Made by a program: the position numbers and the translations under genes
Source of the DNA: a virus
Strand: one strand, 5' to 3'
Length of the DNA: 37,284 nucleotides
Virus record (IMG/VR): IMGVR_UViG_3300005822_000003
Span: 1 to 37,284 of that record
In this document: piece by piece, positions 1 to 37,284 of the stretch
Numbering within the stretch: position 1 is the stretch's first letter
How the letters are laid out: every line of letters starts with the position of its first letter
The notes under the pieces: generated by a model
Database searches by the model: none
The model's input: only the letters and a program-made list of their open reading frames with translations
Told to the model about the DNA's origin: nothing

Positions 1-40
1 TGCCGGCTACATGGCGGTAGACTACGGGAGGATCATCTAA
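1..40 (+). CDS. 3' end of S74-tailed virion protein (duplicate of 37186-37225)
   Basis: The last 12 codons and the TAA of the protein encoded at 35627-37225 are repeated here because the window overlaps itself. The frame ends at 38-40, and the A of that stop is the first base of the ATG of the next gene. It is not a separate gene. Confidence 0.9.
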   Translation, partial: AGYMAVDYGRII

Positions 41-99
41 TGCCGAGCTTTTTTAATCCGGTTCAGGGGCAGGGGCAGGACTTCGAGCAGCGTAGGCGC
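1..99. repeat. Terminal 99-bp overlap, left copy
   Basis: Bases 1-99 are identical to 37186-37284, the last 99 bases of the window. An exact overlap of this size at contig ends is the usual sign of a circular assembly, with the length matching a common odd k-mer. The cut falls inside a gene boundary (stop of the S74 protein, start of the next gene), so I read it as an assembly closure and not as a physical terminal repeat. Confidence 0.9.
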
Positions 100-1242
100 A
101 TGGCGGAAATGTTGATGAGCCAGGGAATGCAGGCTCCATCGAACACTGCTGGCGGGGCTCTCTCCAAAGTGTTGCTCTCGTATATGGGCGGCCGCGGCAT
201 GAGAAAGTCTGATGAGGAGGCCGAGAAGTTCAGGAAGAGCCAGCAGGAAGCGCTTGTTCAGGCGCTCGCCGCTGAGAGCCCGACCTACCAGGGGCTTTCG
301 CAAAGCCTTTCTGGTACGCATCCTGAGTTGGCTACAACCTTTGCCATGAAAGGTCTTGACCAGAAGATGAAGGCAGGACAGAGGCGGGAGCCTATCAAGG
401 TTGGCGATCAGCTCGTTGACCCTGATACGTTTGAAGTGCTGTTCCAGGGGCGGGACAAGCCGGGCGAGTTCGAGAAGAAGCTCTCTCTTGCAGGGTTTGA
501 CCCAGGGTCTCAAGAGGCACAGCAGTTCGCCAGGAAGCAAATGATGAAGTCGGGCGTAAACGTGAATTTGCCAGGTGCAACTCCGCCGCCGCCGACTCGC
601 GAGCAAGTCTTCCGTGAAGACCAGCTAGAGCGGGCAAAGGGCGCGAGGGCTAGCAACGCTGAGATCATAAAGCTTGGATCTGAGTCGGCCAGGGCAATTC
701 CAAAGCTAGAGCGAGGGCTAGACCTTCTGAACGAGGTGGGGACGGGGACCGGTGAGGCTACGCTGCTTTCGCTGAAGAAGGCAGTGTCTGCGCTGGGATA
801 TGATGTAAACATGGACAAAATAGCCTCAGCCGAAGAACTCCAGACAATCATGGGTGACCAAGTAATGGCCCGTGTTGCTCAGACCAAGGGCGCAGTTTCC
901 GAGAAAGAGATGGCACTCTTTACCGAGTACAGCGCGAACTTCGGGAAAACTCCGGAAGGTAACCGCAGAATCTTGCGGTTCGCCCTGGCCACCGAGCAGC
1001 GCAACGCGGAAAAGGCCGATCTGGTAAGATCGTTGCGTCGCGAGGGCGCCACCTCGCTAGAAATTCAAGACTCTGTCGACCAGTTCATGGCGGAAAACGA
1101 CCTGAGCGCCATGCTTGCGACAGAGCAACCAGTTATGCCCGCTTCCGTGTCACCTCAACAGTCTTCTCCCCCTGGGCTGGGCGCGGCGGCGGGCCCTTAT
1201 TCTCCTGAGGTTCAAGCAATCTTCGACAAATACGGTCTGTAG
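40..1242 (+). CDS. Probable internal virion / ejection-associated protein
   Basis: This 400-residue protein is not recognised with certainty. It starts one base into the stop codon of the S74-tailed protein (TAATG), so it is translationally coupled. It is rich in Gln, Arg, Glu and Ala and looks mostly helical, with a Pro/Ser/Ala-rich linker near residues 365-390 and a short acidic/aromatic tail ending in KYGL. There is no signal peptide or clear membrane segment. In short-tailed phages the place between portal and scaffold usually holds internal core or ejection proteins, and the next gene has the Gly/Ala-rich composition typical of them. The role is inferred from position and composition. 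Confidence 0.55.
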   Translation: MPSFFNPVQGQGQDFEQRRRMAEMLMSQGMQAPSNTAGGALSKVLLSYMGGRGMRKSDEEAEKFRKSQQEALVQALAAESPTYQGLSQSLSGTHPELATTFAMKGLDQKMKAGQRREPIKVGDQLVDPDTFEVLFQGRDKPGEFEKKLSLAGFDPGSQEAQQFARKQMMKSGVNVNLPGATPPPPTREQVFREDQLERAKGARASNAEIIKLGSESARAIPKLERGLDLLNEVGTGTGEATLLSLKKAVSALGYDVNMDKIASAEELQTIMGDQVMARVAQTKGAVSEKEMALFTEYSANFGKTPEGNRRILRFALATEQRNAEKADLVRSLRREGATSLEIQDSVDQFMAENDLSAMLATEQPVMPASVSPQQSSPPGLGAAAGPYSPEVQAIFDKYGL

Positions 1243-1244
1243 CC

Positions 1245-3221
1245 ATGCCTATTGATTCAAATTCGCCGCTAGCCAGGATCGAACGAGCGATATTCCTTGC
1301 CGACAAGGAAGGGAACATTGACGACATCAGGAAGCTAAAGGAGGAGTATGAAAGGCTGTCGTTCATTGGGTCACCTCCAATCCCGCCGCCCGCAGGCCCT
1401 GGCCAGCCACCGGGCGTTCGCGTCGACCCAGACCCAAACGTTCCCGTGCTGTCGGGCCAGATGGCCGTTCCCGGGCAGCCTCCCATAGTTCCACCAGTTC
1501 CTCCTCCTCCTGACGGCCTTGAAAGGCAGCAGCCGAGAATTGACACTGGGAATCCGTTTGTTGAATCTGCTCTACAGGGCGCAACCTTGGGCTTTTCTGA
1601 CGAGCTGCAAGCCGGGGCAGCGGCGGGAGTCGACAAGATCAAATCATTATTTGGCGGCCCCGAGGTAGATTTTGGAGATCGCTACGATCAGTTTATGCAG
1701 CAGCTTAGCGTTCCCAGGAAGGAGTTCCAGCGGGAAAGGCCGGGCGTTGATATCGGCTTAAACATTGCTGGCGCGCTTCCGACTGGCGGCGCATTGATCG
1801 GGGCTGGGGGCGGTATAGCAAGGCTTGCTGGCGCTGGAGCAATGGGCGGGGCTTTAGCTGGAGCGGGAAGCGCTGACCCTGGCGAGCGGGGCAGTGGCGC
1901 AGCAGTCGGGGGAGCGCTTGGTGGTGCTACAGCCGGCGTCCTAGGTGCTGGCGGCGCCGCTCTGCGAAAGGGCTTTGACGCTGTGAGTCCCTCTGTGGGC
2001 GTTGCTAAGCGTCGCGTTGCTGAAGCCATGCAACAAGGTGGGGTTACTCAAGCGATGGCCAGGGAGCGGCTTGCCCAGTCGCCTGGCAGCGTATTAGCTG
2101 ATGTGGGCGGGGGAGTCGTGCAAGACCAACTTGAAACATCCGCTCAGTTTGCTGGTGGAGCGAGGACAGACATTGCTGATTTCCTGGAAGGGCGAGTTGC
2201 AGGCGAGTTCGGCCGACTGAAAACGAAGATATCCAGCCTCCTGGGCGTTAATAAGGGTGCCTTACAGACTGTTGATGATCTCGCGGCAAGTAGGAAGGCT
2301 TTGGCTGCTCCGCTATATGATGCAGCCTACAAGGTCCCGATAGAAGTTACTGACAGGATGAAAGAGCTTCTGATACGCCCGGCTGTCGTAAGGGCGAGGA
2401 AGGCTGCACAGAGAAAGCTTGCGAATGAAGGCATTGAGGCGTCAGACGGAATAATTGATACGCGCTCAATGGATGCTGTGAAGAGAGAGTTGGACGATAG
2501 AATCGGCGTGGCAAGGCGTGCTGGCAGGATGGATGATGCGAGAATCCTCACCACCATGAAGAAAGGGCTTGTAGCTGAGGTTGACGCCCAAAACCCGATC
2601 TACGCCGAGGCAAGACGGGTGTTCTCTGATTCAATGGAGATTGAAGACGCTCTAAATCTCGGCAGGAAGATCCTGACCGTGGAGGGCGAGGTCCCGGCCC
2701 GGGCAGTGGCCAATATGAACGATAGCCAGGTAGAGGCGTACCGTGTCGGCGCGATGCAAGCCATTAAAAACCGGATGGGTCAGGTGGAAGACCAGAACGG
2801 GATAGCAAGGATGTTCAACAAGCCCAACATGCGTGAAAAGCTCGAGTCTATCTTCCCGGCAGATACGTTCGATGACTTCATCTCGCTTACGATGCGAGAG
2901 ATTGGGTTTGCGAAATTACGTGGAAAAGTTCTATCCGGTAGTCCAACGGCCAGAAGACTGGCGGGGATAGGAGAGGCGTTTGGCGGCGCCCTATCGACCG
3001 GGGGGCTCCTGGCGGGCCTTCTCTCTGGCGGCAGGGCCATTGGCAGGGCCGCTGCCGTTCCATCAGAGAGAGCGAACAAGGCACTTGCAGGCGTGCTGCT
3101 TGGTCGGCAAGTGCCTAAGGTCGGGAGGTTGCAGGGTCCTGCATTTGGTCTTGGTCGAGCTTTGTCGATTTCTGCTGCCGCACAACCCGGCCTCGAACGG
3201 TCCAAAGAAAGGTTCCGATGA
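1245..3221 (+). CDS. Probable DNA-ejection / internal virion protein, Gly-Ala rich
   Basis: This is a 658-residue protein starting two bases after the previous stop. Residues about 40-95 are a Pro-rich linker. Residues about 165-245 are strongly Gly/Ala-rich with glycine-zipper spacing, and a second Gly/Ala-rich stretch lies near 565-605; both could insert into membranes. The middle (about 255-560) is charged and helical. Such large proteins with Gly/Ala membrane-active segments are typical of podovirus ejection proteins that leave the head and form a channel through the envelope. No transglycosylase motif was seen. The last 107 bases overlap a minus-strand gene. Confidence 0.6.
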   Translation: MPIDSNSPLARIERAIFLADKEGNIDDIRKLKEEYERLSFIGSPPIPPPAGPGQPPGVRVDPDPNVPVLSGQMAVPGQPPIVPPVPPPPDGLERQQPRIDTGNPFVESALQGATLGFSDELQAGAAAGVDKIKSLFGGPEVDFGDRYDQFMQQLSVPRKEFQRERPGVDIGLNIAGALPTGGALIGAGGGIARLAGAGAMGGALAGAGSADPGERGSGAAVGGALGGATAGVLGAGGAALRKGFDAVSPSVGVAKRRVAEAMQQGGVTQAMARERLAQSPGSVLADVGGGVVQDQLETSAQFAGGARTDIADFLEGRVAGEFGRLKTKISSLLGVNKGALQTVDDLAASRKALAAPLYDAAYKVPIEVTDRMKELLIRPAVVRARKAAQRKLANEGIEASDGIIDTRSMDAVKRELDDRIGVARRAGRMDDARILTTMKKGLVAEVDAQNPIYAEARRVFSDSMEIEDALNLGRKILTVEGEVPARAVANMNDSQVEAYRVGAMQAIKNRMGQVEDQNGIARMFNKPNMREKLESIFPADTFDDFISLTMREIGFAKLRGKVLSGSPTARRLAGIGEAFGGALSTGGLLAGLLSGGRAIGRAAAVPSERANKALAGVLLGRQVPKVGRLQGPAFGLGRALSISAAAQPGLERSKERFR

Positions 3222-3318
3222 AAAGGGCGACTCCAGCTAATGCTACGTGGCCTTGGTGCGAAAGCATTACCATCGACACGAACGCCGCGCTGATTGAGTA
3301 TCTGAGTAAAAATTCCAT
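3115..3318 (-). CDS. Small two-TM membrane protein, antisense to end of ejection gene
   Basis: This 67-residue minus-strand gene was chosen from the ATG at 3318, which follows a strong ribosome site (AAAGGAGA, 6 bases before ATG). A hydrophobic stretch at about residues 3-22 and another at about 25-41 are followed by a charged, polar tail (VRGRVVRQQK onward). This is the layout of small two-span holins or exclusion proteins. It lies 11 bases after the next gene upstream (3330-3479) and should share its promoter. Its 3' half is antisense to the last 107 bases of the ejection-protein gene, which is unusual. The role is not known. Confidence 0.6.
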   Translation of the reverse strand: MEFLLRYSISAAFVSMVMLSHQGHVALAGVALFIGTFLWTVRGRVVRQQKSTKLDQDQMQDPATSRP

Positions 3319-3329
3319 CTTAGTCTCCT

Positions 3330-3479
3330 TTAGAAGAAAAAGCGCTGGAGGTCCATGGGCACTAGAGCGATCCACGCCAGCACCAAAAGTGAAGCTGTTC
3401 CCCAGATAAGAGGCCACAATCTATAGATAGAGATTAGTGCTGCTGCCGTGATGATTATCAATGCTGTTCCGATGGTCAT
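3330..3479 (-). CDS. 49-residue two-TM membrane protein
   Basis: A short minus-strand ORF starts at 3479 after the site AAGGGAGA, six bases before the ATG. It encodes 49 residues: a hydrophobic stretch at 4-19, a short turn around YRLWP, a second at about 24-42, and a tail ending in three Phe. It follows the promoter at 3507-3536 by about 20 bases and is followed by the 67-residue gene after 11 bases, so the two form a small operon. It could be a holin, antiholin or superinfection-exclusion protein; the sequence alone does not decide. Confidence 0.6.
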   Translation of the reverse strand: MTIGTALIIITAAALISIYRLWPLIWGTASLLVLAWIALVPMDLQRFFF

Positions 3480-3506
3480 TTCTATCTCCCTTGTATGTTA
3501 AGCAAC

Positions 3507-3536
3507 ACTATACCATACCAGCTTAAGATATTCCAA
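3507..3536 (-). promoter_or_regulatory. Minus-strand sigma-70-like promoter
   Basis: Read on the minus strand: TTGGAA (3536-3531), 18 bases, then TATAGT (3512-3507) preceded by TG in the extended -10 position. Transcription would start near 3500, just upstream of the ribosome site of the 49-residue gene. This gives the island its own promoter, opposed to the late transcript. Confidence 0.55.
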
Positions 3537-3608
3537 CCGCCCTTTCTCATCTAGATAGGCTCTAGGGTGATACTCGGGGTGCCCGTCTGGCCGATGCCAG
3601 CTTCTATG

Positions 3609-3738
3609 CTCAACCCCTCAGTGCGCGGTGTGGAGGGTTTATGGTTGAGGGCTTTTGCTCGCTTTGTGCAAGGGCGCCGCGAGTCGAGCAGAGTGACTGT
3701 AGTGCTTGCAGACTGTCTTTCGACAGTCCGATTCAAGC
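3609..3738. other. Structured intergenic segment with stem-loops
   Basis: No convincing gene lies between 3480 and 3871. Two nested structures are visible. One pairs CTCAACC (3609-3615) with GGTTGAG (3643-3649), enclosing CCTC (3616-3619) with GAGG (3633-3636). The other pairs GCTTG (3704-3708) with CAAGC (3734-3738), enclosing a perfect stem GACTGT (3711-3716)/ACAGTC (3723-3728) with a CTTTCG loop. Between them TGCTCG and CGAGCA can also pair. This could be a structured RNA, a processing site or a transcript-end region. It does not fold as a tRNA. Confidence 0.4.
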
Positions 3739-3789
3739 ATGGGCCCTCTATTGGTGGAAATCGTTTATTCCTTAGGCTTCGCTGGGTTA

Positions 3790-3866
3790 ATAGGCGCCGC
3801 CTATGACGAGTGAGGCTTGATAGGCCCAGCCTATTAATGGGGCGATGAACGATAGGCTCAGCCTAT
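3790..3866. repeat. Three copies of a 15-bp hairpin ATAGGC-NNN-GCCTAT
   Basis: Perfect 6-bp inverted repeats ATAGGC/GCCTAT occur at 3790-3804, 3820-3834 and 3852-3866 with different three-base centres (GCC, CCA, TCA) and starts 30 and 32 bp apart, about three helical turns. Conserved arms with a variable centre suggest selection on pairing or on dimeric protein binding. Copy two extends to a 9-bp stem and copy three to a 10-bp stem (with a G-U pair) followed by TTTTC on the plus strand, so copy three could terminate plus-strand transcripts. The array follows the 35-residue minus-strand gene. Confidence 0.8.
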
Positions 3867-3871
3867 TGTTT

Positions 3872-3979
3872 TCACGCCCAAGCCCAGCAAGCAAGCAACC
3901 ATATACACCAAGCGGTTGACATTGCTACAATAATCAAGATTAGGCGGCCTAACGCCCGGTAGTGCATGACCGTTTTCAT
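3872..3979 (-). CDS. 35-residue single-TM membrane peptide
   Basis: A minus-strand ORF starts at 3979 after AGGAG (8 bases before the ATG), and that site overlaps the region of the stop codon of the upstream 36-residue ORF. After a basic N-terminus (MKTVMHYRALGR) comes one hydrophobic segment at about residues 13-35 rich in Ile, Leu, Trp and Ala. Good ribosome site, tight spacing and membrane-like composition support a real gene. The hairpin array starts right after its stop. Function unknown. Confidence 0.5.
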   Translation of the reverse strand: MKTVMHYRALGRLILIIVAMSTAWCIWLLACWAWA

Positions 3980-3990
3980 TGATGCGACTC

Positions 3991-4101
3991 CTAGTATGTT
4001 GAGAACGCGAGATAAGCCCAGGTGGACAGCCACGCAAGCGAGGTAGCTACCAGAAATAATGTTGAGGCAGCGATGATTGAGATTGCAAACTGTTTAAACA
4101 T
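3991..4101 (-). CDS. 36-residue single-TM membrane peptide
   Basis: A minus-strand ORF from the ATG at 4101 encodes 36 residues with a hydrophobic segment at about 5-25 and an aromatic C-terminus (WAYLAFSTY). No strong ribosome site precedes it, so it is less certain than its partner, but its stop sits against the ribosome site of the 35-residue ORF and the two are alike in size and character. It begins 16 bases from the divergent FmdB-like gene. Function unknown. Confidence 0.4.
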   Translation of the reverse strand: MFKQFAISIIAASTLFLVATSLAWLSTWAYLAFSTY

Positions 4102-4116
4102 GGCGGGTTTTCTCTG

Positions 4117-4377
4117 ATGCCGATTTATACGTACCGATGCAACTCCTGCGGCTCATGTCAGGAATCAATTAACACTATAGCACGCCGGAATGATGTTCCA
4201 CAATGCTTGACATGCGGCGGCGAAACCAATCTTAAGATTGTGCCGCCAAGGATCGCTCCCATTTTGGGAGGCTCGGACTTCCCCGGTTACCAGTGTCCGG
4301 TTACTGACCAGTACGTAACGAGCAGGAAGCAGCGGCGGGAGATCATCGCGCAATACAACTTGGTGGAGAAAGGCTGA
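4117..4377 (+). CDS. FmdB-family zinc-ribbon protein
   Basis: This 86-residue protein begins with the typical MPIYTYRC start of FmdB-like zinc ribbons. Cys8-x2-Cys11 and Cys30-x2-Cys33 form the predicted four-Cys zinc site. The C-terminal half is basic and has no second domain. Such proteins are common among head genes of tailed phages, often labelled as regulators, but their role in the particle or in gene control is not established. The stop overlaps the next ATG (TGATG), so it is coupled to the paralogue triplet. No strong ribosome site is visible. Confidence 0.75.
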   Translation: MPIYTYRCNSCGSCQESINTIARRNDVPQCLTCGGETNLKIVPPRIAPILGGSDFPGYQCPVTDQYVTSRKQRREIIAQYNLVEKG

Positions 4378-4943
4378 TGGCTGGTACTGTAAATGCTCCT
4401 TTGTGGGTTAGAGAGCTTAACGAGGGCGGGCTGAAAGAGCGCATCACGCAGTATCTTTCGTCCAACGGTGACGGCACCGGTACTGTGTCGTGGAATGGGA
4501 ATTACGCCTCTGCTGAAGGGATTGGTTACATTCAACCACCGGCTGGTGCTGTTTATCGAATCGAGGCCATCATGATATGCGTAGAAGATACTGATGGTAT
4601 GACCCTGAACGATTACGGAACCATCACGAGCGGTATATCAAACGGAGTTCAATTGCGCATTCAGAATGACTCCGGAACGCTTAAATTTTTGACTGGCAGC
4701 ACGCTTTTGCCAGTCAAGAAAAACCTTGGGTGGGGATCTCTTGCTGGTGCGGGCGGGTTTCAGTGGGTGGACACTGGGACCGGCGATCCTGAAGCAATCT
4801 TTGTTACGCTTGATTACTCAAGGCTTTCAGGTCAAGCCTTGCGCTTAGTCGGAGACGACAACGAGAGGCTTGAGGCTGTTTTTAACGACAACCTTTCCGG
4901 GCTTTTGAATCACACTTTTTTCGTTTATGGGTACATAGAGTAA
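4377..4943 (+). CDS. Virion-protein candidate, paralogue 1 of 3
   Basis: This 188-residue protein is the first of three tandem relatives. Shared landmarks are a GDG-x-G turn near residue 31, a Y-I-QPP motif near 50, a conserved DYG near 78, an R-x-QNDSGT stretch near 95, and a C-terminal block with LR-x-x-G, N-x-R-L-E and a final GYIE. It looks like a beta-sandwich. It has no signal or membrane segment, so it is probably a virion surface or assembly protein, which I infer from its place directly before the scaffold gene. Start is coupled to the FmdB gene. Confidence 0.6.
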   Translation: MAGTVNAPLWVRELNEGGLKERITQYLSSNGDGTGTVSWNGNYASAEGIGYIQPPAGAVYRIEAIMICVEDTDGMTLNDYGTITSGISNGVQLRIQNDSGTLKFLTGSTLLPVKKNLGWGSLAGAGGFQWVDTGTGDPEAIFVTLDYSRLSGQALRLVGDDNERLEAVFNDNLSGLLNHTFFVYGYIE

Positions 4944-4946
4944 GTT

Positions 4947-5501
4947 ATGCCAGGGCAAAGAACATCAGCCCCTGCAAGCGTCAATCGCATGCTTAGAGAG
5001 GCGAGCAACGACCCTATTGTCAGGTACTTGACTGCCACTGGGGATGATTCAAGCTCAAGAAACGTTTTAGGCAACTACTCATCTCCCCATATAGTATTCT
5101 TGCGGCCTCCCGTTGGCACCGTCTATTTGATGAAAACCGTCGTGGTCTTCATCAGAGATAATGGCGCGCATGAGCTATCAGATTATGGCGGCGATGCTGA
5201 CGGCATTAGCCCTGGGTGGGCCCTAAGACTGCAAGATGACTCCGGCACACTGCATAACTTTGTGCATTACAATGTGCTGGATAATGCATACTTTGGCATG
5301 ATTAATGGCCCGCTTGGGCGGCAGGGGACACGTCTTGGCTTGGACCCGGGGTGGCTTACTACATCTGATTTTCAGCTTGCGAAGGGCAGGGCGCTCCTTA
5401 GAGTTGACGGGAGCTTAAACCAGCGCATCGAAGTGATTATCGAGGGCAATTACTCGACTTTGCAGGTTCATACATTCTTGGCGTACGGCTATGTTGAGTA
5501 G
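4947..5501 (+). CDS. Virion-protein candidate, paralogue 2 of 3
   Basis: This 184-residue protein starts three bases after the previous stop. It keeps the family landmarks (RPPVGTVY, SDYGG, RLQDDSGT, LRVDG, GYVE) but has the most divergent N-terminus and lacks the MxGTVNAP start of copies 1 and 3, so it probably diverged first or fastest. The most variable stretch lies at about residues 105-145, between the conserved DSGT and LRVDG blocks. Same inferred role as copy 1; no known family recognised. Confidence 0.6.
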   Translation: MPGQRTSAPASVNRMLREASNDPIVRYLTATGDDSSSRNVLGNYSSPHIVFLRPPVGTVYLMKTVVVFIRDNGAHELSDYGGDADGISPGWALRLQDDSGTLHNFVHYNVLDNAYFGMINGPLGRQGTRLGLDPGWLTTSDFQLAKGRALLRVDGSLNQRIEVIIEGNYSTLQVHTFLAYGYVE

Positions 5502-5509
5502 AGGATCAT

Positions 5510-6058
5510 ATGTCTGGAACAGTTAACGCCCCAATTTGGACTACGTCGTCACCGACAGGATCTCAACGTGCGCATATATCAAGATTCCTTGACACCGTTG
5601 GCGACGGGTCCGGGACAAAGAACGCGATAGGAGATTATTCGGCGGCGGCTGAGATATTCTTTATACAGCCTCCAGCCTCGCAAGTATTTAGAATTGCGAG
5701 GATATTGGTGACAATCTGCGACACAAACGGTAGCTCGGCGGGCGATTACGGGAACATCACGGGCGGCATAGCTAACGGTGTGACGGTGAGGCATCAAAAT
5801 GATGCGGGCACCGTGACCAACTACACTGATGGTGTGCCTGTAACCGATAATGCGTCGTGGACAAGCTTTTGTTACGACGGAGTCCCGCTGGTCTGGGGTA
5901 GTGGCAACGATGTATTCGCCGTGAGGTGGACGTTTGAGAAGTCCGGTCAATACCTGAGACTAGACGGAGCAGTAAACGACAGGTTGGAGGTCGTTCTAAA
6001 CGATGACCTTCGGGGCCTGATCTTTCACAGGTTTCTTGTGCAAGGGTATATCGAGTAG
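5510..6058 (+). CDS. Virion-protein candidate, paralogue 3 of 3
   Basis: This 182-residue protein resembles copy 1 most closely, sharing the MxGTVNAP-x-W start, GDGSGT, FFIQPPA, GDYGNITGGIANGV, RHQNDAGT, LRLDG, NDRLEV and the final GYIE. The AGAGGATCAT stretch before the ATG supplies a ribosome site. The gene ends 12 bases before the scaffold gene. Three diverged but complete copies suggest distinct roles or a hetero-oligomer and not recent duplication. Confidence 0.6.
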   Translation: MSGTVNAPIWTTSSPTGSQRAHISRFLDTVGDGSGTKNAIGDYSAAAEIFFIQPPASQVFRIARILVTICDTNGSSAGDYGNITGGIANGVTVRHQNDAGTVTNYTDGVPVTDNASWTSFCYDGVPLVWGSGNDVFAVRWTFEKSGQYLRLDGAVNDRLEVVLNDDLRGLIFHRFLVQGYIE

Positions 6059-6070
6059 AAGGGGGGAAGT

Positions 6071-7105
6071 ATGGCGACTGAAGGTAATGAGGCGCTCAGC
6101 CTTACTGACGAGTTAGTGAACGCCTTCGCTGAATATGAAGACGAAAGCGAGGTTGAAGATGCCGCAGGCGGGGAAGAGGGTGGAGAGAATGAGGAAGGGG
6201 GGCAAGCCCTGCAACCGGACGACGCGGGAGGCGGAGAAGAAGGCGATCAAGTCGAGGAAGACGAAGCAACGGAGGATCTCGACGGAGATGGAGAAGAGGA
6301 GACCGTTGAAGCGCTAGCCGCCCCTGATCACTGGGCCTCTGGCGACAAGGAGATATTTGGGAATGTCCCGCGCGAGGCGCAGGAATTCCTTCTGAAGCGT
6401 CACCACGCGATGGAGGCGGACTACACGCGAAAGACGCAAGAAATTGCAGAGATTAGGCGGGTAAGCGAGACGATCGACCGCGAGATGCAGCCACTCAGCC
6501 AAGATCTGGCAATGGCTGGCGCGGATAACGTCGCGTTTATTCGCCAACAGGTAGCATGGGCCCAAGCATTCAAGAGCGACCCGAATGCCGCCCTTGCGAG
6601 CCTAGCAAGGCTATATGGAATCGAGGGGCCTCAACAGCAAGAGCAGGACGACATCGACCCTGCGGTTGTCCAGTTGCGCGCCCAGGTCGAGACCATGGAG
6701 CAGAGAGAAACCCGAAGATTAGAGGCACAGCAGCAGGCAGAGCAACAGCGCTACGTGTCGATGATCGAGGACTTTGCCGGAGAAAAGGACGATGGCGGCG
6801 CGTTGAAGCATCCGCACTTTCAGGATGTTCAGGCGGATATGGGCAAGCTTATTAATGCTGGCCTAGCTTCCGGACTTGACGACGCGTACCCACTGGCCGT
6901 TTCCATGAAAGGCTTACAGCAACAGGCGGGGCAGCAGGCCGCGCCAGCAAAGCTGAGCGGAAAGCCCTCTCATCGAGCCAAGGTAGCTAAAGCGAAGAAG
7001 GCAGCAGCCGGCGTTCGTAGTTCGGGAGCACCAGCAAAGGTGGTTGCTGAGCCAATATCGTTGTATGACGATCTGAGCAACCAATGGGACAAGCAATTAA
7101 GTTGA
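6071..7105 (+). CDS. Capsid scaffolding protein
   Basis: This 344-residue protein directly precedes the major capsid gene, the usual place for a scaffold. Residues about 20-85 are extremely acidic (long runs of Glu, Asp and Gly). Residues about 90-130 carry the pattern seen in podovirus scaffolds (DHWASGDKEIFGNVPREAQ, then a helix with MEADYTRK). The rest is helical and Gln-rich, and the C-terminal 60 residues are basic, as expected of the part that contacts coat subunits. A strong ribosome site (GGGGGAAG) precedes the ATG. Confidence 0.85.
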   Translation: MATEGNEALSLTDELVNAFAEYEDESEVEDAAGGEEGGENEEGGQALQPDDAGGGEEGDQVEEDEATEDLDGDGEEETVEALAAPDHWASGDKEIFGNVPREAQEFLLKRHHAMEADYTRKTQEIAEIRRVSETIDREMQPLSQDLAMAGADNVAFIRQQVAWAQAFKSDPNAALASLARLYGIEGPQQQEQDDIDPAVVQLRAQVETMEQRETRRLEAQQQAEQQRYVSMIEDFAGEKDDGGALKHPHFQDVQADMGKLINAGLASGLDDAYPLAVSMKGLQQQAGQQAAPAKLSGKPSHRAKVAKAKKAAAGVRSSGAPAKVVAEPISLYDDLSNQWDKQLS

Positions 7106-7116
7106 GGTAACCCGAT

Positions 7117-8070
7117 ATGGCAACTATCAATATCGGCGAAATCGTTACTACCACGCTACGCAACCGCTCCAAGCAGCTCTCCGACAACGTGCTGAACCAC
7201 AACTCGTTGTTTATGGTGCTGAATCAAAAGGGCAATGTGCGCGATGCTGATGGCGGGCGCGAGATCGTTGAAGAGCTGGAATACGCAGAGAACGGCACCG
7301 CTGGCTGGTATACCGGCTATGAGGTGCTGGACATCACGCCGCAGGAAGTGTTTGACGCTGCCACCTATGACTGGAAGCAGTTGGCCGGCAACGTGTCCAT
7401 CTCCGGGCTTGAGGAGATGAAAAACTCCGGGAAGAACCGGATTATCCCTCTGTTGCAAAAGCGCATCACGAACCTTGAGAAAACCCTCAAGAATCGCGTT
7501 GGCACGGCCGTATACTCGAACGGTACGACCGATCCCAAGGCGATTGGCGGGTTGCAGCTCTTGGTTGCGGACGACCCTACGGCGGCCAGCACGATCGGCG
7601 GCATCGCTCAGGCTACCTACACCTTTTGGAGAAACCAGTACAGCGCCGCCGCGGCGACCAGTTCTGGCAACATCCAGGCGCGCATGAACCTGATGTGGCT
7701 AGCCTGTGTTCGCGGAGTCGACAAGCCTGACGTTATTCCTGCCGATTCGGTAATGTACACGCATTACGAGAATGCGCTCACCCAGTATCAGCGGTTCAGC
7801 GGAAGCGAGAATGGCGCACTGGCAAAGGGCGGATTTAGCTCGCTCATGTACAAGACTGCGGAGGTGGTCTACGACGACCAGGCACCGGCTAGCCACATGT
7901 ACATGCTCAACACGGATTACATCTATCTGAGGCCGCATTCTGACAGGAAGTTTGTCCCGCTCGATGATCGAAACTCCATCAATCAGGATGCGAAGGTGAT
8001 TCCGGTTGTGTGGGGCGGGAACATGACTTGCTCGAACCGGTCCCTCCAGGGCGTGATCATCGCGAGCTAG
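7117..8070 (+). CDS. Major capsid protein (probable HK97 fold)
   Basis: This 317-residue protein follows the scaffold after 11 bases with a good ribosome site (GAGGTAA). It resembles podovirus major capsid proteins: a helical N-terminus with TTTLRNRSKQLSDNV, an E-loop-like region near residues 50-75, an N-rich middle, and a C-terminal block with MLNTDYIYLRPHSDR (about 265-279) followed by a beta-rich end. It assembles the icosahedral shell around the scaffold. A perfect hairpin follows the gene. Assignment rests on motif memory and gene order. Confidence 0.85.
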   Translation: MATINIGEIVTTTLRNRSKQLSDNVLNHNSLFMVLNQKGNVRDADGGREIVEELEYAENGTAGWYTGYEVLDITPQEVFDAATYDWKQLAGNVSISGLEEMKNSGKNRIIPLLQKRITNLEKTLKNRVGTAVYSNGTTDPKAIGGLQLLVADDPTAASTIGGIAQATYTFWRNQYSAAAATSSGNIQARMNLMWLACVRGVDKPDVIPADSVMYTHYENALTQYQRFSGSENGALAKGGFSSLMYKTAEVVYDDQAPASHMYMLNTDYIYLRPHSDRKFVPLDDRNSINQDAKVIPVVWGGNMTCSNRSLQGVIIAS

Positions 8071-8083
8071 GACGCGTAGCAGT

Positions 8084-8106
8084 AACCCCTGGGCCTCCCA
8101 GGGGTT
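8084..8106 (+). terminator. Hairpin after the capsid gene (possible partial terminator)
   Basis: AACCCCTGGG (8084-8093) pairs perfectly with CCCAGGGGTT (8097-8106) around a CCT loop. The stem is strong but followed only by GTCCGC, so it lacks a proper U-tract. It may reduce read-through or protect the capsid mRNA from 3' decay, keeping capsid output above that of downstream genes. Confidence 0.55.
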
Positions 8107-8139
8107 GTCCGCAACATACTCGGTAAAGAGGACGAACTA

Positions 8140-8622
8140 ATGGCTTTTGTAACTTCCGGATGCGCGGGCGTCGACTTGACCGCAACGCCCACTAGCGCTG
8201 GATTCGATCTAGGTACGTGCGTCATGGGCACCGACAACACCGAATGGGTGTATGTCCAAGCTTCTGGCGCGATCACTCAATACGACTGCGTCGCTATCGA
8301 TGAGAACTTCCAGGCTGCCGCCATGACCAAGACGCTGGCGGACGCCGGTCATGATGTAGGCTTCGCTCAGGTGGCCTTTGTCGATAATGACTATGGCTGG
8401 GTAGCTTGCGATGGCGCGAACAATAGCGTGCGTGTGGCTGCTTCCTGTGCTGCTGACGTGTCGCTCTATACCACCGCTACCGCTGGGGTGCTGGATGACA
8501 CTTCGGCCTCTCAGACCAAGATTGAGGGGCCTGTGCTGGTGGCGGCTGGAACGTCCGCTGCTGTCTCTGCCCGTGAGGTCTTGATCTCTGGCGGTGGCGC
8601 GCGCGCGGATCAACCGGCCTAA
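8140..8622 (+). CDS. Probable capsid decoration / cement protein
   Basis: This 160-residue, Ala/Val/Thr-rich protein looks all-beta. The block around residues 42-55 (ASGAITQYDCVAIDE) and the following segment resemble small phage head proteins of the DUF2190-like cement type, and its position right after the capsid gene fits. It would bind the outside of the shell and stabilise it. The ATG follows AAAGAGGACG. It ends a few bases before the next start. The family assignment is from pattern memory. Confidence 0.55.
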   Translation: MAFVTSGCAGVDLTATPTSAGFDLGTCVMGTDNTEWVYVQASGAITQYDCVAIDENFQAAAMTKTLADAGHDVGFAQVAFVDNDYGWVACDGANNSVRVAASCAADVSLYTTATAGVLDDTSASQTKIEGPVLVAAGTSAAVSAREVLISGGGARADQPA

Positions 8623-8626
8623 CCCG

Positions 8627-9121
8627 ATGCCCGCCCCACGATGGAAAATATCCCATGGCGCCGAATCAATGGCGTCGGTGTGGGGCGGGGTTTTCACTAA
8701 GGATGATAAACATTCTGGTTGTCTAATTTTCCCGGAAAATCGAAAGCGAACGGTCAACATAATTTACGAAATGCCATCGTTCTATGAAGACGGGACTTCG
8801 GTTACGTTAAGTATCGCGTGGAGCAAGCCTGTCCCCGGTCCTGGGTCAGTAGCTTGGCGTGAGCGGCATAGGGAGGCAGTTCCTGGGGAGGCGTGCGCAG
8901 GATGGTCGGATTGGGCTGTTGGCGCTGAGAATTATGACGTTGATGACAGCTCGATAGTCCAGCTTTGCACGTTCCCAGATATTAGCATTCCGAGGCTATC
9001 TAAGGAGTCGATCCTTTTTGTTCAGATTTGCCGAGACCCAGCTCATGATGGATACGCGGAGCGTGTTAATGCTATGTCGTTCGACCTTGAGTATACGGGT
9101 ATCTGGCCAATTCACCAGTGA
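8627..9121 (+). CDS. Unknown late protein, probably virion-associated
   Basis: This ORF is open from a GTG at 8594, but the first ATG after the previous stop is at 8627, giving 164 residues; another ATG lies at 8669. None has a strong ribosome site, so the start is uncertain. The sequence is beta-rich with several Trp and Cys, no signal peptide and no membrane segment. It ends 25 bases before a strong terminator, which closes the head-gene block. Product not recognised; virion association is inferred only from position. Confidence 0.5.
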   Translation: MPAPRWKISHGAESMASVWGGVFTKDDKHSGCLIFPENRKRTVNIIYEMPSFYEDGTSVTLSIAWSKPVPGPGSVAWRERHREAVPGEACAGWSDWAVGAENYDVDDSSIVQLCTFPDISIPRLSKESILFVQICRDPAHDGYAERVNAMSFDLEYTGIWPIHQ

Positions 9122-9146
9122 GAAGGTTTATCTTGGATTTGCATGC

Positions 9147-9174
9147 ACGGGGCCACGGGGCCCCGTTTTCATTT
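9147..9174 (+). terminator. Rho-independent terminator closing the head-gene block
   Basis: ACGGGGCC (9147-9154), loop ACGG, then GGCCCCGT (9159-9166) form an 8-bp GC-rich stem followed by TTTCATTT. This is a standard intrinsic terminator on the plus strand. It sits between the head genes and the methyltransferase gene. Confidence 0.75.
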
Positions 9175-9202
9175 GTGCTGTTGCCTCCCGGTCAAGTAAA
9201 AT
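9173..9202 (+). promoter_or_regulatory. Candidate promoter for the glycan-modification cassette
   Basis: TTGTGC (9173-9178), 18 bases, TAAAAT (9197-9202); the -10 matches consensus at five of six bases and the -35 is weak. It follows the terminator immediately and precedes the methyltransferase start (9228) by about 20 bases after the expected transcription start. Terminator plus promoter is the arrangement of a phage moron. Confidence 0.4.
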
Positions 9203-9227
9203 GTTGCTTCACAACCAAGGGGGAAAT

Positions 9228-9893
9228 ATGCAGCTAGCAGGTGAACTTTACATACCGGACCGGGATACGTTCTTCGGCCCGATCTTTGAATCAACCGGAG
9301 ATCGGTTCGACGATAGAGCTCTAATTGATGCGATCAAATATTCGCATGTGGCCGCGATAGGCCTGGATATCCCGGTCAAGGCGATAGACGTAGGCGCTCA
9401 TGTCGGGTCGTGGACTCGCGTTATGGCGGATGAGTTCGATTGCGTTATGGCCATTGAGGCCGTGTATGAAAACTACCAGTGCTTGGTAAAGAATACGGAG
9501 CACCTTGAGAATGTGAGCACGTTTTGCTCCGCGGCTGGCCCGCATCCTGGCTTTGTCAGGTTGGCGCCTGGAGCAAACGAAGGGAATAGCGGCACATGGC
9601 ACATAGACCCGAAAGGTAAGCAGTGGACGGTAATGACAACGCTGGATTTCCTGCCCACCGAGGGTTGCCGCCTGCTTAAGATCGACGCGGAGGGATATGA
9701 GCTTGGCGTTCTGTCGGGTGCGGAGGCTCTTCTTGAGAATGAGAAGCCTGTCCTAGTGATTGAGCAAAACGAGCTTTCGGAGCGCTACGACGCCACCGAC
9801 GAAGACATAAAAAAACTATTGACATCATTCGGTTACGCGCTTCGCGCTAAGGTAAACAAGGATTTTATCTATGATCATACATCCAGATGGTAA
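9228..9893 (+). CDS. FkbM-family SAM-dependent methyltransferase
   Basis: The ORF is open from 9018, but the ATG at 9228 has a strong ribosome site (AAGGGGG), giving 221 residues of the usual FkbM size. Residues 51-63 (KAIDVGAHVGSWT) are the glycine-rich SAM-binding loop, the acidic residue after MAIEA ends the second strand, and LKIDAEGYELGVLSGA near 150 is the FkbM signature. Members O-methylate sugars or similar hydroxyls using SAM. The gene overlaps the sulfotransferase by 23 bases, which suggests a joint pathway. No signal peptide, so it acts in the cytoplasm. Confidence 0.85.
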   Translation: MQLAGELYIPDRDTFFGPIFESTGDRFDDRALIDAIKYSHVAAIGLDIPVKAIDVGAHVGSWTRVMADEFDCVMAIEAVYENYQCLVKNTEHLENVSTFCSAAGPHPGFVRLAPGANEGNSGTWHIDPKGKQWTVMTTLDFLPTEGCRLLKIDAEGYELGVLSGAEALLENEKPVLVIEQNELSERYDATDEDIKKLLTSFGYALRAKVNKDFIYDHTSRW

Positions 9894-10512
9894 GGGCGGG
9901 CACGATTGGCTTTTCGTCTCAACGATGAAGTGCGCGACCAACTCGATGTACAAGCTTTTGCCGGATATCGGTGGTCATCGGCTGTGGAATACGAGCGGCA
10001 ACTTCCACGCTCGCCCGACTGGCAGGCTGGCCGCGGTGCATTTCACTATCGTTCGCAACCCGTATGACCGCGCGGTAAGCATCTGGGCGTCCACGTGCTT
10101 GCGCGACAATGACCGATATGGTGCCGTCGCCAAGATCAAGAGCGAGGGCGGGAATCCTGGGAGCTTCGAGGACTTCTGCGCTGCCTGCCTTGCGCCGCCG
10201 CCGATGAGTTGGGCGCAAAATAGTTGGCTGTTCGAGAATCAATACGAGTGGATTAGGTCGTTCATGGTAGACGAGCTGGTTCACCTAGAAAACCTGAAGG
10301 AAGAGCTTGAGGAGATCGTTGGACCTGTCCCGAAATTGCCGATCGAGAATTCAAGTAGCCACAAGCCTTTTGCTGAGCACCTAACGCCTGACGCTGTAGA
10401 TATAATCAACGACTGGGCGTCCGATGACTTCGCGCTAGGCGGATATGAGCGATTGGACTGGCAGCCGTTCGGCGACAAGGATGACGACGGGGAGACGTTT
10501 CGTTATGGATGA
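9871..10512 (+). CDS. PAPS-dependent sulfotransferase
   Basis: This 213-residue protein shows both PAPS-binding elements of the sulfotransferase family: a 5'-phosphosulfate loop at 17-26 (STMKCATNSM) and the 3'-phosphate motif at 61-70 (VRNPYDRAVS). It resembles the short carbohydrate-type sulfotransferases (Sulfotransfer_2 group), without a membrane anchor. It would move sulfate from host PAPS to a sugar or other hydroxyl. A good ribosome site (AAGGA) lies inside the end of the methyltransferase gene, and its own end overlaps the glycosyltransferase start. Sulfotransferases are uncommon in phages. The acceptor is unknown. Confidence 0.8.
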   Translation: MIIHPDGKGGHDWLFVSTMKCATNSMYKLLPDIGGHRLWNTSGNFHARPTGRLAAVHFTIVRNPYDRAVSIWASTCLRDNDRYGAVAKIKSEGGNPGSFEDFCAACLAPPPMSWAQNSWLFENQYEWIRSFMVDELVHLENLKEELEEIVGPVPKLPIENSSSHKPFAEHLTPDAVDIINDWASDDFALGGYERLDWQPFGDKDDDGETFRYG

Positions 10513-11953
10513 GCTGCAAGTTGTATGCGTGAAGTGGGGCGACAAGTACGGGCCAGAGTACGTAAACATCCTGCAGGACATGGTTTGGCGGAACCTGACG
10601 ACGCCGCACCGGTTCATTTGCTATACCGATAACCACGATGGGATCAGCGACCGTGTGGACGTGCGCATGCTTCCCGGTGGCCTGGACGGCTGGTACAACA
10701 AGCTGTGGTTATTTTCGCCTGACGCGGGCCTGAGCGGCCGCGTGCTGTACTTTGATCTGGATACCGCTATCACAGGTAGGCTAGAAGAGATCGCCGAGTA
10801 CAGCGGGCCTCTGTGCCTGCTCGAGGACTTCTACGGCTGGACCAAGTACGGGTCCGGCGTCATGGCGTGGAATTCCAGTGTTTACCCCGTCACAGAGGCT
10901 ATCTGGAAGGAATACAAGGACAGCGGGTTCCCTGCGCACCCAAAGGGAGATCAAGGATTCATTTGCGATACGCTAGACTGGCTCCATCAGCAACCGGCAA
11001 CCTGGCAGGGAAAGTTCCCTGGCTCGTTCTGCTCATACAAGATCCACGCCAAGAAATGGCCACCGAACGGGTGCAAGGTCGTCTGCTTCCATGGTGAGCC
11101 GAACCCGCACCAGCTCCCTTCTGAGTGGATCGCGCATGTTTGGAAGCCCGGTGGGATCAGCGAGGCCAAACTCGAGTCGAAGTGCAACACGGAGAAGTCC
11201 GAGGCGATATCGAACGTTCGGGCCAACATGGCCAGGGGCGTCCAGCACTTGCAGCCTAGGGAGGGTAACGGGAAAACGATGGTGATCATTGGCGGGTCTC
11301 CAAGCATTGGTCGCTCGATGCCAATGATCCGCAAGGCAATGCGCAAAGGGGATATATGGTCTGTCAACGGCACGCACGATTTTCTGCTGGAGCGTGGCGT
11401 TACGCCGGACTATTTTGCGCTACTTGACGCCAGGAAAGACAACGTCCGCTTCGTGCAAAAGCCGAACAAGCGGACAAAATACCTTATCGCCTCGCACTGC
11501 GCTCCAGATGTGTTCGACGCGCTCAAGTCCTTCGATGTTGAAATGTGGCATGCCTATGAGCCTGATTTACATGAGGTTTTTAAGGAGCTTGCCGGCGACC
11601 AGGTGCCTATCCGCATGCTCGGAGGTGGTAACACCGTTGTCTTGAAGCTGCTTTACATGGGTCGGATGCTCGGCTACACGAAGTTCGAGCTATTTGGCGT
11701 TGATTCGAGCTATGAGAACGATGAGCATCATGCGTATCCGCAGCCCATGAACGATGGCGAGCACAGGCTTGCAGTTTGGGCCGCTGGGCGCAAATTCTCG
11801 TGCGCGCCATGGATGATTGTTCAGGCGAAAGACTTCCAAGAACAGGTTAGAGTCCTGATAGATGAAGGGTGTATAGTTACAGTTCATGGCAACGGGTTAA
11901 TTCCTTTCATTGCCAGCCAGTTAGCACAGGGGGAAGATAGCAATGCCGAGTGA
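10505..11953 (+). CDS. Glycosyltransferase fused to a DUF115/MptE-like domain
   Basis: The frame is open from 10445, but the ATG at 10505 follows GGGGAG and overlaps the sulfotransferase stop, giving 482 residues. The first ~230 residues look like a retaining glycosyltransferase of GT-A type: W-Y-NKLWLF near 63-70 and the metal-binding DxD as LYFDLDTAI (Asp84, Asp86). From about residue 257 a second domain begins with KTMVIIGGSPSIG and continues with DIWSVNG and DYFALLD, matching the DUF115 (MptE-like / Maf motility-accessory) group, members of which act in glycan transfer to flagellin. The fusion points to glycan assembly on a protein. Acceptor unknown. Confidence 0.75.
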   Translation: MDELQVVCVKWGDKYGPEYVNILQDMVWRNLTTPHRFICYTDNHDGISDRVDVRMLPGGLDGWYNKLWLFSPDAGLSGRVLYFDLDTAITGRLEEIAEYSGPLCLLEDFYGWTKYGSGVMAWNSSVYPVTEAIWKEYKDSGFPAHPKGDQGFICDTLDWLHQQPATWQGKFPGSFCSYKIHAKKWPPNGCKVVCFHGEPNPHQLPSEWIAHVWKPGGISEAKLESKCNTEKSEAISNVRANMARGVQHLQPREGNGKTMVIIGGSPSIGRSMPMIRKAMRKGDIWSVNGTHDFLLERGVTPDYFALLDARKDNVRFVQKPNKRTKYLIASHCAPDVFDALKSFDVEMWHAYEPDLHEVFKELAGDQVPIRMLGGGNTVVLKLLYMGRMLGYTKFELFGVDSSYENDEHHAYPQPMNDGEHRLAVWAAGRKFSCAPWMIVQAKDFQEQVRVLIDEGCIVTVHGNGLIPFIASQLAQGEDSNAE

Positions 11954-12461
11954 TTTCATGGCAGCAAGGTTTTACCACCACCCAGAAAAGCGGTCCGATG
12001 GGCTGTTTTATGACGTGGTTTTTGTCGAGCTTAGAATTAAAGGGGATCGGAACACCACGTTTTCCAGGAAAAAGGTAGATCAGGACGAGGACGACTTTCC
12101 TCGTTCGTGGCGGACGTTTAAGCAGTCTATCCCGGACAGCGCAGACGGCACGCCGATAAGCGCGCTCCCGTTTATCTCGCAGGCTGATCAGATGAATCTG
12201 CGGGCTATGAAGGTCGCCACGGTTGAGCAAATGGTTGCTTTGCCGGATGCGACGGTCAATAAGCTGCGCGACGGATTTAAAACGAGAGCGCGCGCCAGGG
12301 CCTACCTTGCGGCGCTCGAGTTAGATGTTAGCGAAGAACCTGAGTCCTCGGGGCCGTTCGCCGATGAAGAGCAAGACGACTGGGTAAGCGCTCAGGATGA
12401 TGAGCCAGAACCACAGCCGAAGGTCAGAAATAGGGGCCGTCCCCGTAGGGTGACGGCATAA
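11943..12461 (+). CDS. Conserved late protein of podovirus neck region
   Basis: This 172-residue protein has a strong ribosome site (GGGGGAAG) and overlaps the end of the glycosyltransferase gene. The N-terminal ~60 residues look like a beta-rich domain (DVVFVELRIKGDRN). Residues about 75-125 form a helix-hairpin-helix-like part (AMKVATVEQMVALPD), and the C-terminus is acidic then basic (RGRPRRVTA). I recognise this layout from proteins just before the connector genes in short-tailed phages; the function is not known. Probably a minor virion or assembly protein. Confidence 0.55.
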   Translation: MPSDFMAARFYHHPEKRSDGLFYDVVFVELRIKGDRNTTFSRKKVDQDEDDFPRSWRTFKQSIPDSADGTPISALPFISQADQMNLRAMKVATVEQMVALPDATVNKLRDGFKTRARARAYLAALELDVSEEPESSGPFADEEQDDWVSAQDDEPEPQPKVRNRGRPRRVTA

Positions 12462-12477
12462 ACAGCAAGGTGCGCCA

Positions 12478-13188
12478 ATGTCATTACTGAGCATATGCCA
12501 AGACGTTTGCTATGAAACCGGGGTTGTCGCCCCATCTACCATCGTCGGGAACACCGATTCGACCGCCAGGCAGCTATTCAGGCTGGCTAACAGGACTGGT
12601 GAAGAGCTTTCTCAGGCGTCTCCTCCATGGGAGTTCCTTATCTCGGAGCACACCATAACGCTCGTAAGCGGCACGCAGACCTACGCCCTGCCTTCGGATA
12701 TCCGCTGGCAGGTGCCAGATACCACATGGAACCGAACGGACGACAGGCGCGTTGTGAACCCGCTTAGCGCCAAGGAGTGGGCGACAGAGAAGGGATATGA
12801 GACCGTTGGTGGGCTGGAGCTCGAAGCCAGGATAAAGGGGAATCTGTTTGAGATCGAGCAGGACGTTGGGTCTGGTGAGGATGGGGACATTATCGTCTTC
12901 GAGTATATCTCCGATAAGTGGGCGCAGACTAACGTGGGCGTGGCCCAGAAGAAATTCCAGGCCGACACGGACTCATGCCTTATCTGTGAAGAGCTTATAA
13001 CTCAGGGCGTTATTTGGCGCTTCAAGAAGGGCAAGGGCCTAGATGATTGGGTTTCAGATGAGAGGTCGTTTGAGCGGCTGAAGGCGGCAATGCTTGCCCG
13101 CACTGGCGGCTCGCGCTCAATCTCGATGGGAGGCAAGCGCCTCGACTTGATTTTGGGTGTGAACGTTCCGGACCGGGGGTTTGGCTAA
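12478..13188 (+). CDS. Head-tail connector / adaptor protein
   Basis: This 236-residue protein begins with a helical segment (MSLLSICQDVCYETGV) and continues with QLFRLANRTGEELSQ, TYALPSDIRW and a C-terminal AMLARTGGSRS block. These are features of the gp11-like (T7 tail tube A) or P22 gp4-like adaptor family that docks on the portal ring. Its placement before the large beta-rich tail protein fits. The stop overlaps the next ATG (TAATG). AAGG before the start serves as ribosome site. Confidence 0.7.
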   Translation: MSLLSICQDVCYETGVVAPSTIVGNTDSTARQLFRLANRTGEELSQASPPWEFLISEHTITLVSGTQTYALPSDIRWQVPDTTWNRTDDRRVVNPLSAKEWATEKGYETVGGLELEARIKGNLFEIEQDVGSGEDGDIIVFEYISDKWAQTNVGVAQKKFQADTDSCLICEELITQGVIWRFKKGKGLDDWVSDERSFERLKAAMLARTGGSRSISMGGKRLDLILGVNVPDRGFG

Positions 13189-14651
13189 TGGCTAGGATCA
13201 AGAGCTTGCCCGCGCCAACTGGCGGATGGAACGCGCGCGATGCGCTAAGCGACATGCCAAAGGAGGATGCCGTTAGGCTGGACAACTATTGGCCCGACCT
13301 TGGCAAGGTCATCCTGCGGAAAGGATACGAAGAATGGGCGACCGGTCTAGGCGGCAACGTCGAAATGTTGGCCGAGTTCCATGATGGCGCCACGCAGAAA
13401 TTCATCGCTGGGGCGAACGGGACCATCTGGGATATTTCTACAACCGGCACTGCTTCATCGATATCCTCCGGGTATTCATCGAACCAATGGCAGTGGGCCA
13501 ACTTCAACGGAAGCATGGGGCTGGTCAATGGAGTCGATACGCCGCTGGCATACGATGGTTCGAGCATTTCGGCTATGACCGTATCAGGGTCCGGGCTGAC
13601 CGTTACGACGCTGGTAGGCATCACCGTTTACAAGTCGCGCACATACTTCTGGGCGAACAGCTCGCAAGACTTCTGGTATTCCGCGGTAAATGCGCTCGGT
13701 GGAGCCTTGACCAGATTCCCGCTTAACCGGGTATCGCAGTTCGGCGGCAGGCTGGTCACCGTTGATACGTGGACGGTTGATGATGGCGCAGGGGCTGACG
13801 ATTTGATTGTGTTTATCATGTCGTCAGGCGACGTTATTGTTTATAACGGGTCAGATCCAGGGTCCGACTTTGCGCTACAAGGCGTGTACAAGGCGGCTGA
13901 GCCTCTTTCCATCAGGTCCACAGTGAAGTACGGCGCAGACCTGATAATCGCAACAACGGAAGGCTACTTTAGTCTGAGGGAAGTGCTTTCCGGAACCCGC
14001 AGGGAAGGGAAGATCGATGCGCCATGCGCGCTAGTGGCGGCAAAGTACGGCAGCAACACTGGCTGGCAGAGCATCTATTTCCCAGCGGGGAATATGATCC
14101 TGTTCAATATCCCCGTGTCGACTAACACGACCTACAATCAGCACGTGTTCAACACGATTACAAGGGCACCGGCAAGGTTCAAGGGTCTCAGGTCGATAAG
14201 CTGGGGGCTTTATGACAAGAAACTGTTTTTCGGGAACAATGGAGCTGTTTACAGATTCTGGACTGGGAACAGCGACAACGGCGCCAACATTGCTGGCGAC
14301 GCCTTGACTGCGTTTACAAACCTTGGAATTAGCGGCCAGAAGCTTGCCACAGGCCAGCAGACGATTGTCTCGTCCGAAGGCTCACTTTCGTTATCCGTGT
14401 CGACCGCCATAAACTACGGCGAGCCTCCAGGCGTAACGCCAGCTCCAGCCTCCCCGCCATCAGGCGATGCTTGGTATTCCGCTGATTGGTATTCCGCTAA
14501 TTGGTCTGGTGGTTCGTCTATTAGATCTGAATGGGCAAGCGCTAACGGGATCGGGTACACGTTCGCGACCGGTCTTAAAATAACCACAAAGAATCAAGAC
14601 ATTGAATGGTTTTCAACGAACTGGCTGTTTAAGCCTGTCAGGTCAATCTAG
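13188..14651 (+). CDS. Tail nozzle-like beta-rich protein
   Basis: This 487-residue protein is almost entirely beta-structured with many Gly, Ser, Trp and Tyr. The opening (LPAPTGGWNARDALSDMP, then DNYWPDLGKVILRKGYEEW) is typical of podovirus tail nozzle or hub proteins that follow the adaptor gene, the positional counterpart of T7 gp12. Repeated blade-like units fit a beta-propeller. A Trp/Ser/Ala-rich stretch near residues 428-450 repeats YSADWYSANW. It should form the distal tail tube. Confidence 0.7.
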   Translation: MARIKSLPAPTGGWNARDALSDMPKEDAVRLDNYWPDLGKVILRKGYEEWATGLGGNVEMLAEFHDGATQKFIAGANGTIWDISTTGTASSISSGYSSNQWQWANFNGSMGLVNGVDTPLAYDGSSISAMTVSGSGLTVTTLVGITVYKSRTYFWANSSQDFWYSAVNALGGALTRFPLNRVSQFGGRLVTVDTWTVDDGAGADDLIVFIMSSGDVIVYNGSDPGSDFALQGVYKAAEPLSIRSTVKYGADLIIATTEGYFSLREVLSGTRREGKIDAPCALVAAKYGSNTGWQSIYFPAGNMILFNIPVSTNTTYNQHVFNTITRAPARFKGLRSISWGLYDKKLFFGNNGAVYRFWTGNSDNGANIAGDALTAFTNLGISGQKLATGQQTIVSSEGSLSLSVSTAINYGEPPGVTPAPASPPSGDAWYSADWYSANWSGGSSIRSEWASANGIGYTFATGLKITTKNQDIEWFSTNWLFKPVRSI

Positions 14652-14662
14652 AGGGTTTCGCT

Positions 14663-16663
14663 ATGCCGTGGAATGGGTCGGGTAGTTTTTCGAGAGACAA
14701 TGGCACCAATACTGGCCTTACGGTCTGGGAGGATGACTTTAACGCTGGGACAGCGATTAGGGCGGACAACCATGACACGCATGACCAAGATATCGCGGAT
14801 GGGGTAGAGGCTTGCCTAGCCAAGAACGGCGAGAACGCGATGACTGGCGCGCTGAACATGGGCGGGCAGAAGGCAACCAACGCGGCCGTTGGTACTGCCG
14901 CTTCTGATCTGCCAACATTGGCGCAGGTCCAGGCAAATACGATCTCGTACGCGGCGGATGGCGGCGCGGCCAACGCCTACACCGTGTCCCTGTCTCCCGC
15001 GGCCACAGCCTACACCGCTGGCATGCAGGTCTGCTTTAAGGTCGCGAACACGAACACTGGCGCCTCTACTATCAACGTGAATGCGCTCGGAGTTAAAAAT
15101 ATCTTTGTCGACGGCGCTGCCGTCACTGGCGGCGAGCTGATGGCCGGGGACATGGTCGAGCTGCGCTATGACGGCACCCAGTTTCAGGTTGTTTCGTTCC
15201 CAAGGCGTAAGCGCATATCTGGGCCTGCCTCCAGCTTAAATGGCCCGCATTTGACGTTTAATATTGACGGCGACGCTCACGCCCCATTCCAGATTCTTCC
15301 ATTTACGCACGACAACATCCAGCTTCTGTTTGACTCATACTGGGATGGGGTTAGCTCGAAAAGTTCTGACGTAGGGTCAAATTTCCAAATTGTAAAGCAA
15401 TCCGACAAAATTATATTCAACGTCGACTCAGGTGTTGCTGTTGGTTCCACTATATCATGGACCAATATTTTAACGATGGACACGAGCGGTAACGTCTCGC
15501 TTCCTAATGACTCCAACGGCGCCACTACAAACATGCTCAAGATTGGCGCTGGCGAAGATCTTCAACTGTTTCATACTGGCACTAACTCGTACGTTGACCA
15601 CACTTATGCTCCAGGCATCTTGCACATAAGAGCAACGGGAGCCAATGGTGATGTAAGAATTTCCGCTGGGAATTCAGGCGGGACTCTCAAGGAGTGCGTA
15701 AGATTCACCGCAGACGACATTTACCATAGGGTCCAAGGATCGACGGTAACCACGACATCTTCCGGCACATTTTCCATCCAGGGCAATTTGCGCACAACTA
15801 GCGGTTCTGTTGGCAGCCCGCCGCACTCATTCACTTCAGATACTGCCACAGGGGGTTATCTATCTGGTACAAACTCATACGCAATAGCAGCCGGAGGGGT
15901 AGCGGCCGCTGCGTTCGGGGCAACGGCCTCGAAGATAGTTTCAGGGTACCTGACCGTCGGTCCTGCCCTTGAGATGGTGCTTGACTCGACAGGTCACCCT
16001 ACTTTGACAGCAAACAAAGCATCTAGCGACCTTATAATCCAGAATGCTAGGGCAGGACGAGAGGTGTTTCTCCGAGGGACTACCACTGGCTCAGTGTTGA
16101 AAAATATTTTCTTCGGCGATCCTGACGGCTATTCGCAGATGTACTATAGCGGAACGTGGATGGGTAGAGCGGACGCTACCGGGTGGATATGTAACGGCCA
16201 ATGCGAGCCGCAGACTGACAACGCCCACGACGTTGGGAGCCTGTCTTTTCGTTGGGACGACGTTTACGCGACCAACGGAACAATCCAAACATCTGACGCT
16301 CGCCTGAAGACCGACATTGCAAAGATGACCCTTGGCGGAGAGTTCGTTGACTCTCTGAATCCTGTTCATTTCCGATGGCTGACAGGGAAGCGCCGACACA
16401 ATGGCCTGGTAGCTCAGGAAGTAGAACTCGTCCTTCAAAAGTTCGGTATCGCCACGAATGATTTTGCTGGATTCATCAAGGGCGAGATCAACGACAGGGA
16501 AGGGAGCGCGCTCGGCGATAGGCTCGGCCTAAGAATGGAGGAGTTCGTTCCTATCCTGATGAAAAACCTTCAGGAAAACAACGAGAAGATCAGGGCTCTT
16601 GAGGGGAGGAACGCAGCCTTAGAGGCAAGGTTGGCTGCTATCGAGCTAAAGTTGACGCTCTGA
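14663..16663 (+). CDS. Tail fibre with C-terminal S74 self-cleaving chaperone
   Basis: This 666-residue protein carries a short N-terminal part, a long Gly/Ser/Thr/Asn-rich beta region and, from about residue 520, a Peptidase_S74 intramolecular chaperone. The cleavage motif is visible as Ser544-Asp545-x-Arg547-x-Lys549. The C-terminus is a coiled coil (NLQENNEKIRALEGRNA) as in trimeric chaperones. The chaperone folds the trimer and is then cut off before the Ser. Early residues (DDFNAGTAIRADNHDTHDQ) match the attachment part of phage fibres. It should bind the host receptor. The gene ends at the terminator shared with the converging operon. Confidence 0.85.
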   Translation: MPWNGSGSFSRDNGTNTGLTVWEDDFNAGTAIRADNHDTHDQDIADGVEACLAKNGENAMTGALNMGGQKATNAAVGTAASDLPTLAQVQANTISYAADGGAANAYTVSLSPAATAYTAGMQVCFKVANTNTGASTINVNALGVKNIFVDGAAVTGGELMAGDMVELRYDGTQFQVVSFPRRKRISGPASSLNGPHLTFNIDGDAHAPFQILPFTHDNIQLLFDSYWDGVSSKSSDVGSNFQIVKQSDKIIFNVDSGVAVGSTISWTNILTMDTSGNVSLPNDSNGATTNMLKIGAGEDLQLFHTGTNSYVDHTYAPGILHIRATGANGDVRISAGNSGGTLKECVRFTADDIYHRVQGSTVTTTSSGTFSIQGNLRTTSGSVGSPPHSFTSDTATGGYLSGTNSYAIAAGGVAAAAFGATASKIVSGYLTVGPALEMVLDSTGHPTLTANKASSDLIIQNARAGREVFLRGTTTGSVLKNIFFGDPDGYSQMYYSGTWMGRADATGWICNGQCEPQTDNAHDVGSLSFRWDDVYATNGTIQTSDARLKTDIAKMTLGGEFVDSLNPVHFRWLTGKRRHNGLVAQEVELVLQKFGIATNDFAGFIKGEINDREGSALGDRLGLRMEEFVPILMKNLQENNEKIRALEGRNAALEARLAAIELKLTL

Positions 16664-16670
16664 TGATGGC

Positions 16671-16696
16671 GCCGACCCCGCATGAGCAGGGTCGGC
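16671..16696. terminator. Shared hairpin terminator between converging operons
   Basis: GCCGACCC (16671-16678) pairs with GGGTCGGC (16689-16696) around a 10-base loop. It sits eight bases after the fibre stop and 10 bases past the end of the dUTPase on the other strand. There is no long U-run on either side, so efficiency is uncertain, but position supports two-way termination. Confidence 0.6.
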
Positions 16697-16705
16697 AAGC
16701 GCTAA

Positions 16706-17152
16706 TTACCTCCCGCTGTGTCCGAATCCGCCAGTGCCTCTTTCTGTTTTGGCTCCGAATTCCGTTACCACGTCCCATCCCGCCCTCTCGACTGGGATAA
16801 ATACCATCTGAGCAATGCGCTCACCTGGCTGGATCGTGTAGAAGATGTTGCCGCGATTGTAGACCGATATAAACACCTCGCCCTGATAGTCTCCGTCTAT
16901 GAGGCCAGTCCCGTTACCAAGGATGATCCCGTGCTTGTGGCCTAGTCCGGACCTTGGAATCAGGATCGCCGCGTGCGAGTTGGTCATGATGCTTATAGCA
17001 ATGCCGGACGGGATAAGCTCGGCGTCTGCGCCTGGCCAAATCTCGATAGGCTCATCAATGCATGCCATAAGGTCTAGCCCTGCAGCCATATCGGTTGCTG
17101 GCTCGGGAATCATCGCTCCCGGTCGGGTAACCTTGATTTCGACGTTTATCAT
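16706..17152 (-). CDS. dut: dUTP diphosphatase (trimeric Dut)
   Basis: This 148-residue protein shows all five motifs of trimeric dUTPase: MAAGLDLMA (I), [11 protein letters not shown] (II), [15 protein letters not shown] (III), [12 protein letters not shown] (IV) and the C-terminal arm [11 protein letters not shown] (V). It hydrolyses dUTP to dUMP and pyrophosphate, keeping uracil out of phage DNA and feeding dTMP synthesis. It is the last gene of the minus-strand early operon; its ATG overlaps the stop of the gene before it (ATGA-type). Confidence 0.95.
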
Positions 17153-17559
17153 TTCGCTCCCCCAAATGTGTGCCGGTAACCTATCCCGATCATGTTCAGC
17201 CCAGTATCAGCCGCTTCTGGGTTGCTGTAGTGTGTCGCCTGAAGGTACCAGCCAGGGTACTTCTCAACCTCGTAGCCTACGGACAGTTCTAAGACTGCCG
17301 GGAAGTCCAGGTTGCCGTGTGCCTCCATCTCGTCAAAATCGCTGTCATGGAGGTGTGCGGCGGCCTGGACGTATGGCGCCGCCATAACGGTGTCTCCCCA
17401 GAGCATGAGGAAGGCTAGCGACGCCACGACGAACACGAACCATCTGTAGGCGTGCATTATCATGAACAGCTTGCGGTGCTCCCCTTGGCAGTTGTTCGGA
17501 GCGTGAAGCCCAGGTTTGCCGGTGTATTGCTCGTAATGCGAATATGGCTTGTTGGTCAT
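17149..17559 (-). CDS. Membrane-anchored or exported small beta-rich protein
   Basis: This 136-residue protein starts at 17559 after AAAGGAT. Residues about 40-60 are a hydrophobic segment ([14 protein letters not shown]) ending in VMAAP, so it is either a late signal peptide with an A-A cleavage site or a type II anchor after a 38-residue cytoplasmic head. The rest resembles strands of a small outer-membrane barrel ([30 protein letters not shown]). It lies between the amidase and dUTPase genes. Possible roles are envelope disruption during lysis or superinfection exclusion. No family recognised. Confidence 0.6.
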
Positions 17560-17570
17560 CTCGTTATCCT

Positions 17571-18368
17571 TTAGATCTGTTGATCCGCCATCCGGGCCCT
17601 TATTTTCTGGATTGTTTGGAGGCAGGCAAGAAGCGCAGTCTGCGAGGCGTTGATCTTTTGTTGCAGATAAATCGCTCGATTCACCTCTCGATCTAGCTCG
17701 GAAAGTTCTTGGTCTGTGGGTTTCTCGTTATCCACTGGCCCGCTCCCAGCCTTCCTGAGACGTTCAACGTATCTAGGATTATTTGCTATAAGGTCTATGT
17801 TGAAACGCTTCCCGACAAGCATTTCCGCCGCTTCCGAAAGCACCGCCTCCGCATAATCGGCCTCAAGCCCTCCGCCTAGCACAAGCGCGCCGCGATCGTG
17901 CGGGTTGCTCAGCTTCCCCTTGTGGCCGACGCTGAAGGCTACAAGCCCGCCATCTGGGAACATCTTTTGTATGCCTTCCCCAATGACGGTGGCAAGAATT
18001 TGTCGCCCGTGCTTCGATCTGAGCGTGTCGGAGCCGTCATATGACGAGCAGAACAGAGGCTCCAAAAGAACGGCGGGCATTCTCGTGTATTTAATGCTGC
18101 TATTGCCGCGCCCATGAATCCCACCAATGGATATGCCTGTCTTGCCGTAACGCCCGATTTTTAGGCGCGACGAGTATTCCCCAGCCATCCATGTTGCAAG
18201 ATCAATGCTTGTTGAGCTGGCGTTATCGCCAACCACCACTAGCGAGTAATTCGTGTTTGGGTCTACTGCGCTGTTGAAGTGCTGTTCGACATACACAATG
18301 GCATTATCGTTGTTCGCCATTTGCTGCCTGTCTGAGTAGTTGCCAGAGTAGAACTTTACTGAGTACAT
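17571..18368 (-). CDS. N-acetylmuramoyl-L-alanine amidase (probable endolysin)
   Basis: This 265-residue protein has AAGGAG seven bases before its ATG. It carries the zinc and catalytic motifs of Amidase_3 enzymes but in swapped order: His30 in EQHFNS (usual third motif), Glu103 in MPAVLLEPLF (usual last motif), then His149 in VGHKGK-x-DRGAL (usual first motif) and Glu169/174 in LEADYAEAVL (usual second). This reads as a circular permutation. Amidases of this kind cut the bond between muramic acid and the stem peptide. Residues about 205-265 form a charged helical tail. No signal peptide, so it needs a holin to cross the membrane. Confidence 0.7.
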   Translation of the reverse strand: MYSVKFYSGNYSDRQQMANNDNAIVYVEQHFNSAVDPNTNYSLVVVGDNASSTSIDLATWMAGEYSSRLKIGRYGKTGISIGGIHGRGNSSIKYTRMPAVLLEPLFCSSYDGSDTLRSKHGRQILATVIGEGIQKMFPDGGLVAFSVGHKGKLSNPHDRGALVLGGGLEADYAEAVLSEAAEMLVGKRFNIDLIANNPRYVERLRKAGSGPVDNEKPTDQELSELDREVNRAIYLQQKINASQTALLACLQTIQKIRARMADQQI

Positions 18369-18381
18369 TCCATGCTCCTTA

Positions 18382-18468
18382 TTACTGGAATCCGTTCGCC
18401 GCTATCATAAAGATGACGGCGAGCAACAAACTGAAGCTGATCACCACAAAGGCATTTTCTTCGCTCAT
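18382..18468 (-). CDS. 28-residue single-TM peptide before the amidase
   Basis: A short minus-strand ORF starts at 18468 with ATGA overlap to the stop of the 83-residue gene and ends 13 bases before the amidase ATG. After a four-residue acidic start it is one hydrophobic helix (FVVISFSLLLAVIFMIAA) ending in NGFQ. The location directly before the amidase fits a pinholin-like or regulatory lysis peptide, but size alone proves nothing. The junction preceding it duplicates the junction after csrA. Confidence 0.55.
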   Translation of the reverse strand: MSEENAFVVISFSLLLAVIFMIAANGFQ

Positions 18469-18716
18469 CTATTCCCCGCCTTTCGTTTAGCGGCAGCGAT
18501 CCGCTCGTCGTAATCAAGCGATCCGCTCAGTCTAAGGTTGCGTCTCCAAGGTGATTTGCTTGCTCCATTGGTTCCGCACTGGCTCTTGGTCAGCTTCGGC
18601 GTATTCTTGGCTTCTTCAAACGACATGCCGCGCCGAAGCCTGTGGCGGAACGTGTTGACCGTCATGCCGATCTTGTCCGCCGCCGCCTTTACTTCGTCAT
18701 ATGTTGGCTCGCTCAT
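18465..18716 (-). CDS. Small HTH-like DNA-binding protein
   Basis: This 83-residue basic protein has a helix-turn-helix-like N-terminus: DEVKAAADKIGMTVNTFRHRLRRGMSFEEAKN, in which AADKIGMTVNTFRHRL would be the two helices. It resembles short phage proteins with a homeodomain-like or AlpA-like fold. The C-terminus is Arg/Lys-rich. Its ATG overlaps the stop of csrA and its stop overlaps the ATG of the membrane peptide, so all three are coupled. It probably binds DNA; target unknown. Confidence 0.6.
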   Translation of the reverse strand: MSEPTYDEVKAAADKIGMTVNTFRHRLRRGMSFEEAKNTPKLTKSQCGTNGASKSPWRRNLRLSGSLDYDERIAAAKRKAGNR

Positions 18717-18892
18717 CTATTCCCCCCGTTGCGAACAAGCTCGTCTCGCAAGATCTTGTAGTTGTCTGGGGCTTCAATACCGACCTTGATAAACCCGCGG
18801 CCGTCTTCCCACACCTTTACCCAGATCTCGGCTCCGCTTTGCTCTTCAACAATCTGGATGGATTCTCCGGTCTTTCTTCCTAGTACCAGCAT
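18713..18892 (-). CDS. csrA: CsrA/RsmA-family RNA-binding regulator
   Basis: A 59-residue ORF starts at 18892 after AGGAG. It begins MLVLGRKTGESIQI, matching the CsrA start with Leu4, Arg6, Gly9 and Glu10 conserved, and ends with IKVGIEAPDNYKILRDELV, matching the CsrA segment with the key C-terminal Arg (position 44 region; HREEI in E. coli). The middle is changed from the cellular protein. CsrA dimers bind GGA in mRNA leaders, usually blocking ribosome binding. It lies between the exonuclease and HTH genes, coupled to the latter. A phage copy could act on host or phage mRNAs; two CsrA-like sites lie at 21194-21244. Confidence 0.85.
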   Translation of the reverse strand: MLVLGRKTGESIQIVEEQSGAEIWVKVWEDGRGFIKVGIEAPDNYKILRDELVRNGGNR

Positions 18893-18894
18893 GT

Positions 18895-20373
18895 CTATCT
18901 CCTGTTTTCATCAAAAATACGAGAGGCCTCCTCAAATCCTACCCAATCATCAACGCCAGCCGCTTGTAGCGCGTTGGCCCACTCCCTAGCCTCAACAAGC
19001 TCGGTATATTCGGCCTTTGTTATTGTGATCATTTCGACGTTGAGCGTTAGCTCATCCGCAAGCTCCGCAATTGTTTCTCGTGGAGGATCGTGCGGCAGCT
19101 CCTCCTTGATCTCAGGTTCGGCACTCCTTTGCCTCTCTTGCTCGACGGCCAATCTTGCCGCTTCCTCCTTGGCGCGCTCAATGCGCTCATTCTCGACCCT
19201 CTTAGCTTCCCTGGCTTCGATAGCGGCCGCGTCAGCCAGGCGGTCATAGTCGAGGATGGCTTGAGTTAGCGCGTGCTCGGCGGCGTCTGTGAGCCCCGTG
19301 ACGGTCCTGCGTCCCTTCATCGCCTCTCTTGGATTGAACGCGTAATCGATGACTGGCCGAACGTCCGTGTAGCCTGCCAGCTTTTCCCTCGCGTGCGCCT
19401 GGAACTTCTCTGAAACGTCAATAACGATATTAAGCCGGATTGACTCCTTCTTTTCTTTTACGAGCCTCGACAAAGTAAGGCGGCTTTCCCGTAACTTCTT
19501 GCCTATCGCGTCAACCTTGGAAAAGAACCTATCAAGATCGGCGGTTGACTGGAGCGAGGACGCTTTTGCATCCTGAAGGGCCTTCTCTGCTTTCGCGCAA
19601 ATCTTTACATTCGCTTCCGCGTTGGCAAAGTCTTGATCATCGACCAGCACGGCATTGATTCCGTCCAGAAATTTATGCGCCGCCTCCTCGAAGGAATTGA
19701 TATTACTGGATACCAGTGCTCCCGATACGTTGGCAAACAGAACAGGCAGGCCTGGGGGGGCAATGTCAGGTTCTGGCTTTTCCTTTATTTCGCGGCCCTT
19801 ATAGCTTGCCAAGTCTTCGGCGAATAGCTTCCACCCAGCGATTACTCTTTCTCGGCGCTCTGGGGTAGATCTGTACTCGAGGAGCGCAAACTCATTATCG
19901 GATTTTCCGCTTGACGTAGTAAAAAAGATTACATTTGAGCCGCAAACAAGGAGCTGTTGCTCAACCTGCGGCCAATGCGAATCTGGAAGGTCTCCGTATA
20001 GATCAAGCCAGACCGCTAGAGCTTTATTCCATTGCTTATTTTCCCAGCCTATGCAGCCAGACATCGTCAATCCATCCATGCTCGCAAGAAGCGGGAGCCC
20101 TTCAATCTCGTTTGCCGCGGTGACAGGGTATAGATTTTCGCCTACAAGCCTCTCAATTACAGGCCTAGTTAGCGCCTCTGCTTCATGTCCTTCTTCGAGG
20201 TGCTTTGAGTATCCTTCCTCCTTTCGCTCCCGGAATGCTTTCTCTCGTAAAAGCTCATCTCTGGTTGTGTGCTTGGATAATCCAAGCATGGCCGCTGCTT
20301 CGCTTGCGGAGAAGTAATCTAGCTTGAGTTCAAGCCACTCTTCCGTACCTTGAATTACGTTTAATATTTCCAT
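18895..20373 (-). CDS. YqaJ-type viral recombinase exonuclease
   Basis: This 492-residue protein has a YqaJ nuclease domain in its first ~200 residues: GTEEWLELKLDYFSASEAA, LGLSKHTTRDELLREKA, HEAEALTRPVIE, then the PD-(D/E)xK core ASMDGLTM and GWENKQW, and WPQVEQQLLVCG. It degrades one strand of double-stranded DNA ends to make single strands for annealing. The remaining ~290 residues are helical and charged with coiled-coil character (REAKRVENERIERAKEEAAR), longer than lambda Exo. It follows the ERF annealing gene after 17 bases, giving a two-part recombination system. Confidence 0.85.
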   Translation of the reverse strand: MEILNVIQGTEEWLELKLDYFSASEAAAMLGLSKHTTRDELLREKAFRERKEEGYSKHLEEGHEAEALTRPVIERLVGENLYPVTAANEIEGLPLLASMDGLTMSGCIGWENKQWNKALAVWLDLYGDLPDSHWPQVEQQLLVCGSNVIFFTTSSGKSDNEFALLEYRSTPERRERVIAGWKLFAEDLASYKGREIKEKPEPDIAPPGLPVLFANVSGALVSSNINSFEEAAHKFLDGINAVLVDDQDFANAEANVKICAKAEKALQDAKASSLQSTADLDRFFSKVDAIGKKLRESRLTLSRLVKEKKESIRLNIVIDVSEKFQAHAREKLAGYTDVRPVIDYAFNPREAMKGRRTVTGLTDAAEHALTQAILDYDRLADAAAIEAREAKRVENERIERAKEEAARLAVEQERQRSAEPEIKEELPHDPPRETIAELADELTLNVEMITITKAEYTELVEAREWANALQAAGVDDWVGFEEASRIFDENRR

Positions 20374-20390
20374 TTATATGCTTCCAAAGT

Positions 20391-21008
20391 CTATTGAGGT
20401 GGGGCTAGCCCTTCGAGAGACCTTATAAGGCTTACTTGCGTAGGAGTGAGTGTGTATTGAGTTGAGATTGCGTTAATTATTTGCATGGCGCTGCGCTTTC
20501 CGGAAGAAATAAGCCCCTCCCATTTCTTCTGGTTCGCGGCCATCTCGGTTTTAGGATATGGCGGAAGCTGGTCAGCATCTTGCTTTGACTGTTGCTTCTC
20601 GCCGCCAGGGGCCGGAGATATAGAGTTGCCGTCGTCATCTACTTGAGATATCCCAACAAACCCTGCAAGGCCGGATTTGCGCATGTAAGTGATTGCGGCC
20701 GCAACCTTCTGCGGGTTGTTTGAGTCAGCAAAAAGTTGCTGTGCTTCCTGCGAAACCCATTGCCCGCTCTCGTGGGCGATTAGCGTTGTTAGCGACACGC
20801 CTCCATCAAGAGCGCCAGGCATTTGCATCACCGCAAGCCCATGATCAGCAAGGGGTTTCCTGCATGCTTCCCAAATCTCTGAGAGATCGGCGTACTTTGA
20901 TCTGAAGTGCGGGTTATTAGAGGTTTTTTTGGCTCCGGCTATCTCGCCTTGAGCCGCAGCTAAAGATGCAGCTAGATTGCCTATTTCATCTGACTTCTTG
21001 AAGTCCAT
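20391..21008 (-). CDS. erf: ERF-family single-strand annealing protein
   Basis: This 205-residue protein has the ERF signature: PHFRSKYADLSEIWEACRKPL, then LADHGLAVMQM, GVSLTTLIAHESGQWV and AAAITYMRKSGLAGFVGI. ERF proteins form rings and anneal complementary single strands during phage recombination. The C-terminal part (from about 150) is a small helical domain that may contact SSB. The ATG follows AGGAG, which overlaps the stop of the 56-residue gene before it. The exonuclease gene is next, as in many phage recombination modules. Confidence 0.9.
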   Translation of the reverse strand: MDFKKSDEIGNLAASLAAAQGEIAGAKKTSNNPHFRSKYADLSEIWEACRKPLADHGLAVMQMPGALDGGVSLTTLIAHESGQWVSQEAQQLFADSNNPQKVAAAITYMRKSGLAGFVGISQVDDDGNSISPAPGGEKQQSKQDADQLPPYPKTEMAANQKKWEGLISSGKRSAMQIINAISTQYTLTPTQVSLIRSLEGLAPPQ

Positions 21009-21018
21009 TCGAGCGCTC

Positions 21019-21189
21019 CTAGTCTGGGTATGGGACTACCCAAGGGTGGTTGTGTATGGCATAGATATTGTCTATGAGCCATACGGGGAGGTTGTTTACT
21101 ACAGAGTAGCTTTCGCTATCGCCAGAAACGCTGGGATCAACGATAGGGCTGTCATCGTAGACAGTAGGAATAGGGTTTTCTGTTGACAT
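21019..21189 (-). CDS. 56-residue early protein, unknown
   Basis: A minus-strand ORF starts at 21189 with AAGGA seven bases before the ATG and ends with TAG inside the erf ribosome site, so it is coupled to erf. It is acidic in the first half (VYDDSPIVDPSVSGDSESY) and hydrophobic/aromatic in the second (WLIDNIYAIHNHPWVVPYPD). Its ribosome site is part of a sequence closely matching the CsrA target consensus. It overlaps another ORF in a different frame (21099-21269); this one is the better gene by composition and fit. Function unknown. Confidence 0.55.
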   Translation of the reverse strand: MSTENPIPTVYDDSPIVDPSVSGDSESYSVVNNLPVWLIDNIYAIHNHPWVVPYPD

Positions 21190-21269
21190 TTTGACATCCT
21201 TGGTTGATACGGCCTTGCTAGTTGTCTGCTTTGCTCGTACATCCTGATTACCTGCTCCGAGTTGCTCAT
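21099..21269 (-). CDS. Alternative 56-residue leader ORF overlapping the previous one
   Basis: A second ORF starts at 21269, about 11 bases after the predicted transcription start, with AGGA five bases before its ATG. The first half is polar (SNSEQVIRMYEQSRQLARP), the second hydrophobic (TLFLLSTMTALSLIPAFLAI), so it could be a one-span membrane peptide. The last 91 bases overlap the 21019-21189 ORF in another frame. It may be real, a leader controlling the downstream ORF, or chance. Confidence 0.3.
   Translation of the reverse strand: MSNSEQVIRMYEQSRQLARPYQPRMSKCQQKTLFLLSTMTALSLIPAFLAIAKATL
21194..21244 (-). promoter_or_regulatory. Two CsrA-type GGATGT sites in the erf-operon leader
   Basis: On the minus strand CAGGATGT and CCAAGGATGT place GGATGT at 21244-21239 and 21199-21194, 45 bases apart. 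The second, with its upstream bases, matches the CsrA consensus RUACARGGAUGU at 10 of 12 positions and contains the ribosome site of the 56-residue gene. CsrA usually binds two such sites at once. Regulation is inferred, not shown. Confidence 0.4.
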
Positions 21270-21286
21270 ACAGTTCCTGTAGTTAT

Positions 21287-21315
21287 AGTCTAGCTGTTGT
21301 TAACATCCATGTCAA
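21287..21315 (-). promoter_or_regulatory. Minus-strand early promoter before the recombination genes
   Basis: On the minus strand: TTGACA (21315-21310), 17 bases, TAGACT (21292-21287). The -35 is perfect and the -10 matches at four of six bases. It would start transcription near 21280 and drive the 56-residue ORF, erf, exonuclease, csrA and downstream genes. The same -35/-10 pair recurs at 22747-22774. Confidence 0.65.
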
Positions 21316-21323
21316 GCATTCCT

Positions 21324-21521
21324 TTATAGATCCTCAACTCTGATTGGCGGTTTTGCCAGTGTTCCCTTTATCTCGTCATGCAGATCATAGTCGGTGCTGA
21401 TCTCTATTGCTGTCCCAGCGAAGTAGATAGACTTTTCGCCCTCGAACAAGTCCGCGTTCATCGTGCCGTAATAGCTCTTGCCGTGGACGTTGATGAGTAC
21501 GTTAAATTTCTCAGATTCCAT
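21324..21521 (-). CDS. Small early protein, unknown
   Basis: The frame is open from a TTG at 21566, but the ATG at 21521 follows GGAG by nine bases and gives 65 residues. The protein is acidic and beta-like (KFNVLINVHGKSYYGTMNA, YFAGTAIEISTDYD). It ends just upstream of the promoter at 21287-21315. Product not recognised; position suggests an early host-takeover or accessory protein. Confidence 0.6.
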   Translation of the reverse strand: MESEKFNVLINVHGKSYYGTMNADLFEGEKSIYFAGTAIEISTDYDLHDEIKGTLAKPPIRVEDL

Positions 21522-21544
21522 CTTTGCATGCTCCGTCGTATGGT

Positions 21545-21793
21545 TTATAAAGTTGGGTTCTTCCAAGGTCGGTATCCTAGGCGCTCACACATGGCATCCC
21601 CTTGCCCCATCTCTGGCGACCCGCTGGTAAGGGATCGCCGACGCAGAAGATACTGTATGACCTTCTCCTTCTCCCATAGGGCCCGCCTTAGCTTGGCGCG
21701 CTCCGCTGCTCCTCCTTCTTCAGCCTTCCTCAGTTCGTCAACAACGCCGATTATTCCTTTGCCGCTCATCTTTGCTTTGTCGATGATCCACAT
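21545..21793 (-). CDS. Small helical early protein, unknown
   Basis: An 82-residue protein starting at 21793 after GAGG. It is strongly charged with a likely long helix (DELRKAEEGGAAERAKLRRALWEKEKV as overlapping heptads, residues about 19-48) followed by a basic patch (LLRRRS). The C-terminus is polar with SGSPEMGQGD. It follows the preceding gene by 10 bases. Possibly a coiled-coil or nucleic-acid-associated protein; function unknown. Confidence 0.55.
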   Translation of the reverse strand: MWIIDKAKMSGKGIIGVVDELRKAEEGGAAERAKLRRALWEKEKVIQYLLRRRSLTSGSPEMGQGDAMCERLGYRPWKNPTL

Positions 21794-21803
21794 GTCAGCC
21801 TCA

Positions 21804-21980
21804 CTAAAACGGTGGGTCTTCCCAGTCTATGTCTGAAGGAATCGATCCGATGTAATCCTTTACATCCTCGAGCGCCTCCTCCCCCTCGTTGACAAGAAAT
21901 TCCTGTTCAGCTTTCTCCCACGTTTCATCTCTCATATTGTCGTAGTTGCGCTGCATGTCGTTAAAGTCGAGCTGCTTCAT
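21804..21980 (-). CDS. Small acidic early protein, unknown
   Basis: The frame is open further upstream, but the ATG at 21980 follows GGGAG with proper spacing, giving 58 residues. It is highly acidic (EKAEQEFLVNEGEEALEDVKDY, with SDIDWEDPPF at the end). Small acidic early phage proteins often bind host proteins or mimic DNA, but there is no direct evidence here. It begins after the stop of the 83-residue gene with 31 bases between. Confidence 0.55.
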   Translation of the reverse strand: MKQLDFNDMQRNYDNMRDETWEKAEQEFLVNEGEEALEDVKDYIGSIPSDIDWEDPPF

Positions 21981-22011
21981 TCCTGTCTCCCTAGAAAATG
22001 TTGACTGGGTC

Positions 22012-22263
22012 TTACTCGTCGGCAACCTTCACCTCTGCGAGCTTCGCAAGGCGATGGACTCGGACTGCCTTATCGCGAATCAGCTCAGGGTTGCGCTTGA
22101 TCGTTGCTATTACCTCACCCTTAATCATCGGCTCAAGCTCGAAAGTAATTTCTTCGATGTATTCAACAAGCTCAACGCATGCTTCGTGTAACGTGGCGTC
22201 CTGCTTCCTCTTGAATACTTCGCCGTCATCTGTAATCCATTCCGGCGTGTCGATTCGTTTCAT
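22012..22263 (-). CDS. First gene of the leftward early operon, unknown
   Basis: An 83-residue protein starting at 22263 after AGGGG six bases before the ATG. The N-terminus is beta-like (RIDTPEWITDDGEVFKRKQDA), then a helix with HEACVELVEYIEEI. It is the first gene after the leftward promoter at 22308-22336, so it is expressed very early. The layout resembles small phage proteins described only as hypothetical. Function unknown. Confidence 0.65.
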   Translation of the reverse strand: MKRIDTPEWITDDGEVFKRKQDATLHEACVELVEYIEEITFELEPMIKGEVIATIKRNPELIRDKAVRVHRLAKLAEVKVADE

Positions 22264-22307
22264 CGTGAACCCCTTGTTTGTGCTGTGGTTTTGCTGCGTG
22301 AGGGTGT

Positions 22308-22336
22308 AATGTACCGCTTACCAGAGTGAGTGTCAA
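22308..22336 (-). promoter_or_regulatory. Leftward early promoter (pL-like)
   Basis: On the minus strand: TTGACA (22336-22331), 17 bases, TACATT (22313-22308). The -35 is perfect. It is back to back with the rightward promoter, and GTGTCAAG (22329-22336) and CTTGACAC (22360-22367) form an inverted repeat centred between them, which would place a shared regulator over both -35 boxes. Confidence 0.7.
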
Positions 22337-22360
22337 GTGGTTTTTGTTAGCAAACACCCC

Positions 22361-22389
22361 TTGACACGAGAATAACCCACTGCTCTAAT
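22361..22389 (+). promoter_or_regulatory. Rightward early promoter (pR-like)
   Basis: TTGACA (22361-22366), 17 bases, TCTAAT (22384-22389), a near-consensus sigma-70 promoter. Transcription would start near 22396, ahead of the Cro/YdaS-type gene at 22428. The inverted repeat shared with the leftward promoter is a likely operator. Confidence 0.75.
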
Positions 22390-22427
22390 TAAGAGCGTCA
22401 TTTTTCGGTTAATTAAAAGGAAACAAG

Positions 22428-22652
22428 ATGGTTAGCGGGATAGTAAAGGCTGTTAATTTCTTTGGGAATCAGAATCGTATGGCCAAAGCGCTCGGTGTGT
22501 CTCGGCAGTCCGTAACTTTCTGGGTGAATGGCAAGGCAAAAATCTCCCCGGTTAACGTCCTGAAAATCAACAAAATTACAAGAGGGGCCATCTCTCCAAG
22601 TGAGTTGAGGCCGGATATTTATCCCCCATCGATTTACTTCAAGGCGAAGTAA
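22428..22652 (+). CDS. Cro/YdaS-type HTH regulator
   Basis: This 74-residue protein has the YdaS/Cro layout: IVKAVNFFGNQNRMAKALGVSRQSVTFWVNG split as helix 2 NRMAKALG and recognition helix SRQSVTFWVNG, then KISPVNVLKINKITRGAISPSELRPDIYP, the usual ending of this family. It binds operator DNA as a dimer and in lambdoid phages represses the early promoters. AAAAGGAAAC before the ATG is the ribosome site. It is the first rightward gene and is followed by a terminator, as cro is in lambda. No CI partner is encoded opposite. Confidence 0.85.
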   Translation: MVSGIVKAVNFFGNQNRMAKALGVSRQSVTFWVNGKAKISPVNVLKINKITRGAISPSELRPDIYPPSIYFKAK

Positions 22653-22696
22653 GTTATACTGGTAGCTATCCCAAACCCTTGCTCCTTGTTGAGCGC

Positions 22697-22745
22697 CAAG
22701 GCTCCCGCCTTGAATAGCCCGGAATCCTCTCTGGGCTTCTTTTTG
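22697..22745 (+). terminator. Intrinsic terminator after the cro-like gene
   Basis: A hairpin CAAGGC/GCCTTG (22697-22702, 22707-22712; TCCC loop) is followed by AGCCC (22716-22720) pairing with GGGCT (22733-22737) and the U-rich TTCTTTTT. The second is a regular intrinsic terminator, comparable in place to lambda tR1. The next promoter starts two bases later. Confidence 0.75.
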
Positions 22746-22746
22746 C

Positions 22747-22774
22747 TTGACATTGAAAGCGTAAAGAGTAGACT
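22747..22774 (+). promoter_or_regulatory. Second rightward early promoter
   Basis: TTGACA (22747-22752), 16 bases, TAGACT (22769-22774). It begins just past the cro terminator and would start near 22781, driving the 71-residue gene and the replication genes. The -10 hexamer is the same as in the minus-strand promoter at 21287-21315. Confidence 0.65.
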
Positions 22775-22806
22775 AACACTTACACCAGCCAACCAAGGAG
22801 ACATCG

Positions 22807-23022
22807 ATGAAATTGTTCGGAAAAGTGTTTAGGAAAGAGAAGGTTGAGAAGGCGAAAGAGATGACCGATGAAGATGTCCGTGCCGCGATGAAAGAGTTTC
22901 TTTATGGCACCGAGAAAGGATTTGCGAACAGGTTCGCCGCGGCTACAGGTAGCGATATGGCAGCAAGAACCACCCCGGCTCGCTCAAGCGACGATATTCG
23001 TGACGGCGGAGGAAATGATTGA
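22807..23022 (+). CDS. Small basic early protein, unknown
   Basis: A 71-residue protein with a strong ribosome site (AAGGAG six bases before ATG). The first half is basic and helical (FGKVFRKEKVEKAKEMTDEDV), the second polar with ARTTPARSSDDIRDGGGND and probably unstructured. It stands where lambda has cII but shows no CII-like HTH. Its stop overlaps the next ATG. Function unknown. Confidence 0.6.
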   Translation: MKLFGKVFRKEKVEKAKEMTDEDVRAAMKEFLYGTEKGFANRFAAATGSDMAARTTPARSSDDIRDGGGND

Positions 23023-23282
23023 TGGAAGCAAGCAGCTCAGTGAAGACGGCGGCGGGGAGCATGGTCACCCTGCTCAAGGCTAGCGAGGCAGGTAGGGTAA
23101 ACCGGCACGCGCTTGCAGGGGACGCATCGTTCGCCGAAACGCCAATAGGTGACGCTACCAGGGCCGTCAACCTGCTGCTTTCCTTGGGAATTCTGGAGGC
23201 TAGCATCGGCTACATGGTGCAGTTTAATCCAGAGGTAGCTGACAGGCTGATTGCTGAGCATCACTTTCAGGGCAAGGGTTAG
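23022..23282 (+). CDS. Small early protein, possible winged-helix
   Basis: An 86-residue protein from the ATG at 23022 (TGATG overlap with the previous stop; GGAGG eight bases upstream). Ala-rich helices (EAGRVNRHALAGDA, DATRAVNLLLSLGILEASIGYMV in two parts) followed by a short charged end. The helical pattern with GDATRAVNLLLSLG could be a winged-helix DNA-binding domain, but this is weak. It precedes the initiator gene. Confidence 0.55.
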   Translation: MEASSSVKTAAGSMVTLLKASEAGRVNRHALAGDASFAETPIGDATRAVNLLLSLGILEASIGYMVQFNPEVADRLIAEHHFQGKG

Positions 23283-23334
23283 GGCTTGCGGCCAGGAGAG
23301 AAGCGGAGCATCATTTTGGTTGACTTTGAGAAGT

Positions 23335-23362
23335 GCCACTGGGGACTGGCATCCCCAGTGGC
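23335..23362. other. Perfect 11-bp hairpin before the initiator gene
   Basis: GCCACTGGGGA (23335-23345) pairs perfectly with TCCCCAGTGGC (23352-23362) around CTGGCA. No U-run follows on either strand, so it is not a normal terminator. It lies in the 220-base gap 23283-23502, which also has a smaller hairpin at 23447-23472. It may be an RNA control element or part of the replication origin. Confidence 0.6.
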
Positions 23363-23396
23363 CGATACGAGAGAATCACACTACCGCAGGTGATAG

Positions 23397-23456
23397 ATGA
23401 ATTATAACAGACAGAGAGCGCCTCCCAAATATTTCGTCCTATCGGGCAACGCTTAA
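23397..23456 (+). CDS. Possible 19-residue leader peptide
   Basis: An ATG at 23397 with AGGTGA just upstream opens a 19-residue frame rich in Arg, Tyr and Pro (MNYNRQRAPPKYFVLSGNA). Its stop lies inside the hairpin CAACGC/GCGTTG (23447-23472) that precedes the initiator gene, the arrangement expected of a translated leader. It could equally be chance. Confidence 0.2.
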   Translation: MNYNRQRAPPKYFVLSGNA

Positions 23457-23502
23457 GCAATGCTTTGCGTTGAATAACGAACAGAAATATAGGGTTACGC
23501 GA

Positions 23503-24324
23503 ATGAGTCTACTGAAAATCCTTGACCGTCCGATAGCATTTCACCGCTGTTTCGTCGAAATAGGCATAGGAATCAATGGGGCATTGATGCTTTCCCAGGC
23601 CATGTATTGGTCAAACAGAACGTCCGACCCAGATGGTTGGTTTTACAAGACAATGGAGGAGTGGAGGGAGGAGACTGGGCTTACTAGGCGGGAGCAGGAC
23701 TCAGCCAGGCGGGCTTTGAGGCTGAAACGCTTAATGTTCGAGGAGAAGCGAGGGGTTCCGTGCAAAATATACTTCAAAATCAATGAAAAAGAGCTGTTTC
23801 ATGCGCTTAATCCTAATGTACAACCTAGAATGGCGGAATCCGCCAACCTAGAATGGCGGAACCCGCCAACCAAGGATGGCGGAACCCGCCAACCTAGAAT
23901 GGCGGAACCCGCCAACCTATTACATAGACTACATACAGAGACTACTACAGAGACTACTTCAGAAGAGGAAGAGGGCGCGCGAGGAACGCGGCCACACACA
24001 ACCCAGAAGTTCACCCCTCCATCTGTTGTCGACGTGCTCGAGTATATGGAGGCCAGAGGCTCGGCAACAATCAGCGAGGCCGAGAAGTTTTGCGACTTCT
24101 ACGAGAGCAAGGGGTGGCTTGTCGGCAAAGCAAAAATGAAATCCTGGCAGGCTGCGGTTCGCAACTGGCTCAAGCGAGCTGGGGACTCGAAGTGCGGGAC
24201 TCAGTTCAAGACAAAGCAAGAGATTATCCAAGAGCGGAACGCCAAGGCCGCCGACGATTTTGTTAACGATCGGTTCGATGATGAGCCTTCCGAATTCCTG
24301 GAGACCAGCTATGCAAGGCTCTGA
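23503..24324 (+). CDS. Replication initiator (lambda O-like) with internal origin
   Basis: The frame opens at a TTG (23470), but the ATG at 23503 has AGGG upstream and gives the usual start MSLLKILDRPIAFHR of this protein type: 273 residues. Residues about 5-105 are a winged-helix domain (GALMLSQAMYWSNRT, EEWREETGLTRREQDSARRAL). Residues about 108-145 are encoded by four 23-bp iterons, followed by an acidic linker and a C-terminal helical domain (DVLEYMEARGSATISEAEKF, AVRNWLKRAG) that should contact the helicase loader. It binds its own gene to open the origin. The Thr/Glu repeat TETTTETT comes from a 12-bp duplication. Confidence 0.75.
   Translation: MSLLKILDRPIAFHRCFVEIGIGINGALMLSQAMYWSNRTSDPDGWFYKTMEEWREETGLTRREQDSARRALRLKRLMFEEKRGVPCKIYFKINEKELFHALNPNVQPRMAESANLEWRNPPTKDGGTRQPRMAEPANLLHRLHTETTTETTSEEEEGARGTRPHTTQKFTPPSVVDVLEYMEARGSATISEAEKFCDFYESKGWLVGKAKMKSWQAAVRNWLKRAGDSKCGTQFKTKQEIIQERNAKAADDFVNDRFDDEPSEFLETSYARL
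23822..23918 (+). repeat. Origin iterons: four 23-bp direct repeats inside the initiator gene
   Basis: Four adjacent copies start at 23822, 23845, 23868 and 23891, and a fifth begins at 23914 (AACCTA). Each contains AACCTAGAATGG followed by a 13-bp inverted repeat GGCGGAACCCGCC. Copy 1 has a T for C in its centre and copy 3 begins AACCAAGGATGG. Period 23 bp, so the unit is read in a new frame each time. Iterons inside the initiator gene define a lambda-type origin. Confidence 0.85.
23922..23958 (+). repeat. Short tandem repeats next to the iterons
   Basis: ACAGAGACTACT occurs twice in tandem (23935-23946, 23947-23958) after a degenerate copy at 23922-23933. The segment is less GC-rich than the iterons and lies right after them, where lambda has the AT-rich unwinding region. 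It may be the melting element. Confidence 0.5.
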
Positions 24325-24976
24325 TAAGCGCGCCTTCTCTGATCTGCTCGAGGGTCACTTCACGATGCACGGCATTGAGCGTCCTCCCGCAGTGATGCGC
24401 CGCTACTGGCAGCACTTGAGCAAGTACAGCCTGCATGATGTGACCGTGGCCCTAGCCAAGCACGAGCAAGACGCAAACGCAGGGAAGTATTTCGCCAAGC
24501 CTGCCGACATCATCGCGATCCTCGAGGCCGCGCGCCCCGATGGATGGCCCGACGCAGACGAGGCGTGGTCACTGGCCGTTCAGGCTGCCGACGAATGGGC
24601 CTCGGTCGTCTGGACGCAGGAAATAGCCGTCGCGTGGGGCGAGTCTCAGCCGGTCATGGCGCTCGGCGATGAAGTCGGGGCTCGCATGGCGTTCAAGTCG
24701 ATCTATGGCCGCGCGGTGGCGATGGCGCGGGCCCACGGTAGGGAGCCGATCTGGATGAAGTCGCTCGGCCGAGACCCTGATGGCCGAAATGCCGCGGTAA
24801 TCGACGCCGTGAACAAGGGGCGACTTCCGCCAACGGCGCTTGAGAGCGTGCAGGCGCTTCCCGCGCCGAACCTGAAGCTGCTGGAAGGCGGAGCAGAGAA
24901 AACGGCGTCAGTCGACTCCAAGGCAGCGTTAGAGGCAATCAAGGCACTGAAGGGAGCAATCAATGGTAAAGCGTAG
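24311..24976 (+). CDS. Replication protein P-like (probable helicase loader)
   Basis: The frame is open from 24260, but the ATG at 24311 overlaps the initiator stop and gives 221 residues. N-terminal helices (DKRAFSDLLEGHFTMHG, RRYWQHLSKYSLHDVTVALAKHE) with the block NAGKYFAKPADIIAIL are typical of phage replication proteins that follow the O-like gene. No Walker motif, so it is not a DnaC ATPase; it would recruit host DnaB by binding, like lambda P. The C-terminus is Ala-rich and helical. Role assigned by position and pattern. Confidence 0.6.
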   Translation: MQGSDKRAFSDLLEGHFTMHGIERPPAVMRRYWQHLSKYSLHDVTVALAKHEQDANAGKYFAKPADIIAILEAARPDGWPDADEAWSLAVQAADEWASVVWTQEIAVAWGESQPVMALGDEVGARMAFKSIYGRAVAMARAHGREPIWMKSLGRDPDGRNAAVIDAVNKGRLPPTALESVQALPAPNLKLLEGGAEKTASVDSKAALEAIKALKGAINGKA

Positions 24977-25292
24977 CTCAGACCGCCGCACGTCCCCTGC
25001 GGGAGGAGATCTCAAGAAAGTAGTACGATCGGATAGGGATTACGCTCCGCCGCTTAGAGAGCAGCTAAGGAGCCTTGAAATGGATGAGCTAAAGCCGCGG
25101 CCTGCTAGCAAGGCTGATGTCCTAGGCGGGCTGGCCATCATGATGGTCGGGCTGGTGGTTGTCCTAGCCGGTAGAGCTGTGACGGCAGACTTGACTGAGG
25201 TCGGCGCGCTCGCAAGTGGTTGGATTTACTGGCTAATCGGGGTGGTTTTACTTGCCGCTGGGGCGGGGCTGATGTGCAAAAGAAGCGCTTGA
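24963..25292 (+). CDS. Small membrane protein with two TM segments
   Basis: A 109-residue protein overlapping the previous gene by 14 bases. Residues 1-50 are basic and polar; residues about 52-70 (VLGGLAIMMVGLVVVLAG) and about 84-104 (WIYWLIGVVLLAAGAGLM) are membrane helices. The stop codon sits inside the -35 box of the promoter at 25289. Possible exclusion or envelope protein; not recognised. Confidence 0.65.
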   Translation: MVKRSSDRRTSPAGGDLKKVVRSDRDYAPPLREQLRSLEMDELKPRPASKADVLGGLAIMMVGLVVVLAGRAVTADLTEVGALASGWIYWLIGVVLLAAGAGLMCKRSA

Positions 25293-25316
25293 CATAGGGG
25301 CCCCTAGATGTATAAT
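25289..25316 (+). promoter_or_regulatory. Consensus promoter with palindromic spacer
   Basis: TTGACA (25289-25294), 16 bases, TATAAT (25311-25316): both hexamers perfect. The spacer begins with the 12-bp palindrome TAGGGGCCCCTA (25295-25306), a likely operator inside the promoter. It should drive the genes from 25373 on. The leader 25317-25372 has no other obvious feature. Confidence 0.85.
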
Positions 25317-25372
25317 GGTACTCAACATACAGGGGCAGTAGGACTTTTAAATCAACGCACTAGGGATTAGAG

Positions 25373-25795
25373 ATGACAAATAGAGCAATTGGGATATCGA
25401 TCGACGCAGCCGGTATGGCTCCTCTAACTTTCCGAAGGAAAATCGCGAACGACAGAATTGGTCGTATGGAAACCTCGCATGACGAATATGAGGCGTCCGA
25501 CCTTGATTGCCTCAAATGCACCGTGGTAGGCGGGTGCTGCATGTCCAGTCCTGACTGCATCGTCAGGCGTAAATCCCTTGCTAGGAGGGCTGGAATCCGC
25601 TACGAGAGTGATGGCGGTGACGGGTCATATTCAGCGAAATACAAGAATGCCGCTATCAAGATAACAAAACACTCCGGTCGGCACTGGTCCGGAGAGGTCT
25701 CGAATAATTCAAAGACGGTTGATACTGGCGACCTTCCTACATTCAAAGCTGTAAAGGCCGAGTGCAGAAAAATCATAATTGGGGAATTCGCGTGA
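25373..25795 (+). CDS. Cys-containing small protein, unknown
   Basis: A 140-residue protein, first after the consensus promoter. A Cys cluster CLKCTVVGGCCMSSPDC at about 46-62 could bind zinc. The C-terminal half is beta-rich (YSAKYKNAAIKITKHSGRHWSGEV). AGGGATTAG before the ATG serves as ribosome site. Not recognised; expression from a very strong promoter suggests a takeover or defence-related protein. Confidence 0.6.
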   Translation: MTNRAIGISIDAAGMAPLTFRRKIANDRIGRMETSHDEYEASDLDCLKCTVVGGCCMSSPDCIVRRKSLARRAGIRYESDGGDGSYSAKYKNAAIKITKHSGRHWSGEVSNNSKTVDTGDLPTFKAVKAECRKIIIGEFA

Positions 25796-25986
25796 GCCTC
25801 AAGAGCGCTGAATACAAAGAACTGGATATCGAATATCACGGGGTCCACCCATACATCCAAGGTTATTGGGTTCGCCAATACGGCGGGGAAAGAAAGCCGC
25901 CGAAATGGTTGCCTGGCCACGACAATGAAACATTCAAGCGTGAATGGATGCGCGGGTACGACGCCAGAGACAAAAGAGGAAGCTGA
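25792..25986 (+). CDS. Small protein, unknown
   Basis: A GTG at 25792 overlaps the previous stop (GTGA) and follows GGGGAA, giving 64 residues. The sequence has several aromatic residues (YKELDIEYHGVHPYIQGYW, WLPGHDNETF, REWMRGYDARDK). The WMRGYDAR ending resembles small phage ribosome-modulation-like proteins, but this is weak. Function unknown. Confidence 0.55.
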   Translation: MSLKSAEYKELDIEYHGVHPYIQGYWVRQYGGERKPPKWLPGHDNETFKREWMRGYDARDKRGS

Positions 25987-25988
25987 AA

Positions 25989-26297
25989 ATGAGCTTACAT
26001 TGCGGATGTGACGCAGAACTCTATTTCGAGCTTGACCGCTACTTTGTTACAAGCTGCGGAACAGAGGAATGCACGGAATGCCGGAAGCTAATCCATGCTG
26101 GAGTTGAGCATTGCTTGGGATTTTCGTACAAGCATGATGAGTTTATGGAGGAGTGTCACATAGCAAAACAGCCATTCTGCGAGGAGTGCGCGGACTTGAT
26201 TTTGTCGTTTATGGCGCTCGGGTATTGCTGGTCGAGAGGTGATACCCGTAGCGATATAGCTGAGATGAACGCGGAATATGAAATAGGAGCATTGTAA
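25989..26297 (+). CDS. Cys-rich putative zinc-binding protein
   Basis: The ATG at 25989 follows AGGAAG and gives 102 residues (the frame is open further up). Eight or more Cys and His are spaced as pairs: CGC near 5, SCGTEECTEC near 23-32, EHC near 42, ECH near 54 and FCEEC near 62-66, consistent with two zinc sites. The rest is helical with SRGDTRSDIAEMN. Possible nucleic-acid or protein-binding role; not identified. Confidence 0.6.
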   Translation: MSLHCGCDAELYFELDRYFVTSCGTEECTECRKLIHAGVEHCLGFSYKHDEFMEECHIAKQPFCEECADLILSFMALGYCWSRGDTRSDIAEMNAEYEIGAL

Positions 26298-26300
26298 TCA

Positions 26301-27608
26301 ATGGCTGCAAATTTGATACATGACTGGGATTTTGGGGTCGCTGTGGCCCGAGAGAGTCACTCTAATATGACGCCGGGGCCCCTTGGAGAGGCACCGTGGA
26401 GTATCCCGCCGTCGTTTGTACTGAGCCGGACACGAGACAAAGGGGCGCATGGGGATTCATTGGTCGAGGTTCGCGCTGGCGCAGCACACTTCGCGCGAGC
26501 TGGGCTGACCCATCCAATTAACATCCGGTCTGAAGACATCGTCGATGTCGATGTTGAAGTTCGCGCTCCGGGTGCTGGGTACGACGGGGACTTTACTATA
26601 TCTATATCCGAAGGAGCGTACGCCCGCTGGCGCATAGGCGTTGTGTGGGTCGACGGCAAGCCGCAAGAGCGTAGTACCGCCAGGCGCGGGGACTTAATCG
26701 ACACGAGCATTGACAAGGCGGCATTCCAAGGGGGTTGGCGCATCCGGATGCGCATTGACGCTACGCGCGAAACGGCGCACGGCGAGCTGACGAACTTCCT
26801 TGGTCTGCAACTGCGAATCCTACCGGGCGGCGCTTTCCATAGTGCGCCCGACGCCGAGATAGCGTTTGGCCGCGTCGTAGTCGAGAAGTCGCCGTTGGCG
26901 CAGGTATATAAGCATTTTTTCACGCGTTACATTTACGACGGTTCTCATGGCCCTGGCACACTAAATCATCTGGACGGGCGGTGGCAGAGATACCGGGACT
27001 TCGAAGCCATTGAGCTTGGCGACAACTCCTTGAAGCTTATAGCTACCGCGCGGTCGGATACACTGGCTGATGGAACGATCCGTTCCGGCATGCTGCGCTC
27101 CAAGACAGCCGATCAATACGGGTACTACGAGATGCGGGCCAGGCTGCCGAACGGCAAGGGCGCCTTCCCTGCCTTCTGGATTAACCCTCAAGATCTAAAA
27201 TGGCCACCTGAGATAGACTGGATGGAGATGGTAGACGGACCGAATGACGATCCGCACAGGTTATTCTGCTCACTAATTGGCAAGGGCCGAGGGCAACCTG
27301 AGACGTCCTTGGTGAATTCGTTCAACGCCTACGAGACTGGGCTGGACCTGAGTGCCGGGTTTCATACCTACGGCGGATTGTGGACCGCGGAAAAAGCGCA
27401 TCACATCTTTGATGGATTAGAAGTCCGGCGCACTCCGATAGACTGGATACACAACGACGACACGCACGCTGGTCCTGCGCACGTGCTGGCAAACCTGGCA
27501 GTTGGCGGGATCGAATGGACGGGCGTTCCGGCATCGTTGACGCACTTCCCGATGGTAATGGAGATAGACTACATCCGTGTTTGGGATTCGGACCCTAGGT
27601 CTTTGTAA
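26301..27608 (+). CDS. GH16-type glycoside hydrolase (polysaccharide depolymerase candidate)
   Basis: A 435-residue protein. The C-terminal half (about 200-430) is a GH16 beta-sandwich: IRSGMLRSKTADQYGYYEM, FPAFWINPQ and the catalytic motif Glu304-Ile-Asp306-Trp-Met-Glu309 (E-x-D-x-x-E), with nucleophile and acid/base as the two Glu, then FHTYGGLWTAE and EIDYIRVWD near the end. The N-terminal ~195 residues are a second beta-rich domain, probably carbohydrate-binding. No signal peptide. GH16 enzymes cut beta-1,3/1,4-glucans, agar, carrageenan or similar. It lies among early genes, not tail genes; possibly a virion enzyme, a freed enzyme after lysis, or a moron. AGGAG lies 12 bases upstream. 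Confidence 0.8.
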   Translation: MAANLIHDWDFGVAVARESHSNMTPGPLGEAPWSIPPSFVLSRTRDKGAHGDSLVEVRAGAAHFARAGLTHPINIRSEDIVDVDVEVRAPGAGYDGDFTISISEGAYARWRIGVVWVDGKPQERSTARRGDLIDTSIDKAAFQGGWRIRMRIDATRETAHGELTNFLGLQLRILPGGAFHSAPDAEIAFGRVVVEKSPLAQVYKHFFTRYIYDGSHGPGTLNHLDGRWQRYRDFEAIELGDNSLKLIATARSDTLADGTIRSGMLRSKTADQYGYYEMRARLPNGKGAFPAFWINPQDLKWPPEIDWMEMVDGPNDDPHRLFCSLIGKGRGQPETSLVNSFNAYETGLDLSAGFHTYGGLWTAEKAHHIFDGLEVRRTPIDWIHNDDTHAGPAHVLANLAVGGIEWTGVPASLTHFPMVMEIDYIRVWDSDPRSL

Positions 27609-27646
27609 GTCTTTGGGGTTACCTTTAGGTAAGGGTGGGATTAGTC

Positions 27647-27769
27647 ATGATTGATGACATCGTGTTTATGGCGCAGTTCGGCGATAGCCACATGATTGCC
27701 GTTGCTGTGGTTATGGCTGTTGCGGCACTGTTGATCGCTACGACTGCGGGAGGAGACGGGAAGAAATGA
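27647..27769 (+). CDS. 40-residue single-TM peptide
   Basis: A short ORF from the ATG at 27647 (AAGGGTGGGA upstream) with its stop overlapping the next ATG (ATGA). Residues about 16-34 are a membrane helix rich in Ala and Val (MIAVAVVMAVAALLIATT), and the tail is GGDGKK. Coupling to the nuclease gene supports it. Function unknown. Confidence 0.55.
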   Translation: MIDDIVFMAQFGDSHMIAVAVVMAVAALLIATTAGGDGKK

Positions 27770-28485
27770 GCGACGCAATTCCTTTCGTGTTCCGCAAGTT
27801 CTCAATGCTGGTTGATGGGACTATCCGAATGATAGTCGACGTTGAGCCTATGGACGCGCAAGGCGTGTTTAAGCTCTTCAACGAGCCGAACGTGGGCGGT
27901 GCCATGGTGCGACTGAATGTCCCAGGTTCTGGGGTGTCGGCTACCCCTGGGTCGGCGATTGGCTCATGGGATGATGCGGAGGCTGTAGTGTTGCCTGCGA
28001 AGTACGGCGAGCAGGCGCGGCAGCTAAAGCTATCTGGGTTCTTTCGGTGCCAGTCTGTCTGGCGTTGCGTTGGGCCCGATGCAAAGTTTCTGGAGTGGGT
28101 GCGGCGCCAGAAATGCTCAGTATGCAAAGCGGACGCCCCTTCAGAGTCCGCGCACGTGCGTAGGGTGGCCAGCGGGGCCGGGACCAGCACCAAGCCGCAG
28201 TATTCCGCTATCCCGCTCTGCAATAAGCACCACAGACTCCAGCATGACAAGGGCGAGTCCGCCATAGGTGGCAAGGAGTTCTGCGACCGGGAGCGGATCA
28301 AGGCGCTTGAGCAGTGGTGCTGGGAGACGGTGAAGGAGCAGATCGGCTTTTCGCACTGGAACGAAGTCCCGCCATCAGCCTTGTATGCATGGGCCCTTGA
28401 CCATGGCGTTACTGAGTTGTTGCCCGAAGATTACCTTGTGGCGCCTGGCGGAGACGAGGGGGCGCAATGTTCTGGCCAGACATGA
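27766..28485 (+). CDS. HNH nuclease, DUF968/Ref-like
   Basis: A 239-residue protein. The C-terminal part has the HNH-type zinc fold: Cys117-x2-Cys120, Ala-His130, Cys152-x2-His155-His156 and His160 (KCSVC, SAHVRR, PLCNKHHRLQH). This is the DUF968/Ref arrangement found in nin-like regions of lambdoid phages; P1 Ref is a RecA-dependent nuclease of the related kind. The N-terminal ~100 residues are beta-rich (FSMLVDGTIRMIVDVEP) and may bind DNA. It sits next to RusA, so it likely serves recombination. Start overlaps the 40-residue gene. Confidence 0.7.
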   Translation: MSDAIPFVFRKFSMLVDGTIRMIVDVEPMDAQGVFKLFNEPNVGGAMVRLNVPGSGVSATPGSAIGSWDDAEAVVLPAKYGEQARQLKLSGFFRCQSVWRCVGPDAKFLEWVRRQKCSVCKADAPSESAHVRRVASGAGTSTKPQYSAIPLCNKHHRLQHDKGESAIGGKEFCDRERIKALEQWCWETVKEQIGFSHWNEVPPSALYAWALDHGVTELLPEDYLVAPGGDEGAQCSGQT

Positions 28486-28748
28486 CATTCGGGCCAATCA
28501 ACCTATGGAGCGCTCCGCCGCGCGCGGAGCGCACGGAAGACAAAGCAAGGGTGCATTATGACCTTGATCGTTGTGGAGCTGGAGTATTACGAAACAAGCG
28601 GGGCACACGCTGGGAGCACGGAATACCGGACATCAAAGCGGACGCTAGAAGAGGTGAAGCGCGAGCTATCGAGCTTAAACACGGCGGGGAGAATGCCGGA
28701 TGTTGGTGGCCCGCTGAATGGGTTCGTGGCCTTAAACATCATTGGTAA
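28467..28748 (+). CDS. Small nin-region protein, overlapping ORF
   Basis: A 93-residue frame starting inside the end of the nuclease gene, with GGGGG before the ATG. The first ~25 residues (MFWPDMTFGPINLWSAPPRA) look like a conserved small phage protein. The part after residue ~32 runs over the next gene in another frame and resembles its shadow, so the useful product may be only the N-terminus or the two genes truly overlap. A perfect hairpin GCGCTCCGC/GCGGAGCGC (28510-28532) lies in its middle. Confidence 0.4.
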   Translation: MFWPDMTFGPINLWSAPPRAERTEDKARVHYDLDRCGAGVLRNKRGTRWEHGIPDIKADARRGEARAIELKHGGENAGCWWPAEWVRGLKHHW

Positions 28749-28794
28749 ACGTAAGGATTCAATGGCCTTGGTGACTCTTAGAGGGATGCCGTAA
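28558..28794 (+). CDS. Small protein before rusA, unknown
   Basis: A 78-residue protein with AAGGG seven bases before the ATG. The sequence looks natural: a beta-rich start (MTLIVVELEYYETSG), a helix (RTLEEVKRELSSL) and a final strand (MALVTLRGMP). Its stop overlaps the rusA ATG (TAATG). It overlaps the 28467-28748 frame by 191 bases; of the two I consider this the stronger over the shared part. Function unknown. Confidence 0.6.
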   Translation: MTLIVVELEYYETSGAHAGSTEYRTSKRTLEEVKRELSSLNTAGRMPDVGGPLNGFVALNIIGKRKDSMALVTLRGMP

Positions 28795-29195
28795 TGGAAA
28801 TAATCACGTTGAACGTTGTGCCAGTAGCAAAGCCCAGAATGACGAAGCGCGACGTGTGGAAGAAGCGGCCATGCGTCGTAAAGTACCGGGAATACTGCGA
28901 CCAGTTGAGGGCAGAGTTCGAGGATAGAAAGCTGCCTGAGCATGGGCTTCACATCATTTTCGTTGTCCCGATGCCTAAGAGCTGGAGCAAGAAGAGTAGA
29001 GCTCTACACATTGACTCCCCGCATAAGCAGAGGCCAGACCTAGACAACTTCGCGAAAGCGTTCTTCGACGCTCTTCTGCCCGAAGACTCCAGAGTATGGC
29101 ATTGCCAGCTAACCAAGCGATGGGGTGGCGCGGGCAAGATCTTAATAGCCACAGGGCTAGCGCATCATGGGCTTGAATTGCGCCGCGGGTGCTAG
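28794..29195 (+). CDS. rusA: RusA-type Holliday-junction resolvase
   Basis: A 133-residue protein of RusA size. Features are the opening VVPVAKPRMTKRD, the strand IIFVVPMPKSWSKK, and the catalytic stretch HKQRPDLDNFAKAFFDAL with Asp82 and Asp84, followed by Asp98 in EDSRVW; these acidic residues bind Mg2+. A Lys in CQLTKRWG follows. RusA dimers cut four-way junctions made during recombination, fitting the ERF/YqaJ system and packaging of unbranched DNA. The start overlaps the previous stop. Confidence 0.9.
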   Translation: MEIITLNVVPVAKPRMTKRDVWKKRPCVVKYREYCDQLRAEFEDRKLPEHGLHIIFVVPMPKSWSKKSRALHIDSPHKQRPDLDNFAKAFFDALLPEDSRVWHCQLTKRWGGAGKILIATGLAHHGLELRRGC

Positions 29196-29213
29196 CGTCA
29201 TTTACGGCTTGCC

Positions 29214-29238
29214 CTATGTTTTGCTAGCATTAACATAG
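29214..29238. promoter_or_regulatory. Inverted repeat in the gap after rusA
   Basis: CTATGTT (29214-29220) and AACATAG (29232-29238) flank an 11-base centre with GCTAGC; another GCTAGC lies at 29190-29196. TTGCCC (29209-29214), 16 bases, TAACAT (29231-29236) could be a weak promoter overlapping the repeat. This is the only untranslated gap (29196-29265) in the region and a plausible control point. Confidence 0.35.
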
Positions 29239-29265
29239 TTTGTTGCTCCGCAACGCGGTGGTTTT

Positions 29266-29622
29266 ATGCGGATAAACGCAAGAATGACCAAGATTATCAT
29301 AGAGTTAGCGCTTAGCATGATTGGTAGGGTTAAGAGCAAAAAAGGAGTGGCCGGGGTTATTGCTGCCTCTGTTGTGGCCATAGTTGCCACTATGTGGCTC
29401 AGTCCGGATATGCGTGAATCGTTCGTACGCAGGTCGTCATACATGGTCAACTGGTATTGCGACGCGCTGCCAAAGGATGAGAGGGCGCAGCTAAGAGAAG
29501 AGGTTAATCACGGTCTAGGTCATGTAGTTCTTATTCACTGCGACGGTGATAATGGGCCAGATAGTGAGATTTTGAAGGCGATGCTAAAGCCTAATGAAGA
29601 CTCCTTGAGCACTGTTCAGTGA
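29266..29622 (+). CDS. Single-TM protein with periplasmic domain, unknown
   Basis: A 118-residue protein. After a basic helix (MRINARMTKIIIELALSMI) comes a membrane segment at about 27-45 (GVAGVIAASVVAIVATMWL) and a soluble part with three Cys-containing or charged stretches (VNWYCDAL, DERAQLREEVNHGLGH, IHCDGDN). The two Cys could form a disulfide outside. It is next to the holin candidate, so a lysis role such as a spanin-like protein is possible, but no clear spanin pair is seen. Start has only a weak ribosome site. Confidence 0.5.
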   Translation: MRINARMTKIIIELALSMIGRVKSKKGVAGVIAASVVAIVATMWLSPDMRESFVRRSSYMVNWYCDALPKDERAQLREEVNHGLGHVVLIHCDGDNGPDSEILKAMLKPNEDSLSTVQ

Positions 29623-29652
29623 TATTTGGCTCGAGCACAAGGGGAGACGAGG

Positions 29653-30009
29653 ATGTATTTAGGTTATGGCGGCGGGGCTTCGGCCGTCGCATCCAAGGCG
29701 GGCGAATTCGGTGGCAGCTCTGAAAAAAACAAAAACAGGAAGATAGAGCATGAGGCCGGATGCTCCCGTGGTACTGGGGGACGCAACACGGTGTCTAAGG
29801 TGGCGAATAGTGTAACTGGGGTAGGGGCTAGTGTGGCTGGGTTTGGGTGGCTCACTGCAACTGAGTTTGCGGCTATATGCGGGGCGTTGATGGCGGTGCT
29901 TGGGTTCGTGGTAACCCTTGTGTACAACCATAGAAGAGACAGGCGGGAGCAAGAGCTTCACTGTCTGAGGATGAGCAAGTTCAACGGGTTCTTCGACGAT
30001 TCAACATAG
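29653..30009 (+). CDS. Holin candidate (class II-like)
   Basis: The frame is open from a TTG at 29626, but the ATG at 29653 has GGGGAGACGAGG upstream and gives 118 residues. The first ~55 residues are polar and Gly/Ser-rich. A weak hydrophobic stretch at about 60-75 (VANSVTGVGASVAGFG) precedes WLTATEFAAICGALMAVLGF and VVTLVYNHRRDRREQE, the pattern of small phage holins with a charged cytoplasmic tail. It would permeabilise the inner membrane and release the amidase. The lysin itself is far away, at 17571-18368. Confidence 0.55.
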   Translation: MYLGYGGGASAVASKAGEFGGSSEKNKNRKIEHEAGCSRGTGGRNTVSKVANSVTGVGASVAGFGWLTATEFAAICGALMAVLGFVVTLVYNHRRDRREQELHCLRMSKFNGFFDDST

Positions 30010-30027
30010 CCGGCAGGAGATATTTTG

Positions 30028-30360
30028 ATGATGCGAACATGGATTATGGCGGCCGCCTTGGCGTTGCCAGTCTCGGCGGTCGCTGAAGTCGTAATAGTAA
30101 AAGCTGCATGGGAAGCCACCCCTTCGGCTGATACCTATCAGGTTAGGTATTCTGTTGACGGCGGGGTATCAACCACATCATATGGGTTAGTTGGTCCATC
30201 GAGAGATCTTAAGGTGTCAATTGATGACGGTGAAGCGCTCACAATTCAGTTGAGGGCGTGCAACAAGTCAAAATGTTCCGAATGGTCAGATCCGAAAGAA
30301 TACGTGCATGAGCACAAGGCTCCTAGCAGGCCGTCAGATGTCATTGTGCAGGCTAGGTGA
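30028..30360 (+). CDS. Exported small protein with fibronectin-III-like domain
   Basis: The ATG at 30028 follows AGGAG; a second ATG is next to it. The 110-residue protein starts with a clear signal peptide (RTWIMAAALALPVSAVAE, cleavage after SAVA or AVAE). The mature part has the strands of a fibronectin type III fold (VKAAWEATPSADTYQVRYSV, LTIQLRACNKSKCSEWSDP) with two Cys that may pair. It should act in the periplasm or outside. Possible roles are envelope binding or superinfection exclusion. It sits between the holin candidate and small terminase. Confidence 0.65.
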   Translation: MMRTWIMAAALALPVSAVAEVVIVKAAWEATPSADTYQVRYSVDGGVSTTSYGLVGPSRDLKVSIDDGEALTIQLRACNKSKCSEWSDPKEYVHEHKAPSRPSDVIVQAR

Positions 30361-30380
30361 AATAACCGTTATGGGAGTCA

Positions 30381-31121
30381 ATGGACCCACCCAAGGTGAA
30401 TGCGATGCCAGGAAAAGTACGAAAGATCACACCAGCCCTAGTAAGAAGGATCGCGAGATACAGGGCAGGCGGACTATCCAAGGCTGAGACAGCGAAGCTC
30501 ATCGGGGTAACGCCTCTCACCATAGACAACTGGTGCAAGAAGCATCCCCAGATAGCCGAAGCCGTGGCAAGGCCAGAGACGTTCCACAAACGACCAGAGA
30601 CGGTCAACGACCCTCCGGTCGGCAGAAGCACTCCATACGATGCGCTCGTGAACGAGAAAGCGTCAAACATGGCTTTACTCGGCATGACGAATCCGCAGAT
30701 TGCCGCGGCGCTTGAGATAGACGAATCCACGTTTGATCGCTGGATGGCGGCCCATTCCGAATTCCGCGGGGCTATACAGGCCGGACGCCTTGATTCTGAT
30801 GGAAAAGTTGTCCGATCTCTCTACCAGCGGGCGAACGGTTTTGACTACGACGAAAGCAAGTCTGTGATTGAAAACGGGGAGCTTACGAAGGTAGAGAAAA
30901 CGACGAAGCGATCTCTGCCGGACGTGAACGCTCAGAAGTTGTGGCTTTACAACCGGCATCCAGATTATTGGAGGGACCGGAGGGAATACACGCACCATGG
31001 CGAGACAGTCCACCATGTTATTTCTGGTGAGCCTGTGAGCGAGGAGGAGTGGACTGAAGAGAACGAGGAAGAGGGTGAGGATGCGGCAGGAAACGAGGGA
31101 GAGGGTGACGATGGCGAATGA
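30381..31121 (+). CDS. terS: Terminase small subunit
   Basis: A 246-residue protein upstream of the large terminase. It has two HTH-like units, GLSKAETAKLIGVTPLTIDNW (about 37-57, given in part) and MTNPQIAAALEIDESTFDRW (about 101-120), then FRGAIQAGRLDSDGKVVRSLYQRA and DVNAQKLWLYNRHPDYWRD, the usual end of this terminase type, and a long acidic tail. It binds the packaging site and starts headful or cos packaging. The ATG at 30405 has a better ribosome site (AAGGTGAA) and may be the true start. Confidence 0.8.
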   Translation: MDPPKVNAMPGKVRKITPALVRRIARYRAGGLSKAETAKLIGVTPLTIDNWCKKHPQIAEAVARPETFHKRPETVNDPPVGRSTPYDALVNEKASNMALLGMTNPQIAAALEIDESTFDRWMAAHSEFRGAIQAGRLDSDGKVVRSLYQRANGFDYDESKSVIENGELTKVEKTTKRSLPDVNAQKLWLYNRHPDYWRDRREYTHHGETVHHVISGEPVSEEEWTEENEEEGEDAAGNEGEGDDGE

Positions 31122-31413
31122 GCGGTTATTCCTAAAGCATGCGCCAAGTGGGTACTCCGTCTATCTGGGGAAGAGGATGGGGTGGGGCTATTACGATGCC
31201 AAGCCAGACATTCATCTGGCTATTCAGCGGTTGTTTGATATGGTCGAGTCACAGGAAGCCGATGGAGATCAGGATGAGTTTGTGGCCGCCCTTGATGATG
31301 AAGTGGATTACGAAAAGCTTGTTGAGCCTTCTTATAAAGGGTTCATCGGCAGGCTGGCCATGGCGACGCGCGCGTTCAGGTTCATCATGAGGGGTAGGCG
31401 AGGAAGAAGGTGA
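31111..31413 (+). CDS. Small protein between terminase genes
   Basis: The frame is open from 31075, but the ATG at 31111 follows GGAGAGGGTG and gives 100 residues. The first part (LFLKHAPSGYSVYLGKRMGWGYYD) is beta-like, the middle helical and acidic, and the end basic (AFRFIMRGRRGRR). It overlaps the end of terS by 11 bases. Function unknown; the basic tail could bind nucleic acid. Confidence 0.6.
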   Translation: MANERLFLKHAPSGYSVYLGKRMGWGYYDAKPDIHLAIQRLFDMVESQEADGDQDEFVAALDDEVDYEKLVEPSYKGFIGRLAMATRAFRFIMRGRRGRR

Positions 31414-31607
31414 GCAAAATGAAGGGTGAATCTATTTTTTCATCGGCTGGGATTGATGTATCAGAGTTGAGAAATGACGACGGCACGCATGGCGGGCTCT
31501 TTATCCACGTTATGGATGCAAACTCAGGCTCCTATGTCCAGCTCTGCGAAGATGAAGCAAGGGATCTGGTTTCGGCGTTACGTGCTTCTTTGGGAGGTGA
31601 AAAATGA
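31410..31607 (+). CDS. Small protein, unknown
   Basis: A GTG at 31410 overlaps the previous stop and follows AGGA; an ATG three codons in (31419) is the alternative. The 65 residues look like a single small alpha/beta domain (GGLFIHVMDANSGSYVQL, EDEARDLVSALRASL). The pattern is common among hypothetical phage proteins. It is followed by an overlapping gene with the same MSKM start. Function unknown. Confidence 0.55.
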   Translation: MSKMKGESIFSSAGIDVSELRNDDGTHGGLFIHVMDANSGSYVQLCEDEARDLVSALRASLGGEK

Positions 31608-31909
31608 GCAAAATGAGCAAAACTTTGCATAACTCAGACGCATCTGGTGCGCGGAAAAACGTTAAAGATATAAAAGTATTTGGCGATGTCGATCTGTTCC
31701 AGTTGCTTTTCAAGGCATCAAGTGATGCTGAGGGATGGATGAAAAGCACCAAGGCAATGGAGGTTGCCGGGGTTGGTTGCGTTGTGCAGGTGACCACGCA
31801 ACAAAAGAATCCTGATGGAAGTTATTCTGTTGCCGAGTCTTTGGTCTTTGTTCCTGGCGCCAGGATCTACGGGAGCGCTGAAGACGGAAGAAAGCTGGTC
31901 CCTGCATGA
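31604..31909 (+). CDS. Small protein upstream of large terminase, unknown
   Basis: A 101-residue protein with GGAGGTG before its ATG, whose start overlaps the previous stop and whose stop overlaps the large-terminase ATG. It has a short polar N-terminus and then an alpha/beta-like region (DVDLFQLLFKASSDAEGWM, VGCVVQVTTQQKNPDGSYS, ESLVFVPGARIY). Function unknown. Coupling to terL suggests late expression. Confidence 0.55.
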   Translation: MSKMSKTLHNSDASGARKNVKDIKVFGDVDLFQLLFKASSDAEGWMKSTKAMEVAGVGCVVQVTTQQKNPDGSYSVAESLVFVPGARIYGSAEDGRKLVPA

Positions 31910-33360
31910 CTAGGAAGGTTGTCTGGGCGCCTCAGAAGGGGCCCCAGGCTGCGTTTAGGTCTTGCCCTATACCGGAGATCTTTTATGGCGGAGCGCGCGG
32001 AGGAGGCAAGACGGATGGCGCACTGGGCAAGCTGGCAGTCAAGGCTGAGCATTACGGCGCATCGTTCAACGCTCTATTCTGCCGCCTAGAGCTTCCCATG
32101 CTGGATGATGCGATCGAGCGAAGTCACCAAATATATGGCCCGATCGGCGCCGAGTACCACGAGCAGAAAAAAACATGGCGGTTCCCTGGCGGGGGCCGTC
32201 TCCGTTTTAGGCCGCTGGAAAGAGTCAAGGATGCCGACAAGTACCAGGGTCAGAACATCTCTGATGCTGTAGTTGAAGAGGCGGGACTCTACCCAAGCCC
32301 CAAGCCAATTGATCGGCTCAACGGCGTCCTAAGAAGTGCTGACGGTGTGCCAACGCAGCTTATCTTGACTGGCAACCCTGGCGGGCCAGGGCAGCTTTGG
32401 ATTCGTGGTCGCTACATCGATCCAGCTCCGGCAGGAATGAAAGTGCTTAGGCACACGCTGCCGAACGGAAAGGAGCATCGGCGCATCTACATCCCCTCGA
32501 AGGTTCAAAACAACCTCAAGCTGCTCAGCAACGATCCTGACTACATCAACCGGCTATACCTTGTTGGCTCGGCCGAGCTGGTGCGCGCGTGGCTTGAGGG
32601 AGACTGGGGGGCGATTGAGGGCGCCTACTTCGATTGCTGGTCAAACAAGCTCGTTCTCCGCCCGTTCCGTCCGCCTGACGATTGGATGAAACTGATTTCC
32701 TTTGACTGGGGATCGGCAAAGCCATTTTCTGTTGGGTGGTGGGCTGTGCCGACTGACGACTTTGTGACGCAGGAAGGCGTCACGATCCCTAGAGGGGCAA
32801 TGGTTCGCTACAGAGAATGGTACGGGAACAAGAAGAATGAGCCTGACGTTGGCTTGAAGCTGACAGCGGAAGAGATAGGGGCGGGCATTGCCTCTAGATG
32901 CAAGGGTGATAAGACCATTAAATACGTTGTTGCCGACCCTGCCGCCTTTGCTCAGGACGGAGGCCCGTCATTTGTTGAGCGCATGTCGTTGACAATGCGG
33001 GATAAAGGGGTTCCGCTCTTCTGGCGCAGGGCGGATAATAAGCGTGTAGGCAGGGACGGCCACATAGGCGGGTGGGATCAAATGCGTGCCCGCATGAAAC
33101 AAGGCATGATGTTCGTTATGTCGAGCTGCTCAGACTTCATCCGCACAGTTCCAGTGTTGCAGCATGATGAAGCGAGGCCGGAAGACTTGGATACAAAGTC
33201 GGAGGATCACGCAGCAGATGAAGCGCGATATGCTTTCATGTCCAGGCCCATCCCCCTTGGGAAGCCCAAACCACCAATCCCAATCACGGCGCAGCCTACG
33301 CTCAACGAGCTTATAAAGAGCAGTTCGCGCGGCAGAGCAGTCAAGAGCAAAAGGCTATGA
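31906..33360 (+). CDS. terL: Terminase large subunit
   Basis: A 484-residue packaging motor. The Walker A is GGARGGGKTD (about 28-37, Lys35), the Walker B is the hydrophobic strand ending in acidic AVVEEAG (about 121-127), and a coupling motif LILTGNPGG follows near 152-160. The nuclease domain shows Asp in LISFDWGSAKPF (near 265), VADPAAF and a final DEARYAFM. It pumps DNA through the portal and cuts the concatemer. The ATG overlaps the previous stop (ATGA) and the stop overlaps the portal ATG in the same way. Confidence 0.95.
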   Translation: MTRKVVWAPQKGPQAAFRSCPIPEIFYGGARGGGKTDGALGKLAVKAEHYGASFNALFCRLELPMLDDAIERSHQIYGPIGAEYHEQKKTWRFPGGGRLRFRPLERVKDADKYQGQNISDAVVEEAGLYPSPKPIDRLNGVLRSADGVPTQLILTGNPGGPGQLWIRGRYIDPAPAGMKVLRHTLPNGKEHRRIYIPSKVQNNLKLLSNDPDYINRLYLVGSAELVRAWLEGDWGAIEGAYFDCWSNKLVLRPFRPPDDWMKLISFDWGSAKPFSVGWWAVPTDDFVTQEGVTIPRGAMVRYREWYGNKKNEPDVGLKLTAEEIGAGIASRCKGDKTIKYVVADPAAFAQDGGPSFVERMSLTMRDKGVPLFWRRADNKRVGRDGHIGGWDQMRARMKQGMMFVMSSCSDFIRTVPVLQHDEARPEDLDTKSEDHAADEARYAFMSRPIPLGKPKPPIPITAQPTLNELIKSSSRGRAVKSKRL

Positions 33361-35219
33361 TTGATCAAGAAGAGACCCGGGGCGACACGAAATACGAACA
33401 TTGGATGCGTGAGCTGGAGCTCGAAAGAGACGCGCACAAGAAGTTTAGGAAGACTGGCAAGGCTGTCGTAGAGCGCTACATCGACGAAAAGGAGCGCGTG
33501 ACTTCCAAATTCAACATCCTGTGGTCAAACACAGAGGTCATGCACGCGGCAATCTATGCTCAGGAGCCAAAGCCTGAGATCATGCGCAGGTATCGCGATG
33601 ATGACCCCATAGCTCGGGAGGCCTCCCTTCTAATGGAGAGGGCCGTGTCCTACGCAATGGATCAATTCGATTTTGACGCGTGCGCTGATTACGTCATTGA
33701 TGATTATCTTCTCCCCGGCGTTGGGACTGCCCGTGTGCGGTACAGGCCGTACATAGTAAAGGGCGAGGCTCCCAGGATTGACCTTGAAGAGCAGAGGGAG
33801 ATTGCTGGATTCGATGAGGTTCTTCAGGAAGACACCTACGAATCAAGGTATTACGACGGGGAAAGCCCGGTAAGCGCCGACAAGGTCGAGGTAGACGAAG
33901 CTGGTCCGTTCACGTACGGGGAGCCTGATGAGGAGGTTGTTTACGAAGAAGTCACGATGGAGCCTGTCCCTTGGACGCGCTTCCGCTGGCAGCCTGCCGA
34001 AAAGTGGACGGATGTTGGCTGGATCGGAATCGAGTCCTATCTGAGGAAGCATGAGCTGCGCGAGCAATTCCCTGAGCATGCAGACCATATCCAGCTTAGG
34101 TACACGGAGCAGGGCGGTAAATCAGAAGATCACACGAAGCTCTCGACGGCTCTTATAATTGAGATCTTCGACAAGAACGAGCGCAAGGTGTGCGTGCTGG
34201 CGCCTGGCTACGACAAGATCTTAAAGGAAGAGGACGACCCGCTCGGGCTCGAAGACTTCTATCCGATCGTGCCGCCGCTGTTCGCCACGGTCACATCTGA
34301 CAAGCTCGTGCCGCGGCCTGACTACACGTTTTACCAAGATCAGGCCGAAGAACTGGACAATGTAACCAACCGGATAGACAAGCTCACCGAGCAGCTAAAG
34401 TACCGCGGCGTTTACGATGGTTCGTTTTCCAAACTGGCCGATGTGGCGTCATCCGACGATGGCGACTTTCAGCCTGTGGATAACTTCATGGAGCGGTTCG
34501 GAAACTCTGCGTCGCTCGATGCCGCTATCAAGCACATGCCGATTGAGGAGATCGCGCGCGTTCTCGTGGTGCTGTACAAATCACGGGAAGAGATCAAGCA
34601 GACCATCTACGAGATTACCGGCATCGCAGACATCATGCGCGGCTCTTCTACGGCAAGTGAGACCTTGGGCGCTCAGCAGCTCAAGACGCAGTTTGGCTCG
34701 ATGCGGCTGAGCAAGCGACAGCGAAAGGTTGCCTCGTTCATGCGGGCATCGGTCAAGCTCATGGCAGAGGTGATTGTTGAGCAGTTCGAGCCGGAAACAC
34801 TCGAGCTTATGACTGGCGTTACGGTCACGCCGGAAATGATCGACATCATGAAAAACGATCTTATGCGCTCCTATAAGATCGACATTGAGACCGACTCGAC
34901 GATCTCTAACGATCAGGCGCAGGAGCGTCAGGATCGGATCGAGTTGCTTACCGCTATCACAGGGTTCATGACCGGGGTCATGCCGCTTGTGCAGGCTGGA
35001 ATGCCTATGGACGTGGCAAAAGAGCTGCTTATGTTCGGCGTCCGCTCGTTCAAGGATGGAAGGCAAATTGAGGCAGCGCTTAACCGGATCGGCCAGGAAC
35101 CAGGCCAGCAAGTGGAGCAAGGCGAGCCTACGCTTCCAGGGGAGCAGTTACCGCCAGAGGTTGCTGGAGCTCAGCCTGGCGCGGCTCCGCAGCAGGGCCC
35201 AATAGGCTTGGTCGGATAG
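33357..35219 (+). CDS. Portal protein
   Basis: A 620-residue protein directly after terL with ATGA overlap. The start has RELELERDAHKKFRKTGKAVVERYID and FNILWSNTEVMHAAIYAQEPKPEI, the usual opening of podovirus portals. The middle carries the wing and clip regions (VPWTRFRWQPAEKWTDVGW), and later DQAEELDNVTNRIDKLTEQ, EEIKQTIYEITGIADIMRG and SETLGAQQLKTQFGSMRL form the stem and tunnel-loop helices. The C-terminus is a Gln/Pro/Gly-rich tail. Twelve copies form the vertex for packaging and ejection. Confidence 0.92.
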   Translation: MIDQEETRGDTKYEHWMRELELERDAHKKFRKTGKAVVERYIDEKERVTSKFNILWSNTEVMHAAIYAQEPKPEIMRRYRDDDPIAREASLLMERAVSYAMDQFDFDACADYVIDDYLLPGVGTARVRYRPYIVKGEAPRIDLEEQREIAGFDEVLQEDTYESRYYDGESPVSADKVEVDEAGPFTYGEPDEEVVYEEVTMEPVPWTRFRWQPAEKWTDVGWIGIESYLRKHELREQFPEHADHIQLRYTEQGGKSEDHTKLSTALIIEIFDKNERKVCVLAPGYDKILKEEDDPLGLEDFYPIVPPLFATVTSDKLVPRPDYTFYQDQAEELDNVTNRIDKLTEQLKYRGVYDGSFSKLADVASSDDGDFQPVDNFMERFGNSASLDAAIKHMPIEEIARVLVVLYKSREEIKQTIYEITGIADIMRGSSTASETLGAQQLKTQFGSMRLSKRQRKVASFMRASVKLMAEVIVEQFEPETLELMTGVTVTPEMIDIMKNDLMRSYKIDIETDSTISNDQAQERQDRIELLTAITGFMTGVMPLVQAGMPMDVAKELLMFGVRSFKDGRQIEAALNRIGQEPGQQVEQGEPTLPGEQLPPEVAGAQPGAAPQQGPIGLVG

Positions 35220-35220
35220 C

Positions 35221-35646
35221 ATGCAAGTAGTTCACGACCAAGCAGAATTTACTACCGACTGGCTACATGACAGGCTTGGGTATGAAATTACTGGTGGAGT
35301 AACGATAGCAATGGCCAAAGATGGCCATTTGGAGGCGGTAGCGTGCTTTCACGAGTACCGGCAAGAGCACGGCAGCATAGAGTTGACGTTTGCAACGAAG
35401 TCGCCGAAATGGCAATCCAGGCGGTATATCAGGGCATTGTTTTCGTATGCATTTGAGCAGCTTGGCTGCCTCCGCGTTACGACATTTGCCCCGGTCGCCA
35501 ATTCCAAGGCTACTTCCCTTAATGAGCGCATAGGATTTGTGCGAGAGGGCATCATGAGAAAGGCGCACTTAGGCGGCGATCTTGTGATATTTGGCATGTT
35601 AAGAGACGAATGCAAGTGGTTGAATTATGGGAAAAAGCAAGCCTAA
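35221..35646 (+). CDS. GNAT-family N-acetyltransferase
   Basis: A 141-residue protein one base after the portal stop. It has the GNAT strand order: a beta hairpin around DGHLEAVACFHEYRQE, IELTFATKSPKWQSRRYIRALFSYAFEQL holding the acetyl-CoA site region, then VANSKATSLNERIGFVREGIMR, the RimL-like end. It would acetylate an unknown amine. GNAT genes next to portal genes occur in other short-tailed phages; the target (possibly a virion protein) is not known. It overlaps the next gene by 20 bases. Confidence 0.8.
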   Translation: MQVVHDQAEFTTDWLHDRLGYEITGGVTIAMAKDGHLEAVACFHEYRQEHGSIELTFATKSPKWQSRRYIRALFSYAFEQLGCLRVTTFAPVANSKATSLNERIGFVREGIMRKAHLGGDLVIFGMLRDECKWLNYGKKQA

Positions 35647-37225
35647 AGCACCTCCAATTCCTGATCCGGCAAGAACCGCTCAAGCGCAAGGCGCCGCGAA
35701 TATCCAGGCTATCCGGGAGTCTGCCAAGTTCAACCAGGTAAACCAAGAAACCCCGTGGGGTAAGCTTCAATACTTCGGCCAACTTGGCACGCCGACCTAC
35801 ACGCAGCGGACCACGCTGAACCCGCAAGATCAAAGACAGCTCGATCTTGAGCGGGGATTGTCTGCACAGCTCACCGGATTGGCCGGGAACAGGGCCAACC
35901 AGATTGATACAGCATCCATCAATCAGCGCATGGCTGGCCTCCCGCAAGCTGCTGACCGGCTCAACCTATCCGGCATGCCTGATATCCCCACTGGGTTTGG
36001 GGCGCTTCCGGGAGTCAGGTCAACCCTTGATGTGGCCGGCGCGCCCGGTATGGTGACCGCTCTTAATCAGCGAGGGTTGCCGCAGGGTCGAGGGACGATT
36101 GGCGGGCCAGGCGTGTCCCTAGAGGGAAAATGGGGGAATCTAACGGCTATCCCGGGGGCACAGGACTTCGGCGCGGAGAGAGGGCGAGTCGAGGATGCCG
36201 TTCTTGGGAGCATGATGAGCCGCATCGAGCCGCAGATTCAGCAGCAACGCGATGCTCTAGAGCAAAGTTTGGCCAACCGTGGCATTCCGCCAGGCTCCGA
36301 GGCTTGGACAACCGAAATGCAGAACATGCAGCGCTCGGAGAATGACATGCGGCAGCAGGCCTTGTCGCAAGCTATTCAGATGGGCGGCGCGGAGCAGGGT
36401 CGGCTGTTCGGGCAGGCTATGCAGGCGCGCGGCCAGCAGTTCGGAGAGGGCACCACAAGGGGCCAGTTCTACAACCTAGCCCAAGGGCAGGGGTTCGGTC
36501 AGGAAGCAGAGAGGGCGCAGTTAGCGAACGCACTGCGCAGTCAAATGACTCAGGAACAGCTTGCGGAGGCTGGGCTGGTGGCCGGAGCCAGAGGGCAGAA
36601 CCTTCAGGAAGCGCTTGCTGGCCAGAGTTACACGGCTGGCATTCGTGGGCAGCTTGCAGGCGAGCAGCTTCAAGCGGCCGATATGGCGTCCAGGGCGCGC
36701 GGTCAGCTTGTTGGGGAGGAGTCCCAGCAGGTTGCGCTGCGCAATCAGGCCAGAGACCGGGCCATCCAAGAGATGATGCTTAAGCGCACTCAGCCCATGA
36801 ATGAACTGGCGGCGCTGCTTCAGGGTTCGCCCGCGCTGCAAGGCCCGCAGTTTACCGGCACGCCACAGTACCAGGTGCAGCCACCGGACGTTATCGGCGC
36901 TCAATCCATGCAGCAGAACGCCTTGATGAACCGGTATAACCAGCAGCTTGCGGCACAGCAGGCACAGCAGGGTAACTTATGGGGAACTGTGGGGAACCTT
37001 GGGTCGGCTGCCGCGACGTATGCTGCGTTTTCTGACCGCAGACTGAAAACTGACATCACCAAGCTCGGCGAAGGGCTCAAGGGACTTGGTGTCTACGCCT
37101 TCCGCTATATCTGGGGCGGGCCGGTAATGGTCGGGTTCATGGCTGACGAGGTCAAGGAGGTAGCGCCTTGGGCGGTTACTGAGGTTGCCGGCTACATGGC
37201 GGTAGACTACGGGAGGATCATCTAA
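35627..37225 (+). CDS. Gln-rich virion protein with C-terminal S74-like domain
   Basis: A 532-residue protein. Residues 1-~60 are a Pro/Ala-rich start with NQETPWGKLQYFG, then a Gln/Gly/Ala-rich region of about 400 residues with repeated QLAGEQL/ARGQ-type units suited to long helices. At the end is a short S74-type chaperone with Ser469-Asp-Arg-Arg-Leu-Lys474 and FRYIWGG, VGFMADEVKEVAPWAV and a final YMAVDYGRII. The S74 domain may be cut off after assembly. Position after portal suggests an internal or tail-hub protein. The window ends interrupt nothing: the whole gene is present here. Confidence 0.7.
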   Translation: MGKSKPKAPPIPDPARTAQAQGAANIQAIRESAKFNQVNQETPWGKLQYFGQLGTPTYTQRTTLNPQDQRQLDLERGLSAQLTGLAGNRANQIDTASINQRMAGLPQAADRLNLSGMPDIPTGFGALPGVRSTLDVAGAPGMVTALNQRGLPQGRGTIGGPGVSLEGKWGNLTAIPGAQDFGAERGRVEDAVLGSMMSRIEPQIQQQRDALEQSLANRGIPPGSEAWTTEMQNMQRSENDMRQQALSQAIQMGGAEQGRLFGQAMQARGQQFGEGTTRGQFYNLAQGQGFGQEAERAQLANALRSQMTQEQLAEAGLVAGARGQNLQEALAGQSYTAGIRGQLAGEQLQAADMASRARGQLVGEESQQVALRNQARDRAIQEMMLKRTQPMNELAALLQGSPALQGPQFTGTPQYQVQPPDVIGAQSMQQNALMNRYNQQLAAQQAQQGNLWGTVGNLGSAAATYAAFSDRRLKTDITKLGEGLKGLGVYAFRYIWGGPVMVGFMADEVKEVAPWAVTEVAGYMAVDYGRII

Positions 37226-37284
37226 TGCCGAGCTTTTTTAATCCGGTTCAGGGGCAGGGGCAGGACTTCGAGCAGCGTAGGCGC
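37186..37284. repeat. Terminal 99-bp overlap, right copy
   Basis: Identical to bases 1-99. Merging the two gives a circle of 37,185 bp. Bases 37225-37284 are the start of the gene annotated at 40-1242. Confidence 0.9.

Follow-up and report, generated by a model that had tools for sequence, protein, structure and literature searches.

The DNA analysed here, referred to throughout as the window, is the full stretch of positions 1 to 37,284 of IMG/VR record IMGVR_UViG_3300005822_000003. Because an exact direct terminal repeat of 99 bp occupies its two ends (1-99 and 37186-37284), the window is probably a complete 37-kb genome. The TerS, TerL and portal genes run across the genome join into the capsid region at 7117-8622, all on the plus strand, and a cassette of three genes on the same strand (9228-11953) follows between the capsid and neck genes (Table 1), where an earlier reading of the sequence alone (the sequence-only reading) had already put it, between head and tail genes. 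Neighbouring cassette genes overlap by 23 bp (methyltransferase/sulfotransferase) and 8 bp (sulfotransferase/glycosyltransferase), and the last of them shares 11 bp with the structural gene that follows; the real starts are probably the ATG codons at 9228, 9871 and 10505. No isolated phage with DNA similarity to the window was found. Upstream of the capsid gene, three consecutive paralogous genes (4377-6058; 31-44% identity) encode possible virion surface proteins.

Table 1. The cassette and its surroundings, in window coordinates.
Feature	Position	Strand	Evidence or remark
TerS	30381	+	head gene
TerL	31906	+	head gene
Portal	33357	+	head gene
Major capsid protein, Mx8 type (5' landmark of the locus)	7117..8070	+	phrog_9953 2.7e-96; 42% identity to Myxococcus phage Mx8, 50% to a Bradyrhizobium phage
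Head decoration-like virion protein, possible acceptor	8140..8622	+	phrog_29386 virion structural protein 3e-10
Terminator-like hairpin between upstream head-region gene and cassette	9147..9166	+	8-bp stem; z -2.9
FkbM-family SAM methyltransferase, 221 aa	9228..9893	+	PF05050 3e-13, TIGR01444 1e-18, phrog_8156 2e-24
Predicted PAPS-dependent sulfotransferase, 213 aa	9871..10512	+	PF03567 8e-5, phrog_3347 1e-7, PAPS loops, fold neighbours
GT-A (GT8-like) domain with DxD motif, N-terminal half of 482-aa protein	10505..11152	+	phrog_1962 2e-27
DUF115/MptE-like, Maf-like domain, C-terminal half of 482-aa protein	11153..11953	+	PF01973 1.6e-16
Conserved gene 3' of the locus (Mx8 p50-like position), 3' landmark	11943..12461	+	downstream of the locus in most relatives
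SU10-adaptor-like neck/tail protein, 3' landmark	12478..13188	+	phrog_6013 tail 1e-38; PF24175 2.7e-5, just under cut-off

The sequence-only reading had assigned the three overlapping genes to an FkbM methyltransferase, a sulfotransferase with both PAPS loops and a DxD glycosyltransferase fused to a DUF115/MptE-like domain, and profile searches together with structure prediction bear out all three families. By its profile scores the FkbM assignment is unambiguous (PF05050, 50.7 bits against a curated cut-off of 22.7; TIGR01444, 68.2 against 37.7). The second protein matches PF03567 marginally (23.3 bits, cut-off 22) and a PHROG named 'Galactose-3-O-sulfotransferase', and its 5' loop STMKCATNS and 3' loop VRNPYDRAVS are near-invariant in an alignment of 9 homologues. 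Its structure model is of modest confidence (mean pLDDT 62); every one of the 50 structural neighbours listed for it is a sulfotransferase (Z up to 8.3), with heparan 6-O, 3-O and N-sulfotransferases at the head; Foldseek alone returned no significant match for the model, and the profile of the protein gave chance-like matches only against the sequences of solved structures. Judged by its loops and modelled fold, this product is a small, divergent PAPS sulfotransferase. It shares these two traits with the carbohydrate sulfotransferases (the heparan 6-O, 3-O and N- enzymes and the Gal-3-O-sulfotransferase of PHROG 3347) and differs from them in being about 200 aa long, soluble and phage-encoded.

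In the third protein, the DxD motif of the GT-A domain reads YFDLDT, and the fold matches (LARGE1, Z 9.2; GT8, Z 8.7; LgtC, 8.2; GlyE, 8.2) are those of a GT8-like enzyme. The DUF115 half is closest to the flagellin glycosyltransferase Maf (PDB 5mu5; Z 16.2, rmsd 3.2 Å over 199 residues; Foldseek 1.5e-5), ahead of archaeal MptE (HPPK; Z 12.9) and the sialyltransferase CstII (10.9); the two structure models come from shallow alignments and are of middling confidence (mean pLDDT 60-62). Going by the model, whose nearest fold is that of Maf, the phage domain is misleadingly named in Pfam ('hydroxymethylpterin diphosphokinase MptE-like'). Fold and family (PF01973) are common to Maf and the phage domain, but the latter is fused to a GT-A domain, no nonulosonic acid genes were seen in the phage, and against the full-length Maf/PseD family (NCBIfam PseD) the protein scores 15.7 bits where the cut-off is 670. 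It would thus work like Maf without being a member of that family.

No transmembrane segment or signal peptide is evident in any of the three proteins, all of which look soluble. Comparison with the sister genome L002 gives dN/dS values of 0.18 (FkbM), 0.32 (sulfotransferase) and 0.10 (glycosyltransferase), which place the cassette genes under purifying selection. Other phages glycosylate hypermodified DNA, and one could imagine that the glycosyltransferase modifies the bases of the phage's own DNA. We regard this as extremely improbable and found no support for it: no base-hypermodification enzyme occurs among the window proteins scanned, the gene has a late structural location, and relatives of the sulfotransferase and of FkbM act on sugars or small molecules.

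A terminator at 9147 and a candidate promoter at 9173-9202 had suggested that the cassette is a moron. The hairpin is indeed present; its stem is kept and its loop changed in L002, and a different hairpin lies directly ahead of the FkbM gene in the relative L006. The promoter did not hold up, as a scan for sites of the sigma-70 type listed nothing at 9173-9202, and over the region it gave 1 site against 2.9 in shuffled sequences, i.e. fewer; by eye, the best reading at 9173-9202 agrees with about 8 of 12 consensus bases. No terminator separates the 3' end of the cassette from the overlapping structural gene at 11943. Of the marks of an autonomous unit with its own promoter and terminator, we therefore find the upstream hairpin and no promoter at threshold. 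Because the promoter is unsupported and the 3' frames overlap, the cassette is more likely to be expressed by read-through from late transcription than to be an autonomous moron. Further upstream, an ORF at 8594-9121 (likely start ATG 8627, ~165 aa, no Pfam or PHROG match) has its start inside a strong terminator-like hairpin (~8630-8690, -37 kcal/mol); this ORF is missing at the same place in L002.

A capsid-based search returned 80 relatives, whose common gene order is capsid, decoration-like gene, a variable segment, the 11943-like gene, adaptor and a 13188-like gene; most of them have no insert. The sister L002 carries the same three genes in the same order at 92-99% identity, and L006 the same set in the same order at 44% (FkbM), 54% (sulfotransferase) and ~62% (GT-DUF115) identity. 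The GT-DUF115 part is present in the fragment L004, L008 and L009 encode a single-frame GT-DUF115-Methyltransf_24 fusion (668 aa in L009), and L007 has a DUF115-methyltransferase fusion with a second DUF115 protein. Profile searches of 42 records placed DUF115, FkbM, phrog_1962 and the sulfotransferase nowhere in the 36 insert-free relatives.

A second search, with the GT-DUF115 protein instead of the capsid protein as query, yielded 75 loci, and the DUF115 domain lies between the capsid protein and the adaptor or downstream landmark in all 46 loci showing both, a set that includes a few same-contig duplicates and some near-identical entries. With repeats removed, 111 contigs show both capsid and adaptor, 43 with the module and 68 without it, frequencies that describe contigs, most of them fragments, and are not population estimates. 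The 68 have a median gap of 934 bp and none of the tested enzymes; in the 43 the median gap is 3.8 kb, with DUF115 in every one and a GT in 41. A methyltransferase (FkbM/Methyltransf_24, by similarity) accompanies the DUF115 module in 31 of 43 contigs and occurs in 0 of the 68 others, counts for which a Fisher test is descriptive only, since the contig sets stem from different queries and include near-duplicates.

Other alleles at the site carry sugar C-methyltransferases (PF08421/PF08484), an FdtA ketoisomerase or a family-2 glycosyltransferase (GT2). Because the alleles encode predicted sugar-making and sugar-tailoring functions, the site can be called a glycan locus with fair certainty. The moron signature is further weakened by the 43 contigs with comparable sets, and, rather than a stray moron, the cassette appears to be one of the alleles that occupy a fixed locus. 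The sequence-only reading knew of no described system with these three enzymes. Text searches likewise turned up no paper that treats phage, sulfotransferase, glycosyltransferase and FkbM together; yet the combination is not unique, a glycosyltransferase, a Maf-like domain and a methyltransferase being the ordinary content of the locus. Independent insertion of the three enzymes at a permissive site, with no common pathway, is distinctly improbable in our view, even though the locus is a hotspot (the unrelated ORF at 8627-9121, present in the window and missing in its sister, is an instance) and most of its members have no sulfotransferase. L006 retains all three genes in order despite its 44-62% identity, the methyltransferase was never seen at the site without DUF115 (31 versus 0), and it is often fused with GT-DUF115 in one frame. 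In the related phages the cassette genes stay together at the same site, and none was found scattered.

The sulfotransferase, a kind of enzyme that the sequence-only reading called unusual in phages, is the unusual member of the combination and the rare part of the locus, confined to the window and two relatives. As neither Sulfotransfer_2 nor Sulfotransfer_3 was found in 39 other locus-bearing records, sulfation is, by these profiles, a rare allele. In isolated phages, direct tblastn with the sulfotransferase gave no match, and a profile search gave one, in Pelagibacter phage Mosig (MT647606). Like the window, Mosig has (FkbM-like) methyltransferases, glycosyltransferases and a sulfotransferase together; it is a larger phage, of the Kyanoviridae, and its cluster lies near a ribonucleotide reductase gene and ruvC, not near capsid genes. 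One study of marine phages says that it is still unclear what phage-encoded sulfotransferases do (PMC10580990).

Relatives sharing the KCATN motif are found beside Maf-like genes in phages whose capsids belong to other families. The order is portal, protease-like gene, PF05065 capsid, DUF115 and sulfotransferase in L091, and PF03864 capsid, connector, DUF115-like gene, sulfotransferase, ATP-grasp-like gene, two glycosyltransferases and head-completion genes in L092-L094, the ATP-grasp-like and head-completion classes being assigned by eye. In L096 a glycosyltransferase, a DUF115-GT, a methyltransferase and the sulfotransferase precede terminase-like genes, and in L095 the sulfotransferase is near an FkbM gene. 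Among sequenced bacteria, the closest relative found (50%) comes from a Pontiellaceae genome, where it forms the opening domain of a long protein. The region (L176, 859-12979) begins with a flagellin gene, includes TPR, HAD-hydrolase and sugar-aldolase-like genes, and encodes the 1071-aa protein that starts with this domain; it is a possible sulfated-flagellin locus, a setting that would fit a protein-glycosylation origin of the sulfotransferase.

We consider it fairly probable that Mx8-type podophages have a virion-glycosylation locus of which the cassette is one allele, and that the product of this allele is a methylated and sulfated glycan on a virion protein. The pathway that we infer, including the order of its steps, would operate in the cytoplasm late in infection. 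The Maf-like/GT-A protein would attach a sugar to Ser/Thr of an abundant virion protein, most likely the capsid or decoration protein, and extend it; FkbM would then O-methylate the sugar and the sulfotransferase would sulfate it with host PAPS, leaving a negatively charged, methyl-capped glycan on the particle. Candidates for the acceptor are the capsid protein, the product of the decoration-like gene at 8140 and the three paralogues at 4377-6058. The phage showed no pathway for making a donor sugar, so the donor, whatever the sugar, would have to be host-derived.

The virion reading is supported by the fixed site between capsid and adaptor (46/46), by the allelic sugar-enzyme content at this one site and by the absence of the tested families from the 36 insert-free relatives. 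It also draws support from relatives of the sulfotransferase in phages with unrelated capsids (PF05065 in L091, PF03864 in L092-L094), where they come after a DUF115-like gene and either adjoin the head genes or lie among them, and from the closest bacterial sulfotransferase, beside flagellin and sugar-enzyme genes. The DUF115 fold, nearest Maf and clearly over MptE, argues for protein O-glycosylation, the frame overlaps link the cassette with structural genes, and the soluble proteins and purifying selection (dN/dS 0.10-0.32) count in the same direction. Against it stand Mosig's similar enzymes away from virion genes, the L096 relative beside terminase genes, the middling models and near-cut-off PF03567 match, the missing donor-sugar pathway, and the fact that capsid synteny can arise from a tolerated insertion site. 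The shared pathway proposed by the sequence-only reading thus gains from the conserved grouping at one site and from the sulfotransferases beside Maf-like and capsid genes elsewhere, while its target is something we infer.

Phages often carry enzymes for host surface glycans, and sugars linked to nucleotides or lipids can be substrates of cytoplasmic carbohydrate sulfotransferases. PHROGs, moreover, classes two of these three families as moron/host takeover. Modification of a host surface glycan (LPS O-antigen, capsule or lipid), with a block to superinfection or a change of receptor, nevertheless seems unlikely to us: the cassette has no membrane anchor, flippase or polyprenol enzyme, its proteins look soluble, the module sits with overlapping frames within a run of structural genes and recurs beside unrelated capsids, and the best DUF115 fold match is a protein glycosyltransferase. 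That this match is Maf, and that the closest bacterial sulfotransferase adjoins a flagellin gene, would also suit glycosylation of host flagellin or pilin during infection, altering motility or receptor access. The consistent position next to capsid genes and the variation in content among related phages, as expected of a virion surface trait, make this improbable.

Virion glycosylation has precedents. Phage-encoded glycosyltransferases decorate capsid and tail-tube proteins of mycobacteriophages Che8, Corndog and Myrna (Freeman et al. 2023, via passages in PMC12363180 and PMC11256854), an established system that we count in favour of the virion reading. The window differs in having a GT8-like and Maf-like fusion with a methyltransferase and a sulfotransferase, placed at a constant position next to the capsid gene of Mx8-type phages; those passages do not mention sulfation. 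Maf is described as O-glycosylating surface-exposed Ser/Thr of flagellin (a passage in PMC11339370) before chaperone binding and export (a passage in PMC4065374), which would be an apt parallel for a capsid protein.

More tentatively, and with slightly less than even confidence, we propose a widespread allelic capsid-glycan locus in which a Maf-like/GT protein and exchangeable tailoring enzymes generate serotype-like surface diversity, PAPS sulfation being a rare allele that has made its way into the head-gene regions of several phage lineages unrelated to one another. If so, many environmental podophages would alter the surface of their particles through exchange of sugar-tailoring enzymes at a single site, with consequences for particle stability, adsorption and interaction with the environment. 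The site looks like a virus-coat decoration locus without earlier description; it links one family of phage sulfotransferases to virion genes and Maf-like protein glycosylation, giving the family a concrete, testable role, and provides a collection of small phage glycan enzymes that can be studied.

At the same locus, L007 encodes a protein (5589-6170) with sulfotransferase-like loops, TVRHTGTHS and VTYRDPLRTAASW; hhalign gave no support for membership in the same sulfotransferase family and Pfam was silent, so that we rejected it and keep it as a by-eye lead only. The ATP-grasp-like protein, also recognised by eye and with no Pfam match, is encoded between the sulfotransferase and glycosyltransferase genes in L093 (3087-4013) and L092 (6922-7803).

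Follow-up and report, generated by a model that had tools for sequence, protein, structure and literature searches.

The window, the whole stretch of DNA analysed here, comprises positions 1 to 37,284 (37,284 nucleotides) of the IMG/VR virus record IMGVR_UViG_3300005822_000003, and near its middle it carries a csrA-like gene. CsrA is a bacterial RNA-binding protein that turns mRNAs on or off, and it serves as a global translational regulator. The frame lies on the minus strand from 18892 to 18713, with an ATG at 18892, a TGA at 18715-18713 and a product of 59 amino acids, just as an earlier sequence-only reading of this DNA had placed it. That reading also held the gene to be too short for usual ORF cut-offs, a point that carries less weight, since the annotation of phage records regularly includes csrA genes of such length. 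The features of the locus are these:

20391-21008, minus strand: ERF single-strand annealing protein, an operon gene upstream of csrA (PF04404, 71 bits; phrog_2324)
18895-20373, minus strand: RecE/YqaJ-like exonuclease, which ends 2 nt ahead of the csrA start (PF09588; phrog_7655)
18899-18903, minus strand: AGGAG, putative ribosome-binding site of csrA, which also holds a GGA that CsrA could bind in autoregulation (from sequence)
18713-18892, minus strand: csrA, 59-amino-acid CsrA-family protein (PF02599, 51 bits, and fold match to CsrA chains)
18833-18850, minus strand: codons 15-20 of csrA (VEEQSG), which include the five residues that E. coli CsrA lacks (alignments)
18465-18716, minus strand: 83-amino-acid ORF overlapping csrA by ATGA, weakly HTH-like (ORF call, Pfam, PHROGs)
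17571-18368, minus strand: Amidase_3 endolysin, downstream of csrA (PF01520, 54.5 bits)
22428-22652, plus strand: Cro/YdaS-like regulator, first gene of the divergent rightward operon (PF15943, PF14549)

Reading leftward along the minus strand, one meets in turn the ERF annealing protein, the RecE/YqaJ exonuclease, csrA, the 83-amino-acid ORF, the Amidase_3 endolysin, a 136-amino-acid ORF and dUTPase. The proposed site between recombination and lysis genes is thereby borne out, with ERF and YqaJ/RecE on one side and Amidase_3 on the other. Because the exonuclease stop lies only 2 nt from csrA and the ATGA at 18713-18716 joins csrA to the downstream ORF, translational coupling of csrA with its neighbours is plausible. 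The ATGA overlap makes good one half of the proposal that csrA is linked to an HTH gene, but the HTH label is weak: the 83-amino-acid ORF matches no Pfam family over the cut-off, its best hit being HTH_30 at E=0.016. It does match PHROGs without assigned function and the end of an HNH family; a similarity to the VvAW1 HNH protein was considered and found unconvincing. Beyond the divergent head, the Cro/YdaS-like regulator is followed by an O-like replication protein, and the layout resembles the two early operons of a temperate phage; no integrase or CI repressor was found among the proteins searched. Terminase, capsid, replication, recombination and lysis families are all present on the contig, and the same gene order recurs in a sister viral contig. 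We conclude that csrA lies within a phage genome and not in host DNA.

Several other frames of the window merit mention. The C-terminal end of the exonuclease (18907-19047, minus strand; residues 443-489) matches a T7 gp5.9-like RecBCD-inhibitor domain (PF25708, 44 bits against a cut-off of 24.5), so that exonuclease and inhibitor appear to be fused in the ORF at 18895-20373, which in turn hints at a host with RecBCD. The 136-amino-acid ORF between amidase and dUTPase (17149-17559, minus strand) has a weak, below-cut-off similarity to the lipid A deacylase PagL (E=0.006), and at its place the sister contig has a different ORF of 77 amino acids. Among the early-region genes is a 435-amino-acid ORF (26301-27608, plus strand) with a glycosyl hydrolase family 16 domain (54 bits), an unusual companion for RusA and replication genes. 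An ORF within the structural gene block (10445-11953, plus strand) matches the phage glycosyltransferase family phrog_1962.

Is the short protein really a CsrA? Its membership of the family is near certain. It matches Pfam CsrA (PF02599) at 1.4e-13 and 51 bits, where the gathering cut-off is 27, and at 1.6e-14 in a search of the whole record. When the frames of the window were searched with a CsrA profile, csrA scored 88.4 bits and the runner-up frame 5.3 bits; that profile was made in part from the window protein itself, so that the independent evidence is the Pfam score. The protein does miss the cut-off of the NCBIfam csrA equivalog TIGR00202, with 43 bits against 70.1, and for this reason we treat it as a divergent member of the CsrA family, and neither as an orthologue of cellular csrA nor as a recognizable housekeeping protein.

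The residues of the protein tell a similar story. In an alignment of 59 diverse homologues, mostly viral and numbered here as in the window protein, M1, L2, L4, R6 and R49 never vary (59 of 59), and all five are present in the window protein. R49, the key arginine that had been picked out from the sequence, is the equivalent of E. coli CsrA R44, described as essential for RNA binding (PMC7366521). The claim that the centre of the protein diverges also stands. The alignments place five residues absent from E. coli CsrA within VEEQSG (15-20), the turn preceding the strand that begins at residue 21, and 56 of the 59 homologues lack this insertion. An AlphaFold model built from the 59 sequences reached a mean pLDDT of 87.7, as against a poor 67.8 for one built from four sequences. 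In Foldseek the best PDB matches of the model are all CsrA/RsmA chains, at probability 1.00 and TM about 0.7, and the E-values of 0.02 or more reflect the shortness of the chain. VIA gave Z of 5.2-6.9 over 53-54 residues for CsrA/RsmA entries, and 3.6 for the first unrelated entry. The single chain is thus predicted to have the CsrA fold, and with the Pfam score and the invariant residues this sustains the identity first assigned to the gene.

One might suppose that so divergent a protein, with its insertion and its score below the equivalog cut-off, is an inactive or dominant-negative CsrA that merely pairs with the host protein or acts as its decoy. We regard this as very improbable, because L4, R6 and R49 are all kept, and because the less usual residues G5 and L48 are found in 4 and 16 of the 59 homologues, respectively.

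What are the relatives of this phage and of its csrA? The IMG/VR contig 3300007871_000126 represents a sister phage: its CsrA shares 98% identity, and the genes around it stand in the same order; the two csrA genes differ by two changes only, too few to measure selection. The viral CsrAs that come next, at 53% and 48% identity, belong to phages in whose fetched flanks no other protein is common to the window. With the window protein as query, tblastn against annotated phages returned nothing at E 0.01, and the E. coli CsrA query found 85 annotated phage records, a few of which are plainly contigs of bacteria (one is a 691-kb Salmonella record). The csrA published for Skulduggery did not turn up in the fetched portion of that genome. 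Each IMG/VR scan yielded at least about 500 confirmed csrA-encoding stretches, some of which may be prophage edges or host DNA; on these numbers viral csrA is common.

Of 32 viral records whose major capsid protein is related, two have csrA, the sister and a 38,955-base podovirus record, though its absence elsewhere means little, as most of the other records are fragments. The podovirus capsid is 65% identical and its csrA is of a more canonical type. In a tree that is weak for want of columns, the csrA genes of window and podovirus fall apart; the window branch is extremely long, at 10 changes per column, and its grouping with loci L003 and L024 is only suggestive. The presence of a different csrA in a structurally related podovirus, apart from the window csrA in the tree, suggests that the two phages acquired the gene separately. 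The podovirus csrA (L111, G005:C1, about 9774-9950, plus strand) has no ATG, GTG or TTG at the expected start, where an ATC stands behind AAGGAG; the gene may use ATC as a rare start, may be damaged, or may owe the codon to a sequencing error. As for the host, the best terminase match is Pseudanabaena phage Pam5 (55.6%), and the capsid matches Bradyrhizobium, Stenotrophomonas and Myxococcus phages. Since these point to different hosts, we assign none. No tRNA genes were found when they were sought as a clue to the host, and scanning genomes with the CsrA alignment produced just two matches, both distant.

On which mRNAs might the protein act? One answer is the phage's own, csrA included: by binding GGA in their leaders, CsrA would set the timing of early relative to late or lysis genes and hold down its own synthesis. 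There are GGAs at -10 and +12 of the csrA start, compatible with autoregulation, and the ribosome-binding sites of amidase and dUTPase can form GGA hairpins in short folds. The predicted hairpins of csrA, amidase and dUTPase vary with the length folded, however, and GGA hairpins are not enriched at the phage gene starts (11 of 78 GGAs, against 158 of 1152 elsewhere; p=0.87). Regulation of phage mRNAs is possible, though we hold it to be the less likely answer, and the lack of enrichment leans mildly towards host mRNAs. A CsrB/RsmZ-like decoy RNA was also sought, with no Rfam match.

The position of csrA beside recombination genes is not peculiar to the window. In the related 38,955-base podovirus csrA follows a RecT-family gene; at L003 it precedes Gp157 and Rad52-like genes; at L175 it follows, and at L129 precedes, RecT and YqaJ genes; and at L157, L253 and in VvAW1 it follows a DEDD-type exonuclease. 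In a scan of 78 dereplicated viral csrA loci, made with few seed families and with many flanks short, 14 had a recombination gene of the seed families within 4 kb of csrA. It lay within 2 kb in 12 of the 14 (binomial p=0.006 if distance were uniform) and always on the same strand, an observation weakened by the clustering of phage early genes on one strand anyway. Other phages have csrA elsewhere, beside a capsid gene in BcepIL02 and beside lysis genes in PTXU04. New here is the repeated occurrence of csrA, in different phages, next to unrelated recombination genes; we take it as a lead and not as proof. Such surroundings suggest that csrA is expressed early, and they give a concrete place to start. 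Might csrA even be a functional part of phage recombination modules, with a direct role in recombination, or a translational block on host DNA-end processing or defence, rather than in general rewiring of the host? We think this unlikely.

The reading we favour, with a probability of roughly 0.55, is that the gene encodes a working but divergent CsrA, an early RNA-binding dimer that acts mainly on host mRNAs. Judging by its operon position, csrA would be made early, together with the recombination operon. The protein would form the usual strand-swapped dimer, with two sites each composed of strand 1 of one subunit and strand 5, with R49, of the other, and by binding GGA in the leaders of mRNAs these sites would stop translation or change it. 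Infection would probably gain mainly through mRNAs of the host Csr/Rsm regulon, in metabolism, motility, biofilm or defence. This reading draws on the Pfam match, the retained RNA-contact residues, the CsrA/RsmA fold matches and the pLDDT of 87.7; on the tight packing of the operon, the gene order kept in the sister and the lack of GGA-hairpin enrichment at phage starts; and on the precedents of bci (PMC7546807) and RsmQ (PMC9928087). Against it we count the score below the csrA equivalog cut-off. A rival role would be that of a translational anti-CRISPR, repressing translation of host CRISPR-Cas or other defence systems: RsmA acts as a repressor of type I-F and III-A CRISPR-Cas in Serratia, and an anti-CRISPR role has been proposed for phage RsmA (PMC8450108). 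The adjoining exonuclease, with its T7 gp5.9-like RecBCD-inhibitor end, is another anti-defence feature. We consider this role unlikely.

How does the window gene compare with known systems? It is a divergent, core-only CsrA in a phage, and as the group of viral CsrAs is already known, it is no new system. The earlier remark that phage CsrAs are little explored is partly out of date. Table 3 of Sobrero and Valverde lists 30 of 2517 phages with csrA (PMC7366521). Numerous RsmA proteins of phages emerged from a search of GenBank and IMG/VR, and their presence was reported to correlate with host csrA (PMC8450108). When the phage csrA bci was deleted, infection was weaker, and the host showed changes in motility, in biofilm and in the expression of quorum-sensing genes (PMC7546807). 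CsrA has been taken up repeatedly by mobile elements, and a divergent core-only csrA, in a phage with a relative that has a different one, adds a case in which to ask whether phage CsrAs help the phage by way of host mRNAs, phage mRNAs or host immunity. With cellular CsrA (E. coli, PDB 1y00; RsmE, 2jpp) the window protein has in common the fold and the invariant residues, but its alignment with E. coli CsrA shows 28% identity, it carries the insertion, and it falls below the TIGR00202 cut-off. Other phage CsrA/RsmA homologues (PMC7366521, PMC8450108, phrog_9500, phrog_5527) are likewise phage-borne and have the invariant residues, and the VvAW1 csrA also adjoins an exonuclease, whereas the window protein has its five-residue insertion and is too divergent from them for tblastn at E 0.01. 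Bci of Pseudomonas phage AUS531phi is again a phage CsrA domain, encoded upstream of an exonuclease and a RecT gene; at 123 amino acids it extends beyond that domain at the C-terminus, and the domain resembles cellular CsrA far more closely, while the window protein is core only. RsmQ of plasmid pQBR103 is, like the window csrA, a CsrA homologue on a mobile element, and it exerts global control of the host (PMC9928087); RsmQ is plasmid-borne, with RNA binding and host effects demonstrated, where for the window protein both are inferred.
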